Below, in pieces: positions 1 to 64,000 of a DNA stretch of 64,000 bases. Positions within the stretch are counted from its first letter, which is position 1. Every line of letters begins with the position of its first letter. The DNA comes from Laspinema sp. D2d (GTDB lineage Bacteria > Cyanobacteriota > Cyanobacteriia > Cyanobacteriales > Laspinemataceae), in assembly GCF_025370755.1 (NCBI RefSeq), contig NZ_JAMXFC010000001.1, positions 62,001-126,000 on the forward strand, given 5' to 3'. The notes under the pieces are model-generated. The model was not told the origin of the DNA. It worked only from the letters and a program-made list of their open reading frames with translations, and did no database searches. Both the position numbers and the translations under genes were made by a program.

Positions 1-113
1 AGCAGCGGCGATCGCCAGCAAAACTAATCCGGCCAAAGTTTAACATTTCTTGGATTAGTCCCGAGATTGGTGGGTGAATAAGTGATTCAACCTAACTCTG
101 TCTAGCCCCAAAC

Positions 114-146
114 AAAAAGCGCCCCCAAATTGGAGGCGCTTTTTTT
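114..146 (-). terminator. Rho-independent terminator of psbA
   Basis: A stem of ten base pairs (AAAAAGCGCC / GGCGCTTTTT) with extra CCC/TGG pairing lies 15 bases past the psbA stop. Read on the minus strand it ends in a run of U residues. It is the expected strong terminator for a highly expressed photosystem gene. Confidence 0.85.
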
Positions 147-160
147 AATCTTTTATCAGA

Positions 161-1243
161 TTAACCATTGATAGAAGGAGCAGTCAAAGCAACGGGAGTT
201 GCTTCACCAGCAGCCAAATCGAGGGGGAAGTTGTGAGCATTACGCTCGTGCATCACTTCCATACCCAGGTTAGCGCGGTTAATCACATCAGCCCAGGTAT
301 TCACAACACGACCAGTCGAGTCAATGATGGACTGGTTAAAGTTAAATCCGTTCAAGTTGAAAGCCATCGTGGACACACCCAAAGCGGTGAACCAGATCCC
401 CACAACCGGCCAAGCAGCTAAGAAGAAGTGCAAAGAACGGCTGTTGTTGAACGAAGCATATTGGAAGATTAAACGACCAAAGTAACCGTGAGCGGCCACA
501 ATGTTGTAGGTTTCTTCTTCTTGACCGAACTTGTAACCGTAGTTTTGAGATTCGGTTTCAGAGGTCTCACGAACTAAGCTGGAGGTCACCAAAGATCCGT
601 GCATCGCACTGAACAAGGAACCACCGAACACACCGGCAACACCCAACATATGGAAGGGGTGCATCAGGATATTGTGCTCAGCTTGGAACACTAACATGAA
701 GTTAAAGGTTCCAGAGATACCCAAAGGCATACCATCAGAGAAAGAACCTTGACCGATCGGGTAGATCAAGAACACTGCCGAAGCGGCTGCAACAGGTGCA
801 GAGTAAGCAACGCAGATCCAAGGACGCATCCCTAAGCGGTAAGAGAGTTCCCACTCACGACCCATGTAGCAGAAGATGCCGATGAGGAAGTGGAAAATCA
901 CGAGCTGGTAAGGGCCACCATTGTAGAGCCACTCATCCAAGCTGGCTGCTTCCCAGATGGGGTAGAAGTGAAGACCGATGGCATTAGAAGAAGGAACAAC
1001 CGCACCAGAGATGATGTTGTTTCCGTACAGCAAAGAACCGGCAACGGGTTCGCGGATTCCATCGATGTCCACAGGAGGAGCGGCGATGAAGGCGATGATG
1101 TAGCAGACAGTGGCGCTTAAGAGGGTGGGGATCATCAACACACCGAACCAGCCGATGTAGAGGCGGTTTTCGGTAGAAGCGACCCATTCGCAGAAGCGGT
1201 CCCACAGATTGGCGCTCTCGCGCTGCTGTAATGTGGTGGTCAT
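161..1243 (-). CDS. psbA: Photosystem II D1 protein, high-light (E130) type
   Basis: Encodes the D1 reaction-centre subunit of photosystem II, a five-helix thylakoid membrane protein that binds P680 chlorophylls, pheophytin, QB and most Mn4CaO5 ligands. The 360 residues align without gaps to standard numbering: Y161 (TyrZ), D170, E189, H190, H198, H332, E333, H337, D342 and A344 are all in place. A344 is followed by a 16-residue tail, the normal length of the extension removed by CtpA. Residue 130, which contacts pheophytin, is Glu; cyanobacterial low-light D1 forms carry Gln here, so this copy is the high-light or constitutive type. The ATG start follows a standard [11 protein letters not shown]-terminus. 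The gene is monocistronic, with its own promoter and terminator. Other psbA copies are expected elsewhere in the genome. Confidence 0.99.
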
Positions 1244-1289
1244 AGTTTTATGATTGCTATTGGTTTGTCGAGGTAGTTATGATGTTTTT

Positions 1290-1318
1290 AGATTAACGGC
1301 TTTGTAACGATTTGTAAA
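1290..1318 (-). promoter_or_regulatory. psbA promoter with HLR1 (RpaB) motif
   Basis: On the minus strand, TTTACAAA and GTTACAAA form two direct octamers separated by two bases (1301-1318). This matches the HLR1 consensus (G/T)TTACA(T/A)(T/A)-N2-(G/T)TTACA(T/A)(T/A) bound by the response regulator RpaB. A -35-like TTTACA (1313-1318) and a -10-like TAATCT (1290-1295) are 17 bases apart, so the HLR1 site sits over the -35 and spacer. The motif is seen directly; RpaB control is inferred from other cyanobacterial high-light genes. Confidence 0.7.
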
Positions 1319-1639
1319 GGGGTTGAGACCACAGCAATTCTGATACGTCTGATAAGCATGACTTATTTACTCTTTTCTATACATAGGTGGGCTTGGGTAG
1401 AGAACCGCCAGTCCCCAAAAGTTGGGATAACCAATCAAAGCTAAGGGAAAATTTTTTGATCAGCGAAGGAGTAACTGATATTGATCGCTCAGCCCCATTC
1501 CCTGAGCATACGCAACTCCCAGGAGTAGATGGGAGTAGAGTTGGGATTATGGCAGGGGACCTATCAAAATCAAAACCTATTGTGGTTACGCGGGTGGGAT
1601 TTGGAAGGGAATCTGTTCTTGATTGGTTCAAAACGCTCT
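1319..1639. other. Intergenic, no supported gene
   Basis: Two opposing open frames of about 84 codons cover this stretch, but neither has a ribosome binding site, a recognisable domain or a plausible start. They look like chance frames in a decayed region next to the Uma2 remnant. Confidence 0.5.
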
Positions 1640-1743
1640 GAAGAGGAAAAGCAGCGAGCAGAAGCGGCAGAAAGCAAAGTGGCAGATTAGCAGAATGCCT
1701 GCGATCGCTAGGAATTGACCCGGATGCGGAGGAGGATATCTAA
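1640..1743 (+). pseudogene. Remnant of a Uma2-family nuclease C-terminus
   Basis: One frame reads EEEKQRAEAAESKVAD and then hits a stop at 1688. Shifting back by one base at 1687 continues as LAECLRSLGIDPDAEEDI followed by TAA at 1741-1743. The pattern of Glu/Arg/Ala-rich coiled coil followed by LRSLGIDPD is the usual tail of cyanobacterial Uma2 (DUF820) family proteins. The rest of the gene is missing and the tail carries one frameshift, so this is a decayed fragment. The family assignment rests on motif recognition only. Confidence 0.6.
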
Positions 1744-2001
1744 GGCGATCGCCCGTGCATCTGTATGAATCCACAAACCCAAAGGGATCCCGATTGGGAG
1801 CGCTTTTTTATTCAAAACTTCGATTGAACCGAAATTCCATGATACATCCTTACTTTTAGATGAATCCTACCTTATCAAAATTTTTCCGCAGATAGACTTT
1901 GGAATTGGTGGATTTTTGTGAAGTTAATAATTAATTAGACCGTTTGTATGTGATATAATAAGAAACTGTAAAAGTATAAAGTTAGACCTCTCAAAATACT
2001 C

Positions 2002-2376
2002 ATGAAAATCAATCCAATATTCCAGGGTTTGAGCTTATTATCCCTAATCGGACTGATCGGCTGTACTCAACAGACAACGGGCAGAATTTGCGAATATACA
2101 CCGGCTGCGGGCCAACCCAACCCATTAGGGGAACAAGCGAGTTTCAAGGTTCGAGAACAAGAGGGAAATACGGTTTTTACTTATCAACCGGACCCAAGTG
2201 AAATGCTAGATCAGACGATTGAACTCTCAGGGAGACGAGAGTTAACCTATCGAAATACGGACTTAGATACGGCCCGAGTCATATTGATTCAAAACCCAGC
2301 ACACTATAAGCGACTGATTGATAAAGAAAGCAGCCAAGATTTTGCGGCGGTGAATGAAAGTTTGACCTGTCGGTAA
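2002..2376 (+). CDS. Small lipoprotein of unknown function
   Basis: A 124-residue protein with a lipoprotein signal: a short charged N-terminus, a hydrophobic stretch to about residue 20, then a LIGC lipobox with Cys21 as the lipidation site. The mature part is polar, has one further Cys near the N-terminus (residue 29) and one near the C-terminus (LTCR end) that could pair, and shows no domain I recognise. It is probably anchored to the plasma or outer membrane. It lies in the same direction as der but 157 bases upstream, so shared transcription is unproven. The function is unknown. Confidence 0.75.
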   Translation: MKINPIFQGLSLLSLIGLIGCTQQTTGRICEYTPAAGQPNPLGEQASFKVREQEGNTVFTYQPDPSEMLDQTIELSGRRELTYRNTDLDTARVILIQNPAHYKRLIDKESSQDFAAVNESLTCR

Positions 2377-2533
2377 GACGAAAAGCCATTAAAGACTCCG
2401 AGTTAGCTGGAGAGGGGAAGCCCCCGGGTAAAAATGTGGGCTAATTAATGAGCGTGCCGATCGCCTCGGTTCGCTATAATAAAAAAATAAACAGATATGA
2501 TTGCTTCGCTCAATCCCAGGAACCTTCACCTCT

Positions 2534-3898
2534 ATGGCTTTACCTATAGTTGCTATTATCGGACGCCCTAACGTGGGCAAATCAACCCTTGTCAATCGGA
2601 TTGCTGGGGGTAAACAGGCGATCGTCCATGATGAACCGGGAGTCACCCGCGATCGCACCTATCGAAATGCCTTCTGGCAAGACCGAGACTTTCAGATCGT
2701 TGATACGGGCGGATTAGTCTTTGATGATGATACCGAATTTTTACCCTTAATTCGAGAACAAGTCATGACAGCGCTTTCTGAATCAAGCGTTGCGCTATTT
2801 GTGGTAGATGGACAACAAGGGGTCACGGAAGCCGATCGCGAAATTGCTAACTGGTTGCGTCATCAAAAAGTCCCCGTTGTACTCGCCGTGAATAAATGTG
2901 AATCCTTAATGGAAGGATTAACCCAAGCGGCAGAATTTTGGGAATTAGGCATGGGTGAACCTTATCCCATTTCTGCCATTCATGGCAGTGGAACCGGGGA
3001 TTTATTAGATCTCGTCATTACCCACTTGCCGCCGACTTCCGAAATTGAAGAAATGCCGGAAATTAAAGTGGCGATCGTTGGACGTCCTAATGTTGGCAAA
3101 TCCAGCTTACTCAATGCCTTTCTGGGAGAAAAACGGGCGATTGTCAGTCCAATTTCGGGAACGACTCGCGATAGTATCGATACCTTTGTGGAACGGAACG
3201 GAAAAAGCTATCGAATTATCGATACCGCAGGCATTCGGAAAAAGAAAAATGTCGAATATGGACCTGAATTTTTTGGGATAAACCGGGCGTTTAAAGCGAT
3301 TCGTCGGGCGGATGTGGTGCTGTTGGTCATTGATGCAGTGGATGGGGTAACGGAACAGGACCAAAAACTGGCGGGACGCATTGAAGAAGATGGACGTGCC
3401 TGTGTCATGGTGATTAATAAATGGGATGCGATCGAGAAAGATTCCTATACCATTTATGACTATGAACGCGATATCAAAAGTCGCCTCTATTTCTTAGAAT
3501 GGGCAGAAGCAATTTTTGTGAGTGCCGTCACCGGAAAACGCGTAGAAAATATCCTGGATTTAGTCGATAAATCGGCGGAAGAACATCGTCGGCGAGTTTC
3601 TACTTCAGTGATTAATGAAGTGCTAAAAGATGCCTTGCATTGGCATAGTCCTCCGACCAGTCGTCAAGGAAAACAGGGAAAAATTTATTATGGGACGCAG
3701 GTTACCAGTCAACCTCCGACTATTGCCTTATTTGTGAATGACCCGAAACGATTTAACGATAATTATCGCCGTTATATCGAGCGTCAATTCCGTGAACAAC
3801 TGGGATTTACGGGGAGTCCATTACGGTTGCTATGGCGTGGGAAAAAAGCTCGGGACTTTGAGGACAATAATACCACCAATCGAGCCGTTAAGGTTTAG
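2534..3898 (+). CDS. der: Ribosome biogenesis GTPase Der (EngA)
   Basis: Der is a tandem-GTPase factor that binds the 50S subunit during its assembly. The 454-residue protein has two G domains. The first has GRPNVGKS near residue 10, DTGG as G3 and NKCE as G4. The second has GRPNVGKS near residue 177, DTAGI and NKWD. They are followed by the C-terminal KH-like domain. The ATG at 2534 ([12 protein letters not shown]) is preferred over an upstream in-frame codon at 2501, because family members begin immediately before the first P-loop. The ecfT and trpE-like genes follow in the same direction after a 128-base gap, an arrangement common in cyanobacteria. Confidence 0.97.
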
Positions 3899-4026
3899 GT
3901 TATTCCAATAACTGGGTATTCGACGTGGGGGTAATTGATGAAATTCCCCTACAAAAAAGACAGGGTGAACCCGAACCCCTGGGACAGCGGTTTTAGACGC
4001 TTTGGACATTTACTTTCTCGAATCCG

Positions 4027-5016
4027 ATGGATTTATTGCGATCGCTGCCTATCGGCTTGTATTTAGAACAACCTATTACCTGGTTACATGGCTTAGATGC
4101 GCGAGTCAAACTGCTGTGGTTGATGAGCTTTTTAATTGCGCCCGTCTTAGCGAATCCAATCTGGCGGATTGCATTGGTTTTTCTGCTCATTTTGATTACC
4201 ATTAGTGCCTTGATTCCCCTGCGAGTCTGGCGCAAACAAATGGGGTGGTTGTTAAGCCTCTCTCTGTTAGTTTGCCTAATTACAGCGATCGCACCTGATG
4301 GACTCCCGGTGGAACACCAACCCCGCCTTCCTTCTCAAGAACTCACCTTTGATCGCCAACCCCTCACCCTCCCTCCCACACCCATCAGAAATCCGTGGTA
4401 CAATCCTTTGGGCTGGGGTCAAGAAACTCCCGAACCCGAGGAGGCAATTGAGAGTGAACTCCCCCAACCAACCGATTACCGTTATGTTCTCTTTGAGCAA
4501 GGGCGGTTTACGGTTACCCGTCGTTCTCTCGATTTAGGAATCCGGATTGGTACTTTATTTTTTACCTTAATTTATAGCACCAATCTCTACCTCCTAACTA
4601 CGGCCCCGGAAGAGATTGCTGCGGGAATTGAAGATTTAATGAGTCCCCTGAGACGGTTTAATATTCCCACCATAGAAATTGCCTTGACTTTAACCCTCTC
4701 CCTGCGGTTTATCCCTTTAGTATTAGAAGAAGTTCAAAACTTAATTCGTTCTGTGAGAACTCGGGCTATTAATTGGAAAAAATTGGGCTTGCGAGGAACA
4801 ACAAAAGTATGGTTTTCTGTAGTAGAAAGACTTTTAGAAAATTTGCTATTGCGTGCGCAACAAATTGCGGGAGGGATGCAGGTGAGAGGATTTACTAGCC
4901 CGAATACCCATCGGGTGCAATGGCATCCATTAAAACTGAGAAATGGAGACTGGGTGGCGATCGCCATTTTGGTGGGATTTTGGGGGATGCGTTTCATCTG
5001 GGGATGGCAAGTGTGA
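4027..5016 (+). CDS. ECF transporter transmembrane component T (CbiQ family)
   Basis: The scaffold membrane subunit of an energy-coupling-factor importer, which links two ATPases to a substrate-binding S component for vitamins or metals. The 329-residue protein has several hydrophobic helices: two near residues 35-80, one near 83-95, one near 170-190 and a C-terminal one near 305-325. An insertion rich in Pro and Glu follows the third helix. The cytoplasmic coupling region near residues 235-290 ends in MQVRGF, the usual EcfT Arg-Gly motif. No A or S component is adjacent, which is typical for cyanobacteria, where one T subunit serves dispersed S proteins. The substrate cannot be told from sequence. 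Its stop codon overlaps the next start by 13 bases. Confidence 0.88.
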   Translation: MDLLRSLPIGLYLEQPITWLHGLDARVKLLWLMSFLIAPVLANPIWRIALVFLLILITISALIPLRVWRKQMGWLLSLSLLVCLITAIAPDGLPVEHQPRLPSQELTFDRQPLTLPPTPIRNPWYNPLGWGQETPEPEEAIESELPQPTDYRYVLFEQGRFTVTRRSLDLGIRIGTLFFTLIYSTNLYLLTTAPEEIAAGIEDLMSPLRRFNIPTIEIALTLTLSLRFIPLVLEEVQNLIRSVRTRAINWKKLGLRGTTKVWFSVVERLLENLLLRAQQIAGGMQVRGFTSPNTHRVQWHPLKLRNGDWVAIAILVGFWGMRFIWGWQV

Positions 5017-6527
5017 ACCAAGTTAATCAGCAACCCGTCGCCCCTTGGTATTGGCGATCGCTACCGTTAAAACAGCGGACGGGTACTCAAATATTTGAGG
5101 CATTGTTTCTGATTCCTGAAGCTGAAAATAAGCAACCGGAAGCGGCGATCGCCACCCTCCTAGAAAGTCCTTATCCAACTCCCACCCCCATTCCTGAAGC
5201 GAGATATTCTATCTGTGCTGGTGCACCGAGATGGATTGACAACCACCCTCAATTGTGGACTCCAGAAGTTGGAGAAATTCTGCCTAGTTTGCGGCAATTG
5301 CTTAAGCGAAAACAGCCCGAACAACCCGAACCGATTCAAGAACTTGCCACCCTGCAACGGATTAACTGGGATGCGCTTCCTTTCACCGGCGGATGGTTAG
5401 GATGGTTGGGGTATGATTTAGCCTGGGAAATTGAAAAACTCCCCGATTTGAACGATGATCCCCTACCCTTTCCGGTGAGTTACTGGTATGAACCCGCCAA
5501 CTTTGCGATCCTGGATCATCATCAACAACAGTTGTGGATTGCCAGTAGCGATCGCGCTGAATTGGATATCCTAGAACAGAAATTAGAAAGCTCTTGTATC
5601 CGGGCAAATTCTCCTCAAAAATTACCGGAAACTGAGGGGTTTATTCCCCCTTATCCCCAGTTTCATTTGTCGCAATTTGACTATGAAGAACGGGTCAGAA
5701 AAGCCCAAAAATATATCACAGCCGGGGATATTTTTCAAGCCAATTTATCCTTGAGATTTGAAACGACAACTCCGCAGGAAAGTTGGGATGTTTATCAAAC
5801 CTTGCGGGCGATTAATCCCTCTCCCTTTGCCAGTTATTGGCGAACTCCCTGGGGAGATGTGGTGAGTTGTTCTCCGGAAAGATTGGTACAATTACAAGGA
5901 AAAACTGCCCAGACTCGTCCGATTGCTGGAACTCGTGCTAGAGGGAAAACACCAGAACAAGATGAACAACTCGCTACTGAATTACTTGGCAACCGGAAAG
6001 AACGGGCCGAACATATTATGTTGGTGGATTTGGAACGGAATGATTTAGGGAGAGTTTGTGAATGGGGAACGGTACAAGTTAACGAATTATTGACCATTGA
6101 ACGGTACAGTCATGTCATGCACTTGGTGAGTAATGCCTTGGGTACTCTCCGGGGCGATCGCGATAGTATTGATTTAATTCGCGCCACCTTTCCCGGTGGC
6201 ACCATTACCGGCTGTCCCAAAGTGCGATGCATGGAAATTATTGAAGAATTAGAACCTGTGCGCCGCAGTCTGTTTTATGGTTCCTGTGGCTATTTAGATT
6301 GGCGAGGGCAGCTTGATTTGAATATTTTGATTCGGACCTTATTATTCGCGCCTGAGACAGTAGGAACGGCCAAAAATGAGGGGAAAACCTATCGAGTTTG
6401 GGGACAAGTGGGGGCCGGAATTGTTGCCGATAGTGAACCGGAAAAAGAATGGTATGAGTCCCTAGATAAAGCCCGCGCCCAACTTGCGGCATTGCAGATG
6501 GCGATCGCAGTCCGGGAAGGTTCATAA
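5004..6527 (+). CDS. trpE: Anthranilate synthase component I (TrpE-type)
   Basis: A chorismate-binding enzyme that, with a glutamine amidotransferase partner, makes anthranilate for tryptophan. The 507-residue length fits TrpE. The C-terminal chorismate domain contains PIAGTR, GNRKERAEHIMLVDLERNDLGR, TFPGGTITGCPK and a DLNILIRT segment. PIAGT (Ala rather than the Lys of aminodeoxychorismate synthase PIKGT) favours TrpE over PabB. An LLES motif near residue 50 resembles the tryptophan feedback site. The ATG at 5004 is chosen because the longer open frame would run deep into ecfT; the 13-base overlap implies translational coupling. The amidotransferase gene is not nearby. PabB remains the main alternative, because cyanobacteria encode both paralogues. 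Confidence 0.75.
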   Translation: MASVNQVNQQPVAPWYWRSLPLKQRTGTQIFEALFLIPEAENKQPEAAIATLLESPYPTPTPIPEARYSICAGAPRWIDNHPQLWTPEVGEILPSLRQLLKRKQPEQPEPIQELATLQRINWDALPFTGGWLGWLGYDLAWEIEKLPDLNDDPLPFPVSYWYEPANFAILDHHQQQLWIASSDRAELDILEQKLESSCIRANSPQKLPETEGFIPPYPQFHLSQFDYEERVRKAQKYITAGDIFQANLSLRFETTTPQESWDVYQTLRAINPSPFASYWRTPWGDVVSCSPERLVQLQGKTAQTRPIAGTRARGKTPEQDEQLATELLGNRKERAEHIMLVDLERNDLGRVCEWGTVQVNELLTIERYSHVMHLVSNALGTLRGDRDSIDLIRATFPGGTITGCPKVRCMEIIEELEPVRRSLFYGSCGYLDWRGQLDLNILIRTLLFAPETVGTAKNEGKTYRVWGQVGAGIVADSEPEKEWYESLDKARAQLAALQMAIAVREGS

Positions 6528-6943
6528 CCGGGGCGATCGCTTGCTCCCTCTGTTATAAAAATGCTCATGATTAATATAGCAATCGCTTCCATTTGAAGGC
6601 TATGCCAAAGATGAGAATCGAGTGCCTGATTAAAACAGGAATATAAATCATTGGGCAGCAGTTAGACTAGAAAATTGAGGAGAGGGAGCATCTCCCTCGG
6701 TGATGATTAGCAGAAAACGAGACACTGCCACTCCAGGGAAGAATCATCAAATTTATGATCGGTCCCTAGCCTAAGAGCATGGGGATTTCCGCGATTTCTG
6801 ATAAAATTGTCCCCGTCCAAGCTTGCGGCAAAAACTTAGGGGGGAACCGGGTCACATCCCGAAACTCCATAGGAGCTGACTCCGCCAGGGGGACCTTAGT
6901 GACTCTATAACCGTTATGATTAACGGTACTCATCTGAACCTGA
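6528..6943. other. Intergenic region upstream of pipX
   Basis: 416 bases with no supported gene. It contains an imperfect dyad CCGTTATGATTAACGG (6911-6926) just before pipX and one HIP1 site at the trpE end. Small open frames on both strands lack ribosome binding sites. It presumably carries the pipX promoter; I found no clear NtcA box (GTA-N8-TAC). Confidence 0.5.
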
Positions 6944-7213
6944 ATGAACACTGAAACTTACTTAAATCATCCTACTTTTGGTCTGCTCTATCGGGTGTGT
7001 CTGATCGAACAAAATCAGGAGTTGTTCACGACCCTCTATGCCCAACGCCTATTTTTTTTAGCGCTTTCTGGCTTAGAAGGGTTAAGATTTGAGCCGCTGA
7101 CCCGTGCCGATGCTCGCCTCCTCGTTGAAAACCGCTTGCGATTGCTCAGACGAATGGGGCAAACTCAGGAATTTGCGGAACTTCAGCTCATTCACAAACG
7201 CACGTTTCAATGA
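6944..7213 (+). CDS. pipX: PII-interacting protein PipX
   Basis: PipX is a small cyanobacterial regulator that swaps between PII (GlnB) and the transcription factor NtcA according to 2-oxoglutarate and ATP/ADP levels, acting as an NtcA co-activator. The 89-residue protein has the full family pattern: YLNHPTFGLLYR near the N-terminus (Tudor-like domain), ELFTTLYAQRLFFL in the middle and a C-terminal pair of helices with LLVENRLRLLRR. Length and ATG start match the family. Its stop overlaps the pipY start (ATGA), so the two are co-translated as in other cyanobacteria, where pipX and pipY form a conserved bicistronic unit. Confidence 0.96.
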   Translation: MNTETYLNHPTFGLLYRVCLIEQNQELFTTLYAQRLFFLALSGLEGLRFEPLTRADARLLVENRLRLLRRMGQTQEFAELQLIHKRTFQ

Positions 7214-7875
7214 CGATCGCCCAACGGATTGCTCAGATCCGCACCCACTTACCCGAATCAGTCCGACTGATTGCCGTCACCAAACAGGTGTCGGTGGATG
7301 CCATGATGCAAGCTTATCAGGCGGGAATTCGAGATTTTGGGGAAAGTCGTATTCAGGAAGCCCAAGCGAAATCGGAGCAACTCGGGGACCTGCCCGGTCT
7401 AACCTGGCACCTGATTGGACACCTGCAAAGTAATAAAGTTAAACCCGCTTTAGACCACTTTCACTGGCTCCATTCTATTGATAGTTTGAAATTAGCGCAA
7501 CGGGTCGATCGCTTGGCGGAAGGACTCGAAGTTAAGCCAAAAGTCTGTCTCCAAGTAAAAATCCTACCCGACGCCAACAAATCGGGTTGGCAGATTCCTG
7601 AACTCATCGAGGATTTAGCGACCCTAAATCAGTGTAAAAACTTAGAAATCAAAGGATTAATGACCATTCCTCCCTTGGGATTGGATGAAGCAAAAACCCT
7701 GGCCCTGTTCGAGCGTGCTCGTCAACTCGCGCAAGAAATCCAGGCCCAAAATTGGACTCAGATTTCCATGCAGGAATTATCAATGGGAATGTCAGGGGAT
7801 TATCATTTAGCTGTTCAAGCCGGGTCCACAATGGTCAGACTAGGGACAATCCTATTTGGAGAGCGATCGCCGTAA
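7210..7875 (+). CDS. pipY: PLP homeostasis protein PipY (YggS/COG0325)
   Basis: A pyridoxal-phosphate-binding protein of the YggS/PLPBP family, thought to buffer vitamin B6 and amino/keto acid pools rather than act as an enzyme. The 221 residues form a single TIM-barrel. The PLP lysine is in VTKQV near residue 25, and the FGESRIQEAQ, WHLIGHLQSNK and LSMGMSGDY segments around the cofactor are all present. The start overlaps the pipX stop. The pairing with pipX links B6 homeostasis to nitrogen signalling. The context and sequence are both typical. Confidence 0.95.
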   Translation: MTIAQRIAQIRTHLPESVRLIAVTKQVSVDAMMQAYQAGIRDFGESRIQEAQAKSEQLGDLPGLTWHLIGHLQSNKVKPALDHFHWLHSIDSLKLAQRVDRLAEGLEVKPKVCLQVKILPDANKSGWQIPELIEDLATLNQCKNLEIKGLMTIPPLGLDEAKTLALFERARQLAQEIQAQNWTQISMQELSMGMSGDYHLAVQAGSTMVRLGTILFGERSP

Positions 7876-8417
7876 AATCCAGCCTTGGACCGTTAGAATT
7901 GAGGAAAAGATGGACGAATCATTCTCCCTTACCCGCGTTAGTCCAGGTCCAATCGCGATCGGCTTTTCTCCGGATTCCACCCCCCAAAAATCCCATTCAA
8001 ATCCCGTTCAAATCCAGTTTTCAATTATAGTGATCAACCACCGCCCCCGATTGCACCAAATTCCCGACAAAAAGTCTGGAAAATTTTGGGCATAATCGGC
8101 AACTTATGGCAATATACAATAAACTGATAACTTGGGTAGGGTTGGGCATGGCGAATGGAGTGCATTTCCTATTAGGAGAGAGTTCCTTCCTCAACGGGGT
8201 TTACCCCGGCGCTCAGTCACGCTCAAGGGCATCTATAACCGAAGCGGGAGCCAAGGGTTAAGCCGCACTCAGTCGTTGGAACTCCACCCTGAATTAGGGG
8301 TTGATTGAGTCGGAACCTGAGTCTATACCGAACTAACATCCAAAATTGATTTGGGCTGGAATGGGGATTTTAGAGAGAATGCCCTGATGTTACCCTAGTT
8401 TTGATGGAGCAAAAACC
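7876..8417 (+). other. Long structured intergenic region upstream of sepF
   Basis: 542 bases without a gene between two members of a conserved cluster. The second half can form several hairpins: CGGGG-ttta-CCCCG at 8195-8208, CCCT-gaatt-AGGG at 8287-8298 and an outer ACTCA (8267-8271) / TGAGT (8306-8310) pairing that encloses the second. This could be a long leader of sepF or a separate small RNA. I do not recognise a known RNA family. Confidence 0.35.
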
Positions 8418-9023
8418 GTGAATACGATTTTTTCTAAGCTACGAGATATGGTCGGACTCAACGAATCCGTGGATTACGAGTATGAGTACGACGAAATAGA
8501 AGGAGAAGGATACCAAAACCTTTACCAGGACCAACCCGCAGCCTCTCCCGAAGCAGAAGCGCGCCGGAATCGCCCCCCTTTGCGGACGACCCCAACCGGA
8601 ATGGGAATGGTGGGAGCAGAAAGCGCAATGGGATCAAGTATGAATGCTATCAATAACGTGATCGGTCTACCTGGAGCCGCCAACGGCATTTCTGAAGTGG
8701 TGGTAATGGAGCCGAAATCCTTTGAGGAAATGCCTCAAGCCATTCAAGCCCTGCGGGAACGCAAATCCGTCGTCCTCAATCTGACGATGATGGATCCGGA
8801 CCAAGCTCAAAGAGCCGTTGATTTTATTGCTGGTGGGACTTATGCCTTAGATGGGCATCAAGAACGAATTGGGGAAAGCATCTTCCTGTTTACCCCCAGC
8901 TGTGTTCAAGTCAGCACTCAAAGCGGTGTGGTTCACGATGTCCTGCAACCCCACCTACGGACCGCCCGTCCCCCCTCTGTTCAAACAAGCTGGACCCCGG
9001 AACAAGTCCGGATGGCCCAGTAA
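8418..9023 (+). CDS. sepF: Cell division protein SepF (Cdv2)
   Basis: SepF anchors FtsZ filaments to the membrane at the division site; in cyanobacteria it is also called Cdv2. The 201-residue protein begins with an amphipathic membrane-binding helix ([14 protein letters not shown]). It then has an acidic linker rich in Tyr and Glu and a conserved SepF core near residues 93-175 ([40 protein letters not shown]). It starts at GTG 8418 with GGAG eight bases upstream. The position between pipY and proC is the standard cyanobacterial and Gram-positive order. Confidence 0.95.
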
Positions 9024-9105
9024 ATAAACCGTTCTTGGTCAGCGATCGCCCTTATAGCCAAGTTGACCAAGGACCTGGAAACCCTTTACAGGAAATTAAC
9101 GACCG

Positions 9106-9915
9106 TTGTTGGTAAAACTAGGAATTATTGGAGGCGGGGTCATGGGAGAAGCGCTCCTATCCCGCCTAATTGCTCGTGCCGCTTACCAGCCTGGGGAAAT
9201 TTTGATTAGCGATCCCGTGCAGCAGCGCCGCGAGTTTTTAGCACAACAGTATGGAGTAGGCGTCACCGCCGACAATTCAGAAGTGGCGGCAGCTACAGAA
9301 GTCTTGCTCCTTGCTATCAAACCCCAAGTCTTCGAGTCCGTCACCGCTGCCTTACCCTCCCTCGGCCAGAATGGTCAAGTGCCAGTCATTCTGTCTATTT
9401 TAGCCGGAGTCCCCTTAAGTAAATTAGAACGGGCTTTTCCCGGTGCCCCGATTGTCCGATCTATGCCGAATACTCCCGCTACTGTCGGCGCGGGGATTTC
9501 GGCGATCGCCCCGGGAACTCAGGTCCAACCCGAACACCTCGACCGGGCCAAAACCGTGTTACAAGCCGTGGGGGATGTGGTTCAGGTTCCCGAGTCCCTG
9601 ATGGATGCCGTCACCGGCCTCTCAGGTTCTGGACCCGCTTATGTCGCAATTTTTATTGAAGCCTTGACAGATGGCGGTGTTCGTGCGGGTCTACCCCGAG
9701 CCATTGCCGCCCAACTCGCCTTACAAACTGTATTGGGAACAGCGACCCTGATTCAAGAGAGCCAACTCCACCCAGCAGAACTGAAAGACCGAGTAACGAG
9801 TCCTGGAGGCACCACCATTGCCGGAGTCGCTCAATTAGAAAAAGCCGGATTTCGGTCCGCCTGCATCGAAGCCGTCCAAGCAGCAACGGAGCGATCGCGC
9901 CAACTGGGAAGCTAA
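9106..9915 (+). CDS. proC: Pyrroline-5-carboxylate reductase
   Basis: Catalyses the last step of proline synthesis, NAD(P)H-dependent reduction of pyrroline-5-carboxylate. The 269-residue protein starts with a Rossmann fold (GIIGGGVMGEAL) and has RSMPNTPATVGAG, the family signature SGSGPAYV near residue 178 and the C-terminal VTSPGGTTIAG signature. No ATG is available near the Rossmann start; TTG at 9106 or 9109, preceded by AGGAA, is used. It is last in the pipX-pipY-sepF-proC direction, 82 bases after sepF. Confidence 0.95.
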   Translation: MLVKLGIIGGGVMGEALLSRLIARAAYQPGEILISDPVQQRREFLAQQYGVGVTADNSEVAAATEVLLLAIKPQVFESVTAALPSLGQNGQVPVILSILAGVPLSKLERAFPGAPIVRSMPNTPATVGAGISAIAPGTQVQPEHLDRAKTVLQAVGDVVQVPESLMDAVTGLSGSGPAYVAIFIEALTDGGVRAGLPRAIAAQLALQTVLGTATLIQESQLHPAELKDRVTSPGGTTIAGVAQLEKAGFRSACIEAVQAATERSRQLGS

Positions 9916-9956
9916 ATGAACTAGGCATCTGCGTCTAGTCTCGGAGTAACCTAGCG

Positions 9957-10096
9957 GTTAGAAACCGGGTTTCTGGAGACAATCTGTGGCAATTCGTCAC
10001 CAATCTTTGTCAGAAATCCGGTTTCTTGTTCTTTGGAACTCACTAAAATTTTATCCATTCCTAGGACATTTTAATAGGATTAGATACACAAGAAAC
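9957..10096. repeat. Copies of a GAAACCGGGTTTC palindromic repeat
   Basis: Three copies or near-copies occur: GAAACCGGGTTTCTGG at 9961, GAAATCCGGTTTCTTG at 10013 and GAAACCGAATTTT at 10092. The same family occurs near 20896-20962 and 36749-36816. They are short palindromes in non-coding DNA, resembling dispersed REP or MITE-like elements of filamentous cyanobacteria. The region otherwise holds no gene. Confidence 0.6.
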
Positions 10097-10180
10097 CGAA
10101 TTTTAACAACGGAATTTATTGCCAATTACCCGCATTTTTGTAAACCAATCCCGTCGTTTTCTGGCTCCCAATACCCCATC

Positions 10181-10864
10181 CTAAGAGGGAATACTTTCCG
10201 AGGGTTGCGGTAACTTTTGGCCGATGCGGGGTTCGGTGCCTGAAAGTAAGCGTTTGATATTGCTGCGGTGTAACCAGATGACATACATCGAAGCGGCTAA
10301 CATAAAAATTTGATAGGACAGGGGTTGATGTAGGGCAAACATGATCCCCGGTAGGGCGAGGGCGGCTAACATAGAACTGAGAGAGACAATGCGGGTAAAG
10401 GCGAGGACAATTCCAAAGACGCCAAACCCGGCGAGGGCGATCGGCCAATTAAGGGCAAATAGCACCCCTAGACTGGTGGCAACCGCCTTTCCACCTTTGA
10501 AATTAATCCAGACTGATTTGGTATGACCGAGTAGCGCCCCTAATCCAGCGAGGATGACCATCCAAGGCAACCAACGGGTAGCGGGTCCGAGATTGGCGGC
10601 GAGTTCCTGGACCGCTGGCAAAGCGTAAGCGAAACGCATCAAGGCGATCGCCGCCATCCCTTTTAAAATATCCACCAGAAACACCACCAGCGCCGGTCCT
10701 TTCCCCACCGTCCTCAGCACATTAGTGGCCCCGGTGGACCCTGACCCTTCTTCCCGAATATCAACTCCCTTCAACTGTCGAGCCACAATATAACCTGTAG
10801 GGAATGAACCAAAGAGGTAGGCAGCAAGTAACAACAGCCCATTTAAAAGTAGCCACAAAGTCAT
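10181..10864 (-). CDS. plsY: Glycerol-3-phosphate acyltransferase PlsY
   Basis: PlsY acylates glycerol-3-phosphate with acyl-phosphate, the first step of membrane phospholipid and galactolipid assembly. The 227-residue integral membrane protein has the three catalytic loops: SGSTGATNVLRT near residue 41, a GHTKSVWINFKGGKAVAT loop near residue 117, and the membrane segments between them. A VDILKG segment near residue 64 is also typical. It lies downstream of the DUF3086, DUF3119 and mlaE genes on the same strand, giving a block devoted to envelope lipids. Confidence 0.95.
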   Translation of the reverse strand: MTLWLLLNGLLLLAAYLFGSFPTGYIVARQLKGVDIREEGSGSTGATNVLRTVGKGPALVVFLVDILKGMAAIALMRFAYALPAVQELAANLGPATRWLPWMVILAGLGALLGHTKSVWINFKGGKAVATSLGVLFALNWPIALAGFGVFGIVLAFTRIVSLSSMLAALALPGIMFALHQPLSYQIFMLAASMYVIWLHRSNIKRLLSGTEPRIGQKLPQPSESIPS

Positions 10865-10942
10865 AAACTTTTATCCTCAGTTTTCAGCTATTTAAAGTCA
10901 AGTTGGGGTTGGTCCTTAAATAAGGACCAAAGACCCAAAGGG

Positions 10943-12271
10943 TTAAAGGGTAGGCAATTCCGGGTCAGCAGCAAATGCTAACCAGAGGGGGAATTGAAGT
11001 AGGGAAAGGTTGATTTGGTTTTCTGTTTCATCAATCAAAATTAGCGGAACTTGCTTCTGTTTGAGCAAGCGGTCCGCTTTTTGGGAGAGGGCTTCGGGAG
11101 CCTCAAATAAAACTACGCCGCCTTCTGGACCAAAATCAATCCGAGAAATGCCGAGGCAGTCTTGTAAACCCCTGCGCCATTCGCCGAGACGTTCGGGAGA
11201 ATTGGCGAGAACCAGGGTGCGGAGGCGATCGCCATAGAGGGCCTTCAGGACCGAAATGGCTGCCGATGCTACCAAAATATTTTGTAAGCGACTCCCCAAG
11301 GTTCGGACTGCGCCTCTTGCACCTTGGCTAAAAAACCAGTTGGAAAGCCGTTCGGCGTGTACGGGTTCAAAGGTGCGCCGAACTTGCCACGGAGGACCAT
11401 AATAATCCGGCATTGTGCGATATTTATCCAACAACCGGCGAATCTGTTTCGCCCGGTCTTGAAACGGCTGTTCCGCAAAGGTTGGAGTCGGTGCGCCCGT
11501 GCGATCGCCGCCTTTTGCGGCGGCTTTAGGGGGCATCTTCGCCGGTTCCGGTTCCGGAGGGGTTAACTCCAGTTGTTCCACGGAATTGACCAAATCCTGC
11601 AAACTGCCCGCCAGATAGTCCTTAAAGCCCTGAACCCGAATCGCCAGGTCTTGAGACACTCCAGCAAAGGTGGTGCGCATTTCCGTGCGGATGCGTTCTT
11701 GGCGGCGTTCGAGTTGTTCGACGGAGATTTGTAAATTGTGCTTGCGCTGTTCCAATTCGGTTAAGGCATCTTGAACCAAACGACCGATCGCCGCTTGGGT
11801 TTCCGTCTGTTCTTGCAGGAGTTCCGCACGATTCGCTTGCAATTGCACAATAGCGGCTTTGAGTTCCCGTTCTTGCTCCTGTAATTGCGCCACCCGTCGC
11901 CCCAAGGATACCGCTTCATCCTCAATCGCCAACGGGGGAGACACCCTCTCATCCATTGGTCGTTCTTCAGCCGTGAATTCTTCCGCCGGTTGTTCCTCTG
12001 CCGGTTGTTCGGAGGGTTCCACGGGGAGTTCGGCTGCCGGTTCCCAGGTTGTCGGGGACTCCGGCTCTTTTAGGGTCAACTCCGGGAGAGGGGATACCGC
12101 TTCATCGGGGACATAGGGTTCGGGTTCTTTCCAGAGGTCTTCTGAGGGATTGATCCCCTGAGTGGAATCCGCTGAGACTGATTCGGAGGAGGAAGCCTCA
12201 AACGGCTCTGAGGAGTCGGATTGGTCCTGAGTTTCTAAGGGTTCTGGATTGTTGGTTTCGTCTGCATTCAT
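10943..12271 (-). CDS. DUF3086 family protein, coiled coil
   Basis: A 442-residue cyanobacterial protein of unknown function. The first 120 residues are acidic and disordered, rich in Glu, Pro and Ser, with repeats such as EQPAEEQPAEE. Residues 125-225 form a long coiled coil (AQLQEQERELKAAIVQLQAN onward). The C-terminal 200 residues are a globular domain that begins around DYYGPPWQVRRTFEPVHAERL and that I assign to DUF3086. There is no signal peptide, so it should be cytoplasmic. Its place between plsY and the DUF3119-mlaE pair is conserved in cyanobacteria, to my knowledge, and suggests a role near the membrane, but this is inference. Confidence 0.8.
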   Translation of the reverse strand: MNADETNNPEPLETQDQSDSSEPFEASSSESVSADSTQGINPSEDLWKEPEPYVPDEAVSPLPELTLKEPESPTTWEPAAELPVEPSEQPAEEQPAEEFTAEERPMDERVSPPLAIEDEAVSLGRRVAQLQEQERELKAAIVQLQANRAELLQEQTETQAAIGRLVQDALTELEQRKHNLQISVEQLERRQERIRTEMRTTFAGVSQDLAIRVQGFKDYLAGSLQDLVNSVEQLELTPPEPEPAKMPPKAAAKGGDRTGAPTPTFAEQPFQDRAKQIRRLLDKYRTMPDYYGPPWQVRRTFEPVHAERLSNWFFSQGARGAVRTLGSRLQNILVASAAISVLKALYGDRLRTLVLANSPERLGEWRRGLQDCLGISRIDFGPEGGVVLFEAPEALSQKADRLLKQKQVPLILIDETENQINLSLLQFPLWLAFAADPELPTL

Positions 12272-12448
12272 GGCAAAATATTTTAAACTTTAGAGATGAC
12301 CCAGAGCCGATCAGGGAGTTAGGAAGGCGGGGATCTGTGCTGTCAATGAACCATTCAAGGGCCCGATCGCACCTCTAGCCCTAGGTGGGGGGATAAGGTG
12401 GGTTTTCTGGGGGTAAAAGAAGGGGTGGCATCAGGAGGGCGATCGCTC

Positions 12449-12850
12449 TTAAATCCGGGGACAGCGTTCTTCCAAACAGGCTTGAAGTTGTTTGGGATCG
12501 AACAAAACGGGTAGAAAATGGATGCTTTTCACTTCCTTAAAGTAAAACAAAATTGGAACTCCAGGCCAGAAAATTCGCCAATTGATCCATTCGGCGTAAG
12601 GAAAGCATCGAATCAAGTTTCCTGAGCGATAAACATCTAATGCCTTCGGGGTAAATTGCAGGCGAATGGTTGCCGCTTGGACCATTAAAAATAACCCGAA
12701 GGCGGCTAGGGGTAAACTCGCCAAAGGTTGCACCGCCAACAGCGGAATACTGCCGATGATAAAGGCCCAAGGCAGGACGTAACTGGGAGCCAGTTCTTGG
12801 GTTGAGGTTGAGGTTGAGGTGGTTTTTGAGGTGGAAATTGGTGTGGTCAC
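12449..12850 (-). CDS. DUF3119 family membrane protein
   Basis: A 133-residue protein with a Ser/Thr-rich N-terminus, two adjacent hydrophobic helices (about residues 25-60) and a PH-like C-terminal part. The motifs RLQFTPKALDVYR, FPYAEWINWRIFWPGVPILFYFKEV and HFLPVLFDP are characteristic of DUF3119. The family is restricted to cyanobacteria and plastids. It lies 77 bases downstream of the MlaE permease, probably in one transcript. The function is unknown; the neighbourhood suggests an accessory role in lipid transport or envelope maintenance. Confidence 0.85.
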   Translation of the reverse strand: MTTPISTSKTTSTSTSTQELAPSYVLPWAFIIGSIPLLAVQPLASLPLAAFGLFLMVQAATIRLQFTPKALDVYRSGNLIRCFPYAEWINWRIFWPGVPILFYFKEVKSIHFLPVLFDPKQLQACLEERCPRI

Positions 12851-12927
12851 AACAGTACCCTGTATTGCGATCGAGGCTAATCAAGAATTGAATGTTTCTA
12901 TTTTAGAGGCTCAGTCACGGAATCCGA

Positions 12928-13716
12928 TTAGAAGACGCCACTCCCCATGCCGCGAAACATGAGCCAAGAGAGAAAAAAGTTGGAAGTAAAGATGGCGAGA
13001 AGGGAAGTGACGACTGCAGTTGTCGTGGATTGTCCCACGCCTTTGGCCCCTCCGGTGGTGGTCAAGCCCCAGCTACAGCCAATGACGCCGATTAATCCGC
13101 CAAAGCATAAGGCTTTAATCGAGGCGGTGATTAAATCCCAGGTTTGCACTAAGCTCCGGACGGAATCGAGAAAGACGGTTTGGGAAATGGGATAGAAATT
13201 GGTGGCGATCAGCATTCCCCCGATCATTCCCGTGGCGAAAGAGAGGAGGGTCAACACGGGTAGCATGATACAGCAGGCGAGGACTCGGGGAATAACGAGG
13301 TAATCAATGGGGTCGGTTTTGAGGATATAGAGGGCGTCGATTTGTTCGGTGACTTGCATGGTGCCAATTTCTGCGGCAAAGGCGGAACCGACGCGTCCTG
13401 CGAGAACGATCGCGGTTAAAACCGGGGCCAGTTCCCGCGCCAAGGCGATCGCCAGCACCCCACCGACGGCGCTTCCAGCCCCAAAGTTGAGAAACTCCCG
13501 CGCCACCTGGATGGTGAACACCATGCCGACAAAGCTGGCGGTGAGGAGGGCGATAAAGAGGGAATCGGGCCCGACTAGGGCCATTTGTTCGATGGTGTTC
13601 CGTCGGTGGATTTTTCCAGAAACGAGGTGAAAGATGACCTGTCCAGCGAGAACGACTGCCGAGAGCAATCGTTGAAACCACTGGCTTAAGTTGGAGGTTG
13701 ACTTAGTTTGAGTCAA
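12928..13716 (-). CDS. MlaE family ABC lipid transporter permease
   Basis: The permease of an MCE-type ABC system that moves phospholipids or other lipids across the cyanobacterial envelope; the plastid homologue is TGD1. The 262-residue protein has the usual N-terminal interfacial helix and five membrane helices. Conserved segments are GMVFTIQVAREF, VLTAIVLAGRVGSAFAAEIGTMQVTEQIDAL and LITASIKALCFG. The only upstream initiation codon in frame near the expected N-terminus is TTG at 13716, without a clear ribosome binding site, so the exact start is uncertain. The ATPase and MCE subunits are not nearby; dispersed subunit genes are common in cyanobacteria. Confidence 0.9.
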   Translation of the reverse strand: MTQTKSTSNLSQWFQRLLSAVVLAGQVIFHLVSGKIHRRNTIEQMALVGPDSLFIALLTASFVGMVFTIQVAREFLNFGAGSAVGGVLAIALARELAPVLTAIVLAGRVGSAFAAEIGTMQVTEQIDALYILKTDPIDYLVIPRVLACCIMLPVLTLLSFATGMIGGMLIATNFYPISQTVFLDSVRSLVQTWDLITASIKALCFGGLIGVIGCSWGLTTTGGAKGVGQSTTTAVVTSLLAIFTSNFFLSWLMFRGMGSGVF

Positions 13717-13903
13717 AGGAGTGTTGAGGGGGGTGACGACAGGGGAGGGAGGAGTTGTTTACAAATTTTAAACAACTTTTTTAATCAAAATTTAATATTT
13801 GTGACAGAACTGTTTGAGGGCTGCGATCGGGCCTATCTTATAAATCAAATGCGTTTCAGATTCAGGCGATTTCGACAGTTTATCGGTATCCCGTTTTGAT
13901 TTT

Positions 13904-14200
13904 ATGAATAGTTTTCCTCATTTTCTGCGATCGCTATTATTAACCAGTTTACTAAGTTTTGCCGTCCCGACGCTAACCTTGGCCGGTGGATTAGCCCTTG
14001 CCGAGGCGATCGCCCACCTTCCCGGATTGACCAACCTAGGTAAATCTGCTGTTAAGCAGTTGTTACAATTTTTAGCAACCTTTGGCAGTGGTCATCCCCT
14101 CCAAGGGGCCATTGTTATTGGGCTCACCTGTAGCGTAGTCGGAGTCTTATTTGATGCCTATGCCTTATACCGCTATCAAAACCTCCGGGGACCCGAATAA
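13904..14200 (+). CDS. Small two-helix membrane protein, unknown
   Basis: A 98-residue protein. A hydrophobic segment at about residues 9-35 could be a signal peptide or a first membrane helix, and a second helix lies at about 66-88 (GAIVIGLTCSVVGVLFDAYAL). It ends with RYQNLRGPE. Codon usage and a HIP1 site inside the frame fit a real gene. I recognise no domain; it probably sits in the plasma or thylakoid membrane. It is divergent from the mlaE block and followed 54 bases later by a strong hairpin terminator. Confidence 0.7.
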   Translation: MNSFPHFLRSLLLTSLLSFAVPTLTLAGGLALAEAIAHLPGLTNLGKSAVKQLLQFLATFGSGHPLQGAIVIGLTCSVVGVLFDAYALYRYQNLRGPE

Positions 14201-14254
14201 ACCCTCCATCTCCCCCATCCTCCCCATCTCCCCCATCTCCCCATCTCCCAAATC

Positions 14255-14290
14255 AAAAGCCGGTAGCACTCAACGTAACTACCGGCTTTT
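14255..14290 (+). terminator. Bidirectional hairpin terminator
   Basis: A perfect 12-base-pair stem (AAAAGCCGGTAG / CTACCGGCTTTT) with a 12-base loop lies between the convergent small genes at 13904 and 14378. The A and T runs at both ends allow termination on either strand. A CCCCATCT-type simple repeat (about 14211-14250) precedes it. Confidence 0.85.
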
Positions 14291-14377
14291 AATGGGGGGA
14301 CTCAAACATTGCTACACCAAAGAGGAAAAGGCTAATGGATAGGAATGTTTGCGGTGAGGGAAAAGTCTGTTCGTGAT

Positions 14378-14734
14378 TTAGGGTTCGCATCGCCCACTAC
14401 CGCGCCCAACTTGGTGATGAGTTTTCATCATCGGACAGTTCGGTTCAGCTTGGCTAGAATTGATGAGCTTTTGTGCCAGCAGGATGGTATCCGTTGGGGA
14501 CTGTTCTCCTCCAGAAGCGCGGAAGTCCCGGCGGCTGCAACCTGGTTTGCTATCTTCGGTTTCGCAGGGGTTAATCTGGCTGTTTTCCGAGGGTAAGGTG
14601 AAGCGTCCTAATGAGGCATGAGAAAAGGAACCCTCACTGGAGGTCGGCAAATGGTCTACCGAGTAAGACTTGGCACTAGGAGCAAGATTGGCAAATAAGA
14701 GGGTAGAGAGAACAAGAATAGTAGAGAGGCGCAT
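14378..14734 (-). CDS. Small secreted protein, unknown
   Basis: A 118-residue open frame with a convincing Sec signal peptide: MRLSTILVLSTLLFANLAPS followed by a small-residue cleavage region near AKS. The mature part is polar, with Cys at about residues 57, 65, 99 and 115, and shows no domain I know. There is no strong ribosome binding site. It could be a rapidly evolving periplasmic or exported protein. An overlapping plus-strand frame at 14345-14596 has no signal features and is less likely. Confidence 0.5.
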   Translation of the reverse strand: MRLSTILVLSTLLFANLAPSAKSYSVDHLPTSSEGSFSHASLGRFTLPSENSQINPCETEDSKPGCSRRDFRASGGEQSPTDTILLAQKLINSSQAEPNCPMMKTHHQVGRGSGRCEP

Positions 14735-15151
14735 AAAGGAATTGCCTAGGATAACTGATATTCCCTAATACGCATTCCTTATGCTCTATCTGGACAAGAA
14801 AGATAGAAAAAATAAATTGTTTTTGTAGGGGGTTAAGATGGGTCGGGTCTGTGCCTCCAGAAGGCAGGAATACAGAAGGTTTTCAGACCATTTTATCCCT
14901 TTATTTTTTGCATTCAATCCCCCTTTACACCCCCCAATTTTAAAAAGATTGAACTTTTTATCTGGCCGGGAAGTCAGGGGGCATTTTATTTTTAAAGAGT
15001 TCCCGAATTGTATGAAGTTTTGATAAAGTTTTGGCAGTTTCTAGGTTTTTCTTTACAAAAATAGTTGACATGAACGGCACACAACTCAATCATTAAGAAC
15101 CCGCAAAGTAGGGATTTTATGCGTGGAATTACCGAGAATATATCCCCGGAT
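14735..15151. other. Intergenic, no supported gene
   Basis: 417 bases of AT-rich sequence between the small secreted protein and the Wzz-HNH gene. A CCCCCTTT / AATTTT-type low-complexity stretch occurs near 14920. A 61-codon plus-strand open frame (14838-15023) has no ribosome binding site and atypical composition. Nothing else is supported. Confidence 0.5.
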
Positions 15152-16366
15152 TTAAACTGATTTTAAATCGTCGGTTTCTTTCGGTGGTGGAGTAAAACCT
15201 GTAATCCACGGACATTGACGATAATGGGCATCAAGGGCATCTAGGTTGGGTTGATCCGCTTCCTCCTCGGGGACAGTCAGCCGCCGTCCCGCTAATTTGC
15301 CATAGTTGGTTTTGCCCAATTCGGGAGAAAGTAGGACTTGTAACGTTCCCGGTTCGATCGCGATTTGTTTGGCGGTGAATAAGCGTTGAATATCCGCCCG
15401 TAAAATTAAGCCATTCCAGATATCACTAGAACGGGTTAGCTGATTGGGGTCGAGATGAACCACTTCCAGGGCCGCTTCTACATCACAGCCAGTAATGGGG
15501 CATCGTCCTTTATAAGCGGCCAATAACTGACGGCGAAAGGCTTTGTAATGGAGTGGGTTCGTGACTAAAGCTAAGACTAAAATCACCAGAGCACTGAGGG
15601 CTAATCCACCGATCGCACCGAGGGCCAAGGTTTGAATAAATGGTTGATTAGCGTTGGTTTCGGCAACGTGGGGGGATTCGGCGATCTTCAAACTGCTGAT
15701 CATTTCCCCTTTTGCCTGGGTTGCTTCCGTCACGGCGGTTTGGATTTGAGTCAGTCTTTCTTGTTTAAGGGTTACTTCTTGTTGCAGTTGCGATCGCTCG
15801 GCCTCATCCACTCCATAATACTCATCCAAATTTTGTTGGGCGGACTGGAGTTCTTGACGCGCTTGGGAGAGGCGGAGATTGAGCTGTTCCACCACGCCAT
15901 TGAGACGCGCTGTATTAATCAATTGACTCTGCTGGACCATTGCTTCCATTAGTCCCGATGCAGTTTGGAGGGCGCGTTGGGAATTATTATCGCGGTACAT
16001 CACCCGGAGAGATCCGGCAGTTTCAGCACTGGGAAGTTTCAATAATAGGCGATCGCGAACTTCCACCGGGGACAGTTTCACATTATCTGCTACCGCTTGA
16101 ATCACATTATCTGCCAACAGCAACCGGACCAATTCTTCGGGCTGAGAAAATTGCTGTCCTTGATTAATAATTTGCCGAGTTGTTTCCGATAATGAATCCG
16201 TCGGTTCATTCCCCCGTAAAGAACCCGTAGCGATATATTTGGGAATGGGTTCTATCTGCAAAGCCATGACACCTCCGATGCCCAATCCGGCAGTCAGCAG
16301 GGCCAGAACGATCCATTTATACCGATTTAAGCTGTGAAGATACCGGGGGAAAAAAGAAAGATTCAT
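15152..16366 (-). CDS. Wzz/GumC-like membrane protein fused to a degenerate HNH domain
   Basis: A 404-residue fusion. Residues 1-270 have the architecture of polysaccharide chain-length regulators: a membrane helix at about 17-36, a periplasmic part with coiled coil (about 150-225), and a second membrane helix at about 245-268. Residues 278-366 match the HNH_2 nuclease fold: C289PITGC294 resembles the usual CAITG entry, followed by H304, N318 in WNGL and an LRADI-RLF segment. The position normally held by the third catalytic His (LRADIH) is Gln327, so nuclease activity is doubtful. By topology the C-terminal domain faces the cytoplasm, where tyrosine kinases of this family carry their kinase domain. 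The gene stands alone, with a tandem repeat upstream. The role is unknown; polysaccharide export control or membrane-anchored sensing are possibilities. Confidence 0.8.
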   Translation of the reverse strand: MNLSFFPRYLHSLNRYKWIVLALLTAGLGIGGVMALQIEPIPKYIATGSLRGNEPTDSLSETTRQIINQGQQFSQPEELVRLLLADNVIQAVADNVKLSPVEVRDRLLLKLPSAETAGSLRVMYRDNNSQRALQTASGLMEAMVQQSQLINTARLNGVVEQLNLRLSQARQELQSAQQNLDEYYGVDEAERSQLQQEVTLKQERLTQIQTAVTEATQAKGEMISSLKIAESPHVAETNANQPFIQTLALGAIGGLALSALVILVLALVTNPLHYKAFRRQLLAAYKGRCPITGCDVEAALEVVHLDPNQLTRSSDIWNGLILRADIQRLFTAKQIAIEPGTLQVLLSPELGKTNYGKLAGRRLTVPEEEADQPNLDALDAHYRQCPWITGFTPPPKETDDLKSV

Positions 16367-16475
16367 AGCTTGCAGACACCGGATTCAAGGGTTAGCAAAA
16401 TGAAGGACTATCGCAATTTTTATATTCATGATCTCCATCGATTCGATCCCCCCTAGCCCCCCTTGAAAAGGGGGG

Positions 16476-16598
16476 AATCTGGAAAGTCCCTCCTACCTGG
16501 GAAAGTGGGAAATCTGGAAAGTCCCCCCTACCTGGGAAAGTGGGAAATCTGGAAAGTCCCTCCTACCTGGGAAAGTGGGAAATCTGGAAAGTCCCCCT
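16476..16598. repeat. 35-base tandem repeat, about 3.5 copies
   Basis: Units begin with AATCTGGAAAGTCCC at 16476, 16511, 16546 and 16581, exactly 35 bases apart; the last is partial. Units differ only at TCCT/CCCT near the middle. The array lies between arms of the CCCCCT...AAGGGGG dispersed repeat (16449-16475 and 16594-16620), as if an array had expanded within a palindromic element. It is upstream of the Wzz-HNH gene and downstream of ppx. Confidence 0.85.
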
Positions 16599-16662
16599 TT
16601 TTAAGGGGGATTTAGGGGGATCTCTAATGTAGTTCACCCACAAGAGAAAGGCTATAAAACGA

Positions 16663-18312
16663 TTAACGTAAGGGAACGGGAACTGCTTCTAATTTGGGGA
16701 TGACTTGAATATCATATTCTTCTTCAAATACGACTTTTTTCTGATCGAGACTCCAGAGTTCTAATACGCAGGGGTCATCGGGTTCGCTGGGATGGAGGAT
16801 TAAATGGAGTTGTTTGGTGTTGGGGAAATAGCGGCAACCGAGTTGAGCGATCGCCCCAACTTGGCGGCGGTCCAGGGCAACCGCCAACCGTAAAAAGGCA
16901 CTTAATTGACTCACCATCTTGCGATGTTGCTTACTGGTCAAATTTCGATAATTATCATGCTTTTTCTTCGGTGCACTCTGACGGTGATAGCGGGCGAGAT
17001 TGGCGATGATTTCTACCTCAGTATCGGTATATCCCAGCAACTCCCCATTCCGAATCAGATAATAGGAATGTTTGTGGTGCGCTGAATGACTAATATGAAT
17101 GCCGCAGTTGTGCAAAATTGCTGCTGCCCAGAGTAATTCTCGTTCATTTAAACCCCAGTCATGGAGTACCCCTTGGGTGCGATCGAATAGGGTCAAAACA
17201 AATCCCGCAATTCGTTCGGCAGAGTCGAGATTAACGTGGTATTTTTGGGCAATTTTGAGGGTACTGCGTTGCCGGATCGAACTCTGGTAGCGCAGACGGT
17301 CCTCAATTAACCCGTGGGTAAGCATCCAATCGACGATGACGCCTTCTCGTAGCGATCGCTCGCAGACTGTGAGGGAGTCCATCTTTAACAAGGTCATCGC
17401 TTCGAGCAAAATTAAAGCCCCCGGCAGGATAATTTCGGCGCGCTTGTCCGACATCCCCGGAATGGCTAACCGTTGATGGTAGGAGAGTTTCCGCAAGCGT
17501 TGGACAAAATCGGATAAGTCTTTTAATTTGAATTGATAGCCGGTCAGGGGAGAGGGTTCAAGTCCCTGTTTTTCCCGGGCGATCGCCACGGCGAGGGTTT
17601 CGATAGTTCCCGAAGTCCCCACCAACCGAGGCAGTTCATCCAAGTACAACTGCGCTTGCAACTCCTCGACGGGACGCTCTAACATCCCGCGAATGTAGGC
17701 TTGCAAAAAGTCAAACTCACTGTTACTAATCGGGTCCGTGGTAATAAATTCGCTCGTCAGACGCACCGCCCCAATTTTCGTACTACTCAGGGACCGGGGT
17801 TCATGACCATCCCCTAAAATGAGTTCCGTAGAACCGCCCCCAATATCAATAATGATATGGGGTTCTTCGTTCAAGTCCATTCCCGAGAGAACACCGAGGT
17901 AGATGCGTCGCGCCTCTTCCGGTCCTGAAATTAAACTGACTCGGAGTCCGAGTTCGGTTTCGATTTCTTTGAGAAAGTCCCGTCCATTGGGGGCTTCACG
18001 CATGGCGGAGGTGGCAACCGCAACCACTTGTTCTGCATTGAGACTCTCGGCGCGTTTCTGGAAGCGTCGCAACGCTGAGAGGGTGCGTGCCATGACTTCC
18101 GGTTTGAGGTTGCCGGTTTTGAGGTCGCGATCGCCCAGACGCACGGTTTCTTTTTCCCGGGTCATGATCGTAAAAGCGGGTAAGGTTGGGTCAATTTTGA
18201 CAACCACCATGTGCAGGGAGTTCGTTCCCATATCGATCGCAGCGAGAATAGGGTGTTTCCCGATATCGGGATCCGGAATCCTCACAAGGGGAACGGATTG
18301 GCTCAAGGTCAT
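16663..18312 (-). CDS. ppx: Exopolyphosphatase (Ppx/GppA family)
   Basis: Hydrolyses terminal phosphate from polyphosphate, or pppGpp in GppA relatives. The 549-residue protein has the ASKHA fold typical of the family: AIDMGTNSLHMVVVK near residue 25, ATSAMREAPNG, the acid/base segment SGPEEARRIYLGV and the phosphate-binding DIGGGSTEL near residue 160. A C-terminal HD-like domain follows (AAILHNCGIHISHSAHHKHS). The length fits Ppx with its HD domain. It is divergent from ubiA. No polyphosphate kinase is adjacent. Confidence 0.93.
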   Translation of the reverse strand: MTLSQSVPLVRIPDPDIGKHPILAAIDMGTNSLHMVVVKIDPTLPAFTIMTREKETVRLGDRDLKTGNLKPEVMARTLSALRRFQKRAESLNAEQVVAVATSAMREAPNGRDFLKEIETELGLRVSLISGPEEARRIYLGVLSGMDLNEEPHIIIDIGGGSTELILGDGHEPRSLSSTKIGAVRLTSEFITTDPISNSEFDFLQAYIRGMLERPVEELQAQLYLDELPRLVGTSGTIETLAVAIAREKQGLEPSPLTGYQFKLKDLSDFVQRLRKLSYHQRLAIPGMSDKRAEIILPGALILLEAMTLLKMDSLTVCERSLREGVIVDWMLTHGLIEDRLRYQSSIRQRSTLKIAQKYHVNLDSAERIAGFVLTLFDRTQGVLHDWGLNERELLWAAAILHNCGIHISHSAHHKHSYYLIRNGELLGYTDTEVEIIANLARYHRQSAPKKKHDNYRNLTSKQHRKMVSQLSAFLRLAVALDRRQVGAIAQLGCRYFPNTKQLHLILHPSEPDDPCVLELWSLDQKKVVFEEEYDIQVIPKLEAVPVPLR

Positions 18313-18608
18313 TGTTTTTCCCTCCAGGAAATTAAGGCGGCGATCGCGTGACTAAAGCTGGGGTGCAAGCCGGAATCGAACCGGAATTGAGGAATATCTC
18401 CGGTCAAAGAGGCAACTGTTGCATTCTTTGTGTTGGATTGGCTTAACTCACCCGGAGGTTGCTAATTAAGGCATTGACAAATTTTCGCTCTGGATGACGA
18501 GAATGCATCCAACCGATATCCCGGGGTTAGGGATCGATTCCACTGTTGAACCCAAGATAACGATATCGTATTAATGAAACATCTCGCGAATTAATTTAAG
18601 TAAATGTA
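18313..18608. other. Divergent intergenic region with a tRNA T-arm-like element
   Basis: 296 bases between divergent ppx and ubiA. On the minus strand, CCGG-TTCGATT-CCGG (near 18371-18385) is a good T-arm, followed by CTTGCACCCCA like an acceptor 3 prime strand. No matching 5 prime acceptor, D-arm or anticodon arm could be built upstream, so it is at best a tRNA-like relic. The region must also hold promoters for both genes; none stood out. Confidence 0.3.
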
Positions 18609-19493
18609 ATGGTGACGTCACAACCCAACCCAAGCGAACCGACTTGGCAAGCTGTTATCCGGCTGTTACGGTGGAATAAACCAGCCGGACGCCTGATTTT
18701 AATGATTCCGGCGCTGTGGGCCGTATTTTTAGCGGCGGAAGGAACGCCCCCGGTACTGCTTGTTGGGGTGATTATTTTAGGGTCTTTGGCAACCAGTGCC
18801 GCCGGTTGCGTGGTCAATGATCTGTGGGATCGGGATATTGATCCGCAAGTGGAACGCACGCGCGATCGCCCGTTGGCATCCCGGGAACTGTCTATCAAAA
18901 TTGGGATTGTGGTCGCGATCGTTGCTTTTGCCTGTGCAGGGATTTTGGCACTGTATCTCAATCCCCTCAGTTTTGGCTTGTCCGTGGCGGCAGTTCCGGT
19001 GATTATTGGCTATCCGCTGGCAAAACGAGTGTTTCCCGTTCCTCAGTTGGTTTTGTCCATTGCTTGGGGATTTGCGGTACTGATTAGCTGGAGTGCAGCG
19101 GCATCTCACTTAGAGACCGCCACTTGGATTTTATGGGGGGCTACGGTGTTATGGACCTTGGGCTTTGATACCGTGTATGCCATGAGCGATCGCGAGGATG
19201 ATCGCCGCTTGGGGGTCAACTCTAGCGCCTTATTTTTTGGCGATCGGGCCGCTGAAGCGGTTGCTTTGTTCTTTTTGGCAACGGCTGGATTATTGATTTG
19301 GGAGGGGATCCGGTTAAATCTGACCTTACCCTTCTGGATTGCCGTGGCGATCGCCGTTGTGCTGTGGAGTTGGGAATATCTGCAACTGCGCCAAAAAGAC
19401 ATTCCCCGAAGCACTTACGGCCAGATTTTTGGTCAAAATGTGTGGATCGGATTTGTCTTACTCGCGGGCATGATTGCCGGGATTTTAGGCTAA
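18609..19493 (+). CDS. ubiA: 4-hydroxybenzoate polyprenyltransferase (plastoquinone pathway)
   Basis: Transfers a solanesyl chain to 4-hydroxybenzoate, an early step of cyanobacterial plastoquinone synthesis. The 294-residue membrane protein has eight to nine helices and both prenyl-diphosphate/Mg motifs of UbiA enzymes: NDLWDRDID near residue 74 and DREDDRRLG near residue 195. An RPLASRELS segment follows the first motif. The start ATG at 18609 is directly followed by GTG. The product should lie in the plasma or thylakoid membrane. The gene is monocistronic in this window. Confidence 0.93.
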   Translation: MVTSQPNPSEPTWQAVIRLLRWNKPAGRLILMIPALWAVFLAAEGTPPVLLVGVIILGSLATSAAGCVVNDLWDRDIDPQVERTRDRPLASRELSIKIGIVVAIVAFACAGILALYLNPLSFGLSVAAVPVIIGYPLAKRVFPVPQLVLSIAWGFAVLISWSAAASHLETATWILWGATVLWTLGFDTVYAMSDREDDRRLGVNSSALFFGDRAAEAVALFFLATAGLLIWEGIRLNLTLPFWIAVAIAVVLWSWEYLQLRQKDIPRSTYGQIFGQNVWIGFVLLAGMIAGILG

Positions 19494-19648
19494 ATCCAGT
19501 CCTTTACTAGCAACAATCCAGGGACCTTCTCCAATAAGTCTCTCTCTCCTGGTTCCAGCAGTTCTATCCAAAGGGGGATAATCTTCACCCCAGGATTCAG
19601 ATACAGTAGAACAATAACAAACCGCACCGTTTCAGGTGTTCATAAGAC

Positions 19649-19665
19649 AGGCCGTTGGCCTTTTT
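19649..19665 (+). terminator. Short hairpin terminator downstream of ubiA
   Basis: AGGCC-gtt-GGCCT followed by four more T residues. It is short but has a good T run. A small hairpin (CACC-gtttca-GGTG) lies just before it at 19626-19639. It could end the ubiA transcript or a separate small RNA from 19500-19720. Confidence 0.5.
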
Positions 19666-19682
19666 AATAATCTATATAAGAG

Positions 19683-19715
19683 ACAATCCCGTTTGAGTTA
19701 TTCAGACGGGATTGT
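19683..19715. terminator. Hairpin ACAATCCCGT / ACGGGATTGT
   Basis: A perfect ten-base-pair stem with a 13-base loop, 18 bases after the previous hairpin. It resembles the CCCGTC.../GGCGGGA hairpin at 47518-47542. It probably acts as a second terminator or mRNA 3 prime stabiliser. No gene lies between 19494 and 19939 apart from these hairpins. Confidence 0.5.
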
Positions 19716-19939
19716 TAGTATTTGGGCCGATTGAAACAGCTTAGTTTTTAACCTTTTCCAAGGGTCAGAAAATAATGGTGTTGATGGGTTATCAAGAACA
19801 GAAGTGGGGGAATGGGAACCGACTGGGGGAATGCCATGCCTGAAAAATCATGTTAAAATCGAGCCAAAAACCTTGATTTTCCAAAATTAGCCTGAACTTT
19901 GAGATAGGGTTCACTCTCAATTATTACCCTGGAATTGCT

Positions 19940-20854
19940 ATGACGTTATCCCGTTGGCTGATTTTATTGCCTACCCTTCTCTCCTTAACCTTGACTCCCT
20001 GGAGTGCCACCGCTAATACTGAACCCCAGACGAATAATTGTCCTGCCATGTTGGGACTTCCGGCACTCGATCGCATTCAACGTCATCAGATTGCGAACGG
20101 TGAAACGGTGGAAAGTATTGCCGCCCAATATGAACTTAAACCAGAAACCCTGATGGGAATGAATCCGCCGCTACAAAGCGGTTTAGCGCCGGTAGGAACA
20201 TCCATTCGGATTGCGCCTTTTGATGGGATAGAGGTGCGGGTACAACCGGGACAAAGTTGGAACGACTTAGAAGCCATTTATAAGATACCCGCAGCCGCAA
20301 TTTTTGATAATAATGGCTGTTTAGTGTCTCCTCCGCTGGTGGTTTTTGTGCCGGGAGTCATCTGGTCCAGTACCAATCCCGAAGGGTCTGGAACGGTGAC
20401 ATCTGTTGTGGACCCGACGGCAAAACCTATTCCCGGTTATCCCCTGCCGGTAGAAGCGGAACCGATGTTAAGATTTGGCTATACTCGGTTAAATTCAGGC
20501 AGTGGAGACCCGAAGTTTCATTCGGGGATTGATTACAAGGCGGCGATCGGCACTCCAGTCTTAGCGGGGGATGATGGGGTAGTTGTTTTTGCTGGCGATC
20601 GCGGTGCCTATGGCAATCTGATCGTGATTAATCATGCTGGGGGTAAGCAAACTCGGTACGCCCATTTGAATGAAATCGCTGTTACAGTGGGTGAACAGGT
20701 GCGACAGTCTCAACAAATTGGCCGGGTTGGTTACACCGGCAATCCGGACAGCACTGAACCCCATCTTCATTTTGAAGTTCGCGCCACGTCTGAGGAGGGA
20801 TGGGTGGCAGAAAATCCCGAAGATTTCATCCGCGCTCAAATTTTAGGGCGGTAA
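19940..20854 (+). CDS. LysM and M23 metallopeptidase protein
   Basis: A secreted murein hydrolase or division/envelope factor. The 304-residue protein has a signal peptide (cleavage near ATANT, residue 26). One LysM domain at about residues 48-93 (HQIANGETVESIAAQY...SIRIAP) is followed by a second LysM-like segment (VRVQPGQSWNDLEAIY). An M23/LytM domain spans about 170-300. The zinc ligands of active M23 enzymes are visible: the first His and Asp in FHSGIDY and the HLHFEVR motif, so it may be catalytic. It acts on the peptidoglycan layer in the periplasm. It is convergent with glgA across a large inverted repeat. Confidence 0.9.
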   Translation: MTLSRWLILLPTLLSLTLTPWSATANTEPQTNNCPAMLGLPALDRIQRHQIANGETVESIAAQYELKPETLMGMNPPLQSGLAPVGTSIRIAPFDGIEVRVQPGQSWNDLEAIYKIPAAAIFDNNGCLVSPPLVVFVPGVIWSSTNPEGSGTVTSVVDPTAKPIPGYPLPVEAEPMLRFGYTRLNSGSGDPKFHSGIDYKAAIGTPVLAGDDGVVVFAGDRGAYGNLIVINHAGGKQTRYAHLNEIAVTVGEQVRQSQQIGRVGYTGNPDSTEPHLHFEVRATSEEGWVAENPEDFIRAQILGR

Positions 20855-20895
20855 TCTCTCAAATGCTCTAGGATTTAATCGATAAGGGAACCGTT

Positions 20896-20962
20896 AGAAG
20901 CCGGGTTTTTGCCAAAAATTTGGCAAGAACCGCCCTAAATTAGGAAGAGAAACCCGGCTTCT
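20896..20962. terminator. Large inverted repeat between convergent genes
   Basis: AGAAGCCGGGTTT (20896-20908) pairs perfectly with AAACCCGGCTTCT (20950-20962). An inner hairpin GCC-AAAAATTT-GGC (20911-20924) lies in the loop. The arms belong to the GAAACCGGGTTTC repeat family. Its place between convergent genes suggests a transcription barrier for both. Confidence 0.6.
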
Positions 20963-20999
20963 GGTCATGACTTTATCATCAGGTCATCATCGCCTAAGA

Positions 21000-22418
21000 T
21001 TAAGCGGTTTCTGCTGCTTCTAGGGCGTCGGGTTCTTCGGTAATGCCATAGATGGAATGATACATCTTGACATACTCTTTCGCCGATTTATTCCAACTAA
21101 AGTCCTGCTGCATCCCTCGGATTTGGAGTTGTTGCCAATAGTCCTGATAACGATAGCCTTCCCAGGCGCGAATCATGCAGGTAAATAGGTCTAAGGTTTC
21201 ATAGCGATCGAAACAGTAACCTGTCCCTTGTTTATTCACGGGGTCATGGTGACTGACCGTATCCACTAAACCCCCAGTGCGACGAACAATGGGAACACAA
21301 CCATAGCGCATGGCTAAGAGTTGGCTGATTCCACAGGGTTCAAAGCGACTCGGCATCAGGAAGGCATCACTTCCGCCATAGATGCGACGTGACAGGGAAT
21401 CATTGTAGAGTAAATAGGTTGCCATGCGTCCGGGATAGCGGGTCGCCAGTTGCCACATTTGGGTTTCATAGTTGCGATCGCCAGTCCCCAGCAAAATAAA
21501 CTGGGAATCCGTATAAGCCATAAATCGATCTAGAATCTGAATTGTTAAATCCAAACCCTTTTGCTCGACTAATCGGGTCACCATCCCAATTAAGAAAGCT
21601 TTTTTATTGACTTCCAGACCGACTTCTTCTTGCAGAGCAATTTTATTGGCCTTCCGTTTTTCGATGGTTTCAGCGGTGAAATTTTGTTCCAGATACTTAT
21701 CCGTTTCGGGATTATAAGAATCGGTATCAATCCCGTTGACAATACCAACCAATTTACTGCTGATAAAAGACATTAACCCTTCTAGGGTTTCGCCATAAGC
21801 CGGGGTCTTAATTTGCTCGGCATAGGTGGGAGAAACGGTATTAACCAGATTGGCATATTGCACCGCTGCGGCCATTGTATTATGACCTTGCATATACCAA
21901 GGACACCAGGTCATTTGCTCTAACTTCCAGCGCCAAGGTCCTTGATAGGCTAAGTTATGAATCGTGAAGGCGGTGGCAATATCTGGGGATTGATTCATCC
22001 AAACTGGAATCATGCCGGTATGCCAATCGTGGCAATGGATTAAATCCGGTTTCCAGTAGTTCCAGGCAAATTCTGCTGCACCATTGGAAAACAGGGTAAA
22101 CCGCCACTCTTCATCTTCCCCGGCATAAATCCGCCGAGGCATAAACGAGGGATGTCCAAATAAATACAAGGGGACATCGGTTCCGGGGAGGACGCTTTCA
22201 TAGACGGAAAAATCCTGGAACATGGCATAGCCGGACCAGATGGGGTCCTCGGGAATGTCCATTTTATCCGGGAGAAAGCCGTAGTAGGGAAGAAAGATGC
22301 GGACGTCATGTCCCATCTTTCTGAGAATTTTAGGCAAGGATCCGACGACATCTGCCATGCCACCCACTTTAGCAATGGGAGCCGCTTCTGCGGCAACAAA
22401 TAATATTTTTAACTTCAC
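21000..22418 (-). CDS. glgA: Glycogen synthase (ADP-glucose)
   Basis: A GT5 glycosyltransferase that extends alpha-1,4-glucan chains from ADP-glucose. The 472 residues are of normal length. The N-terminal [13 protein letters not shown] (near residue 17) is the KxGG motif for ADP-glucose binding. [34 protein letters not shown] and the C-terminal FEPCGISQL / [10 protein letters not shown] motifs are present. The start is GTG at 22418. Cyanobacteria often have two glgA paralogues; which one this is cannot be settled from the window. The gene stands alone. Confidence 0.95.
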
Positions 22419-22561
22419 TCGCGTAGTTCCCTTAAATTATCCGTACCGCCATCATACCTGTGGAGGGGTATCGTAAATCTGGGACAGGGAAGAGATGTTT
22501 GGATGAAAAACGGGATGGCGAGGAAGTCAATGCTTCCGGGGTGGCCCTTGGCGAATGACGG

Positions 22562-23287
22562 CTATCGGGTAGTTTTGAGGGTATCGACGACATCTTGCAG
22601 CAAGGCGATCGCCTGCTGAAGTTTTTTGAAGACTTCTTCTGATTTTTGCTCCGATGTTGTCGGGTTTGGAGGTTCCTCCCCTGGGGTTATCTCCGGCAAT
22701 GGGGGGAGGGAGGATAAGATGGGAGATTTCTCCGATGGCGTCTCGGTGGCGGATTGAGACAATTGCTCAATATAAGCGAGTAAATCGCGATCGCGGCGTA
22801 ACCATCCCTCTAAAAATATGTCCTGACTGGGATCGGCTTTAACCCGCTGATGACGATAGGCAATCCGACTATGACAATACCGTTTAGCGGTTTCCAGATT
22901 GTTATATTTCTCCAAAGCGCGTTGGGTATTCGGGCCAAATTTGCCGTCAATGCTTAACCCCCCGATCGCTTCTTGTAAAAATTCAATACTGCCAGGAACA
23001 TGAAAATTGACGGCAGTATCGAAGTGCACAATACTCAAGGGCAAACACATCAAATCTGCTTTGGACCGTTTCCAGTAACTGTGAAAATAAATCTCTTCCA
23101 GTTCTGAGTCAGTCAGCAAACGGACCGATTGAACCGATAAGCCTTTGTTATGACGATAGGTATCATAGGTATCTTGGCTAATTCCGCGATTGACGGCACC
23201 CGCGAGGTCCTGCGGGTGTCCGGTCCCGCCTTCCCATTTGAGGGTAAACTGTAGCGCAGTAGCAAACGGGTTATTGGAATGAGTCAT
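22562..23287 (-). CDS. GH108 muramidase-like protein with PG-binding domain
   Basis: A lysozyme-like peptidoglycan hydrolase of the glycoside hydrolase 108 family (ZliS type). The 241-residue protein starts at ATG 23287 (MTHSNNPFATALQ). The catalytic Glu lies in LKWEGGTGHPQDLAGAVNRG at about residue 20. The second half has FLQEAIGGLSIDGKFGPNT, typical of the associated PG_binding_3 domain. The last 70 residues are Pro/Glu-rich and disordered with a short amphipathic tail. There is no signal peptide, so secretion would need another route, and phage ancestry is possible. No other phage genes are nearby. Confidence 0.85.
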   Translation of the reverse strand: MTHSNNPFATALQFTLKWEGGTGHPQDLAGAVNRGISQDTYDTYRHNKGLSVQSVRLLTDSELEEIYFHSYWKRSKADLMCLPLSIVHFDTAVNFHVPGSIEFLQEAIGGLSIDGKFGPNTQRALEKYNNLETAKRYCHSRIAYRHQRVKADPSQDIFLEGWLRRDRDLLAYIEQLSQSATETPSEKSPILSSLPPLPEITPGEEPPNPTTSEQKSEEVFKKLQQAIALLQDVVDTLKTTR

Positions 23288-23415
23288 TTGACGTCTTGGG
23301 TACTCCGATCGCAAGGGTGAAGTAGAGACGCATTCAAGAGTAGCGTCTCTACTAAAATTCACTCGGTTAAGGTACTGACCCGTACTCTCCCGATAAAATT
23401 TCTCCCTTACCTGGA

Positions 23416-24384
23416 TTAACTGCGCTGAATTTGAGCAAAGATTTCATCAAGGATTTCCTGGGCACCCATTTGACGCAAGGTTTCGGCGAGTTGGATGCCG
23501 AGTTGTTCCGCGTCGGTGGCAGGACCCGTTACTTTCTCTTTCAGGAGTCGCTTGCCATCGAGACTGGCAACCATGCCGGTTAAGGTGAGGGTGTTGTCTT
23601 GAATCTGGGTATTAACCCCGATCGGGACTTGGCAACCGCCTTCCAATCTGCGTAAAAAAGCCCGTTCTGCATGACAGCGTTGCGCGGTTTCCTGATGTTC
23701 CAGGACTTTGATCAGGTCCAGGATTTCCGGGTCATTGGCGCGGCATTCGATGCCGAGGGCACCTTGTCCGACGGCATGAAGGGAGATTTCAGGGGGAATG
23801 ACTTGATGAATGCGATCGCTCATTCCCAGGCGGTGTAATCCTGCGAAGGCGAGGATAATGGCGTCATACTGTCCTTCATCCAGTTTGGCTAATCGGGTGT
23901 TGAGATTTCCCCGAATGTCTTTAAATTCCAAATGGGGATAGTGATGGCGCAATTGCGCTAAACGTCTCAGGGAAGAGGTCCCAATCACGGCCCCTGCGGG
24001 TAGGGTTTCGAGTTGTTTATCTTTGTGTTTCTCATGGACCACCAGCGCATCAGCAGGATTTTCCCGTTCGGTGACGCATCCGAGGATTAGTCCTTCCGGT
24101 AGATTGGTGGGAAGGTCCTTGAGGGAATGTACGGCGAGATCGGTTTCTCGCTGTAGCATTCCGACTTCTAATTCTTTGGTGAACAGTCCTTTATCTCCAA
24201 TTTTGGCAAGGGCGACATCGAGGATGATGTCCCCTTGAGTGCTCATGGTATGAACTTCAAACCGGCGATCGGGAAAATGTTTTTGGAGTTGTTCTTGCAC
24301 CCAATGGGTTTGCACTAAAGCCAATTGGCTTTTTCTCGATCCAATATGAACCGTGAGGGGAGGACCGGAAACAGTAGAGTTCAT
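23416..24384 (-). CDS. hemC: Porphobilinogen deaminase (hydroxymethylbilane synthase)
   Basis: Joins four porphobilinogen molecules into hydroxymethylbilane for haem and chlorophyll. The protein has 322 residues from ATG 24384 ([10 protein letters not shown]), chosen because it lies just before the conserved [13 protein letters not shown]; a longer frame starts 14 codons earlier. HSLKDLPT, the catalytic Asp region and RGNLNTRL are present. The dipyrromethane cofactor Cys lies in [12 protein letters not shown]. It is in the same direction as the GH108 gene 128 bases downstream, probably without functional linkage. Confidence 0.96.
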
Positions 24385-25514
24385 AATCTTGAGGTAGAGT
24401 GGCTTATGCCGAATACGGTACTTCAATATAGACTACCGCACTACTTGCCTGGAATTGGCGGTGGGGATCGCTGCAATTGCTGGGGTCACGGGGACAAAAT
24501 CCTTGGGTTGTCTGGGGTAATTCCGGTGGGAAGGCTTTGGCCGATCGCAGGCGATCGCAGTTCCGCTTTGGGGTTTCTCGATCCCCGGGGCGATCGTCAT
24601 CAATACCCGCTACCTTTCCAACATTCTCCCCAATCGCGATCGACTGATTGTTAAATTTTATGAACTCCCCCTGGGAGTCCTTATCGCCAGTCTTGTTCAT
24701 CATACTCGTCTGGGTGGGATAGTTTGAGGAGAGTTTGGGGATAGTTTGGGATGCGATCGCCCTCCTTAAGACACAGAAGAAGGGACCGGAGGTATCTCAA
24801 TCAGCAGAGTCGGGGTCAAAAATCTGGACTTGCCTTCCCCTTGTTCTCTCTGGCGCTAAACTCCGTAAAAATACAGATATCTTAACAAATCTACAATCCG
24901 ACAGATTCATAAGACTAGCTGGGTCGGTTAAGCTAACTCCAGAGACAGATCCCAAAACAGAGCTCCCAATGGTATCCGGGTCAAAGTCCCTGAAACCTAG
25001 ATGACTAGGAGAGAAACCCGTCCCTTCGACTCTAAAAGACTTGTGACTAACTGGAGTATTCCGACTTGTAGCCACAACCTGCGGAATATACTGAGATATA
25101 TATTTGGGTAGATTTCAAAATACCAAAATAGGCTTTAACATACCTATCAACTGGGGTTTCAGACGCCAGGGGGCAGCCCGTTCTTCCTCCGGTCTCAAAA
25201 TCTTCTAAGTTTTGTATCTAAATTGACAGGTTTTTACCCTAGTTTAAGAGGAGGAAAAAACTTTAAGTCTTCCTAATCCTATAGGTCAGGATTCATGAAG
25301 TTAGTAGACTATAACTCGCTCATTCCGAAGGTTAATTCATGGGAATGGAGTCCTAATAACTGTCCTAACTTAATTTCAAATAGATTTTTTGAACTATCTA
25401 CCCTTTCACCGATTCGTTCAAACTGACTCAAAAAATCTATGCTGTTAGGTAGAGCATCCTTTCCTAAATCTTAAACTAAACTTAAAGTTAATAGCTGAGG
25501 CAACTACCCAATTC
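24385..25514. other. Long intergenic region, no supported gene
   Basis: 1130 bases between hemC and the P-loop gene. Open frames at 24325-24654 and 24735-25075 lack ribosome binding sites and recognisable domains. A plus-strand stretch near 24574-24727 reads like protein (GAIVINTRYLSNILP...) but has no start and is interrupted upstream, so a decayed gene is possible. Three HIP1 or HIP1-like sites cluster near 24541-24645. The last 250 bases are AT-rich. Confidence 0.4.
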
Positions 25515-26159
25515 ATGAACAATAATAGAAATATGAAAAAGATAGCAATTATCGGGCCTAAAGGATCGGGAAAAACCACCCTCGCTCATCACCTCTGTTC
25601 AATTGTGAATGTAGAGGTCATTCATGCCGATGCCATCCTGGGTCAGTCGGGCCAGAGTGGAACCAATGAATTTCAGGGGAAAACCCGTTTAGAGAGCTAT
25701 CTCCAGCAACCGGCTTGGATTATAGAAGGAGATGGAGATCCTACGAATCCAGAGTTTATTTACGAGCAGCGTTTTGCTGCGGCTGATACAATTATATGGT
25801 TAGACTTGCCCCAGACTGTTTGTGTCTGGAGACTGTTAAAAAGATTGGTTCAACCCGAGGGTAGATTGAGGAAGTTTTTCTTAAGTAATTACCCGGGAAA
25901 TATCCAGGAATATGGGTTTTTACAAGGGGTGATGCAGACTTGGAACTATATGAAACAAGAGCGTTCCTTAGTCCGTGAAAAAATTGATGAATGTTGTGGA
26001 GATAAACGCGTGTTTATTCTGCGGACTCCATCCGAGGTCAAAGATTTTTTAGATGTGATTCAGCGCGTCAATGAACTTTCAGTCTCTCCGAGTCAATCCC
26101 ACGGTTATAAAATGAGTAGAGGGGTAACCCAGTTGGTCGCTGCTCCCGCAGTCAGCTAG
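25515..26159 (+). CDS. P-loop kinase-like protein (FlaR/adenylate-kinase-like)
   Basis: A 214-residue P-loop NTPase resembling the small proteins annotated as topology modulation protein FlaR or adenylate-kinase-like. The Walker A is GPKGSGKTT near residue 14. An IHADAIL segment, a WIIEGDGD strand and an IIWLDLP strand (Walker B-like) follow, then an Arg/Lys-rich lid region (RLLKRLVQPEGRLRKF). The real substrate is unknown. The start could also be the ATG at 25533 (MKKIAIIGPKG). It is isolated, with more than 1 kb of non-coding DNA upstream. Confidence 0.75.
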   Translation: MNNNRNMKKIAIIGPKGSGKTTLAHHLCSIVNVEVIHADAILGQSGQSGTNEFQGKTRLESYLQQPAWIIEGDGDPTNPEFIYEQRFAAADTIIWLDLPQTVCVWRLLKRLVQPEGRLRKFFLSNYPGNIQEYGFLQGVMQTWNYMKQERSLVREKIDECCGDKRVFILRTPSEVKDFLDVIQRVNELSVSPSQSHGYKMSRGVTQLVAAPAVS

Positions 26160-26261
26160 TCTAGCCTCTTGAGAAATCTGGCCTCAGTTAACTCAACCCA
26201 AGTTAAGAATCAGCTTCAATTTCTGAACTTCTAAATTCTGCAAAAATCACGGTATTACCAC

Positions 26262-26326
26262 AAAAAAAAGGCCGTCCCGATGGATATCAATGGGTTTTGC
26301 CCCGATATCCCGCTGAAAACGGCTTT
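26262..26326 (-). terminator. Terminator of the 26385 gene
   Basis: On the minus strand GCCGT pairs with ACGGC around an inner CGGGATATC / GATATCC-rich stem, followed by CTTTTTTTT. It lies 59 bases past the stop of the secreted protein gene. Confidence 0.65.
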
Positions 26327-26384
26327 AATATGAAGGCGATCGCACCGCCTAAACTTAATGGTGATTCTGGCCTTCTAAAGCTCC

Positions 26385-27137
26385 TTAATTTCCCGGATAA
26401 TATTCAATTAATTTTAGGTCGGTTTCGGCGATCGCCCCGTGATGTTGATATTGATATCGAGTAATACCAATGCCGGGAACAAAATCAAGACTCATCATAT
26501 CCGGTGCAGTTCGGAAGGTTAAATGATACTGAATATGACTCTCTGTTGATGAAATTCCCGCCGCCTCTAATCCCACCTGCTCCGCTGTCTCAACGTTCCA
26601 TCGATATCCCCCATCTAGGCGCGTAATTTGTTCTGAAGAACCAAATACTTTCCCCGGAATTAAGGGCAAATCTAGCAATAGTTCTACATCTTCCAGTAGG
26701 TTGACTAACACATCTGCCTCATCGGTTAACCGTTGTAAGACCAGTCTGGCTCTTTCATCACTAACTAAATAATATTTTCCCGGCGATACTTCAATAATTA
26801 GATGCTCTCCCCGTTCTTTTCCTTCACTATACCAAGCGACATCAGCGGGATATCCTTTTAAAATTCCAACTTTCAAAGGTCCGCGTTCAAAGGTATCTAC
26901 CACTTCCATTTTCCAGGTAATCGCGGTTTGGTTGACTTGATCTGAATTGGTGGGCATCCACTGAGTGATTCCTTCATAAACCCAGTAACTTCCTGGAACC
27001 AAGGGAAAATCAATGCGCTCTGTTTCTGTGGCGACAGGGGCAGGGGGAATCCCGTCTTTTTGGACTGGGGTCACCTCGCGAACTCCCAAGAAAAAGAGGG
27101 TTAATATTGCTAAAAAAAACAGCCACTTAGGTTTCAT
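26385..27137 (-). CDS. Secreted or membrane-anchored protein, unknown
   Basis: A 250-residue protein with an N-terminal hydrophobic segment (KPKWLFFLAILTLFFLGV) that serves as signal peptide or membrane anchor, followed by a predicted beta-rich domain. Segments such as FPLVPGSYWVYEG and LPLIPGKVFG recall uncharacterised exported proteins with paired PGxxW/Y turns. No catalytic motif is visible. It starts at ATG 27137 and is followed by a good terminator. The function is unknown. Confidence 0.7.
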   Translation of the reverse strand: MKPKWLFFLAILTLFFLGVREVTPVQKDGIPPAPVATETERIDFPLVPGSYWVYEGITQWMPTNSDQVNQTAITWKMEVVDTFERGPLKVGILKGYPADVAWYSEGKERGEHLIIEVSPGKYYLVSDERARLVLQRLTDEADVLVNLLEDVELLLDLPLIPGKVFGSSEQITRLDGGYRWNVETAEQVGLEAAGISSTESHIQYHLTFRTAPDMMSLDFVPGIGITRYQYQHHGAIAETDLKLIEYYPGN

Positions 27138-28369
27138 GAGATGCCCGTCTATAATAATGCAGGTAAATAACGAGAACGAGAAAAAAGATTACGCCCCAAG
27201 GTTTATTAAAATAGTACCGATTGAGGCTATCAAGATCGGGAGGGTTTGCCGGAGCCAGGTATCTTTGAATTGAGCTTTGATGGGGAGATCTGCGAAGAGA
27301 GATTGAGTCTACTTTTTGAGACGATCGCCTGAATGATGCGATCGCCGGACCTTCTTAACTTATTTCCCTGATGAGGGACTCTTTCAGAAGTGCTGACTGG
27401 GATCTCAACCCGTGCGATCGCCTTGGGATCTCCCATTGAGGAACTCTGGGAGGGTCTGGGGATCAGGTCCTAGCTTAGGGTTGTGCCAGGGAACCCATAC
27501 CGATCCCGTGGCGATCGCCTTGCAAATGCGACATGAACTGGGGATCGCGGTTACTTCTCCTGGGCGCTCAACACAATGCGATCGCCTCTGGGACTTTAGC
27601 AAATAGCTCCACAGGAACTGATCTTGGTCTCCTGCATCACCGCCTGGTCTAGGGCGGTGTTTACCGTTGCCTTTTTAAGCGTACCACTGGGTTGCTAAAA
27701 GTTAGGTCACGGATTCTCCATGAAATTTTCCAGGGATAGTTTTGTTTAGGGTCGATTGATGCAATGTCGTCTTAGGGCTGTCCTAAAGGCGATCGGCAAC
27801 ATTCCATCTCTTCCTCTATCTGTCACTTTAAGGCAGAATGACGATTTGGCGTCGTTTCAGGCAACGAGGGATCAGGGTTTCAACTGCATTTGACCGCAGA
27901 AGTATAAGCTGTTGAGTCTTTAAACTGGAGGCTGATTGCGAACCAGATGCTTACACTCTAAGGGTTTCAGAATCTTCTTATCTCCAATTTAGAGAGGCAA
28001 CGGCTTATCTCTAATTTTATCCTAAGATTTACACACTAAAAGGCTCAAATAGTGAAAGGAATCGGGAATTAAATTCTTGAAAATCATTAAACGGGTTTAC
28101 AAGCCTTGCTGATTCAGCAACGTCACTGCTTTTAAAAGAGTTAACTCACTTGATCCCCGAGCTGGATCGGTCTTGGGCTTTAAGAGTCATCAATCCAAAA
28201 GAGAGAGCCAGCCAACACCCCGAGGTCTGGCTCATAAAACATTGAATGGGATGCTGATCCCGGGAATAAAAAATTAGAAAGATAGCTAAGTAGAAAGCAA
28301 CGGCCAAGGCTTAAATTGAATACAAAGTAGAAGAAAGTTCAAAAAAATAGCGATCGCGATCGCTTGAAT
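27138..28369. other. Long intergenic region with dense HIP1-like sites
   Basis: 1232 bases without a supported gene. GCGATCGC-type sites cluster in 27320-27600, where short open frames on both strands arise from them. There is no ribosome binding site or domain. The 3 prime part is AT-rich. The region may be decayed coding DNA. Confidence 0.45.
28205..28233 (-). terminator. Hairpin downstream of the HisKA-like gene
   Basis: GAGCCAG (28205-28211) pairs with CTGGCTC (28227-28233). On the minus strand the stem is followed by a U-rich stretch (TCTCTTTTGG). It lies 137 bases past the stop of the gene at 28370. Confidence 0.45.
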
Positions 28370-28630
28370 TCAGTCCCCTTTTCTCTCAGTCTCCAGACAT
28401 TTTTCTAATACAGTATTCATTTGTTCAACTGCCTCTTGAATGCGATGCAAATGTTGAATACAGGTCGTGATTTCCCAAGTATTGCCAAAACAGGCTAATA
28501 AATAAGTAGACTGTTGCACGATTTCTAAGGGGGCCAGAAACTCGTTGCCCACGGTGTGGAGCAAACGGGTTTTCAAATCGCACAGCGGCTTGGGGTCTGG
28601 GGATTGGCCGGAGTAAGGCGAAGGTGACAT
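28370..28630 (-). CDS. Stand-alone HisKA-like domain lacking the phospho-histidine
   Basis: An 86-residue protein that resembles only the dimerisation domain of cyanobacterial histidine kinases: LKTRLLHTVGNEFLAPLEIV (residues 19-38) corresponds to the usual LK-RFL---SHEFRTPL-I, followed by the second helix (HLHRIQEAVEQMNTVL). The phospho-accepting His is Asn29 and the following RT is LA. No ATPase domain follows. It may be a kinase fragment or a small protein that binds kinases or a response regulator. Its ribosome binding site is weak. No partner gene is adjacent. Confidence 0.55.
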   Translation of the reverse strand: MSPSPYSGQSPDPKPLCDLKTRLLHTVGNEFLAPLEIVQQSTYLLACFGNTWEITTCIQHLHRIQEAVEQMNTVLEKCLETERKGD

Positions 28631-28951
28631 AGCTATTTCCCAATCATTAATATAACTAATATTGCTGAAAAGTTTTCCTGATGCAGCGATCGCAGGCGAG
28701 GGGTCCTGTGAGTCCGCCTGGGTGTAACCTGTGACTGAAATCTACCAAACTCAGTGAGGGCGATCGCAGGGCTACCGGGAGAGACACCCACCGCCACCCC
28801 GACGATCCCCGGGATTGACCCGTTGGCAACTCCCCAAACCCTTTAAAATAAGCAAGTGACCTCTGGGGTCAAGGTGTTGATTCCAGCATTGATTCCACGG
28901 GTTTTTCCCAGGGCGAGATTCCTGTGTTTCTGTAGCCATTAAGGATCGACT

Positions 28952-29722
28952 ATGAACCGAAAATTTCTCCTTCCTGCCGTCTTATTCAGCACTCTGTGCT
29001 TGACAAGTGTTGCCACTGCTGAAAATGTTCAACATACTCAACAACTGCTTTCTACCAAGCAATGTCCCCAGTGTGACCTCAGTAATGCGGGTTTGGTTAT
29101 GGCAAATCTGGCGAATGCTCAACTGAGTGGGGCTAATTTGGTCCGGGCGAATCTGAGTCGTGCGCAACTAACTGGGGCGGACCTCAGTGGTGCGAACCTC
29201 CAAGGGGCATCTTTGTTTGGGGCAAACTTGATGGGGGTAAATCTCCAGGGTGCGGATCTCAGGGGTGCCGATTTGCGCGAGGCGTATCTTGTGGATGTGA
29301 ACTTAACCGGCGCACAATTGGATGGGGCAAATCTCCAAGGGGCGATCGGGGCTCCTAGGACTGCCTTAGCGGTCGAGGATGTTTATAACTGGGGCGTTGC
29401 TGAAGCCCAGCGCAATAATCATAAGAAGGCGATCGCCTATTTCAATCAGGCATTAGTCCTGGATCCGGAATTTGCCCCAGCCTATCTCGCACGCAGTATC
29501 GTTCGTGCGGATACGGGAGATTTCTCCGGTGCTCAGGGGGATGCAGAATATGCAAAACAATTGTTTGCCATTCAAAACAATACTCAGGCTTTTGAAGCCA
29601 CAGAAGTCCTACTTGCTCAAATTGAAGCGGCTCAAAATCCAGAAGAAGCCGAGGCAGGGGGGGGCGGTTTTATGCGGTTTGTCGGTTCAATGGGGGTTCT
29701 GTTGCTCCGATTAATGTTATAG
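28952..29722 (+). CDS. Pentapeptide-repeat and TPR secreted protein
   Basis: A 256-residue protein with a signal peptide (cleavage near TAENV, residue 24). About fifteen pentapeptide repeats of the A(N/D)LXX type follow (roughly residues 42-130), predicted to form a right-handed quadrilateral beta-helix. Two TPR-like helices pairs follow at about 143-195 ([33 protein letters not shown]). The C-terminus has a hydrophobic tail ([11 protein letters not shown]). A ribosome binding site AAGGA lies about seven bases before the ATG. It is presumably periplasmic or lumenal; the function is unknown. Confidence 0.85.
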
Positions 29723-30083
29723 GTGGTTCACTCTCGAACTTGGAAAGCAGAAAATTAGGAAACTCGGGGAGTGTGAGCATTGAGCTTGGCTAGAAGTACC
29801 TAATTGAAATGCTCAACAGCTTAAACTTTGTGGATGATAGTGAGCTTTTGGAGTTGACCAGCCTAGGGGTAAATAACTCGAATTTACCGCACACTGGGCG
29901 ATCCCCGGCTTGGGATTGCTCATTTTGGGTGAATTTACGCAGGGAGTGCGATCGCGATCGCATTCCCATTTGCTCAAATCTCACCCATCCTGTGCGATCT
30001 GAATCACTCACGGGTGCTGGGTAATCAGGGATTCTACTAATAGAGGAGTTGAATCGGCCATTGACAAGGAAGGTGAGCCAATC
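29723..30083. other. Intergenic, no supported gene
   Basis: 361 bases with overlapping short open frames but no domain. A tandem HIP1-like stretch (gcgatcgcgatcgc) is at 29948-29961. Confidence 0.45.
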
Positions 30084-30227
30084 ATGTGGGAAAAACTATT
30101 TTTATCGGTGATCATTACATTAATACTCAGTGTTTTTGCCAGCGGTTCTGACCATTTTGCCCCGCAACGGCATTCTCATCCATCGAACCTGGGAGCCCGA
30201 GAACCCCTAGTGATGGTTATTAAATAA
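30084..30227 (+). CDS. Small membrane or secreted peptide, 47 residues
   Basis: An ATG at 30084 with a strong ribosome binding site (AAGGAAGGTGAG) opens a 47-residue frame. A charged start (MWEKL) is followed by one hydrophobic segment (FLSVIITLILSVFASG) and a His/Pro-containing polar tail. It resembles short signal-peptide-like proteins found in cyanobacterial genomes. A hairpin with a T-run lies 168 bases downstream. The function is unknown. Confidence 0.55.
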   Translation: MWEKLFLSVIITLILSVFASGSDHFAPQRHSHPSNLGAREPLVMVIK

Positions 30228-30394
30228 CTCTGCCATCGAGTTGATTGCATCTACGCTCGTGCATCTACTTTTACAAATTTTTATCCCAGAAGAAACACCG
30301 TAGACTGCTCCTATCCATCATCACGCCCTCTCCCACCCCAATTCTCGCTCCATCCTGGGGGTGTCTGTAGACTTGGCGGATCAATAAAACAAGA

Positions 30395-30433
30395 CCGACA
30401 AGGGTTTGAACCCTTGCCGGTTGTCGGTTTTTC
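30395..30433. terminator. Terminator between the small peptide gene and nadE
   Basis: CCGACAA (30395-30401) pairs with TTGTCGG (30421-30427), with an inner CAAGGGTT-tga-ACCCTTG hairpin and TTTTT on the plus-strand side. It abuts the nadE stop codon, so it can also serve the NAD operon from the other side, although the U-run is weaker there. Confidence 0.65.
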
Positions 30434-30434
30434 G

Positions 30435-32195
30435 TTATTCCCCCAGGAGGGGAAGCTGGGGCACCTTGGCGGCGATCGGCATTCGCCACCCTGTGCCAAA
30501 GGCGCGATCGGTGACTTTCAATCCTGGGGGGGCTTGTCGGCGCTTAAATTCCGCCCCATTTAACAACTTCACCACCCGCTGGACTAAGGCGGGTTCATAT
30601 CCGGCAGCGACAATTTGGGGAATCGATTCATGATTGTGAATCAGGCGATCGAGAATATCATCCAAAATGTCATAAGGCGGTAGGGAATCTTGGTCAATTT
30701 GTCCCGGTTTGAGTTCGGCACTCGGGGGTTTACTGAGAACACTTTCAGGAATAATAATTTTCCCGGGTTCGCGGGAATTGAGCCATTGGCAAATGGCATA
30801 CACTTGAGTTTTTGGCACATCAGATATAGCGGCTAATCCGCCATTCATATCGCCATACAACGTACAATATCCCACCGCCATTTCTGATTTATTTCCAGTG
30901 GAAATCAGCAGATATCCAAATTTATTGGAGATTGCCATTAATAAATTGCCCCGAATCCGCGCTTGCAGGTTTTCTTCCGTGACATCCCGGGGGGAGTCGG
31001 CAAACAACTCTTCTAGGGTTTTGTCATACCCTTCCATTAAATCGGCAATGGGAAGGGAGTAGGTTTTCATGCCCAAGTTTTCAGCCAGTTCCAGTGCATC
31101 GATTACCGATTGTTGGGAGGTATGGGGGGAAGACATGAGGACGCCGAACACATTTTCGGGTCCGATCGCCTCACTGGCGATCGCTGCTACGAGGGACGAA
31201 TCAATCCCGCCACTTAACCCAATCACCACTTTAGAAAATCCACATTTGCGGGTATAATCTCGCACACCTAACACCAAGGCGGACCAGATTTCTTCCGCTT
31301 GACTCAAGGGTTTTGCCGGGGGTGGGGTGACAGGTTTTATCCCCCCACTGTTGAAGGAAAGCGGACGTAATTCTCGGGTTTGTTCGTCTAACTCCACTGC
31401 GACTAAATCCGCTTGAAATCCTGCTGCGAGGGCGACCCGTTCTCCCACACTATTAAAAGCAACGCTATATCCATCAAAAATCAAGTCATCATTGCCACCG
31501 ACTTGGTTTGCATAGATAATCGGTTTGTGATACCGGACGGCAACATGATTAAGCATGGCTTCTCGGAGTTTTTGTTTCCCTACACTGTAGGGAGAGGCGG
31601 ATAAATTAATAATAATATCGGCCCCTTCTTCGACTAAGTTGGCAATAGGATTACTCGGGTATTGCCGTTTTCCCCAAAACTCTTCATCATTCCATAAGTC
31701 TTCACAAATCGTTACCCCGATGCGGATGGGGGTGGAAACCTCGGGATTAGCGGGAATGCCGAATTCTCCTAAATTAAAATAATTACTCACATAGGAGGGT
31801 TCAAAATAGCGATTTTCATCAAATACATCGTAGGTGGGCAACAAACGTTTATGGAAATATTGTTGAATTTTCCCATTGAAGAGTAAAGCAATACTATTAT
31901 ATAAAGATTTGCCTCCAGTAGTCGGGGCGAGGGTATGAGTTTCCACAGTTCCGACTAAGACCGCGATCGCCGGAGGTAATTCCCGGGCCAGTTGTTGTAA
32001 TTGCCAGGACATGGCTTCAATAAAACTTGGACGCAAGAGCAAATCCCGAGGGGGATAACCGCACAAAGAGAGTTCTGGAGTCAGCATCAGGTCAATTCCC
32101 TGGGCGGCAGCTTGGGTAGCCGCTTGCAGAATCAGTTGGGAATTGCCTCGGAGATCTCCAATGGTGGGATTGAGTTGAGCGATCGCAATTTTCAT
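30435..32195 (-). CDS. nadE: Glutamine-dependent NAD+ synthetase
   Basis: Amidates deamido-NAD to NAD+ using glutamine. The 586-residue protein has an N-terminal nitrilase-type glutaminase domain (about 1-265) with catalytic Glu in TPELSLCGYPP and Cys in TICEDLW, and a C-terminal synthetase domain with the ATP pyrophosphatase loop SGGIDSSLVAA near residue 331. It closes the pncB-nadD-nrtR-nadE run on the minus strand, 56 bases after nrtR. Co-expression under NrtR is inferred from this order. Confidence 0.96.
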   Translation of the reverse strand: MKIAIAQLNPTIGDLRGNSQLILQAATQAAAQGIDLMLTPELSLCGYPPRDLLLRPSFIEAMSWQLQQLARELPPAIAVLVGTVETHTLAPTTGGKSLYNSIALLFNGKIQQYFHKRLLPTYDVFDENRYFEPSYVSNYFNLGEFGIPANPEVSTPIRIGVTICEDLWNDEEFWGKRQYPSNPIANLVEEGADIIINLSASPYSVGKQKLREAMLNHVAVRYHKPIIYANQVGGNDDLIFDGYSVAFNSVGERVALAAGFQADLVAVELDEQTRELRPLSFNSGGIKPVTPPPAKPLSQAEEIWSALVLGVRDYTRKCGFSKVVIGLSGGIDSSLVAAIASEAIGPENVFGVLMSSPHTSQQSVIDALELAENLGMKTYSLPIADLMEGYDKTLEELFADSPRDVTEENLQARIRGNLLMAISNKFGYLLISTGNKSEMAVGYCTLYGDMNGGLAAISDVPKTQVYAICQWLNSREPGKIIIPESVLSKPPSAELKPGQIDQDSLPPYDILDDILDRLIHNHESIPQIVAAGYEPALVQRVVKLLNGAEFKRRQAPPGLKVTDRAFGTGWRMPIAAKVPQLPLLGE

Positions 32196-32251
32196 ACAAG
32201 TGAGGAAATAATTAGGGGATAAATGAGTAAAATAGGAGGTTAAAAGTCTCC

Positions 32252-32968
32252 CTAAATAAACACTAAAGGTTTATCTTTCAATGGAGCAAATGCCTCGGCA
32301 TCAAAGCGGTAAAGGGCGGCGGGCCGCCCTGCACCCCGAGATACTTTCATTTTTGTATCGGATAAAAATCCTAGTTTGAGAATTTTGGCCCGAAAATTAG
32401 AATAATCCGAGAAATTTTCCCCTAAAACGGTTGCATAGAGTTGATACAGTTCACTTAATGTAAATAATTCCGGCAGCACATCAAAGGCGATCGGGCTATA
32501 TTCCAGTTTGTTTCGTAAGCGGCGATGACCATATTCAACCATGCGATTGTGATCAAAAGCCAGATGCGGCACTTCATCCAGGGGATACCAGGCAATCCCC
32601 CGGACTCCAGTTCCCATCAGTTGAGCTTCTTCAAACCGGACTAAGGCAAAATAGCTCACCGACAGATAGCGCAAGGGTTGAGAGTCGGAAAGTTCCCGGG
32701 GGTCGCGTCCCGGTCCAGCAAAGGTGTACAGTTGCTCTAGGTAGAGATTCTGCACTTGGATTTTTTCCGATAAAATCCGATAGGCCGCATCTTCCAGGGA
32801 TTCCCCGTGACGAACTAAAGTACCGGGTAAACTCCATTGCCCCAGAAAGGGTTCACTTTCCCGCATGACCAGGAGAACCAGCAAGCGATTTTGTGCGGGA
32901 TCGACTGAGAAAATTGCATTATCGACTCCCACTTTAAAGTTGAGTGGAAGGCCCAAAGACGCTGCCAT
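32252..32968 (-). CDS. nrtR: NrtR-type Nudix transcriptional regulator of NAD metabolism
   Basis: A repressor family in which a Nudix-fold ADP-ribose sensor is joined to a winged-helix DNA-binding domain. The 238-residue protein has a Nudix region at about residues 15-150. The box GTLVRHGESLEDAAYRILSEK keeps the Gly and first Glu but lacks the catalytic REUxEE glutamates, as in NrtR proteins that bind but do not hydrolyse. The C-terminal 80 residues (LFTLSELYQLYATVLG onward, with FRAKILKLGFL) form the winged helix. It lies between nadD and nadE, four bases from nadD, so its targets are probably these genes. Confidence 0.92.
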   Translation of the reverse strand: MAASLGLPLNFKVGVDNAIFSVDPAQNRLLVLLVMRESEPFLGQWSLPGTLVRHGESLEDAAYRILSEKIQVQNLYLEQLYTFAGPGRDPRELSDSQPLRYLSVSYFALVRFEEAQLMGTGVRGIAWYPLDEVPHLAFDHNRMVEYGHRRLRNKLEYSPIAFDVLPELFTLSELYQLYATVLGENFSDYSNFRAKILKLGFLSDTKMKVSRGAGRPAALYRFDAEAFAPLKDKPLVFI

Positions 32969-32972
32969 TGGT

Positions 32973-33551
32973 TTAGCTCACATCCTGATAGGCGTATAAG
33001 TTTTCCCGTTGAATATAACGGGCGACCGGGGGCGTGAGAACTTGTGAGGTTTGGGTTTGACGATAAACGGTGGAGGAAACATCCGGAAGATGCAAGTCTG
33101 CGATCGCCACGGATGCACCCAGTTCCCGGAGTCGGTCTAGTTCTGCTTCTTGGATGGGTGCTCCGGGTCGGGGGACAACCAACAGATTGACTTGAGAGAG
33201 CAATTCCTCCACCTGATACCACCGAGGTAATTGGGGGATTAAGTCTGACCCGATGACGAGATACAGTTCAGCCTCGGGCCATTTTTGGCGGGCAATTCGC
33301 ACCGTTTCTAAGGTCCGGGGTTGGCTGAGTTCGGCATCAAAGTAGAGATTATCCCGAGGATTGTCCGGGTTTTCAATGAGCAACTGCAACATCTGCGATC
33401 GATGGCACAAGGGAGTTTGGTGAGACTTAAACGGATTGTCTGACGCCCAAATCGCCACGGCATCAAACTCTTGAGACAGCCAACTGACTATCTCTTCATG
33501 GGCTTTGGTCGGGGGGTCGGCACTGGTACCAAAGAGTGCAAGGGTAATCAT
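32973..33551 (-). CDS. nadD: Nicotinate-nucleotide adenylyltransferase
   Basis: Adenylates nicotinate mononucleotide to deamido-NAD. The 192-residue protein starts at ATG 33551 (MITLALFGTSADPPTKAHEE). The nucleotidyltransferase signature is GTSADPPTKAH; the first His of the usual HxGH is Thr here, a variant I associate with cyanobacterial NadD. A C-terminal SSTVYR segment matches the ISSTxIR motif. It lies 189 bases after pncB and is almost contiguous with nrtR. Confidence 0.9.
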   Translation of the reverse strand: MITLALFGTSADPPTKAHEEIVSWLSQEFDAVAIWASDNPFKSHQTPLCHRSQMLQLLIENPDNPRDNLYFDAELSQPRTLETVRIARQKWPEAELYLVIGSDLIPQLPRWYQVEELLSQVNLLVVPRPGAPIQEAELDRLRELGASVAIADLHLPDVSSTVYRQTQTSQVLTPPVARYIQRENLYAYQDVS

Positions 33552-33740
33552 GTTTAGATGAGGGGGTGAGAACGACAAAATCAAAATCTATCAAGGCTAG
33601 AGTGCTAAGTTTGCAAGTCACCCGAGTGGATGAAGACATTCCTCAACACTCCCGGAGAAAAACAGAAATTGAGGGTTAAGGCAAAATTCGCCGATAGTGC
33701 ACCCAGACGGTTTAAACAAGTGGGCGATCACAAAACTGAC

Positions 33741-35153
33741 TCACATTTTATAATTTTGTAAGGTTTCCGCCGTCAGGGTTTGTAAGGGAGTGGAAATCTC
33801 TACCGATGCGCCACTGGGTCGATTGATCCGGCGAATTTCTGGGGGAAGAGACTCCACGGAATGCCTGGTTCTTTCCGCGATCGCCTCTAACATTTCTGGA
33901 GGATGAACCCGCTTTCCCTCTTTGAACAAAAGCTGCATCATGGGCACTTCACCGGGTTGAATGGCCTCACTGACCAATCCCAGGCGATCGCCCACAATCT
34001 GTCCCTCCTGATAGCGTCGGAAAATCTGCTTCTGTCCGGGATAGCTAACTTTGCCACTCGAATTTTTCATCACCGGCACGCCATCAATATCTACAATTTT
34101 ATAAACCCCATTCACCGGAGATCCGGTTACTAACTTAGTCCCGATGCCAAAGCCATCAATCGGACAACCGGAGGCTTTCAAGTCGGCAATTTTCCACTCA
34201 TCCAAATCCCCACTCACAAAAATCGGGACATCGGGAAGCAGTTCTTGGACCTGTTTAGACAATTGGACTAAATCCCCAGAATCCAGGCGTACTCCTCCGA
34301 CTTCCATTTCTCCCGCTTGGAGGCGATCGGCGATTTTCCGGGCCGCTTCAATGGGATCATAAGTATCAATGAGTAAGGGAGAACCGGGAAAATAATGCTG
34401 AAACGCTCGAAACGCCTGCATCTCACTCCCTTCTGTTGCTGAGAGGGCCATCACCAGGGCGTGAGCCATTGTTCCCGAAGGTTTCCGACCTAATTTAAGT
34501 GCCGCCAACACATTGGAGGTGGCATCCATTCCAGCGGCCAAAGCCGCTCGGGCGGCCCACACCGAGGCTTGAGGACTAAAGGCTCGTCGAGTACCAAACT
34601 CCAAAATGGAGGCTTCGGGACCGGCGACATCACGAATGCGCGCCGATCGCGTCGCGACAAGGGTCTGATAATTAATCGTATTCAGTAAATAGGTTTCGAC
34701 AATTTGAGCTTGCCACAGGGGCGCTTCCACCCGCAGCAAAGGTTCATTGGCAAACACCGCTGTTCCCTCGGGAACCGCCCAAACATTACCCTGAAACCGT
34801 CCATCGGCCAGGAGTGACCAAAATTTATCAGAGGCCCTAGAAAAAATTCCAGTAGCCTGCAAACTGGCAATCTGCACCTCGGTAAATCGGAATTGCTCTA
34901 GGTACTCAAAGACTTGAGCCAACCCCATTGCAATTAAATAACCAAAGCCTTCAGGAAGTTTGCGAACAAACAGCTCAAAGCTGGCGGTTCTGCCGTCCAG
35001 ACCTTCCCCGGTGTAACAGGCGGCCATTGTCAATTGATAGAGATCAGTCAACAGACTATAGTCCTCTGGGACAACAGTCAGTTCTGATCCGTCTTTACCC
35101 GCTTGGGAAAGGGGTTGCGGATTGAGATCATTGGGTTCAGTGGCAGTTGCCAT
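33741..35153 (-). CDS. pncB: Nicotinate phosphoribosyltransferase
   Basis: Makes nicotinate mononucleotide from nicotinate and PRPP in the Preiss-Handler salvage route. The 470-residue protein has LLTDLYQLTMAACY near residue 34, FELFVRKLPEGFGYLIAMG, EFGTRRAFSP (the catalytic-His region of the family is altered to Ala-Phe at this spot), a PSGTMAHALVM motif and DTYDP and VRLDSGD for phosphoribosyl binding. It is the first gene of the NAD operon, and its upstream region carries a candidate NrtR site. All four genes together provide NAD synthesis from nicotinate. Confidence 0.94.
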   Translation of the reverse strand: MATATEPNDLNPQPLSQAGKDGSELTVVPEDYSLLTDLYQLTMAACYTGEGLDGRTASFELFVRKLPEGFGYLIAMGLAQVFEYLEQFRFTEVQIASLQATGIFSRASDKFWSLLADGRFQGNVWAVPEGTAVFANEPLLRVEAPLWQAQIVETYLLNTINYQTLVATRSARIRDVAGPEASILEFGTRRAFSPQASVWAARAALAAGMDATSNVLAALKLGRKPSGTMAHALVMALSATEGSEMQAFRAFQHYFPGSPLLIDTYDPIEAARKIADRLQAGEMEVGGVRLDSGDLVQLSKQVQELLPDVPIFVSGDLDEWKIADLKASGCPIDGFGIGTKLVTGSPVNGVYKIVDIDGVPVMKNSSGKVSYPGQKQIFRRYQEGQIVGDRLGLVSEAIQPGEVPMMQLLFKEGKRVHPPEMLEAIAERTRHSVESLPPEIRRINRPSGASVEISTPLQTLTAETLQNYKM

Positions 35154-35190
35154 GTGCCAGCTTCCTTGCTGAAAGGGGTTTGTCTAATTA

Positions 35191-35205
35191 TAGTAGCATT
35201 TACCA
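35191..35205 (-). promoter_or_regulatory. Candidate NrtR operator upstream of pncB
   Basis: The near-palindrome TAGTA-GCATT-TACCA lies 38-52 bases upstream of the pncB start, in an AT-rich block. Its half-sites (TAGTA and TGGTA) are similar to each other. The position suits an operator of the downstream operon that encodes NrtR. It is a proposal from position and symmetry only. Confidence 0.3.
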
Positions 35206-35632
35206 AAATTTGTCACGAGGTCCGGATAGAAATCCTCCGATTGAGGTCGGCGATCGGCTACAGTTTCCGGTATTTTCGGCAATTTTTACCCCGGGGTTAT
35301 GGTGGAATTCATTAAAAATCTCCGCTCCAATATTTTTACCGAGGGCATTCCTCTGAGCTGGATTGAGAGAACCAGACTGGATTAACAACAAATATGCTAT
35401 AATTTAATGCGGATTTGTACTGAGTTTAAATCGTAACAAATTGTAAACTCATCCCTGCGCCCCATTGCCGTTAATTCCGGGATTCAACTATTGCGAACTA
35501 ATAAGTTATCCTAAAAAATATTGCAAAAGTGACCGCTCCCTAGGGAACTCAGGTAAAGTAAAAAGTAACGAGGTTTAGGGATTGCGATCGCTGACTCGGT
35601 TAACCTAAATGAACCTGATGAGGAGTTTTATC
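35206..35632. other. Intergenic region upstream of the small gene at 35633
   Basis: 427 bases with no supported gene. Open frames at 35103-35391 overlap one another on both strands and lack ribosome binding sites. It carries promoters for pncB (minus) and the 48-residue gene (plus). Confidence 0.45.
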
Positions 35633-35779
35633 ATGAATCTTTCAAAAACCATTGGTGACTTTTTCCAACACGTCTCAGAAGCAGCCGCTCGAATCTTTGG
35701 ACCTAACGATGACAAATATCCAGAAACCGGGGTTCAACCCTTTGACGGCGAGCCCAACCGAGGAGAAGAATGGTCATAG
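35633..35779 (+). CDS. Conserved small cyanobacterial protein, 48 residues
   Basis: An ATG at 35633 with GAGGAG seven bases upstream encodes 48 residues: an amphipathic N-terminal helix (MNLSKTIGDFFQHVSEAAAR) and a polar tail with PNDDKYPETGVQPFDGEP. Proteins ending in D-NYP-TG-QPF-G-P are, from memory, widespread in cyanobacteria without known function. A strong terminator follows at 35841-35881. It is therefore most likely a real monocistronic gene. Confidence 0.8.
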   Translation: MNLSKTIGDFFQHVSEAAARIFGPNDDKYPETGVQPFDGEPNRGEEWS

Positions 35780-35840
35780 GTCTTAGTAAGACAGGAGTGT
35801 AAAAAAAACCTGAGTGTTGAAATTAGTTGAAATACCTAAA

Positions 35841-35881
35841 AAGAACCCCATCCCTACCCTATCGATCCCGATGGGGTTCTT
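35841..35881 (+). terminator. Hairpin terminator of the small gene
   Basis: A perfect 11-base-pair stem AAGAACCCCAT / ATGGGGTTCTT with a 19-base loop, 61 bases past the 48-residue gene and 60 bases before the stop of the convergent phytol kinase gene. It may act on both strands. Confidence 0.75.
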
Positions 35882-35941
35882 GTTATGAAAAATTTTACCA
35901 ATAAACTTCTCCAATCGAAGAAGAGTTTCCAAGAAAAACTC

Positions 35942-36649
35942 TTATAAAATTTGATGCAAGAAAAAGCAGAAGGCTGCACTTCCAATAGGAACCGTCAGAT
36001 TATCAATTCCCAGTTTAGAAAACGCTTCTAAGACCGTTGCCACCCCAGCTACCCCCAGGGCAATCAACCCAATATTCCATAGATTTCCCTCTACAAGAGC
36101 TAAGATAGAAACTGTGACGATAAAACTAACCACAGCCATTGTAGCAGACCCTTCCCAACTCTTCTTTTCTCCCCAAAATTGATAGGGATGCTGACCAAAT
36201 CGCTGACCGACTAAAGCGGCTAAACCATCGCCATAAGTCATGATTAAAATTCCGATAACCGCATATTGAGGAAGTTCTAACGGCCAAAACCAGGCCACCA
36301 AAATACCAATACTAATGGCATAAAAAAACGTTCCTAAACTTTGGCGTCCCACACTATTAATTCCCGGGAGAATCGGAAACTTGTAAGAAATCAGGGCAAT
36401 CGCCCCGGCTATAATAGAAGCAGCGATCGCCACCCAACCGGGAATATGTAGCCACCATGCCAACAAAATCACATTGCCGGTGCCCATATGAACAACCTTG
36501 CGAACCACTTCGGAATCAGTTTGGGTAAAACGATGCAACCCCTCAGCAAAAATCAGTAGCAACCCTAACCATAAACCAACGGCTGCGACTTGTAACCCCA
36601 GGGGTAAAATAGATTCTAATTGGAATAAAGAAGTTAACACAGAATTCAA
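35942..36649 (-). CDS. Phytol kinase-like CTP-dependent lipid kinase
   Basis: A membrane kinase of the dolichol/phytol kinase family; in cyanobacteria the family member phosphorylates phytol released from chlorophyll for tocopherol synthesis. The 235 residues form six to seven helices. The family motifs are RKVVHMGTGN near residue 50, YGDGLAALVG near residue 138 and GEKKSWEGSATM near residue 159, which bind CTP and metal. Farnesol or other polyprenol could also be substrates. It is monocistronic in this window. Confidence 0.85.
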   Translation of the reverse strand: MNSVLTSLFQLESILPLGLQVAAVGLWLGLLLIFAEGLHRFTQTDSEVVRKVVHMGTGNVILLAWWLHIPGWVAIAASIIAGAIALISYKFPILPGINSVGRQSLGTFFYAISIGILVAWFWPLELPQYAVIGILIMTYGDGLAALVGQRFGQHPYQFWGEKKSWEGSATMAVVSFIVTVSILALVEGNLWNIGLIALGVAGVATVLEAFSKLGIDNLTVPIGSAAFCFFLHQIL

Positions 36650-36748
36650 TGACTAAAACATCTTAAAGGTTTCTCTGAGTGTAGGGGATTCCGGGCATCG
36701 GGCGATCGTCCATCTGTAAAAAATTTAGGACTTACCGGGATTGAGGAC

Positions 36749-36816
36749 AAGAAACCGGGTTTTTAGTCCAAATTTGAGGGTTTGAGCCTAGATTTGAGGA
36801 AGAAACCGGGTTTTTA
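36749..36816. repeat. Two copies of an AAGAAACCGGGTTTTT repeat
   Basis: Copies start at 36749 and 36800, within direct repeats that also share TTGAGG upstream. They belong to the family seen at 9957-10096 and 20896-20962. The 290-base gap between the phytol kinase gene and yidD otherwise holds only the yidD promoter. Confidence 0.6.
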
Positions 36817-36939
36817 TTGCCGCGATGAGGAGAAGAACCCAAATTTTGACCTATCCAAGGAAAGAATTAAAAATTTGCCTGTGAGTCCCCGAACAAGTCA
36901 CAATAAATAAACCTTTGTAATTCCCTATTCGGTTAAGTT

Positions 36940-37173
36940 ATGAAATGGCTGATGATTCGCTTAATTCGAGGATATCGAGTATTAATTTCTCCCTTATTTC
37001 CGCCTACTTGTCGATTTCAGCCCACTTGTTCCCAATATGCAATAGAAGCGATCGACCGTTTTGGACCCAGGCGGGGGGGATGGATGGCACTGCGCCGTCT
37101 GTTGCGCTGTCATCCCTTACATCCGGGAGGATATGACCCAGTTCCCGAGATCCCTGAAAAACCAACTGAATAA
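36940..37173 (+). CDS. yidD: Membrane protein insertion efficiency factor YidD
   Basis: A small membrane-associated protein that assists YidC-dependent insertion. The 77 residues contain the whole family pattern: [31 protein letters not shown] with the three conserved Cys at about residues 24, 30 and 67, then [14 protein letters not shown]. Length and start are standard. It is not next to yidC, rnpA or rpmH here, which is usual in cyanobacteria with a scattered cluster. Confidence 0.95.
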
Positions 37174-37273
37174 GTGCAAGTGTAAACATAAACCGAAAGC
37201 GGCAAGGTGCGCCAGATGGATCACTCACTTATTCCATTGCTCAACTGATTCTCTGATGCACCTGAGTTCCGCT

Positions 37274-37310
37274 GGATAACCCCTGAAGTCGTTACTACAA
37301 ACTTAGAAAC
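37274..37310. repeat. Single copy of the GAAGTCGTTACTAC repeat
   Basis: GGATAACCCCTGAAGTCGTTACTACAAAC is nearly identical to the units at 63002-63089. It is a dispersed element in non-coding DNA. Confidence 0.55.
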
Positions 37311-37343
37311 TGATATCGGAATTATTGAACTGTGAGACTTTGA

Positions 37344-37544
37344 CTAATCCATCATGCGAAGTCTGCCGCGTTTAGTGCTGTAGATCAAGCGATTGATTAT
37401 ATCTTGATGTTCCTCACTCAGAGAGTTGCGTAAGATTGCCATCCGCAGACGATAGCGATCGCTCCGAGTCATCTTGCCAGAGAACAAGATATCACCAAAT
37501 AATTCTTCCAGCGGTTTGGGATGCTTGATATCCAAATTTTTCAT
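37344..37544 (-). CDS. Small conserved hypothetical protein
   Basis: A 66-residue basic helical protein with ILFSGKMTRSDRYRLRMAIL in the middle and IINRLIYSTKRGRLRM at the end. This pattern (a TR-DRY-L turn and a terminal helix with R-G-L) is, from memory, shared by short cyanobacterial proteins of unknown function. There is no signal peptide. It is probably cytoplasmic, and nucleic acid or protein binding is possible given the charge. It starts at ATG 37544. Confidence 0.7.
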   Translation of the reverse strand: MKNLDIKHPKPLEELFGDILFSGKMTRSDRYRLRMAILRNSLSEEHQDIINRLIYSTKRGRLRMMD

Positions 37545-37828
37545 AACGGTTAAAGAGAGTTAGTAAATAATTCTTTCAATTCTGGCGGCAAGGGTGGAAT
37601 TTGGGTGCGATCGCCTTCAAGGGTACCCTGCGATCGAGATCATACTTTACTTCGATGGCGATCGCTGACAACAGAGTTTCCAGCAGTTGAGGCCAAAAGC
37701 TATGCCTCCATACCGCATTTCGGGCTAAATGTACAAAATTGTAATAATTTTTAATCAAAAAATCCCCAGAAAAAAGCCCAATCCTTAGAGTAGGATGAGG
37801 CTACTAAATCAACTATTTTAGTGAAACA

Positions 37829-38131
37829 TTAAACCTCGTAAATCCGTGCTTCAGAAGCACCTGGATGCTCTAAACAGTAGCGTTCAAAAGCCGATTTCGG
37901 TTCTTGGGTTCTTCTGTGTGCTGCGACGCTGAGGAGTTCCTCGACAATATCCCACGCTACTGCGCTTTCGGGAGATTCAATGCCTTTGGCTGCTGCGATC
38001 GCCCTGGCTTCGTCCCGTGCCATTTCAATGCGTAGGCTCAGGGGGATGAAGTTGCTTTGATTCCCCTCGGAATTTGACCCATGATTCCGGGTATTTGCGA
38101 GCCTTTGGTTTCTAGTTAAAACTTGAGCCAT
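37829..38131 (-). CDS. CP12-like protein with lost cysteine pairs
   Basis: CP12 proteins are intrinsically disordered linkers that tie GAPDH to phosphoribulokinase when oxidised. Residues 36-98 of this 100-residue protein follow the family: ARAIAAAKG (usual ARAIC), AVAWDIVEELLSVAAHRR (the AWD-VEEL core) and FERYCLEHPGASEARIYEV (usual YC-DNPE--ECR-YD). The N-terminal Cys pair is replaced by Ala46 and Ser56, and the last Cys by Ala95, leaving only Cys86. A 35-residue polar extension precedes it. GAGG lies upstream of the ATG. Redox-controlled disulphides are therefore not possible within one chain, so its partner or regulation must differ. Confidence 0.75.
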   Translation of the reverse strand: MAQVLTRNQRLANTRNHGSNSEGNQSNFIPLSLRIEMARDEARAIAAAKGIESPESAVAWDIVEELLSVAAHRRTQEPKSAFERYCLEHPGASEARIYEV

Positions 38132-38394
38132 GACGGATTACCTCATCCAAAAATTAATAGGTTTCTCAAGCATCCGACTCTAGTCGATTCCTTCGAGCAA
38201 ACCTCATAGTTGTATTGTAGCTTGACCACCCCACCTTGGGGGTGTAAATAACCGTAACACTTTATTGCAAAAGGTTTCACCTCCCCAAAAACGATGCCTC
38301 GATAGCCTTTCATTGGGACTGCACCTCATTTATTATTCCAAAATATTAAAATAGATTAAAATAAAATAAGACCCTGTAAAGAGCCATTGCTTTT

Positions 38395-39873
38395 ATGACT
38401 GTTATTGACTCCGCTCAAGCACCCAAACGCACTAATCCATTTCTGTCTCTCAACCTGGAAACAGCCCTAGAATCTTTGGGGGAAGACTACTATGATATTG
38501 TGGCGGCTGCTGAATTTCCTCAGCATATTCTCCGGTTTCGTAATAACGAATTATTAACCCAATTAGGGTTACATCCCTCCACTGTAACTGATGAAGATTT
38601 TATTGAAGCTTTTGGTTATTTTCAGGGCGTGCGTCCGTTTTTAGCGCTGCGCTATCATGGCTATCAATTTGGAGAATATAACCCCAATTTAGGCGATGGA
38701 CGGGGCTTTATTTATGCGCAAGTGCGAGGGACTGATGGGAAACTTTATGACTTCGGGACCAAAGGTAGTGGCAGAACCCCTTATTCTCGTCATGCCGATG
38801 GACGGTTAACCCTGAAAGGAGGGGTTAGAGAAGTTTTAGCAGCGGAAATGTTGAATCGGATGGGAGTTAGAACTTCTCGCTGTTTAAGCTTAGTTGAAAC
38901 CGGCGAACAATTGTGGCGAGGTGATGAACCCTCTCCGACGCGATCATCGGTGATGATCCGTTTTAGTGAATCTCATATTCGATTTGGCACGTTTGAACGA
39001 TTGCACTATTTAGGGCGAAAAGATTTAATCGAAAAACTCTTAGATTGGGTTATTACTCATTATTATCCGCATCTCAATGATACCCTACCGCCCTTGATTT
39101 CCTCGGGTACCGGAAACCCGAAAGAGAAATATGCCCGATTTTATCAAGAACTGGTGCAGCGGGTGGCTACCTTAACGGCACAATGGATGGCAGCCGGATT
39201 TTGTCATGCGGTGTTAAATACTGACAATATGTCCATAACGGGAGAAAGTTTCGATTATGGGCCTTTTGCCTTTATTCCTACTTACAACTTAAAGTTTACA
39301 GCCGCCTATTTTGACTATTATGGTCGCTACAGTTACGGCAATCAACCCGCCATCTGTCGTTGGAATCTGCAAATGTTGCAAGTTCCGTTAAAAGCGATGA
39401 TTAATGAGGCGGACATGGAAGCTGCCTTAGAGGAATATTATGACCATTATAACCGAGAATATCGCCAACTGATGCTGAGTAAGTTGGGATTTGGGGAAGA
39501 AATGCCGGAAGAGGCAGCAACTGAGTTGGTGCAATTAACTTTGCAACTCTTGGGTGAGTCTCAGGTAGAGTATCCGGAGTTCTTTTGGCAACTCAGACAG
39601 CAGTTTTCTCCGGAGTGGCGGGAAAACAGTGATTCTATTTTTGGTCCGATGGAAACCGATTCTGAATTGTTTGTATCTTGGCAGCGAGCCTATTTCCATT
39701 TATTACAGTTTGTGGGAACAGGGGATTTAGAGGGAATGCGAGAACGGATGGCTAAATATAATCCAGAAAGGGTGATACTCCGACCCAAAATTGAGGCCAT
39801 CTGGGAACCGATCGCGCAGGAGGATAATTGGCAGCCCTTTTATGATTTGTTGAACCAAATTAAAGCGGGATAA
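38395..39873 (+). CDS. selO: Protein adenylyltransferase SelO
   Basis: A pseudokinase-fold enzyme that transfers AMP to protein Ser, Thr or Tyr residues (YdiU/SelO). The 492-residue protein has NLGDGRGF near residue 100, [15 protein letters not shown] near 123, and the catalytic [20 protein letters not shown]-type region (about residues 271-290) with the metal-binding Asn and Asp. The redox-active C-terminal Cys or Sec of some homologues is absent. It is convergent with the nitric oxide synthase gene across a 185-base gap. Whether the two are functionally linked is unknown. Confidence 0.95.
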
Positions 39874-40058
39874 GTCCAAAAATTTCGTTAATTGGGTTCA
39901 CCCCTTTTTCTTGTCAGTTGTTCTAGTTTCCTCCCCTTGCTTAAGAGGAGGAAACCGGCATTTCCTCAAGGTTGATGGAATGCGCGTCTTTGTCAAAACC
40001 CTCGACTGATGCCGGAGGAATCGCGGAATCAGTCGCGACTCCTTTACAAACCCTTAAA

Positions 40059-43000
40059 TCAGGTTTGATTGACGAGTTGGGGTTGCTCTGTGTTGTGGAT
40101 TTTTTCGGAATCTTTGAGACGTTCAAGCCAGACTGCTGCTTTGGAATAGTTGGCTTTTTGAACCTGCTGAATCGATTCTTTGAAGTTGAGTGTTACCCCC
40201 CAGACATCGCTAACTAAGCGCTTTTCCTGTTTCATCCGGTCAAAGAATTGCACCATTTCGTCATGAGTTAGGTTCCCTTGTTTCTGGGCGATCGCCTTCA
40301 TTGTCGTCAAGACATCATCGGCCATTTTAGCATCCCCACAAACATAATAATAACACTGGGGATGACTGAGCATTGCCCAGACTTTTTCGGGTTGCTGTTC
40401 CATCAGGTGTTGCAGATATTGTTTGGGTTCTCCCATCCGAGAAAAAGCCACTTCGAGTCCGGTGAGAATCTGACGATCGCGCCATTCCTGCAACGGCTGC
40501 TGATAGAGAAAATCACTGTGATTGCGACAGCCGAAATATAAGCTTGCTTCACCCAAAGGGATTCCTTGGTTTTGGAGGGCTTCTCGATGCTGTAGAAAGG
40601 CAATTAAAGGAGAAACACCTGTTCCTGGTCCTACCATCAAAATCGGGGCGAGGGAATCGGTGGGAGGGCGGAAGGTAGAAGTCCGAACTCCAATCCGAAC
40701 AGAGGAACCGACTTGTAATCCTGCCAGATAATTAGAACAGACTCCGGGGCGGACTTTCCCGCTATCGGTGTTAATTTGTAGCACCCCTACGGTAATTTGA
40801 ATCTCCCGGGGATGCAAGAGAGGACAGGAAGAGATGGAGTATAAACGGGGTTTTTGTTTGGGAAGGAGTTCTAGCAAAGGTGCAAGGGCGATCGCCGCTG
40901 AAGGAAATTCTTCAAACAAATCCACCACAGTGATGAAGTTATCGAGAATCATCTTTTTGAGGGCGATACTATCGGGCTGTTCATCTCCCAGGCGCAAAAT
41001 TTCTACCCAGGTTTCTAGGCGCTGTTTTTCCGGAAGATTTTCGGTAACTGAATATAGATAAGTCAGCAGTTCATTAAAGGGTTCTCGCAAGGCGAGATCC
41101 AGTTCTTCTGCAAAGACTTGACGGACGATCGCCGGTACAGCAATGGGAGGAGAATCTTCCAACAATTCCCCGCTAGACAGGGCATATTGAGCAGTAAAGT
41201 AAGTCTCCGGGTCCAAGTTGAGGCGATCGCATAATCGCTGCACCAACTCCGGTGAATTGCAAGGATAAATGGCAACATGATCGCCGGTTTCATAGTGTAG
41301 TTCGGTCTGAGCCAGATCTAAGGTAATAAAGCGTGTAGAACGACTCCCGGGAATCATATCTTGCAGTAGTTCTTGATTGGCCGTAACGGGAACCGGGATA
41401 CCGCGATCGCGAGAAGCCGGAGGAAGGGTTGCTGCTTCCAAGAAAGTAACCGTTAGTTTGGGGGTAGTCGTTGCGGTACTCCCCGCCGTTGTATCGTCTC
41501 CCAACACCCGAGAAACTAAGCCCAACCATTGCTTAAAGGTATCCGCTTGTCCTTTGATTTCATCCCCTTTATGCAGGGGAACAATAGAATTTGCACCGGC
41601 TTTTTTGAGGGCTTTTTCGATTAAAATTCCCGCCGCGCAAAAGTGTTCATACACCGTGCTACCAATTCCCAAAACCGAGAAATTCAATCCCGTAAAAGAA
41701 CCTTTGGGCTGTTGCTGTAACCATTGGAGAAATCGCTTCCCATTGCTGGGCATCTCACCATTGCCAAAGGTCGAAGTAACGACTAGCAACAGCTTTTCCG
41801 AAGCTAGGGTGCTGGTGTTATATTCATCTAACGCCATCACTTGGGGCCGGTACCGGCTGAGTTGACGGGCAGCTTTCCGAGCAAATCCCTCCGCAGTGCC
41901 GGTTTCAGAGGCATACAGAATGAGAATTCGGTCTTGTTTTTCCCCATCTTCATCCACTAGGGCCATCTGTTGTGCTAAATCTAATCCATCTTCGACGGCC
42001 CAACGGTCAGCCGCAAGATGATAGGCAGGTTCGAGGTAGAAGTCTCGCATCCCATGATGCCACACGGGACAAGTGCTGCCACCGGAAGCGGGAACCACCC
42101 AGGCCCACTCGCTGGGGCATTCCCGTCCTGCTTTCTTTTCGCGCAAATCATGAGTGAGAAATTGACGAGAGGCGGTTTGGTGATCCACCATTGTCACCTT
42201 TGCTTTTTGGAAGGAGTGGAGGATGGCGATGTTGAGTTCCAAGGCGACGCGATCGCGCCACAAGGTTTGCTCACTACTGGTATCCAGTTTCAGGACCTGG
42301 GCAATCTCCTCCATTTTGTTATAGCGAGTTTCATCCAGGAAATCCCGCATGATTTCGGTATCCATATACCAGCCATTAAACGGCATACAGCCATAAGTCA
42401 CACCGCCAATGTGAACCGAGAAGTTGCTAATGGCGGGAATGGCATACCAGCGCATTCCAATAGCTTTGAACTCCGGAACTGTGGGATGTTCAATTTCTAC
42501 TTCTAGCACTTCCTCACGCTGCCAGTGATACATCTGGGGGGCTTGACCGGGAACTTCTATCACGACGGGCAGAATGTCATACGCTGTTGGCAGTTGCGGA
42601 GGTTGCCAGCCTAATTTGATAATAGCGTTGGTCAGATCCAGATTGGCCGGATCTCCCAAAATACTGCCATCGGGCTGGGTATAGGCCGCATAGCGGAAGA
42701 GTTGAGAGTTCCAAATGCGCGGTCCCCAGCGTTCCTTGGGCAGTTTGGGCCGAAACACGGTCATCGTGATTTGGAGGTTACCCCCATTAGCGGCAAATTG
42801 GGCGTGTTCCTGAAGTTCGCGGAACATCTCATCAGGTTCACTCACATGACGGCGATCGCGCACCACCATGTTATTCCAGGCAATCCGTCCCACACATTTG
42901 GAGGCATTGCGCCATGCTACTTGAGTCCCATAGGCCAGTTCTTCGTAAGTATGCGTATAGGTTCCCGTCGCTTTTACTTCATCCTTAATTTCTTTCCAGC

Positions 43001-44309
43001 GACGCTCTTTGTCTTCCGGTTCCCAAACTTGTTCGGAGGAAATGACATCCAGGAATTCCTTAGCTTTTTTGAGCACCCGTTCGTGATTGAGCATGGGCAT
43101 TTTGATCACGTTAACCACGCGATCGAGCAAAATTTTCCACCCCTGTTTTAACTCTGGGGTAAAGTTGGGCAGGTAACGCTCAAATAAGATAAACAGGGTA
43201 TCTGCCATCGCCGGATATGCACAGGTGGGCACATCAGCAAAGCTATGAATCTGTCCCAAAAAACGCAGGGATTGCAACATTTCTTCACTGCTGCCACTTT
43301 TCAAACAGCCCACCAAAAATTCCAATGCCTGAAATAAATGGAGGGATAGATAATCCATATCAGACCGTCCGAAAAGGGGCAGAACAAAGGGATATTTTTC
43401 AAAAAGAAGTTGATAAAATTCCCGGCCCATTTGTTGCTTACTCTGGTTAAAATCATCCCAGCAAGCCGCCATTTCTTCTACCAATTCCCGTGGCAAAGCT
43501 GCTTCATATTGCTGCACTGCCTCGATCATCGGTAAAATTATATGGCTATTAAAGAACTTATAGAAGGCCGAATTTTCGCCTTTGCTCAAATCTTCGTAAT
43601 CGTATTCGTCTAAGGGAGTAGAGGCGATCGCCCACATCCAGACTTGCCTTATCTTAATCCAATGACGGGGACGCATTCCCGTATCGGCAAAGAAACGGGC
43701 ATATTCCGAAACCGTTTTAAACCCATATTCGGGTTCCGGGGGAACTCCGGTTAACATTTCGGCTAGGATAATTTGAGTGTGAGGTTGAAGCTGGTGAACT
43801 GCACAGTCAAAAAGCCCATAAAAGAAGTCGCTCATGCTGTCGATCGCTTCTCCAAACAGATACTCTAATTCTGGCTCATCCAGGAGCAACCGCTTGAAGA
43901 ATTTTTCCATTTGCAGTTCTTTAAACCCCCGCACCTTGTTCCAGACATCTTTGACAATTACTTCCTCCTGTGGGGTCAGGCATATCAGGGGAGGCGGCGT
44001 AAATTCTGCTTGTTCTGCGGTGCTGTTAGTCTGCCGATGCACCGTATTTTGGGGGTTAAATAGGGTAATCTTGTTGCAAGAACCCTCACTGCTACTTTGG
44101 GTTAGACGGAGTTTTAATTTAAGCTGTGGCGCTTGGATCCATGTCGTGATTGGAAACTCCAAGTCGGCATTGAGTTCGCCATTTAAACAGTGTGCTGTAT
44201 TAGCTTCCACCGTTGCCACATCCTGCCAGGGATTACTAATATCTCCTTCCCGGTAACAGAGCGTGATGGCGAGCGTGCAGTCTCCGCTATTTTTAACTCT
44301 ACCAACCAA
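40059..44309 (-). CDS. Nitric oxide synthase with globin domains and flavoprotein reductase
   Basis: Oxidises arginine to NO and citrulline, with electrons from NADPH via FAD and FMN. In the 1416 residues read from TTG 44309: a beta-rich N-terminus (1-80); globin-like domain 1 (about 112-265); globin 2 (about 272-400) with proximal His355 in LGQIH; NOS oxygenase (about 405-770) with [10 protein letters not shown], haem-thiolate Cys472 and substrate Glu652 in GWYMDTE; a short linker; FMN domain from 797 ([11 protein letters not shown]); and an FAD/NADPH module with [22 protein letters not shown] and YYVCGD. There is no long calmodulin-type linker. The second globin could convert NO to nitrate, as proposed for the Synechococcus PCC 7335 enzyme. 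TTG has no ribosome binding site; the true start is probably 44485 in another frame. Confidence 0.93.
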
Positions 44310-44485
44310 CTCGGTTGCATCCGGGCAAACAATTCTTTTTCTAAAATAACCTCCTCATTGTGAGGGGTGATCTGCACCCTGCATTTGTATTTATAGCGGC
44401 TAGAAACTGGAAAGTTAGTAACAGCAACTTCAGTCAGGTGGATGATTTTTTCGCTACTGAGAGTCGGCAAATCTTTTAGCATCAT
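44183..44485 (-). other. Out-of-frame N-terminal segment of the nitric oxide synthase
   Basis: From ATG 44485, MMLKDLPTLSSEKIIHLTEV... runs in a different frame to 44183. Its first 53 codons read as a beta-strand-rich segment ([19 protein letters not shown]). At TTGTTTG (44332-44326) a one-base shift joins EKELF to [17 protein letters not shown] of the main frame, giving a continuous beta-sandwich. The main frame has a stop at 44355-44357, so its own upstream part is only about 16 codons. The joined protein would be 1475 residues, close to the known cyanobacterial globin-NOS length. A sequencing error, a real mutation or programmed -1 slippage can explain it. Confidence 0.7.
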
Positions 44486-44850
44486 AATGTAGATTAAGTA
44501 GAAGGAGATTCGGACAGTGGCGATTTAGAAACAAAATGCCCCAATATAGCTAGTCTAAATCAGTTTGACAATGGCTCCCAGACTGAAAGTCTTGGAGTGC
44601 GAGCATCTTGCTCGCTATCTTTATGTCAAATTCATTTAGGGTCGCTATATAAGGGAATGGAGGTCTTAATAGTCGGGGATCAGTATTTTATCTTAACTTT
44701 AACCCCTCTAGCTTCGACTCAAGTACCTAGTCAGACTGGCCTGAACTCGATCACCATGTTGTCATTATAGGGCAAGTGGACTACAAGGAATAATAAACTT
44801 AAGGGTGTTTCGGAAGCCCCAGGGTAAACACATTTATATTTTTTCTCTCC

Positions 44851-44887
44851 ATATATAGTATATTAACTTATCTACAATACTATATAT
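44851..44887. repeat. AT-rich perfect inverted repeat
   Basis: ATATATAGTAT (44851-44861) and ATACTATATAT (44877-44887) are perfect reverse complements separated by 15 bases. It lies 366 bases upstream of the likely NOS start. It could be a regulator site or a simple cruciform-prone stretch. Confidence 0.6.
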
Positions 44888-45303
44888 AGAATAATTCCGA
44901 GCAATCAGGCCCTGTTAGTTTGATTTGGTGATATGATATCACGATTTATGAACCCTCCTATGGGCAACCACTGGCTGATTCCCTGAGTGTTGAGTGTTTA
45001 TTCGCATGGATTGAATCCTTGTCGGTTGCAATGGATCCATAGAAGGGAAGGCCCCATTGCCAATCGGGTTAGAGTCCATTACCGATTCAAATAAAATCCG
45101 ACAAAAATAAGGCGGAATTGTAGCAATCACCGCAGAGTCATTAAATCTGCGCGAAAGCTCAGGAAACCTTGAAGGTTCCCTTTGATTTTTCTCACCCTCT
45201 CAACTGTCAAAATGTATTGAAAATAAAAGTACCACAAATCATAGAAACTCCTTAAATTGCACCTGGATCGAGCTTGGTATTACACCTCCATAAAATTGTA
45301 AAA

Positions 45304-45328
45304 AAGGACAGGGCATTCCCCTGTCCTT
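45304..45328 (-). terminator. Terminator of the chaB-like gene
   Basis: AAGGACAGGG / CCCTGTCCTT with a five-base loop, followed on the minus strand by TTTTTT. It lies 67 bases past the stop. Confidence 0.85.
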
Positions 45329-45394
45329 CCTTTATGAAAACCTAATTGCGATCAGGCGATCGCATCCGTAATTGAGTCGCTCTAAATTCCGAGT

Positions 45395-45643
45395 TTAGGC
45401 TCCGGGCATAGTTCCCGTGGGGCTGCGATGAGCACCAACTTGGGGACGCGGATGCCATTTACCATCACTTCCTTCCTCATAGCTACTCCGCAGGGAATTC
45501 CAAGCCACATCCAGAGCTCCACTATCGCTCATTCCATTGGAGGAAGCACTATTATAAGCAGTGAAGAAAATATTTTGCGCGCCTTCAGGTAGTTTTTCTT
45601 TTACATCATTGGGCAAATCTTCTCGGGTTTGGTAAGCCATCAT
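45395..45643 (-). CDS. ChaB-family protein
   Basis: An 82-residue protein with the ChaB fold pattern: QTREDLPNDVKEKLPEGAQNIFFTAYNSA followed by ALDVAWNSLRSSYEEGSDGKWHPR. ChaB was named as a putative cation transport regulator in E. coli, but its role is unclear. GGAG sits eight bases before the second ATG (45640), so MAYQTRED is the likelier start; the first ATG gives 82 residues. It has its own terminator. The link to the neighbouring NOS gene is positional only. Confidence 0.85.
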   Translation of the reverse strand: MMAYQTREDLPNDVKEKLPEGAQNIFFTAYNSASSNGMSDSGALDVAWNSLRSSYEEGSDGKWHPRPQVGAHRSPTGTMPGA

Positions 45644-45936
45644 TAATTCTCCTAATTTACTGAGTTTTTACAATAGATTCAATTAAATCAAAGTTTCAAA
45701 TAAAAGCCCTCTACCAGCAGGCTGAATCAAAAAATACATTTTGTTGAATTTATGCCGGGAATCACCGAAAATATCCATCTGAAGGTAGGGGCGAAAGATA
45801 GTCTAATTTTAAAGGGATTGAATGGTGGTAAATTCAGGCGATCGCTCTCTTACTCTGCCTTAAGTCTGACTCGGCTTTTCTAGCCGGGAAAAATCGCTTA
45901 TAATACAACTTCAAACCTCCGTAAGTATGAACCTAT

Positions 45937-46098
45937 ATGGGCCGCGTCCGAGCCAAAGCTGACTTTCCAGAAAAAATCTGCCCCGTCTGTCAACGCCCCT
46001 TTACCTGGCGGAAAAAATGGGCGGATTGTTGGGATGAAGTAAAATATTGCTCGGAACGCTGTCGCCGTCGCCGTTCCCAAGCTCAACCCATCGAATAA
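45937..46098 (+). CDS. DUF2256 zinc-ribbon-like protein
   Basis: A 53-residue protein from ATG 45937 with ICPVCQRPFTWRKKWADCWDEVKYCSERCR, the DUF2256 signature. Two CxxC-like pairs (CPVC and C-SERC) suggest a zinc ribbon. The family is found in cyanobacteria and proteobacteria without a known role. It is basic at both ends, so nucleic acid binding is possible. The next gene in the same direction starts 103 bases later. Confidence 0.88.
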   Translation: MGRVRAKADFPEKICPVCQRPFTWRKKWADCWDEVKYCSERCRRRRSQAQPIE

Positions 46099-46200
46099 CC
46101 CGGGGAATTTCTCAAAAATGCCCCAATTAGTGGCTGGCAAAGAGTACCTTTTGGGCTACCATGAAAGATTGGATATTAACCGAAGGCAGAGGCTGAATTC

Positions 46201-47136
46201 ATGACAACGGGTGCGGTAAAACCCAAGCTGATCATTCACGGTGGCGCGGGTAGCTCTCTTAAAGACAAAGGTGGACTTGAAGCGGTGCGCGGCTCCCTCC
46301 ATGCCATTATAGAAGAAGTGTATGGGATGTTAATGCAAGGGGCCTCTGCTACAGAAGCGGTGGTACATGGATGCCACCTCCTGGAAGATGAACCGCGTTT
46401 TAATGCGGGGACAGGTTCGGTGTTGCAATCGGATGGACAAATTCGGATGAGTGCGGCGTTAATGGATGGCACGTTGCAACGCTTTAGCGGCACGATTAAT
46501 GTATCTCGGGTTAAAAATCCCATCGATTTAGCTCTATTTTTACAAAAGTCTCCCGATCGCGTGTTGTCGGATGTGGGTTCAGCAGAATTGTTGCGCGAAT
46601 TACAACTGCCGATTCATAATCCCCTGACGGATAAGCGGTTGCAGGAGTGGATGGAGGAACGCAAGGATAATTTTTCCCGCACTATGGCGAATGTGGTTGC
46701 AGAATCCTCGGGACGGGGAACGATTGGGGTGGTGGTACTCGATCGCGAGGGGAAAATTGCCGCAGGAACCTCTACGGGAGGGAAAGGATTTGAACGGATC
46801 GGGCGCGTTAGTGATTCGGCAATGCCTGCGGGAAATTACGCCAATCCCAAGGCGGGAATTAGTTGTACGGGGATTGGGGAAGATATTATCGATGAGTGTC
46901 TCGCGGCGCGAATTGTGGTGCGTGTGACAGATGGATTATCGTTAATGAATGCCTTTGAGCGATCGTTTGCAGAAGCGGAACGGAATAAGCGAGATTTTGG
47001 GGCGATCGGGATTGATGCCACAGGTGCGATCGCGTGGGGTAAAACTTGTGAGGTGATTCTCGCTGCCTATCACACCGGCGATCGCATCGGTGATGCCTTG
47101 GAAATGAGTCCAGAAATGGGGGTTGGCATTGCCTAG
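46201..47136 (+). CDS. iaaA: Isoaspartyl peptidase / plant-type L-asparaginase
   Basis: An Ntn hydrolase that cleaves itself into alpha and beta subunits, hydrolysing beta-aspartyl dipeptides and asparagine. The 311-residue precursor has IIHGGAG near residue 11, FNAGTGSVL near 68 and the nucleophile Thr in RGTIGVVVLD at about residue 172, which becomes the N-terminus of the beta chain. STGGKGFERIGRVSDSAMPAGNYA and CTGIGEDI motifs follow. It may help mobilise nitrogen from cyanophycin-derived beta-Asp-Arg, a known role of this family in cyanobacteria. It starts at ATG 46201. Confidence 0.93.
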   Translation: MTTGAVKPKLIIHGGAGSSLKDKGGLEAVRGSLHAIIEEVYGMLMQGASATEAVVHGCHLLEDEPRFNAGTGSVLQSDGQIRMSAALMDGTLQRFSGTINVSRVKNPIDLALFLQKSPDRVLSDVGSAELLRELQLPIHNPLTDKRLQEWMEERKDNFSRTMANVVAESSGRGTIGVVVLDREGKIAAGTSTGGKGFERIGRVSDSAMPAGNYANPKAGISCTGIGEDIIDECLAARIVVRVTDGLSLMNAFERSFAEAERNKRDFGAIGIDATGAIAWGKTCEVILAAYHTGDRIGDALEMSPEMGVGIA

Positions 47137-47285
47137 GTGAGTTGAAGGCGACTAGAAACTGTGGTTGCCAAAAAATCTCGCTTTGAAGTGTTGACAATCG
47201 TAGCATCTTGACGTACCATAAAAAAATGGGAGTGTGTGCGCCCATATATATCGAAATCTGAGACCGGAATATTCCCACAAGGAAT

Positions 47286-47343
47286 CTCTCTCTATCAATG
47301 AGTAGAGCAATCTACTCCGCGAGTTCTCACAGAAGGTAGAGAG
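47286..47343. other. Structured element in the iaaA 3 prime intergenic region
   Basis: CTCTCTA (47288-47294) pairs with TAGAGAG (47337-47343) around an inner perfect hairpin GAGTAGA-gcaa-TCTACTC (47300-47317). With the hairpin at 47518-47542 it may mark a small RNA in the 423-base gap 47137-47559. I do not recognise a family. Confidence 0.4.
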
Positions 47344-47517
47344 ACAGTTCCCCCCTCAGACAGACCACTGCGGCGGACAGATTCGCTACAGTAGATATAT
47401 AGATTCAAGCGCATCAAAACAAAGTTGGGTGCTGAACTTCAGACCGACCGAGTAAGCTGTCATCTTAAATTGACAGAAGGTCTGGATACCTTATAGAGAA
47501 CCAATTATACGAATCAG

Positions 47518-47542
47518 TCCCGTCAGAGTTTCTCTGGCGGGA
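47518..47542. terminator. Hairpin TCCCGTCAGAG / CTCTGGCGGGA
   Basis: An 11-base-pair stem with one G-T pair and a TTT loop, just past the stop of the small membrane protein gene. The tail is only moderately T-rich. It could terminate either that gene or a small RNA from the other side. Confidence 0.55.
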
Positions 47543-47559
47543 TTATGATTAAGTGGGGG

Positions 47560-47727
47560 TTACTGAAACAACAGAGAATACCCCAAAAACAGTGCCCAAC
47601 CTGCCACAGCAAAAAAGGCGAACAATCCCACCATAATTTCAAAGGACCATTTAACCTTTAAGGTTCCCAGTAAGGGGGTTGCAGAAATTAACAGGAGAAC
47701 AAAAAAGAGCGAGAATAACCAAACCAT
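47560..47727 (-). CDS. Small two-helix membrane protein, 55 residues
   Basis: A longer open frame exists, but ATG 47727 has GGAG eight bases upstream and gives a compact 55-residue protein with two membrane helices (VWLFSLFFVLLLISA and MVGLFAFFAVAGWALFLGY) joined by a short charged loop (TLKVKWSFE). The size and style recall small thylakoid or plasma membrane subunits, but I do not recognise it. A hairpin follows the stop. Confidence 0.65.
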   Translation of the reverse strand: MVWLFSLFFVLLLISATPLLGTLKVKWSFEIMVGLFAFFAVAGWALFLGYSLLFQ

Positions 47728-47981
47728 GATGTGACTCCAGAATAAAGACAATAGGCCCTTTTCTAGTGTATCGAGTTTCTCGGGATGTTGGGTATCTGGA
47801 CCCTCAGCGTGATGAAGACTTGGCGATCGCCTCACCCACTTTACTAACTCCTCGGGTTTATCACTTCCTGTCCCTCCATCGGATCTCCTCAAATCAGGGT
47901 CTCGAAGTTGATCCAGTTGGCAGAACTCTAATCGTCGTGTTAGCTTACTAGAAAAATATTACCATTCAGGTTCAAATTCAG

Positions 47982-48869
47982 ATGGGAACAGTTAAACGGC
48001 GTAAGTTTTTCTCTGGGTTATTAGGTTTAATGGGGGTGACTGGGGCAATGGTACAAGGGCAACAGACAACCGCCCAAGTCCGGCGTGAAATCGAAGTGAG
48101 TAACCCCGAAGCATTTTTTAGAAACATCGGGTCTAACCGGACCTTGAAGTTCATCTCACTTCACTACAATTTATCAGAACTTAGTCCGGAGTTAAATTGG
48201 GCGAATGCCTTTATGGAAGAGGATTTTGATGGATATGGATTGGTGATTTCGGGCGTAGAAAATCTGAATTTAATTGGAGTCAATCCCACCGCTTCTTTGA
48301 TTAGTCTTGAAGCGGGTTATCCCCATGTAATCACGTTCAGAAATTGCCGAAATATTACGATAACGAATATAGAATCGGGACATTGGCCTAAAAAATCTTT
48401 TTGTAGTGGCAGCGTTTTTAGCTTCGTGGATTGTGACAATATCATCCTAGACCGATGTATTCTCTTTGGATGCGGAATCTATGGGATTTTGGCACAAAAT
48501 AGCAGCAATTTCCAGGTAAAAGGGTCTACAATTAAAGAATGCACCTATGGAATTATGGCGCTACAATCCCTCACGAATCTTTTAGTGGAGGATTGCCAAT
48601 TTTATCATAATGAATCCTATGATGCGATGCTGAGGGCAACAAATCTCCGGGGGGATGTGCGGTTTAAAACCTGTCAATTTTTTGAAAACCGCATCACCGA
48701 TTACAATGCTGATAATAATTATTTCTTTTGGTTTGGGGACGAAGGTACTTCAATCGTCGTGGAAAATAGCACGATCGCTAACAACGAGTTTATCCACTTA
48801 TCCAATGATAGCAATCGCGTACAACTGGTGGAATCGACTATAGAAAACAATAGTTTGGGGGTTCCCTAA
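47982..48869 (+). CDS. Exported parallel beta-helix protein
   Basis: A 295-residue protein with a possible Tat-like signal (KRRKFFSGLLGLMGVTGA, cleavage near TAQV). It is followed by repeating rungs typical of right-handed parallel beta-helices (NITITNIESG, CDNIILDRCILFGCGIYGI, NFQVKGSTIKECTYGI, NLLVEDCQFYHN). The fold is found in pectate lyases and other polysaccharide-binding or -cleaving proteins. No catalytic triad is obvious. It is probably periplasmic or surface-exposed. The function is unknown. Confidence 0.8.
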   Translation: MGTVKRRKFFSGLLGLMGVTGAMVQGQQTTAQVRREIEVSNPEAFFRNIGSNRTLKFISLHYNLSELSPELNWANAFMEEDFDGYGLVISGVENLNLIGVNPTASLISLEAGYPHVITFRNCRNITITNIESGHWPKKSFCSGSVFSFVDCDNIILDRCILFGCGIYGILAQNSSNFQVKGSTIKECTYGIMALQSLTNLLVEDCQFYHNESYDAMLRATNLRGDVRFKTCQFFENRITDYNADNNYFFWFGDEGTSIVVENSTIANNEFIHLSNDSNRVQLVESTIENNSLGVP

Positions 48870-48956
48870 TGCCCGCCCGGGGTGAACAACCGCAGGGGGT
48901 AGAGACGCAAAAATTCACGTCTCTACTTTGTTTTTTCTCGTTGGGTATCGGGTTGC

Positions 48957-50315
48957 CTACTCTTTCGCCTTCAGTTTCCAGCCTTTTTTGGTAACTTGTC
49001 GGGCACGGGCGATCGCCAAAGTGTTATCTTCCACATCTTCGGTAATCGTCGAACCGGCGGCAATGGTGACATTTTCACCAATTTTGACGGGCGCAACTAA
49101 GACGCTATTAGAACCCGTTTTCGTCCCACTGCCGATTTCTGTGGGATGTTTGTTTACACCGTCGTAATTGGCGGTAATGGTTCCCGCCCCGATGTTCACG
49201 CGATCGCCGGTGGTGGTATCCCCTAAATAGGATAAGTGAGATACATTGCTGCGGTTACCTAACTTTGTATTCTTTAATTCTACAAAGTTACCAATCCGGC
49301 AGCCTTCTCCCACCTGAGCTTGACCCCGTAAGTGAGCATAAGGTCCAACTCGGGTTCCAGAAGCTACGGTACTATCCGTGATGACTGAGTATAAAACCGT
49401 TGTCTGATCCCCAATCTGACTATTTTCAATTAGCGTCCCGGGACCGATGCGAGAACCAGAACCGATGGTGGTTTGGCCGCGCAGGTGGGTTTGGGGTTCG
49501 ATGATGGTATTCGGGGCGAGGGTGACCGTATCATCAATGGTAATGCTATCCGGGTCTATCAGAGTGACTCCAGCGGCCATCCAATCATCTTTGACCCGAG
49601 TTTGCAAAATTTGATAAGCTTTTGATAATTGCTTGCGATCGTTGATGCCGAGAATTTCCTGGTAATCCTCCACATCTAAAATCCGCACAGGATTTAAGTA
49701 ATTCACCGCATCAGTCAGATAATATTCTGCCTGATCGTTTTCCGATTTTAATTGGGGTAAAACCTGGGCTAAATCCGGCCAATGGAAACAATAAACCCCG
49801 GCATTAATGCGCCGATTCTGCTTTTGAGTGGCGGTACAATCCCGGTCTTCAACTATTTCCTTGAGCAGGTTTTCATTGTCACAAAAGACCCGACCATACC
49901 CTTTAGGATCGGGCAGTTGCGCGGTCAGAATGGTGGCGGCATTCCCTTGTTCTTTGTGGGTATTCAGCAGCCCCTTAATTGTTTCAGGTCGTAAGAGAGG
50001 GACATCGCCATTCAAGACCAACAAATCCCCGGTAAAGTCTTGTAAATAGGGAATGACTTGTTGGACGGCGTGACCCGTGCCTAATTGCTCCGTTTGTTCG
50101 ACAAATTCTAAATTAGAGAATCGTTGGATCAGTTCGTTTTGGACGAGTTCCCCTCGATAGCCGACGATAATTAAACGTCGGGAAGGTTGAATTGCCGAGA
50201 GACTATCGAGTACCCGTTCAACCAGCGATCGCCCCCCCAAAGGATGTAAGACCTTGGGTAGGTCTGATTTCATGCGTGTCCCGCGTCCAGCGGCTAAAAT
50301 CGCTACTGCTACCAT
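48957..50315 (-). CDS. glmU: Bifunctional UDP-GlcNAc pyrophosphorylase / GlcN-1-P acetyltransferase
   Basis: Makes UDP-N-acetylglucosamine for peptidoglycan and lipopolysaccharide. The 452 residues hold an N-terminal pyrophosphorylase with [18 protein letters not shown] at about residue 7, GTGHAVQQV and LNGDVPLL, and a C-terminal left-handed beta-helix from about residue 255 with hexapeptide repeats. The acetyltransferase motifs GRLxx-like NFVELKN and HLSYLGD (His near residue 360) are present. It is followed on the same strand by no close gene; the HD-GYP regulator lies upstream in the same direction. Confidence 0.96.
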
Positions 50316-50440
50316 TTTCTTTCAGCCCGTTAATCTCAACGGAGTATAGCGCGGTTTCCGCTCTTATTGAAGAAAATTCATCCACAATGACCTCCCGATC
50401 GCCACAATTGACGGGCGATCGCCCCGGGAAAAACCGGGGC

Positions 50441-51502
50441 CTAGCCATTGGCAATGCGCCAACTTCCGGCGATCGCAGCGGGTTCCTCGGATTCAATCAG
50501 GTGGATGCGATTGACAGCCTTTGCCGGTTCTCCCATCTCCCTCGTCCGAATAAAAGTCGTAAATTGTTCTACCAGGTGGGGATTACGCCATCCCTTGACC
50601 GTTTCTTCCGCCATAATTTCCAGGGCTTTTTCTGAAGTAAATGCCTGTTTATAGGGCCGTTCGCTGGTCAGGGCGTCATAAATATCCACCACTTGAAACA
50701 CTTGGGCAATGTAGGGAATTTCATCCCCCACCAACCCATCGGGATATCCTGTCCCATCCCATCGTTCGTGATGATGGCGAATCAGGGGACGGACGCCGCG
50801 CATGGTTCGCAGGGGTAGACAAATTTTCTCCCCAATCACCACGTGCTGTTTCATAATTTCCCACTCTTGGGCCGTGAGTTTTCCGGTTTTGAGTAATACC
50901 GCATCGGGAATCCCCACTTTGCCGATGTCATGGAGGTATCCCCCCCACATTAGATCGCGGATTTCATTGCGGGAGAGGTGGAGAAATTCACCAAACGCTT
51001 GTCCCCGAGAGACTAAACGTTCGCAGTGATCCCCAGTATTCGGGTCTCGACTTTCCACAGTCCGGGCAATGGAAAAGAGGACTTGTTCCGCATGGTCGAG
51101 GTCCTCATTGAGCCGTTTTTGGCGGACCAGGGATTTGACTCGGGCGGCGAGTTCGAGATGATCAAAGGGTTTAGTCAGGAAGTCATCACCTCCAGCTTCA
51201 ATCCCCCGGATCCGCGATCGCCGATCGTTGAGTGCGGTCACGAAAATGATGGGAATCAGGCGGGTTTGCTCATCTTGTTTCAGATGGCGGCATACCTCAA
51301 ATCCATCCATTCCAGGCATCATCACATCCAGCAGAATTAAATCGGGCTGGGTTTCTTTCACGCAAGCCAGGGCACTAGGGCCGCTGTCAGCTTCCAGAAT
51401 TTCATACCCTTCTACGGACAAAAGAGCCACTGCCGTCATCCGGCTGGCTGGATGATCGTCTACGACGAGAATTTTGGACTGTTCTGCATCAAGGAAGTTC
51501 AC
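50441..51502 (-). CDS. Response regulator with HD-GYP phosphodiesterase domain
   Basis: A two-component output protein predicted to degrade cyclic di-GMP. The receiver domain (about residues 10-125) has the acidic pair DD, phospho-Asp in LLLDVMMPG and Lys in LTKPF. A short helical linker leads to an HD-GYP domain with HDIGKVGIPD, HVVIGEKIC, HHERWDGTGYPDGL and DIYDALTSERPYK, all ligands for an active enzyme. GTG at 51502 (VNFLDAEQS) has AAGG upstream; a TTG two codons earlier is the alternative. No sensor kinase is adjacent. Confidence 0.92.
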   Translation of the reverse strand: MNFLDAEQSKILVVDDHPASRMTAVALLSVEGYEILEADSGPSALACVKETQPDLILLDVMMPGMDGFEVCRHLKQDEQTRLIPIIFVTALNDRRSRIRGIEAGGDDFLTKPFDHLELAARVKSLVRQKRLNEDLDHAEQVLFSIARTVESRDPNTGDHCERLVSRGQAFGEFLHLSRNEIRDLMWGGYLHDIGKVGIPDAVLLKTGKLTAQEWEIMKQHVVIGEKICLPLRTMRGVRPLIRHHHERWDGTGYPDGLVGDEIPYIAQVFQVVDIYDALTSERPYKQAFTSEKALEIMAEETVKGWRNPHLVEQFTTFIRTREMGEPAKAVNRIHLIESEEPAAIAGSWRIANG

Positions 51503-51624
51503 AGACAAACACCTTGCTCTGAGTATTTCTATTAGCTAGTTCTGCGTCAAGCGACTGAGTAAATTAATCGCTTTTTGTACTATCTCTGACTATCTTTACA
51601 TTATTTGGACCGGGTTTGTTTAAA

Positions 51625-51649
51625 AAAGTCTGTGTTTTACACAGACTTT
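51625..51649 (-). terminator. Terminator of the methylase-mnmC operon
   Basis: A perfect ten-base-pair stem AAAGTCTGTG / CACAGACTTT with a five-base loop, followed on the minus strand by six T residues. It lies about 200 bases past the MnmC-like stop and before the HD-GYP gene. Confidence 0.8.
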
Positions 51650-51850
51650 ATAAAGGATGCCGGAGTTTTTCCGGTCGGGCCCATCTTTTTTAAAAAATGT
51701 AAAGTTTCTCTCATTGACTTAAGATGAAATTTGAGCTTCATCACCCTCTTGATTATAGCTGACCGATGAGGTTGAGCTAGGGCTGGCTTACCTAACCGGC
51801 TGAGGATCTGCCCCTTTAAAGCGATCGCCTCCCCCATCGCTGATCCCTGG

Positions 51851-52804
51851 CTATTTTTCTGCAATACTGGCCCATCTTTTTTTCCAACTAGAAGTCGGTT
51901 CTAAGGGGGATAAGTCTTGTTCTTGTTGACGGCGTTGCCGAATTTCCTCAGCGGAATCCGACAGGTTGGGGTCTCGATAGGGAGTCGCCGCCCGAGTTTG
52001 TAGATGCTCCTGTTCTTGGGGGGAAAGGGGTGGTAAATCGCGATCGCAAAAACTCGCTACCGTTCCTGGCGATCGCCGTCCTACCGGCGCAGTGGCCCCA
52101 AGTTTTAATCCCGCAGCCATTAAAGCCGTTCTCACCGAAGCCGAACAAGAATAAGTTGCCAATCTTCCCGTCGGACTCAAACAGCGCGCCACCCACCCTA
52201 AAAATTCAACCGTCCACAGTTGCGGACAATTGGGAGGAGAAAAAGGGTCTAAAAATATGGCATCAACTTGAAACCCTTGATTGACCACCTGTTGAATGGT
52301 TTTTCGGGCATCTCCTAGCCATAAGGTCCCTTGGAACTGGGGACTCGTCAAAGTTTTTGATCGGATAGATTTGCCCTGCCCTTCCAGGACCGAGGGATCG
52401 ACTCTCGGGAAAATAGGTTCACCGTCTGCCTCCGGGCTAACCAGTCCGGCTAGAAGTTCGGGAATAGGCGATTGCCAACGGTTCAGTAACCCTTGGGCGA
52501 TCGCCGCTTGGGGAATAGCGGCATCTAATTCCAACCCGACCCACTCCACCCAACAAGTTGGATTAATTGACCAAATCGTTTCTAATGCTGATGCGGTATT
52601 GTAACCCAATCCATAACACAAGTCAAGCAATCGCAGCCGGGGTTTTTCAGCTTTTTGGGCTAACTCCGTGGGTTCTACAAATTTACACTGCGCCTCTTGG
52701 CGCGCCCCGTGGTACGAATGAAACAGTTCCCCAAATTCCGGTGAATAAAACGTAAAAGACCCATCGGAGGTCTCTTGAGGCGTCAAAGGCATCATTTCTG
52801 CCAT
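51851..52804 (-). CDS. MnmC-like tRNA methyltransferase (Methyltransf_30)
   Basis: Probable SAM-dependent methyltransferase that completes 5-methylaminomethyl-2-thiouridine at tRNA position 34. The 317 residues match the methyltransferase half of MnmC without the FAD oxidase domain: GSFTFYSPEFGELFHSYHGA at the start, LLDLCYGLGYNTASAL as the SAM-binding loop near residue 59, and AIFLDPFSPPNCPQLWTVEF. It overlaps the upstream DNA methylase by 13 bases, so the two are co-translated. Stand-alone MnmC2-type proteins are common in cyanobacteria and plants. Confidence 0.88.
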   Translation of the reverse strand: MAEMMPLTPQETSDGSFTFYSPEFGELFHSYHGARQEAQCKFVEPTELAQKAEKPRLRLLDLCYGLGYNTASALETIWSINPTCWVEWVGLELDAAIPQAAIAQGLLNRWQSPIPELLAGLVSPEADGEPIFPRVDPSVLEGQGKSIRSKTLTSPQFQGTLWLGDARKTIQQVVNQGFQVDAIFLDPFSPPNCPQLWTVEFLGWVARCLSPTGRLATYSCSASVRTALMAAGLKLGATAPVGRRSPGTVASFCDRDLPPLSPQEQEHLQTRAATPYRDPNLSDSAEEIRQRRQQEQDLSPLEPTSSWKKRWASIAEK

Positions 52805-54813
52805 AAATCGGGGTCACCTCCGGCAACTATTTCTACACAAGCTTGGCGGGCCAATTTTCTAGCTTCTATTCGGTGTTGAATGGTCTGCTTAACCATCTGC
52901 GCGATGTTCTCCCGACGCGCTCTATCCTTGGGAATCGGTAAAATTAACTCCTGAATTCGATTCCCCAGCGAATCAATAATATCCTGAGTCAAGCGCTTTG
53001 CCAAGATTTGTTTTTGAACCAGTTCAGAACTCAAGGCCGCCAACAACAAATAACACCCAAAAGGACAGGTTTCCCGAACACGCAATTTATAGAAATGACT
53101 TTGATAAAGAATCCGGGTATCATCGGCAGTAATCAACGCACAACTTCCAATTAAATAAGTGCCATCGCGTACCATCAAAATATCCCCTTCTCGCAGGTCC
53201 TGTTTTTCCGCTAAAGAGTGATAAATTTCTTCACTCACCGAATGTTTTGGATCTGCCTTAATTTCCCAATTAGAAATATCCGAAGTGCGCACAAAGGGGA
53301 TATTTCCCGTCCCGTAGGCTAACTTTCCCACTTCATCACCACTGCTGACCTCTATCATCCCGGACGATATCAAATCTCCCATAGAAATAAAGTCGTGACT
53401 ATTTTGGAGATACCCTAATTCGGAAATAGCTGCGGGGTTGTAATAATGCGGGGCTAAAATGCCATTTTGGATGCGATCGCAACTCATCCAATACCCTAAC
53501 TGACTCGGTTTGGTTAAACGTCCTTGTTCATAGTCTCGGTAGTGGGCGGCAATTTCCGGTAAATCATCCCGGTCAATCGGGCGTCCCCGGCTATCCCGTC
53601 CGCACCATTGAGCTTCCGCCATAAAAATAGATAGATTGCTTTCATCTTCTACTCTTGGACCCAATTTTTTTTGTAATAACAAGAGGCAAGTTTTGGTATG
53701 AGTTCCCCCTTTTCCCGAGATTTTAAATAATACATCGGGCATTCCAATCACGGCTTTAATGATAGAATGAGCTTGGATATAATCAACCACATACCGATAG
53801 GTTTTGCTAGAAATCAAACTTTCAGGAACCACCATCCCAATCCGACCTCCGGGCCGAACTAGAGATAAACATCGTTCCATAAATAGCACCTGGGGCGGTA
53901 CGGACGGTTGTAATTTAGGGAGTTTTTCAAAAGATTGACTATTTTTTTCTAAGCGCCAGCGATATCCCAGTTCAAATGTAGCCTGGACCTGGGGAGATGC
54001 GGCCACAATGCGACTGCCAAAGGGCGGATTTGTCAAAACAATATCAAATTCACCGGCCTGAGTTTGTAAGGGTAAAGTCGGGGAATTCAATGAATTTTTA
54101 TCAGGATCCGGGGCAAAAAGGGGAGGAGAAGATTCTAGTTTCCAAGCGAGAGAATCTGCACAAAAGACCTGGGCCGATTTGAGGGTCAATAAAGATAAAC
54201 GGGTCGAGGCTAATCCCGCGAGATAGCGGTCTTTATCCAGGCCAAAAACGGTGGCAAGGATTTGGTCAACCGAGGCTCCGGATGCTTTTAAATGACGAGC
54301 CGCCACACTTAAAAATCCACCCGCCCCACAAGCTGGATCAATCAGAGTTTCTCCAGGACGGGGATTGACTAAAGCCACCAATAAGGCGATCGCATTCAGC
54401 GGCGTAAAAAACTGCCCTTCCTGGCCGCGAATCTGGGAACCCATAAACACTTCATAAATATCCCCAAAGGGGTCATGAACCGGAGTATCCAAGTCAGCTT
54501 TATTCAGTAGACTATCAATTTGAGCTAAACTTTGAGGGTCAAGAAGCAAGCCTTGATATGGGGGAAAAAGGGTCGGCAAAAGTAGACACAATTGGGCAAA
54601 AGATTGCTGATATCGACGGGCGATCGCCTCGACACTTGTTGGGTCACGAATTGGCTCAAATAAAGACGGATTTTGCTGAAAATACAGCTTGCAAAATAAG
54701 CATTTAATCGTTTCTTGCAGCAAAGTTTCATCCCGAGTTGCACCTAAGAAGCGACCCACGAGATAATTCCGAATCTGTCGATACACCGCTTTAGAATCTC
54801 GTTCTAGGTTCAT
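52792..54813 (-). CDS. Orphan N6-adenine DNA methyltransferase (HsdM-like with specificity domain)
   Basis: A type I-like DNA methyltransferase. The 673-residue protein from ATG 54813 has an HsdM N-terminal bundle (about 1-120), then QFFTPLNAIALLVAL, the SAM-binding motif DPACGAGGFL near residue 160 and the catalytic NPPF near residue 255. Past residue 450 the sequence resembles a type I specificity subunit (FVRTSDISNWEIK; DILMVRDGTYLIGSCALI; ILPIP). Modification and recognition thus appear fused in one chain. There is no HsdR or other nuclease nearby, so it is an orphan with a possible epigenetic role. A start 18 codons upstream (54867) is also open. Confidence 0.85.
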   Translation of the reverse strand: MNLERDSKAVYRQIRNYLVGRFLGATRDETLLQETIKCLFCKLYFQQNPSLFEPIRDPTSVEAIARRYQQSFAQLCLLLPTLFPPYQGLLLDPQSLAQIDSLLNKADLDTPVHDPFGDIYEVFMGSQIRGQEGQFFTPLNAIALLVALVNPRPGETLIDPACGAGGFLSVAARHLKASGASVDQILATVFGLDKDRYLAGLASTRLSLLTLKSAQVFCADSLAWKLESSPPLFAPDPDKNSLNSPTLPLQTQAGEFDIVLTNPPFGSRIVAASPQVQATFELGYRWRLEKNSQSFEKLPKLQPSVPPQVLFMERCLSLVRPGGRIGMVVPESLISSKTYRYVVDYIQAHSIIKAVIGMPDVLFKISGKGGTHTKTCLLLLQKKLGPRVEDESNLSIFMAEAQWCGRDSRGRPIDRDDLPEIAAHYRDYEQGRLTKPSQLGYWMSCDRIQNGILAPHYYNPAAISELGYLQNSHDFISMGDLISSGMIEVSSGDEVGKLAYGTGNIPFVRTSDISNWEIKADPKHSVSEEIYHSLAEKQDLREGDILMVRDGTYLIGSCALITADDTRILYQSHFYKLRVRETCPFGCYLLLAALSSELVQKQILAKRLTQDIIDSLGNRIQELILPIPKDRARRENIAQMVKQTIQHRIEARKLARQACVEIVAGGDPDLWQK

Positions 54814-55050
54814 GTTCAACCCAATCCAGAGTGGGAAACGTAGTTTAAGTGTTATTTTAAACCCCACTCCCGTTGGCCGGGTTTTGAAAGGTCTATAAAA
54901 CCTAGATTCCTTATCAGCTATGCCCTAGGCATCCAATCTTACTCGCTTTTGTGATGACAAACGGCCTGCAAGACGCCTGATCAACATTTACCCTTGTGCA
55001 GAGGATATAGCGGTTTGCGATCGCCTGAACGGCGAACGATCCCCCTAAAT

Positions 55051-55067
55051 CCCCCTTTCTAAGGGGG
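55051..55067. repeat. CCCCCT-ttct-AAGGGGG dispersed palindrome
   Basis: A short palindrome within GATCCCCCTAAATCCCCC-type sequence. The same family is seen near 16449-16475, 16594-16620, 59008-59023 and 59110-59128. Such elements are frequent in filamentous cyanobacterial intergenic DNA. Confidence 0.55.
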
Positions 55068-55110
55068 ACTGTGATCCGATAATAAGTGGACCTCAATCCC
55101 TGAATAAATG

Positions 55111-56109
55111 CTATAGTACCCGCTTGCCGAGTCGTTCCAGGGCCAATAAACCGGCACCATAGGCGGGTTCATGGCGAGGGGAGATGACTTGAACCCGAGG
55201 AAATTGGGTGCGAAGGGACTCCCTGAACCGATCGCCCAAATGGCAGACACTGCGCCAGACTCCGCCAATGGTAACCACCTCAAATGCCTGTTCTGGGGTA
55301 AAGAGGGCCGAGGCAACGGTTTGAGTCATCAGGACCAATTCCCCTGCTGCATCCTCCAGAATCTGCAGGGCGATCGCATCTCCGGCAGCAGCAGTGCGAT
55401 CGACGAGAGGAGATAATGCGGCAATTTCCGTCACCCCCCATCCCCGGCGATAGATGACTTCGATTAAATCTTCTAACTGGTTCAAATTGAGAGACTCTCG
55501 GAAAGCATCCGTGAGTAAGGTTTTGGGTCCTCGCCCATCCTGCGATCTCGCCGCCGCCCTTAACCCGGCGATCGCAATCTGATACCCGCTGCCTTCATCT
55601 CCAAATCGATATCCCCAACCGCCTGCGCGTTTACTCTCTCCCTGGGAATTGCACCCATAAGCGATCGAACCCGTACCCGCCACGATCGCCACCCCAGAAG
55701 CGGATCCCGTCCCTCCCACCAAGGCGATCGCACAGTCATGAGTCACCACCACCCCTGATGAATCCACCTTCCAGCGAATTGGTAGGGGACTTTCCTGGTA
55801 CAACTCCACCACCAAACCTTGCACCACCTGGACATCTGCCGGACGGCCCACCCCCGCTAATCCCACGCCAATTCCGGCGATCGCTACCCCTGGGAGTTCC
55901 TTCACCGCTGAGGCGATCGCCTGTGAGATGGACTCTGATGCTGCCGCCAACCCAATGGTTTGATAATTCGAGGGACCTGCCTCACCCCGTCCGGCGATCG
56001 TCCCGGTTTCATCCATCACCAGGCAAACAGTCTTGGTCCCTCCCCCATCAATGCCCAACACCCAGTCTGTGCTATCGTTAAACTCTGAATCCCTTATCCC
56101 ATCCCTCAT
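55111..56109 (-). CDS. N-acetylglucosamine kinase-like protein (BadF/BcrA ATPase family)
   Basis: An ASKHA-fold sugar kinase-like protein. The 332 residues from ATG 56109 have the phosphate loop GIDGGGTKT near residue 18, THDCAIALVGG near 110, VAIVAGTGSIAYG near 127, the GWGYRFGDEGSGYQIAI signature near 150 and a C-terminal GGV/PAYGAGLLA adenosine motif. Length and motifs fit GlcNAc kinase relatives that recycle cell-wall sugars; the exact substrate is not certain. A TTG two codons upstream is the alternative start. Confidence 0.85.
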   Translation of the reverse strand: MRDGIRDSEFNDSTDWVLGIDGGGTKTVCLVMDETGTIAGRGEAGPSNYQTIGLAAASESISQAIASAVKELPGVAIAGIGVGLAGVGRPADVQVVQGLVVELYQESPLPIRWKVDSSGVVVTHDCAIALVGGTGSASGVAIVAGTGSIAYGCNSQGESKRAGGWGYRFGDEGSGYQIAIAGLRAAARSQDGRGPKTLLTDAFRESLNLNQLEDLIEVIYRRGWGVTEIAALSPLVDRTAAAGDAIALQILEDAAGELVLMTQTVASALFTPEQAFEVVTIGGVWRSVCHLGDRFRESLRTQFPRVQVISPRHEPAYGAGLLALERLGKRVL

Positions 56110-56315
56110 TCCCAATTCTTAACCCCCTAACCTGATATCCACAACCCACCGCCACCGGCGCAAAAACTCCCCGCCCCCGAGTCGCGACAATACCCGGGTT
56201 ACCCCTACTGCCATCTATCCAGGGTGGTGATTATCACCGCAAAACGTTACCCTGTATAAGATAGCGTTCATGAGCTCAATTGCTGAAATTCAGTCTTAAA
56301 GATAGATTCATCACC

Positions 56316-58910
56316 ATGTCAAACCAATACTCTTATTTTGATACAGAAAACAACGGTCATAAAACCTTTGAACTTCCGGGGGCCAAACCGCATTACAATC
56401 CCGATCGCCCCGGACAAGTCGAACATATCTGCTTAGATTTGGCCCTTGACTTGGCAAATCAAAGCTATCAAGGGACTTGCAGCATTCGCCTGATGCCCGT
56501 GAGAACCGGCATCGATCGCCTGACGTTAGATGCCGTCAACCTGAATCTTCATGACGTCACCATCAGCAATACCCCCCAACCCTTTGATTATGATGGGGAA
56601 CGGTTAGAAATTCACCTCACCCAACCCACGGAAGCAGAACATCCCCTCACCCTCGTAATCACCTACGGGGTCGAACAGCCCCAGCGTGGCATCTATTTTA
56701 TCGCCCCAGATGCCCACTATCCCCAAAAATCTGTCCAAGTTTGGACCCAAGGGGAAGATGAAGATTCCCGCTTCTGGTTTCCTTGTTTTGACTACCCCGG
56801 ACAACTCGCCACCTCAGAAATTCGCGTTCGAGTTCCTAAACCCTACCTCGCCATTTCTAATGGGGAACTGATTTCCACCGAAGAAGAAGGCAGCGATAAA
56901 ATTTATCATTGGTTCCAAAAACAGGTACATCCCACCTATTTAATGACCTTAGCCGTGGGAGATTTTGCCGAAATTTGTGATGAATGGAACGGCAAACCTG
57001 TAGTTTATTATGTAGAAAAAGGTCGCGAAGAAGATGCCCGTCGCAGCATGGGCAAAACCCCGCGCATGATGGAATATTTTAGTCAAGCGTTTGGCTATGC
57101 TTATCCTTATCCTAAATATGCCCAAGTTTGCGTCGAAGATTTTATCTTCGGCGGCATGGAAAATACCTCAACTACCCTACTGACCGATCGCTGTCTATTA
57201 GATGAACGCGCCCAACTAGATAACCAACGGACCGAAAGTTTAGTTGCCCATGAACTTGCCCACCAATGGTTTGGGGATTTAGTCGTGATTAAACATTGGT
57301 CTCATGCCTGGATTAAAGAAGGAATGGCTTCTTATTCCGAGGTGTTATGGACTGATGAAGAATATGGTCCAGAAGATGCGGCTTATTATTTACTCAATGA
57401 AGCACGCAGTTATTTGAATGAAGATAAAACCCGCTATCGGCGACCGATTGTCACTCACGTTTATCGGGAGGCGATCGAGCTTTATGACCGCCACTTGTAT
57501 GAAAAAGGCGCTTGCGTTTATCACATGATTCGGGCGGAGTTAGGGGATGAATTGTTTTTTAAAGCAATTCATACTTTTGTTAATGATAATGCCCATCAAA
57601 CTGTAGAGACTGTGGACTTACTGCGGGCCATTGAAAAGGCCACAGGTCGAAATTTGATGTTTTTGTTTGACCAATATGTCTATCGCGGCGGTCATCCCGA
57701 TTATAAAGTCTCTTACAACTGGGATGGAGATAGCAAACTAGCCAAAGTGACCATTACCCAAAGTCATGTCAAAACCACCGGGGAAAAAGGGAATGAGAAA
57801 GAGTTATTTGACCTTAAAATTCCCATTGGATTTGGGTACAAGACTGGCGAACCTCTGAAAACCTTTACGGTGCGTGTGAATCAGCGCGAACAAAGTTTCT
57901 ACTTCGCCGTTGGGGAAAAGCCGAGTTATATCAGCTTTGATGTGGGAAATGCCACCCTCAAAACGGTCCATTTAGAATATCCAATCGCTGAATTGAAAGC
58001 CCAGTTACAGTACGATCTAGACCCCGTATCGCGGATTTATGCTGCTGTTGCCTTGGCAAAAAAAGGCGGATTAGAAGCGGTGAAAGCCCTCGGTTCTGCC
58101 TTAAAAACCGAACGGTTTTGGGGAGTGCGCTTAGAAGTTGCGAAACAACTCGGTAAGATTAAATTAGATCAAGCCTTTGACGAATTAATCGTCGGGTTAG
58201 CGGATGAAGATGCGCGGGTTCGATATGCGGTGGTGGAAACATTAGCACAGCATAAAACCCACGAAAGCTATCAGGCGATCGCCCAAGTTTTGGAACAGGG
58301 AGATGCGAGTTATAATGTGGAAGCGGCAGCGGCAAGAGCAGTCGCCTCAATCTGTGCCGGAAAACGGAATGAACCCCTGGACGAAAAAGATGCGATCGCC
58401 CGATTGCAAAAGGTTTTAAATGAACGCGCCGGATGGAATGAAGTGGTTCGCAGTGGTGCAATTTCCGGCTTAAGTAAGCTCAAAACTTCAGAAGATGCCC
58501 TCGATATCATTCTGGATTATACCGGCAATGGTGTCCCCCAACCCTTGCGATTAGCGGCAATTCGCGCCCTGGGTGGCATTTCGACAGGTCAAACTCCAGG
58601 CAATTTAGAGCGAATTTTGGACCGTCTTTCAGACTTATCCGCAGAAACCTTTTTCTTGACGCAAGTTGCGGTTGCCTCCGCCTTGGGACAAATGGAAACA
58701 CCCAAGGCGATCGCTATTCTACAAAGTTTAGCCGATGCCACCCCCGATGGCCGAGTCCGTCGCGTTGCTGAAGAAGCAGTTTCTAAGGTTGAGAAAAATA
58801 TCGGATCTGATAAAGCAGTGAAGCAATTACGCCAAGAACTGGATCAGATTAAGAAAGAAAATCAAGAACTTCGCAGTCGGTTGGAACATTTGGAAGCGAA
58901 AACCAAATAA
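56316..58910 (+). CDS. M1 family aminopeptidase with HEAT-like C-terminus
   Basis: A zinc aminopeptidase that removes N-terminal residues from peptides. The 864-residue protein from ATG 56316 has the beta-sandwich N-terminal domain, the exopeptidase motif GGMEN near residue 284 and the zinc site HELAHQWFGD with the second Glu in WIKEGMASY about 18 residues on. The C-terminal 280 residues contain HEAT-type helical repeats (about residues 575-820; ALGSALKTERFWGVRLEVAK, AIAQVLEQG...) and a terminal coiled coil (about 830-864). There is no signal peptide, so it is cytoplasmic. An upstream TTG (56280) is less likely. Confidence 0.93.
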   Translation: MSNQYSYFDTENNGHKTFELPGAKPHYNPDRPGQVEHICLDLALDLANQSYQGTCSIRLMPVRTGIDRLTLDAVNLNLHDVTISNTPQPFDYDGERLEIHLTQPTEAEHPLTLVITYGVEQPQRGIYFIAPDAHYPQKSVQVWTQGEDEDSRFWFPCFDYPGQLATSEIRVRVPKPYLAISNGELISTEEEGSDKIYHWFQKQVHPTYLMTLAVGDFAEICDEWNGKPVVYYVEKGREEDARRSMGKTPRMMEYFSQAFGYAYPYPKYAQVCVEDFIFGGMENTSTTLLTDRCLLDERAQLDNQRTESLVAHELAHQWFGDLVVIKHWSHAWIKEGMASYSEVLWTDEEYGPEDAAYYLLNEARSYLNEDKTRYRRPIVTHVYREAIELYDRHLYEKGACVYHMIRAELGDELFFKAIHTFVNDNAHQTVETVDLLRAIEKATGRNLMFLFDQYVYRGGHPDYKVSYNWDGDSKLAKVTITQSHVKTTGEKGNEKELFDLKIPIGFGYKTGEPLKTFTVRVNQREQSFYFAVGEKPSYISFDVGNATLKTVHLEYPIAELKAQLQYDLDPVSRIYAAVALAKKGGLEAVKALGSALKTERFWGVRLEVAKQLGKIKLDQAFDELIVGLADEDARVRYAVVETLAQHKTHESYQAIAQVLEQGDASYNVEAAAARAVASICAGKRNEPLDEKDAIARLQKVLNERAGWNEVVRSGAISGLSKLKTSEDALDIILDYTGNGVPQPLRLAAIRALGGISTGQTPGNLERILDRLSDLSAETFFLTQVAVASALGQMETPKAIAILQSLADATPDGRVRRVAEEAVSKVEKNIGSDKAVKQLRQELDQIKKENQELRSRLEHLEAKTK

Positions 58911-58927
58911 TGGGGTAAGTTTCCATT

Positions 58928-59126
58928 ATTCCTCTGACTTCCCCCGTTAAGTCAACATTTATTCCTCTAGCTTCCCCCGTTAAGTCAACATTTATTCCTC
59001 TGGCTTCCCCCTTCTTAAGGGGGACGGGAGGGGGATCTAACGGGGACGGGAGGGGGATCTCACTAACATTGATTAGACCTCTTAAAAATTTCCAGATTGA
59101 TCCCCCCAACCCCCCTTGATAAGGGG
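58928..59126. repeat. 33-base tandem repeat and dispersed palindromes
   Basis: ATTCCTCTRRCTTCCCCCGTTAAG-type units start at 58928, 58961 and 58994, exactly 33 bases apart. They are followed by two copies of ACGGGAGGGGGATCT and a CCCCCCTTGATAAGGGGGG palindrome near 59110. A diverged copy recurs near 59150-59240. The period of 33 keeps one reading frame open on the minus strand, but there is no sign of a gene. Confidence 0.75.
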
Positions 59127-59300
59127 GGCTTAAGAGATTTAGGCAAGAGGTTTATTCCTCTGGATTCCGCGATTTTAAGGGAGACGGGAGGGTTAGGTAA
59201 CTAACATTTATTCCTCTGGCTTCCCCCTTAAAATTGTGAATGGGAGGGGAATCTCTCTCGGAATGAAAGTATGCAGTCTATGTGACCCCTTGAGAGAACA

Positions 59301-59325
59301 AAACCCGCTAAAGCGGGTTTTATTT
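59301..59325. terminator. Bidirectional terminator between pepN-like and STAS genes
   Basis: AAACCCGC-taaa-GCGGGTTT followed by TATTTT on the plus strand, with A residues on the other side. It separates the convergent aminopeptidase and the STAS operon. Confidence 0.8.
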
Positions 59326-59376
59326 TCTGAATTGTTCGACATAAAAGCTGAGGGTATTTTTTCCAAAAAATAGGGG

Positions 59377-59730
59377 TTATTCTAGGGTTAACTGTAAGTT
59401 AGGACAAAGTTTCAGAAAATTTTGTAGCGACTTGCGTTGCCACGAAATTTCATCAGAACCGATGATAGCCAGTTGAATGGTGTTCTTTTTTCGCATGGCG
59501 ATCGCAAACTTAGAGAGCATACTAATCCCCGAACTATTTAGAAACTCCAGCTTTTTAAGGTCTAGGGTCATAGTGGGGGGATTGAGTTCCGCAACCTCGT
59601 TAAGTAACTGGGCGATCGGAGCATAATCCGCTGAGCCCGTGAGACTGAGTTCCCCTTCAATTTTAACCGTTACCGATTCCGGAACGTAATGCACGCGGTA
59701 GTCTTCACCTTTGATTTCTTGAAAATTCAT
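59377..59730 (-). CDS. STAS-domain protein (anti-sigma factor antagonist-like)
   Basis: A 117-residue protein of the STAS fold. The conserved loop is DLKKLEFLNSSGISMLSKF, with Ser residues at about 68-69 in the position phosphorylated in SpoIIAA/RsbV proteins. It lies directly downstream of a GHKL-like protein and a SpoIIE-type phosphatase, the classical partner-switching trio and similar to the Synechocystis icfG cluster. The phosphatase would dephosphorylate this protein to release its partner. Its target is unknown. Confidence 0.88.
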   Translation of the reverse strand: MNFQEIKGEDYRVHYVPESVTVKIEGELSLTGSADYAPIAQLLNEVAELNPPTMTLDLKKLEFLNSSGISMLSKFAIAMRKKNTIQLAIIGSDEISWQRKSLQNFLKLCPNLQLTLE

Positions 59731-59810
59731 GTTCTATTGCCTCCGGAGCAGGTGCTCTGGTTAAAGTTTACCTGAACTGGACTCATGACGGTTAAAATCA
59801 ATCCCTCACT

Positions 59811-60386
59811 TTATAAAACCAGTTGAACGAGGGTCGTTGCCAGCATGAGATTGGGAGTATTGGGGATGGGATCAAATTTCCATCCTAATTTTGCGGAGTA
59901 GTCAATAATCATGGTGAGAAATCCCAGTCCGGAATCTTCCTCGTTTTCTTCCACCCGTTTCATATATAACTCTTGCGGGTCTGAAGAAAGCAGTTCTTCA
60001 ATAAAGGCTTTAAAGCGATCGCCTGATTCTAGGGTCACCGTATTTCTGGACATTAAAACAATTGTCTTTTTCGGACCTTCAATAAAATGAATTCCAAATC
60101 TCACCGGATATTCATCCGAAGGGCTATGAAATTTCATTGTATTTTCTAACAGTTCATTGGCAACATAGCTGACTGAACCCTTGTAATCTTTTAGACGCCG
60201 TTTAGCCTGGGGGTCATTATCGTCAATAGGCAAAAAAGTAGCCAGATAATCGGCTACAAAATAAGCCGATAATAAATTATTCCGCCAGCGGTCTTTAATC
60301 GGGCGAGAGTTAGCCGAAAAGCCAATATCTAAATAATCATGCCCGGGAGGTAAATCGTGAATAAAGTCTCCAAATATTTCACTCAT
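59811..60386 (-). CDS. GHKL-like partner-switching protein (slr1861-type)
   Basis: A 191-residue protein with features of a diverged GHKL ATPase: VSYVANELLENTMKFHSPS (N-box-like, near residue 75) and DSGLGFLTMIIDY (G-box-like, near residue 150). The N-terminal part has FSANSRPIKDRWRNNLLSA. It occupies the place of the anti-sigma kinase in RsbW-type modules, 24 bases after the phosphatase gene stop and 80 bases before the STAS gene. Kinase activity on the STAS protein is inferred from context. Confidence 0.75.
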   Translation of the reverse strand: MSEIFGDFIHDLPPGHDYLDIGFSANSRPIKDRWRNNLLSAYFVADYLATFLPIDDNDPQAKRRLKDYKGSVSYVANELLENTMKFHSPSDEYPVRFGIHFIEGPKKTIVLMSRNTVTLESGDRFKAFIEELLSSDPQELYMKRVEENEEDSGLGFLTMIIDYSAKLGWKFDPIPNTPNLMLATTLVQLVL

Positions 60387-60410
60387 GACCGTCTGAACTC
60401 CTTCTCTAAC

Positions 60411-62894
60411 CTATTTTTGCTTAATGACCACCAAAGTCATATCATCCAGCATTTTTTGACCATCGATGTACCGTTGGACATCAGCGATCGCCACTTGTTG
60501 GATTTCTTCAACGGATTGGTGCCAATGCTGACTGATAATGTCACACAATTGATTCACGCCATATCGTTGCTTTTGTCTATTCTTGGCTTCCGTAATTCCA
60601 TCGGTATAAAGAACAATGCCATCTCCCGATTTGAGTTTCACACAAATCTGAGCAATAAACTCTGTAATGTCTTCATCTAATCCGATGGGTAGCCCTAAAT
60701 CTATTGTATCCACCCGCTCAATGTGACCACCCCCACGGACCACCAGAATTTCCTCATGTTGTCCGCTGATACTCACTTGGCCCTGGTTATAGTTTAACAC
60801 AGCTAAAGTGAGATTCTTATCCGTTTTCATGCGCTGGACGTTCTGATAAATCGTCCGGTTAAGGGTGTCTAAAAACCTCACTGGATCGGTTTCCCTACTC
60901 TCTTTGAGGGTGCGGACCGCTGTTTGAGTCATCACCATCAGGATCCCGCTTTCCAGTCCATGTCCAGTCACATCACCAATGGCGATCGTTCCCACCCCAT
61001 CATAATTGAGCACATCATAATAATCTCCCCCAACTTCCTCTGCACTTTCCATAAAAGCCGCAATTTCTAACCCTTCAATAGCGGTTAATTCCTCCGGTTG
61101 GGGTAACAGCATTTTTTGAAGTTGTTGAGTGACTTCCAGTTCGGCACTCATCCGGATATTTTCCCCTTTGAGCTTATCGCTCTCTTGTTGAGCATAGCGC
61201 CATTCGCTAATATCAATCCCCACGGATACAGTCGCCGTCCCTTGCTGATATTTCTGAACCACCATTAAGTAATACCGAGGCTTCCCCTTCACAAAAATTC
61301 TAATTTCCTGGGAAGCCCCGAGGTCTGAACTGTTGAGAAACTGCTGCATAAAATCAGCATATTCATGACTATTTTGCGCGAACCCAATTTGTTGACCGAC
61401 CATTTCTTCGGGCTTTAAATTTAGGCTATCGGCCAGATAACGGTTCACCCCCAGATAAGTTCCACGGGAATTAATCCAAGAAATGGAACCGGGAACCGCA
61501 TTTAAAACCGCCTCAAGCTGTTCTTTAGAGGCGGCTAATTCTTGTTCATGATGGATCAAGTCTTGGTTTGCCTGTTCTAACGCCCTAAATGAGGTTTTAA
61601 GCTGATCGACCATCTGGTTAAAAGAATCCGCCAGTTTTTCCAGTTCAATAATGCCTCGGGCATAAACCGGGCGATCCAGTTGGCCCTTCGCGATTTCTTC
61701 TGAGGATTGCGTCACTCGCAGAATAGGCCGTAAAATCCATTGAGCGATCGCCACCCCACAGGAAATTGAAACCATTAGGGCTAGGAAACAGAGCACCACC
61801 GTCTGCTGAGTATTTTCATGAATTTCCTCCATGAAATCCGCTTCCGGTATCCCCACTAAAATCAGCCAATCAATTCCGCGATCGTCCTCAAAAGGCATCA
61901 CTTGCAGAAAATGTTTTGCGCCTTCCAGGAAAAATTCTACCCCTTGGGATTGCTTAATATTCTCCAAAGACCCAAACTGATCGGTTAACGCATTGAGGGC
62001 CGCATTTAAGCGCGGATTTTGACTCTCAGTGGCAGGCAGACGTTGAGGTTCCTCCCCATTAAGTCCTGGAATCAAAGTTGGTTTTTGGGTGGAGGTGGCA
62101 ACGAGTAACCCATTGCGTTCGAGGATAAATGCCTCTCCAGTTTTGCCAATTTTGAGCGTTTCTAAAAACTGGTTGATTCCCGAGAGGGGGACATCCCATA
62201 AGAGCACCCCCAGGAAACGGCGATCGCGGTCATACACAGGATACACCGCAGAAACATCCAGCCGTTGCCCGATCGCACTCGGTTCAATTCCTGTCCAAAT
62301 TGGCCTCCCCTCCTGCACCGCCTGTTGATACCAACCGCGAGTTCGGGAATCATAGTTAGGGCGTTCCCGAAGCAATTCCCCCGGTTTCCCATCATCCCCC
62401 CGAGCATAGCGCCGCAAACTCCTCCCGGTTTGCTCAGTAGACAACACGAGATAATGTTCTAAAGGGTTGACCCCTACCAACTCCCCCCGTTCATTGGCAT
62501 AGGCGATCGTCCCCAGGTCCAAAAATTCACGACTTTGTTCCCAAAAATACTCCAGTAGCACGTCCGGGTCCTCTCGGTCAATTCCATTTTGGCGAAACAC
62601 TTGGGCATTTAGGTGATGCACCAAATGAGGTCGATCTAAATAACGCTGCACCTCTTCTTGCACGCGCTGGGCAATTTCTCCGCGCAGTTGACTGGCAAGT
62701 TCATTCACCGTTCGCTGTCCACTGCGAAAGGACAGCCACCCCACCAGTCCCGTTGAGAGTAAGACGGGAATAATAAACGGAACCACCAAAACCGTGCGAA
62801 GGCGAAATTTTCCTAGGGATTGGAACCAAGGGCGACTCAAGGGAATCGGGTTCATGGATGGCGGGATGGGGGCTGGAGAGGACTCGGTAAGCAT
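60411..62894 (-). CDS. SpoIIE-type phosphatase with Cache, HAMP and PAS sensors
   Basis: A membrane-bound PP2C-type Ser/Thr phosphatase that links extracellular signals to partner switching. The 827 residues comprise a membrane helix (34-56), a periplasmic double-Cache-like domain (about 60-360), a second helix (364-388), HAMP (to about 440), a PAS domain (about 462-565) and a SpoIIE phosphatase domain (about 605-827). Metal ligands are visible: D624 in GGDYYD, D641 in GDVTGHG, D765 in DGITEA and D817-D818 in DDMT. It heads the icfG-like operon. Related Synechocystis genes affect carbon-dependent growth; the ligand here is unknown. Confidence 0.92.
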   Translation of the reverse strand: MLTESSPAPIPPSMNPIPLSRPWFQSLGKFRLRTVLVVPFIIPVLLSTGLVGWLSFRSGQRTVNELASQLRGEIAQRVQEEVQRYLDRPHLVHHLNAQVFRQNGIDREDPDVLLEYFWEQSREFLDLGTIAYANERGELVGVNPLEHYLVLSTEQTGRSLRRYARGDDGKPGELLRERPNYDSRTRGWYQQAVQEGRPIWTGIEPSAIGQRLDVSAVYPVYDRDRRFLGVLLWDVPLSGINQFLETLKIGKTGEAFILERNGLLVATSTQKPTLIPGLNGEEPQRLPATESQNPRLNAALNALTDQFGSLENIKQSQGVEFFLEGAKHFLQVMPFEDDRGIDWLILVGIPEADFMEEIHENTQQTVVLCFLALMVSISCGVAIAQWILRPILRVTQSSEEIAKGQLDRPVYARGIIELEKLADSFNQMVDQLKTSFRALEQANQDLIHHEQELAASKEQLEAVLNAVPGSISWINSRGTYLGVNRYLADSLNLKPEEMVGQQIGFAQNSHEYADFMQQFLNSSDLGASQEIRIFVKGKPRYYLMVVQKYQQGTATVSVGIDISEWRYAQQESDKLKGENIRMSAELEVTQQLQKMLLPQPEELTAIEGLEIAAFMESAEEVGGDYYDVLNYDGVGTIAIGDVTGHGLESGILMVMTQTAVRTLKESRETDPVRFLDTLNRTIYQNVQRMKTDKNLTLAVLNYNQGQVSISGQHEEILVVRGGGHIERVDTIDLGLPIGLDEDITEFIAQICVKLKSGDGIVLYTDGITEAKNRQKQRYGVNQLCDIISQHWHQSVEEIQQVAIADVQRYIDGQKMLDDMTLVVIKQK

Positions 62895-63001
62895 GGGGCG
62901 GATTTTAAATGTAAAGTGTTTGACATTTCAAGCCGATCACCCTGTGGTTTTAACTCAGTTCTAACCCAAACCAACTGTAGTGGATATTTAGCGCGGACAT
63001 C

Positions 63002-63089
63002 GGATAACGACTGAAGTCGTTACTACGAACGAAAGAAACGACTTTAGTCGTTATCTGAGGTTTGTAGTAACGACTTCAGTCGTTTCTTT
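63002..63089. repeat. Inverted copies of an AACGACTGAAGTCGTTACTAC repeat
   Basis: A forward unit at 63005-63030 and its reverse complement at 63061-63087 flank a third partial copy AACGACTTTAGTCGTT at 63037-63052. A single copy is at 37274-37310. The units are internally palindromic (AACGACT/AGTCGTT). This is a dispersed element of the ycf23 downstream region. Confidence 0.7.
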
Positions 63090-63124
63090 AGGAGTTATCG
63101 TAACTAACCCAACTCAATCCAGAA

Positions 63125-63874
63125 TTAGGCGTGGATGGTGGAACGACTAACGGTGGATAAGGCTTCAACGAGACTCTTGACCCCAGCGATCGCCGCGAGT
63201 TCGTTATCCAGGCGGTTAATCGCGGAACCAACGCCCACTCCAGCGGCCCCAGCGGCGATCGCCATCGGTGCCGTGATGGTGGAAATCCCCGAGGCGCACA
63301 GAACCGGCACAGAAACTGCCCGGGAAATGGCGGAGGCAGCCGCCAACGTGGGTGCTGCTTTTTCGATCGCCCCTAAGATACCAGCGTGTACGGGATTGCT
63401 GCTGGTCCCGCCTTCGGTTTGGATAATATCTGCACCCGCTTTCACCAATTCCTCGGCTAAATCCACTTGCTGATCCAGTTCCAAAATATGGGGAACAGTG
63501 ACGGAAAGCACGATATTCGGCAGTAAGGCGCGGGTTTCCCGCGTCAGTTGCAGCACTTCAGCGGCTTCAAAACGCCGACCCATTGCATAGAAGGCATCAA
63601 AGTTACCAATTTCGATTAAATCTGCACCCGCTTCTACACAGGCTACAAATTTTTCCGGTTCAACGGCAGACACACAAATCGGTAAATCGGTCAACTGTTT
63701 GGCTAATTTGACTAAAGCCGGATCGGCAGCAATATCGATAAAGGTTGCGCCCCCGCGATCGGCGGCCCGAACCACGGTAGCAACGCGATCGGCGTCAAAG
63801 TTGGTCAATCCGGTGATAATTTTTAAGGCACGTCCTTGTTGAAAGGCACGGTCTAAAGCAGGAATCATGGTCAT
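63125..63874 (-). CDS. ycf23: DUF561 / Ycf23 family TIM-barrel protein
   Basis: A 249-residue protein of the Ycf23 family, present in cyanobacteria and red-lineage plastids. The chain reads as a TIM-barrel: LKIITGLTNFDADRVATVV, GATFIDIAADPALV, ICVSAVEPEKFVACVEAGADLIEIGNFDAFY, KAGADIIQTEGGTSS and a final phosphate-binding-like AAGAAGVGVGSAINRL. No enzyme activity is established. It starts at ATG 63874 with a second Met at codon 3. The last 126 bases of the window upstream hold no gene. Confidence 0.92.
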   Translation of the reverse strand: MTMIPALDRAFQQGRALKIITGLTNFDADRVATVVRAADRGGATFIDIAADPALVKLAKQLTDLPICVSAVEPEKFVACVEAGADLIEIGNFDAFYAMGRRFEAAEVLQLTRETRALLPNIVLSVTVPHILELDQQVDLAEELVKAGADIIQTEGGTSSNPVHAGILGAIEKAAPTLAAASAISRAVSVPVLCASGISTITAPMAIAAGAAGVGVGSAINRLDNELAAIAGVKSLVEALSTVSRSTIHA

Positions 63875-64000
63875 AATTCAGTTCAGTTTTGAGGCTAATT
63901 TAGCTTTATTTTGACATTCCCTGGTGCAAGACACCAGAGGCAGGGGAGGTTTACGGGTTGGGGGATGAGTCTTCAACCTGATAGGAACACCAATCACTCC

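What the first reader, a model, noticed from the sequence alone, without database searches (positions are those of the whole stretch)
40059..44485. Cyanobacterial nitric oxide synthase with globin domains and a built-in reductase
Seen: haem-thiolate Cys472, substrate Glu652, FMN, FAD and NADPH motifs, and a globin with a proximal His, all on one chain. Known: NOS with its own reductase is mainly animal; few cyanobacteria carry it, and the Synechococcus PCC 7335 enzyme has a globin that can oxidise NO. Inferred: this protein may turn arginine into NO or nitrate and so supply nitrogen or signal. There is no calmodulin-style linker, so control must differ from animal enzymes.
Basis: partly seen in the sequence, partly recalled or inferred. 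Interest (0 to 1): 0.85.

Follow-up and report, generated by a model that had tools for sequence, protein, structure and literature searches.

The report
Cyanobacterial nitric oxide synthase, regulator broken
This cyanobacterium carries a known type of multi-domain nitric oxide synthase on a movable piece of DNA, with its calcium-sensing domain split by a reading-frame break, while its close relatives carry unusual extra domains that may tie nitric oxide production to calcium or carbon dioxide.

Summary
The observation largely holds: a 1416-aa frame (40059-44309, minus strand) encodes pseudoglobin, haem globin, NOS oxygenase, flavodoxin, FAD/NADPH reductase and C-terminal tail, with Cys472 and Glu652 as stated. 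It is an ortholog of syNOS (Synechococcus PCC 7335), whose cryo-EM structures were published in 2026, so the kind is known. Corrections: the reported span is not one frame. Residues matching syNOS 16-66, in the first half of the Ca2+-sensing C2 domain, lie in another frame (44291-44485); the break sits in a short A-run. The first globin-like unit corresponds to syNOS's haem-free pseudoglobin. The gene lies on a ~5.4-kb insertion absent from five of seven congeners (two uninformative); the only other NOS-bearing congener has it elsewhere, at a site empty here. The window copy evolves fast in pseudoglobin and reductase but not in the oxygenase. Its closest relatives end in an LCIB-type carbonic-anhydrase domain (3 intact, 1 remnant), absent here; four other copies have an EF-hand pair in place of the globin's proximal-His segment. 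My literature searches found neither variant. Best reading: a horizontally moved syNOS-type NO synthase/NO dioxygenase whose regulator is broken or decaying here, or a sequencing error at one spot. New member of a known kind.

The parts
40059..44309 (-). NOS main reading frame, 1416 aa from TTG 44309 (first in-frame ATG is codon 134)
44291..44485 (-). First half of the C2 domain (ATG 44485), encoded in a different frame from the rest (ORF 44183-44485)
44025..44297 (-). Second half of the C2 domain and start of linker L1 (residues 5-95 of the main frame)
   Evidence: boundaries taken from alignment to syNOS
43500..43997 (-). Pseudoglobin (residues 105-270), no proximal His
   Evidence: syNOSpGlb described in PMC12922734
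43095..43487 (-). Haem globin / NO-dioxygenase type domain (residues 275-405), proximal His355 at 43245-43247
41985..43094 (-). NOS oxygenase domain (residues 406-775); haem Cys472 at 42894-42896, substrate Glu652 at 42354-42356
41505..41942 (-). FMN flavodoxin domain (residues 790-935), joined by a short linker without room for a calmodulin-binding segment of animal type
40185..41447 (-). FAD/NADPH reductase domain (residues 955-1375)
40059..40184 (-). C-terminal tail (residues 1376-1416) and stop; no LCIB domain follows, unlike L005, L009, L067
39887..45276 (.). Approximate extent of the inserted segment carrying the NOS gene; absent in five congeners
   Evidence: blastn against L091-L095
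44541..44662 (.). Stretch inside the insertion, upstream of the gene, where the 12 partial matches elsewhere in the genome fall (dispersed repeat)

Best explanation
The locus is a horizontally moved member of the syNOS family: C2 - pseudoglobin - globin - NOS oxygenase - flavodoxin - FAD/NADPH reductase - C-terminal tail. Mechanism by orthology: electrons run NADPH to FAD to FMN to the oxygenase haem of the partner subunit, which turns arginine into citrulline and NO using tetrahydrobiopterin; the globin, reduced by the same reductase, oxidises NO to nitrate; Ca2+ moves the C2 domain from the oxygenase (NOS blocked) to the globin (NOS allowed). In this copy the C2 domain is split by a frame break, its Arg107-type contact is Leu, and pseudoglobin and reductase evolve fast while the oxygenase stays constrained. 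If the break is real, the encoded chain lacks the first half of C2; since syNOS without C2 makes no NO but still passes electrons, this allele would probably be poor or dead as a Ca2+-controlled NO synthase. Shown: domain content, frame break, insertion, uneven change. Inferred: chemistry, regulation and loss of activity.
For: Near full-length match to syNOS; Pfam domains; catalytic residues the same in 20 aligned rows. The C2 start runs on in one frame in 14 of 14 genome contigs relatives at the place where the window breaks, and in congener L067. Insertion: SelO and the block beyond NOS are joined in 5 of 7 congeners, 2 uninformative; the NOS of G007 lies at another site that is empty in G004 and in the window's own genome. 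NOS identity to the congener 80% and to Planktothrix 77-79% (best segment), against SelO 93% and 65%. Window end branch 0.27 against 0.054 for its sister in the C2-globin tree; changes at otherwise invariant sites: pseudoglobin 11/81, reductase 13/180, oxygenase 1/209. Ca2+/C2 mechanism and the C2-deletion result: PMC12922734.
Against: One assembly only: the break lies in a short A-run, where a sequencing error is easy. The oxygenase shows almost no relaxed change, so the gene is not an old pseudogene. The C2 basic-patch residues (Lys35, Lys37, Arg81) and Arg57 are retained (the first, second and fourth read off by eye). Arg107 is also replaced in L007, L060, L061 and L085, so that loss is not peculiar. 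In C2 and globin the window is not an outlier by invariant sites (1/20, 1/40), and L060 shows more odd changes in C2, globin, oxygenase and flavodoxin. dS is above 1 or undefined in 34 of 42 comparisons, so the rates rest on protein distances. In syNOS itself neither Ca2+ nor removal of C2 changed globin reduction much (PMC12922734), so the C2 switch on the globin side is not settled. No activity was measured.
Confidence: 0.72

Rival explanations
1. The frame break is a sequencing or assembly error; the organism has an ordinary intact six-domain syNOS-type enzyme.
For: Break in a homopolymer run; both halves of C2 remain recognisable; oxygenase constrained; five other copies also show broken frames, of which L011 is a contig of about 4.8-fold coverage by its name and L012 a 7.7-kb contig.
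Against: The genome is 99.99% complete with 0.23% contamination; the window copy is also the fastest-evolving one in its clade and lacks the LCIB domain, which an isolated error would not explain.
Confidence: 0.45
2. The gene is decaying after horizontal acquisition: regulatory part first, catalytic part later.
For: Fast change of pseudoglobin and reductase, C2 break, absence of LCIB, and remnants of the six-domain type in other genomes (L064, L066); a NOS of another type is also broken by stops in G019 (L063).
Against: Oxygenase 1 change in 209 invariant sites, no stop in 1416 codons.
Confidence: 0.3
3. The break is read through by programmed frameshifting or slippage on the A-run, giving full-length and C2-less forms from one gene.
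For: A-run at the junction; both frames stay open across 127 bp.
Against: None of 14 relatives has the arrangement; the run is short; no stimulatory element was tested.
Confidence: 0.06
4. The enzyme serves as an NO dioxygenase or diflavin reductase and no longer makes NO.
For: syNOS without C2 loses NOS activity but keeps cytochrome c reduction (PMC12922734); globin His retained.
Against: The most constrained domain in the window copy is the NOS oxygenase, unexpected if it were unused.
Confidence: 0.15

Closest known systems
syNOS, Synechococcus sp. PCC 7335 (PDB 9q05, 9q06, 9q0x, 9q0y, 9q15; PMC6104048, PMC12922734)
   Same: Same domain order, near full-length alignment, same haem Cys, substrate Glu, globin His, pseudoglobin without His, short linker.
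   Different: C2 domain split over two frames; C2 Arg107 is Leu; carried on an insertion.
NOS of G007 (L067), UBA8803 (L009) and Planktothrix paucivesiculata (L005)
   Same: Closest relatives, with L002 one clade of 5 rows at 100/100.
   Different: Those three carry an extra C-terminal LCIB_C_CA domain, 1723 aa; C2 in one frame.
Mammalian eNOS/nNOS/iNOS
   Same: Oxygenase plus diflavin reductase with C-terminal tail; matches from 1e-169 (nitric oxide synthase 1, long chain) to about 1e-97.
   Different: No calmodulin linker; C2, pseudoglobin and globin added. Absence of the Zn site is as described for syNOS in the paper, not tested here. The paper finds the tails of syNOS and mammals unlike in sequence.
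Sorangium-type NOS (oxygenase with [2Fe-2S] and FNR modules; recalled, from no call)
   Same: A similar arrangement is present in other cyanobacteria (L057, L058).
   Different: Different reductase, oxygenase at the C-terminus; not this gene.

Membership tests
Nitric oxide synthase (PF02898) | Full oxygenase domain with haem-thiolate Cys and substrate Glu | tested here: met
   Profile 2-361 of 362, 8.5e-149; Cys472, Glu652
Nitric oxide synthase (PF02898) | Arginine-, NADPH- and pterin-dependent NO formation | not testable with these tools
   No assay; two PTPS-family genes in the genome leave pterin supply possible, but the family has other members too
syNOS six-domain family | Pseudoglobin, globin with proximal His, oxygenase, flavodoxin, FNR, C-terminal tail in that order | tested here: met
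syNOS six-domain family | N-terminal C2 domain in the same chain | tested here: inconclusive
   Both halves present but in two frames; error or real break not decided
syNOS six-domain family | Ca2+ activation through C2 | not testable with these tools
   Reported for syNOS (PMC12922734)
Calmodulin-controlled animal NOS | Calmodulin-binding linker between oxygenase and flavodoxin | tested here: not met
   26 residues between Pfam oxygenase (to 770) and flavodoxin (from 797), part of which belongs to the oxygenase end; aligned with syNOS and with 18 of 19 relatives (one chain stops before). Judged from length and alignment; no calmodulin-site predictor was run
NOS-LCIB fusion (as in L067) | C-terminal LCIB_C_CA domain | tested here: not met
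   tblastn finds only 22 residues of the tail; no PF18599 in the genome

The most novel reading that the evidence does not exclude
The window gene is a regulator-stripped descendant of an undescribed seven-domain enzyme in which NO synthesis and NO oxidation are joined to an LCIB-type carbonic-anhydrase-like domain, so that NO output answers to both Ca2+ (C2) and inorganic carbon. It belongs to a wider mobile family in cyanobacteria that has swapped its Ca2+ gate, including an EF-hand pair put exactly where the globin's haem-ligating segment was, switching off the NO-dioxygenase arm for good.
Probability: 0.25. Interest if true: 0.78.

Novelty: new member of a known kind. Interest (0 to 1): 0.45.

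Why it matters
The Ca2+ control of multidomain NOS without calmodulin has, in the papers I saw, been studied on one protein, syNOS. The copies gathered here give natural variants of its parts: a broken C2 (window, L145), an LCIB extension (L005, L009, L067) and an EF-hand pair replacing the globin haem-ligand segment (L061, L085, L087, L089). These make directly testable whether C2 is needed for NO synthesis, whether the globin's NO oxidation can be lost, and whether NO production is tied to carbon status. The insertion evidence also shows that NOS moves between cyanobacteria, which bears on the patchy distribution of NOS and on nitrogen-supply claims.

Tried and rejected
NtcA boxes (GTA-N8-TAC) within 600 bp (171 bp for L007) upstream of 21 copies: 2 found, both in L062, 3.6 expected by mononucleotide shuffle; a looser form gave 1 (L060). 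Dropped as support for nitrogen control. Neighbouring isoaspartyl peptidase (46201-47136) as a partner that frees arginine from cyanophycin: rejected, it belongs to the old flank shared with NOS-less congeners. The window shares no flanking ORF of 60 aa or more with any of 20 other loci; pairs and trios among the others share some, and several flanks are short. Target-site duplications or terminal repeats at the insertion ends: none convincing; the best is one imperfect 18-nt inverted pair (39838-39855 with 45229-45246, 83%), whose left arm lies inside SelO. Transposase was not sought by family search; no ORF of 90 aa or more lies between the NOS gene and the right end. Using dS to date the break: above 1 or undefined in 34 of 42 comparisons. 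A regular expression for the proximal His failed and was replaced. Structure prediction and fold search were not used, because solved structures of syNOS align over nearly the whole chain. Literature searches, open-licence library only: NOS with C2 domain, cyanobacteria and globin, 1 paper, the syNOS structure; NOS with LCIB and carbonic anhydrase, 0; NOS with EF-hand, cyanobacteria and oxygenase domain, 1, on placozoans; NOS with globin, EF-hand and oxygenase, 4, none on cyanobacterial NOS by title; NOS with Planktothrix, 13, of which the 12 listed are by title about toxins or about cyanobacterial or marine natural products and health.

Full report
What is there. The main frame at 40059-44309 on the minus strand gives 1416 aa from a TTG. 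Pfam finds, in order, Globin 297-402, NO_synthase 409-770, Flavodoxin_1 797-928, FAD_binding_1 964-1194 and NAD_binding_1 1225-1333. It is the only PF02898 match in the genome. phmmer against solved structures puts syNOS of Synechococcus PCC 7335 far ahead: residues 7-1397 align with syNOS 68-1467 at 1994 bits, against 570 bits for the next distinct protein, a nitric oxide synthase 1 entry.

The 2026 cryo-EM paper on syNOS (PMC12922734; outline, start of the text and sections 10, 12, 14, 15 and 17 read, passages) describes six domains: C2, haem-free pseudoglobin, globin, oxygenase, flavodoxin, FNR, plus a C-terminal tail. C2 binds Ca2+ (Kd 1.6 uM) and moves nearly 85 angstroms between oxygenase and globin; removing it abolishes NO synthesis but not cytochrome c reduction. 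The paper also reports that neither Ca2+ nor C2 removal changed globin reduction much. The window protein fits this plan. Its first globin-like unit has Phe where a proximal His would be (place assigned by eye), as do all 18 rows, window included, that cover the place. There is no calmodulin-type linker.

The frame break. The span 40059-44485 is two frames. The upstream frame (44183-44485) begins with the C2 start: residues 13-64 match syNOS 16-66, and its counterpart in 14 of 14 relatives from named genomes runs on in one frame with the next C2 segment. In the window the frames change within a short A-run near 44,290. The main frame has no ATG before codon 134, inside the pseudoglobin. Intact copies exist, for example in the congener G007 (L067). 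Broken frames are not rare: of 31 six-domain copies held (distinct by contig), L011, L012, L014, L015, L145 and the window show shortened open frames (L089 is cut by a contig end); L145 is also broken in the first half of C2. I cannot tell error from mutation with one assembly.

A moved gene. In five of seven congeners the SelO gene and the block beyond the NOS gene lie side by side, 0-164 bases apart, where the window has about 5.4 kb (39887-45276). In one of the five (G001) the match resumes only at 45898. G005 matched on the SelO side only and G003 ended at a contig end, so both are uninformative. Only two of eight genomes of the genus carry NOS. The other, G007, has it at another place; that place is closed up in G004 (5 bases between the flanks) and in the window's own genome (186 bases). 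NOS is 80% identical between the two congeners and 77-79% to Planktothrix of another family (best segment), whereas SelO is 93% and 65%. Trees of the two parts of the chain disagree with taxonomy and in part with each other. I found no convincing target duplication or terminal repeat; dispersed repeats lie by both insertions.

Uneven constraint. In the C2-to-globin tree (18 rows) the window's end branch is 0.27 against 0.054 for its sister L067; in the oxygenase-reductase tree (19 rows) it is 0.15 against 0.083. At sites invariant in the 16 other rows (L014, L015 and L089 left out as incomplete) the window differs at 11 of 81 in the pseudoglobin (others 0-3) and 13 of 180 in the reductase (others 0-8), but 1 of 209 in the oxygenase (others 0-15), 1 of 40 in the globin, 2 of 75 in the flavodoxin and 1 of 20 in C2. 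So the acceleration is in pseudoglobin and reductase; the oxygenase is held fast. Another row, L060, is also odd, but in C2, globin and oxygenase. The syNOS C2 residue Arg107, which bridges to the oxygenase, is Leu here and is also replaced in L007, L060, L061 and L085.

Variants among relatives. The window's own clade (5 rows, 100/100) contains three copies with an extra C-terminal LCIB_C_CA domain (L005, L009, L067; E 1e-65 to 1e-67); the window and L002 lack it, and a pseudogene outside the tree has an LCIB remnant (L064). In a sample of 388 genomes of the order, 40 match PF18599, 39 over the cut-off; three intact matches lie in NOS-length frames (G007, G448, G590) and one remnant in G103; apart from one sub-threshold match (G503), the rest lie in frames of 138-384 aa. 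The domain is nearest to Chlamydomonas LCIB and LCIC and has Arg where the diatom PtLCIB4 has Ser47. A 2021 paper states that LCIB itself lacks carbonic anhydrase activity (PMC8825250, passages), so a sensing or scaffold role is more likely than catalysis (inference). Secondly, four copies in one genus (L061, L085, L087, L089) have an EF-hand pair in place of the segment that carries the proximal His (Pfam EF-hand_7 3e-12 for L061). The C2-globin tree fits a single origin (L089 not in that tree), while the oxygenase-reductase parts fall in two places, which suggests recombination inside the gene. The His is present in 26 of 31 copies, the EF pair in 4, and 1 (L011) is broken there. The 2018 syNOS paper described only two cyanobacterial architectures (PMC6104048, outline and one section read).

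Distribution. PF02898 matches in 17 of 386 genomes of the phylum sample, 13 over the cut-off, and in 42 of 388 of the order sample, counting all NOS types and remnants: patchy but not rare.

Verdict. A syNOS-type enzyme, known in kind, on a moved segment, with a doubtful regulator. The interest lies mostly in its relatives, which supply natural experiments on Ca2+ control, NO oxidation and a possible carbon link.

Noticed in passing
L005:7821-12992, L009:4142-9313, L067:5968-11139: NOS chains of 1723 aa ending in an LCIB_C_CA domain, a seven-domain fusion not found in my literature search.
   Followed up: partly
L061:4738-9396, L085, L087, L089: EF-hand pair sits in the globin where the proximal-His segment should be; haem binding and NO dioxygenase activity are probably lost and a second Ca2+ site gained (Pfam on L061 only).
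   Followed up: partly
L057:4097-7762, L058:3892-7542, also L148, L150, L151, L152, L153: Other cyanobacterial NOS: N-terminal Rossmann-like part (by eye), EF-hand pair, BFD [2Fe-2S], FAD/NAD reductase, then NOS oxygenase; Ca2+-linked by a different route (Pfam on L057 only). L148 lies in two frames.
   Followed up: partly
L056:4343-7624: NOS with two cyclic-nucleotide-binding stretches, BFD, FAD/NAD reductase and C-terminal oxygenase.
   Followed up: no
L014:7833-10313 and L014:10380-12230: Six-domain NOS split into two open frames between oxygenase and flavodoxin in Chroococcus FPU101; error or true split not tested.
   Followed up: no
L145 (G655), 3232-3359: A second copy with a frame break in the first half of the C2 domain.
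   Followed up: no
window 45395-45643 (-), 45937-46098 (+), 46201-47136 (+): ChaB, DUF2256 and asparaginase_2 genes form the old flank shared with NOS-less congeners, so they are not likely NOS partners.
   Followed up: yes
L067:4845-5019: Highly repeated short element, dozens of matches in congeners, next to the NOS insertion of G007.
   Followed up: no
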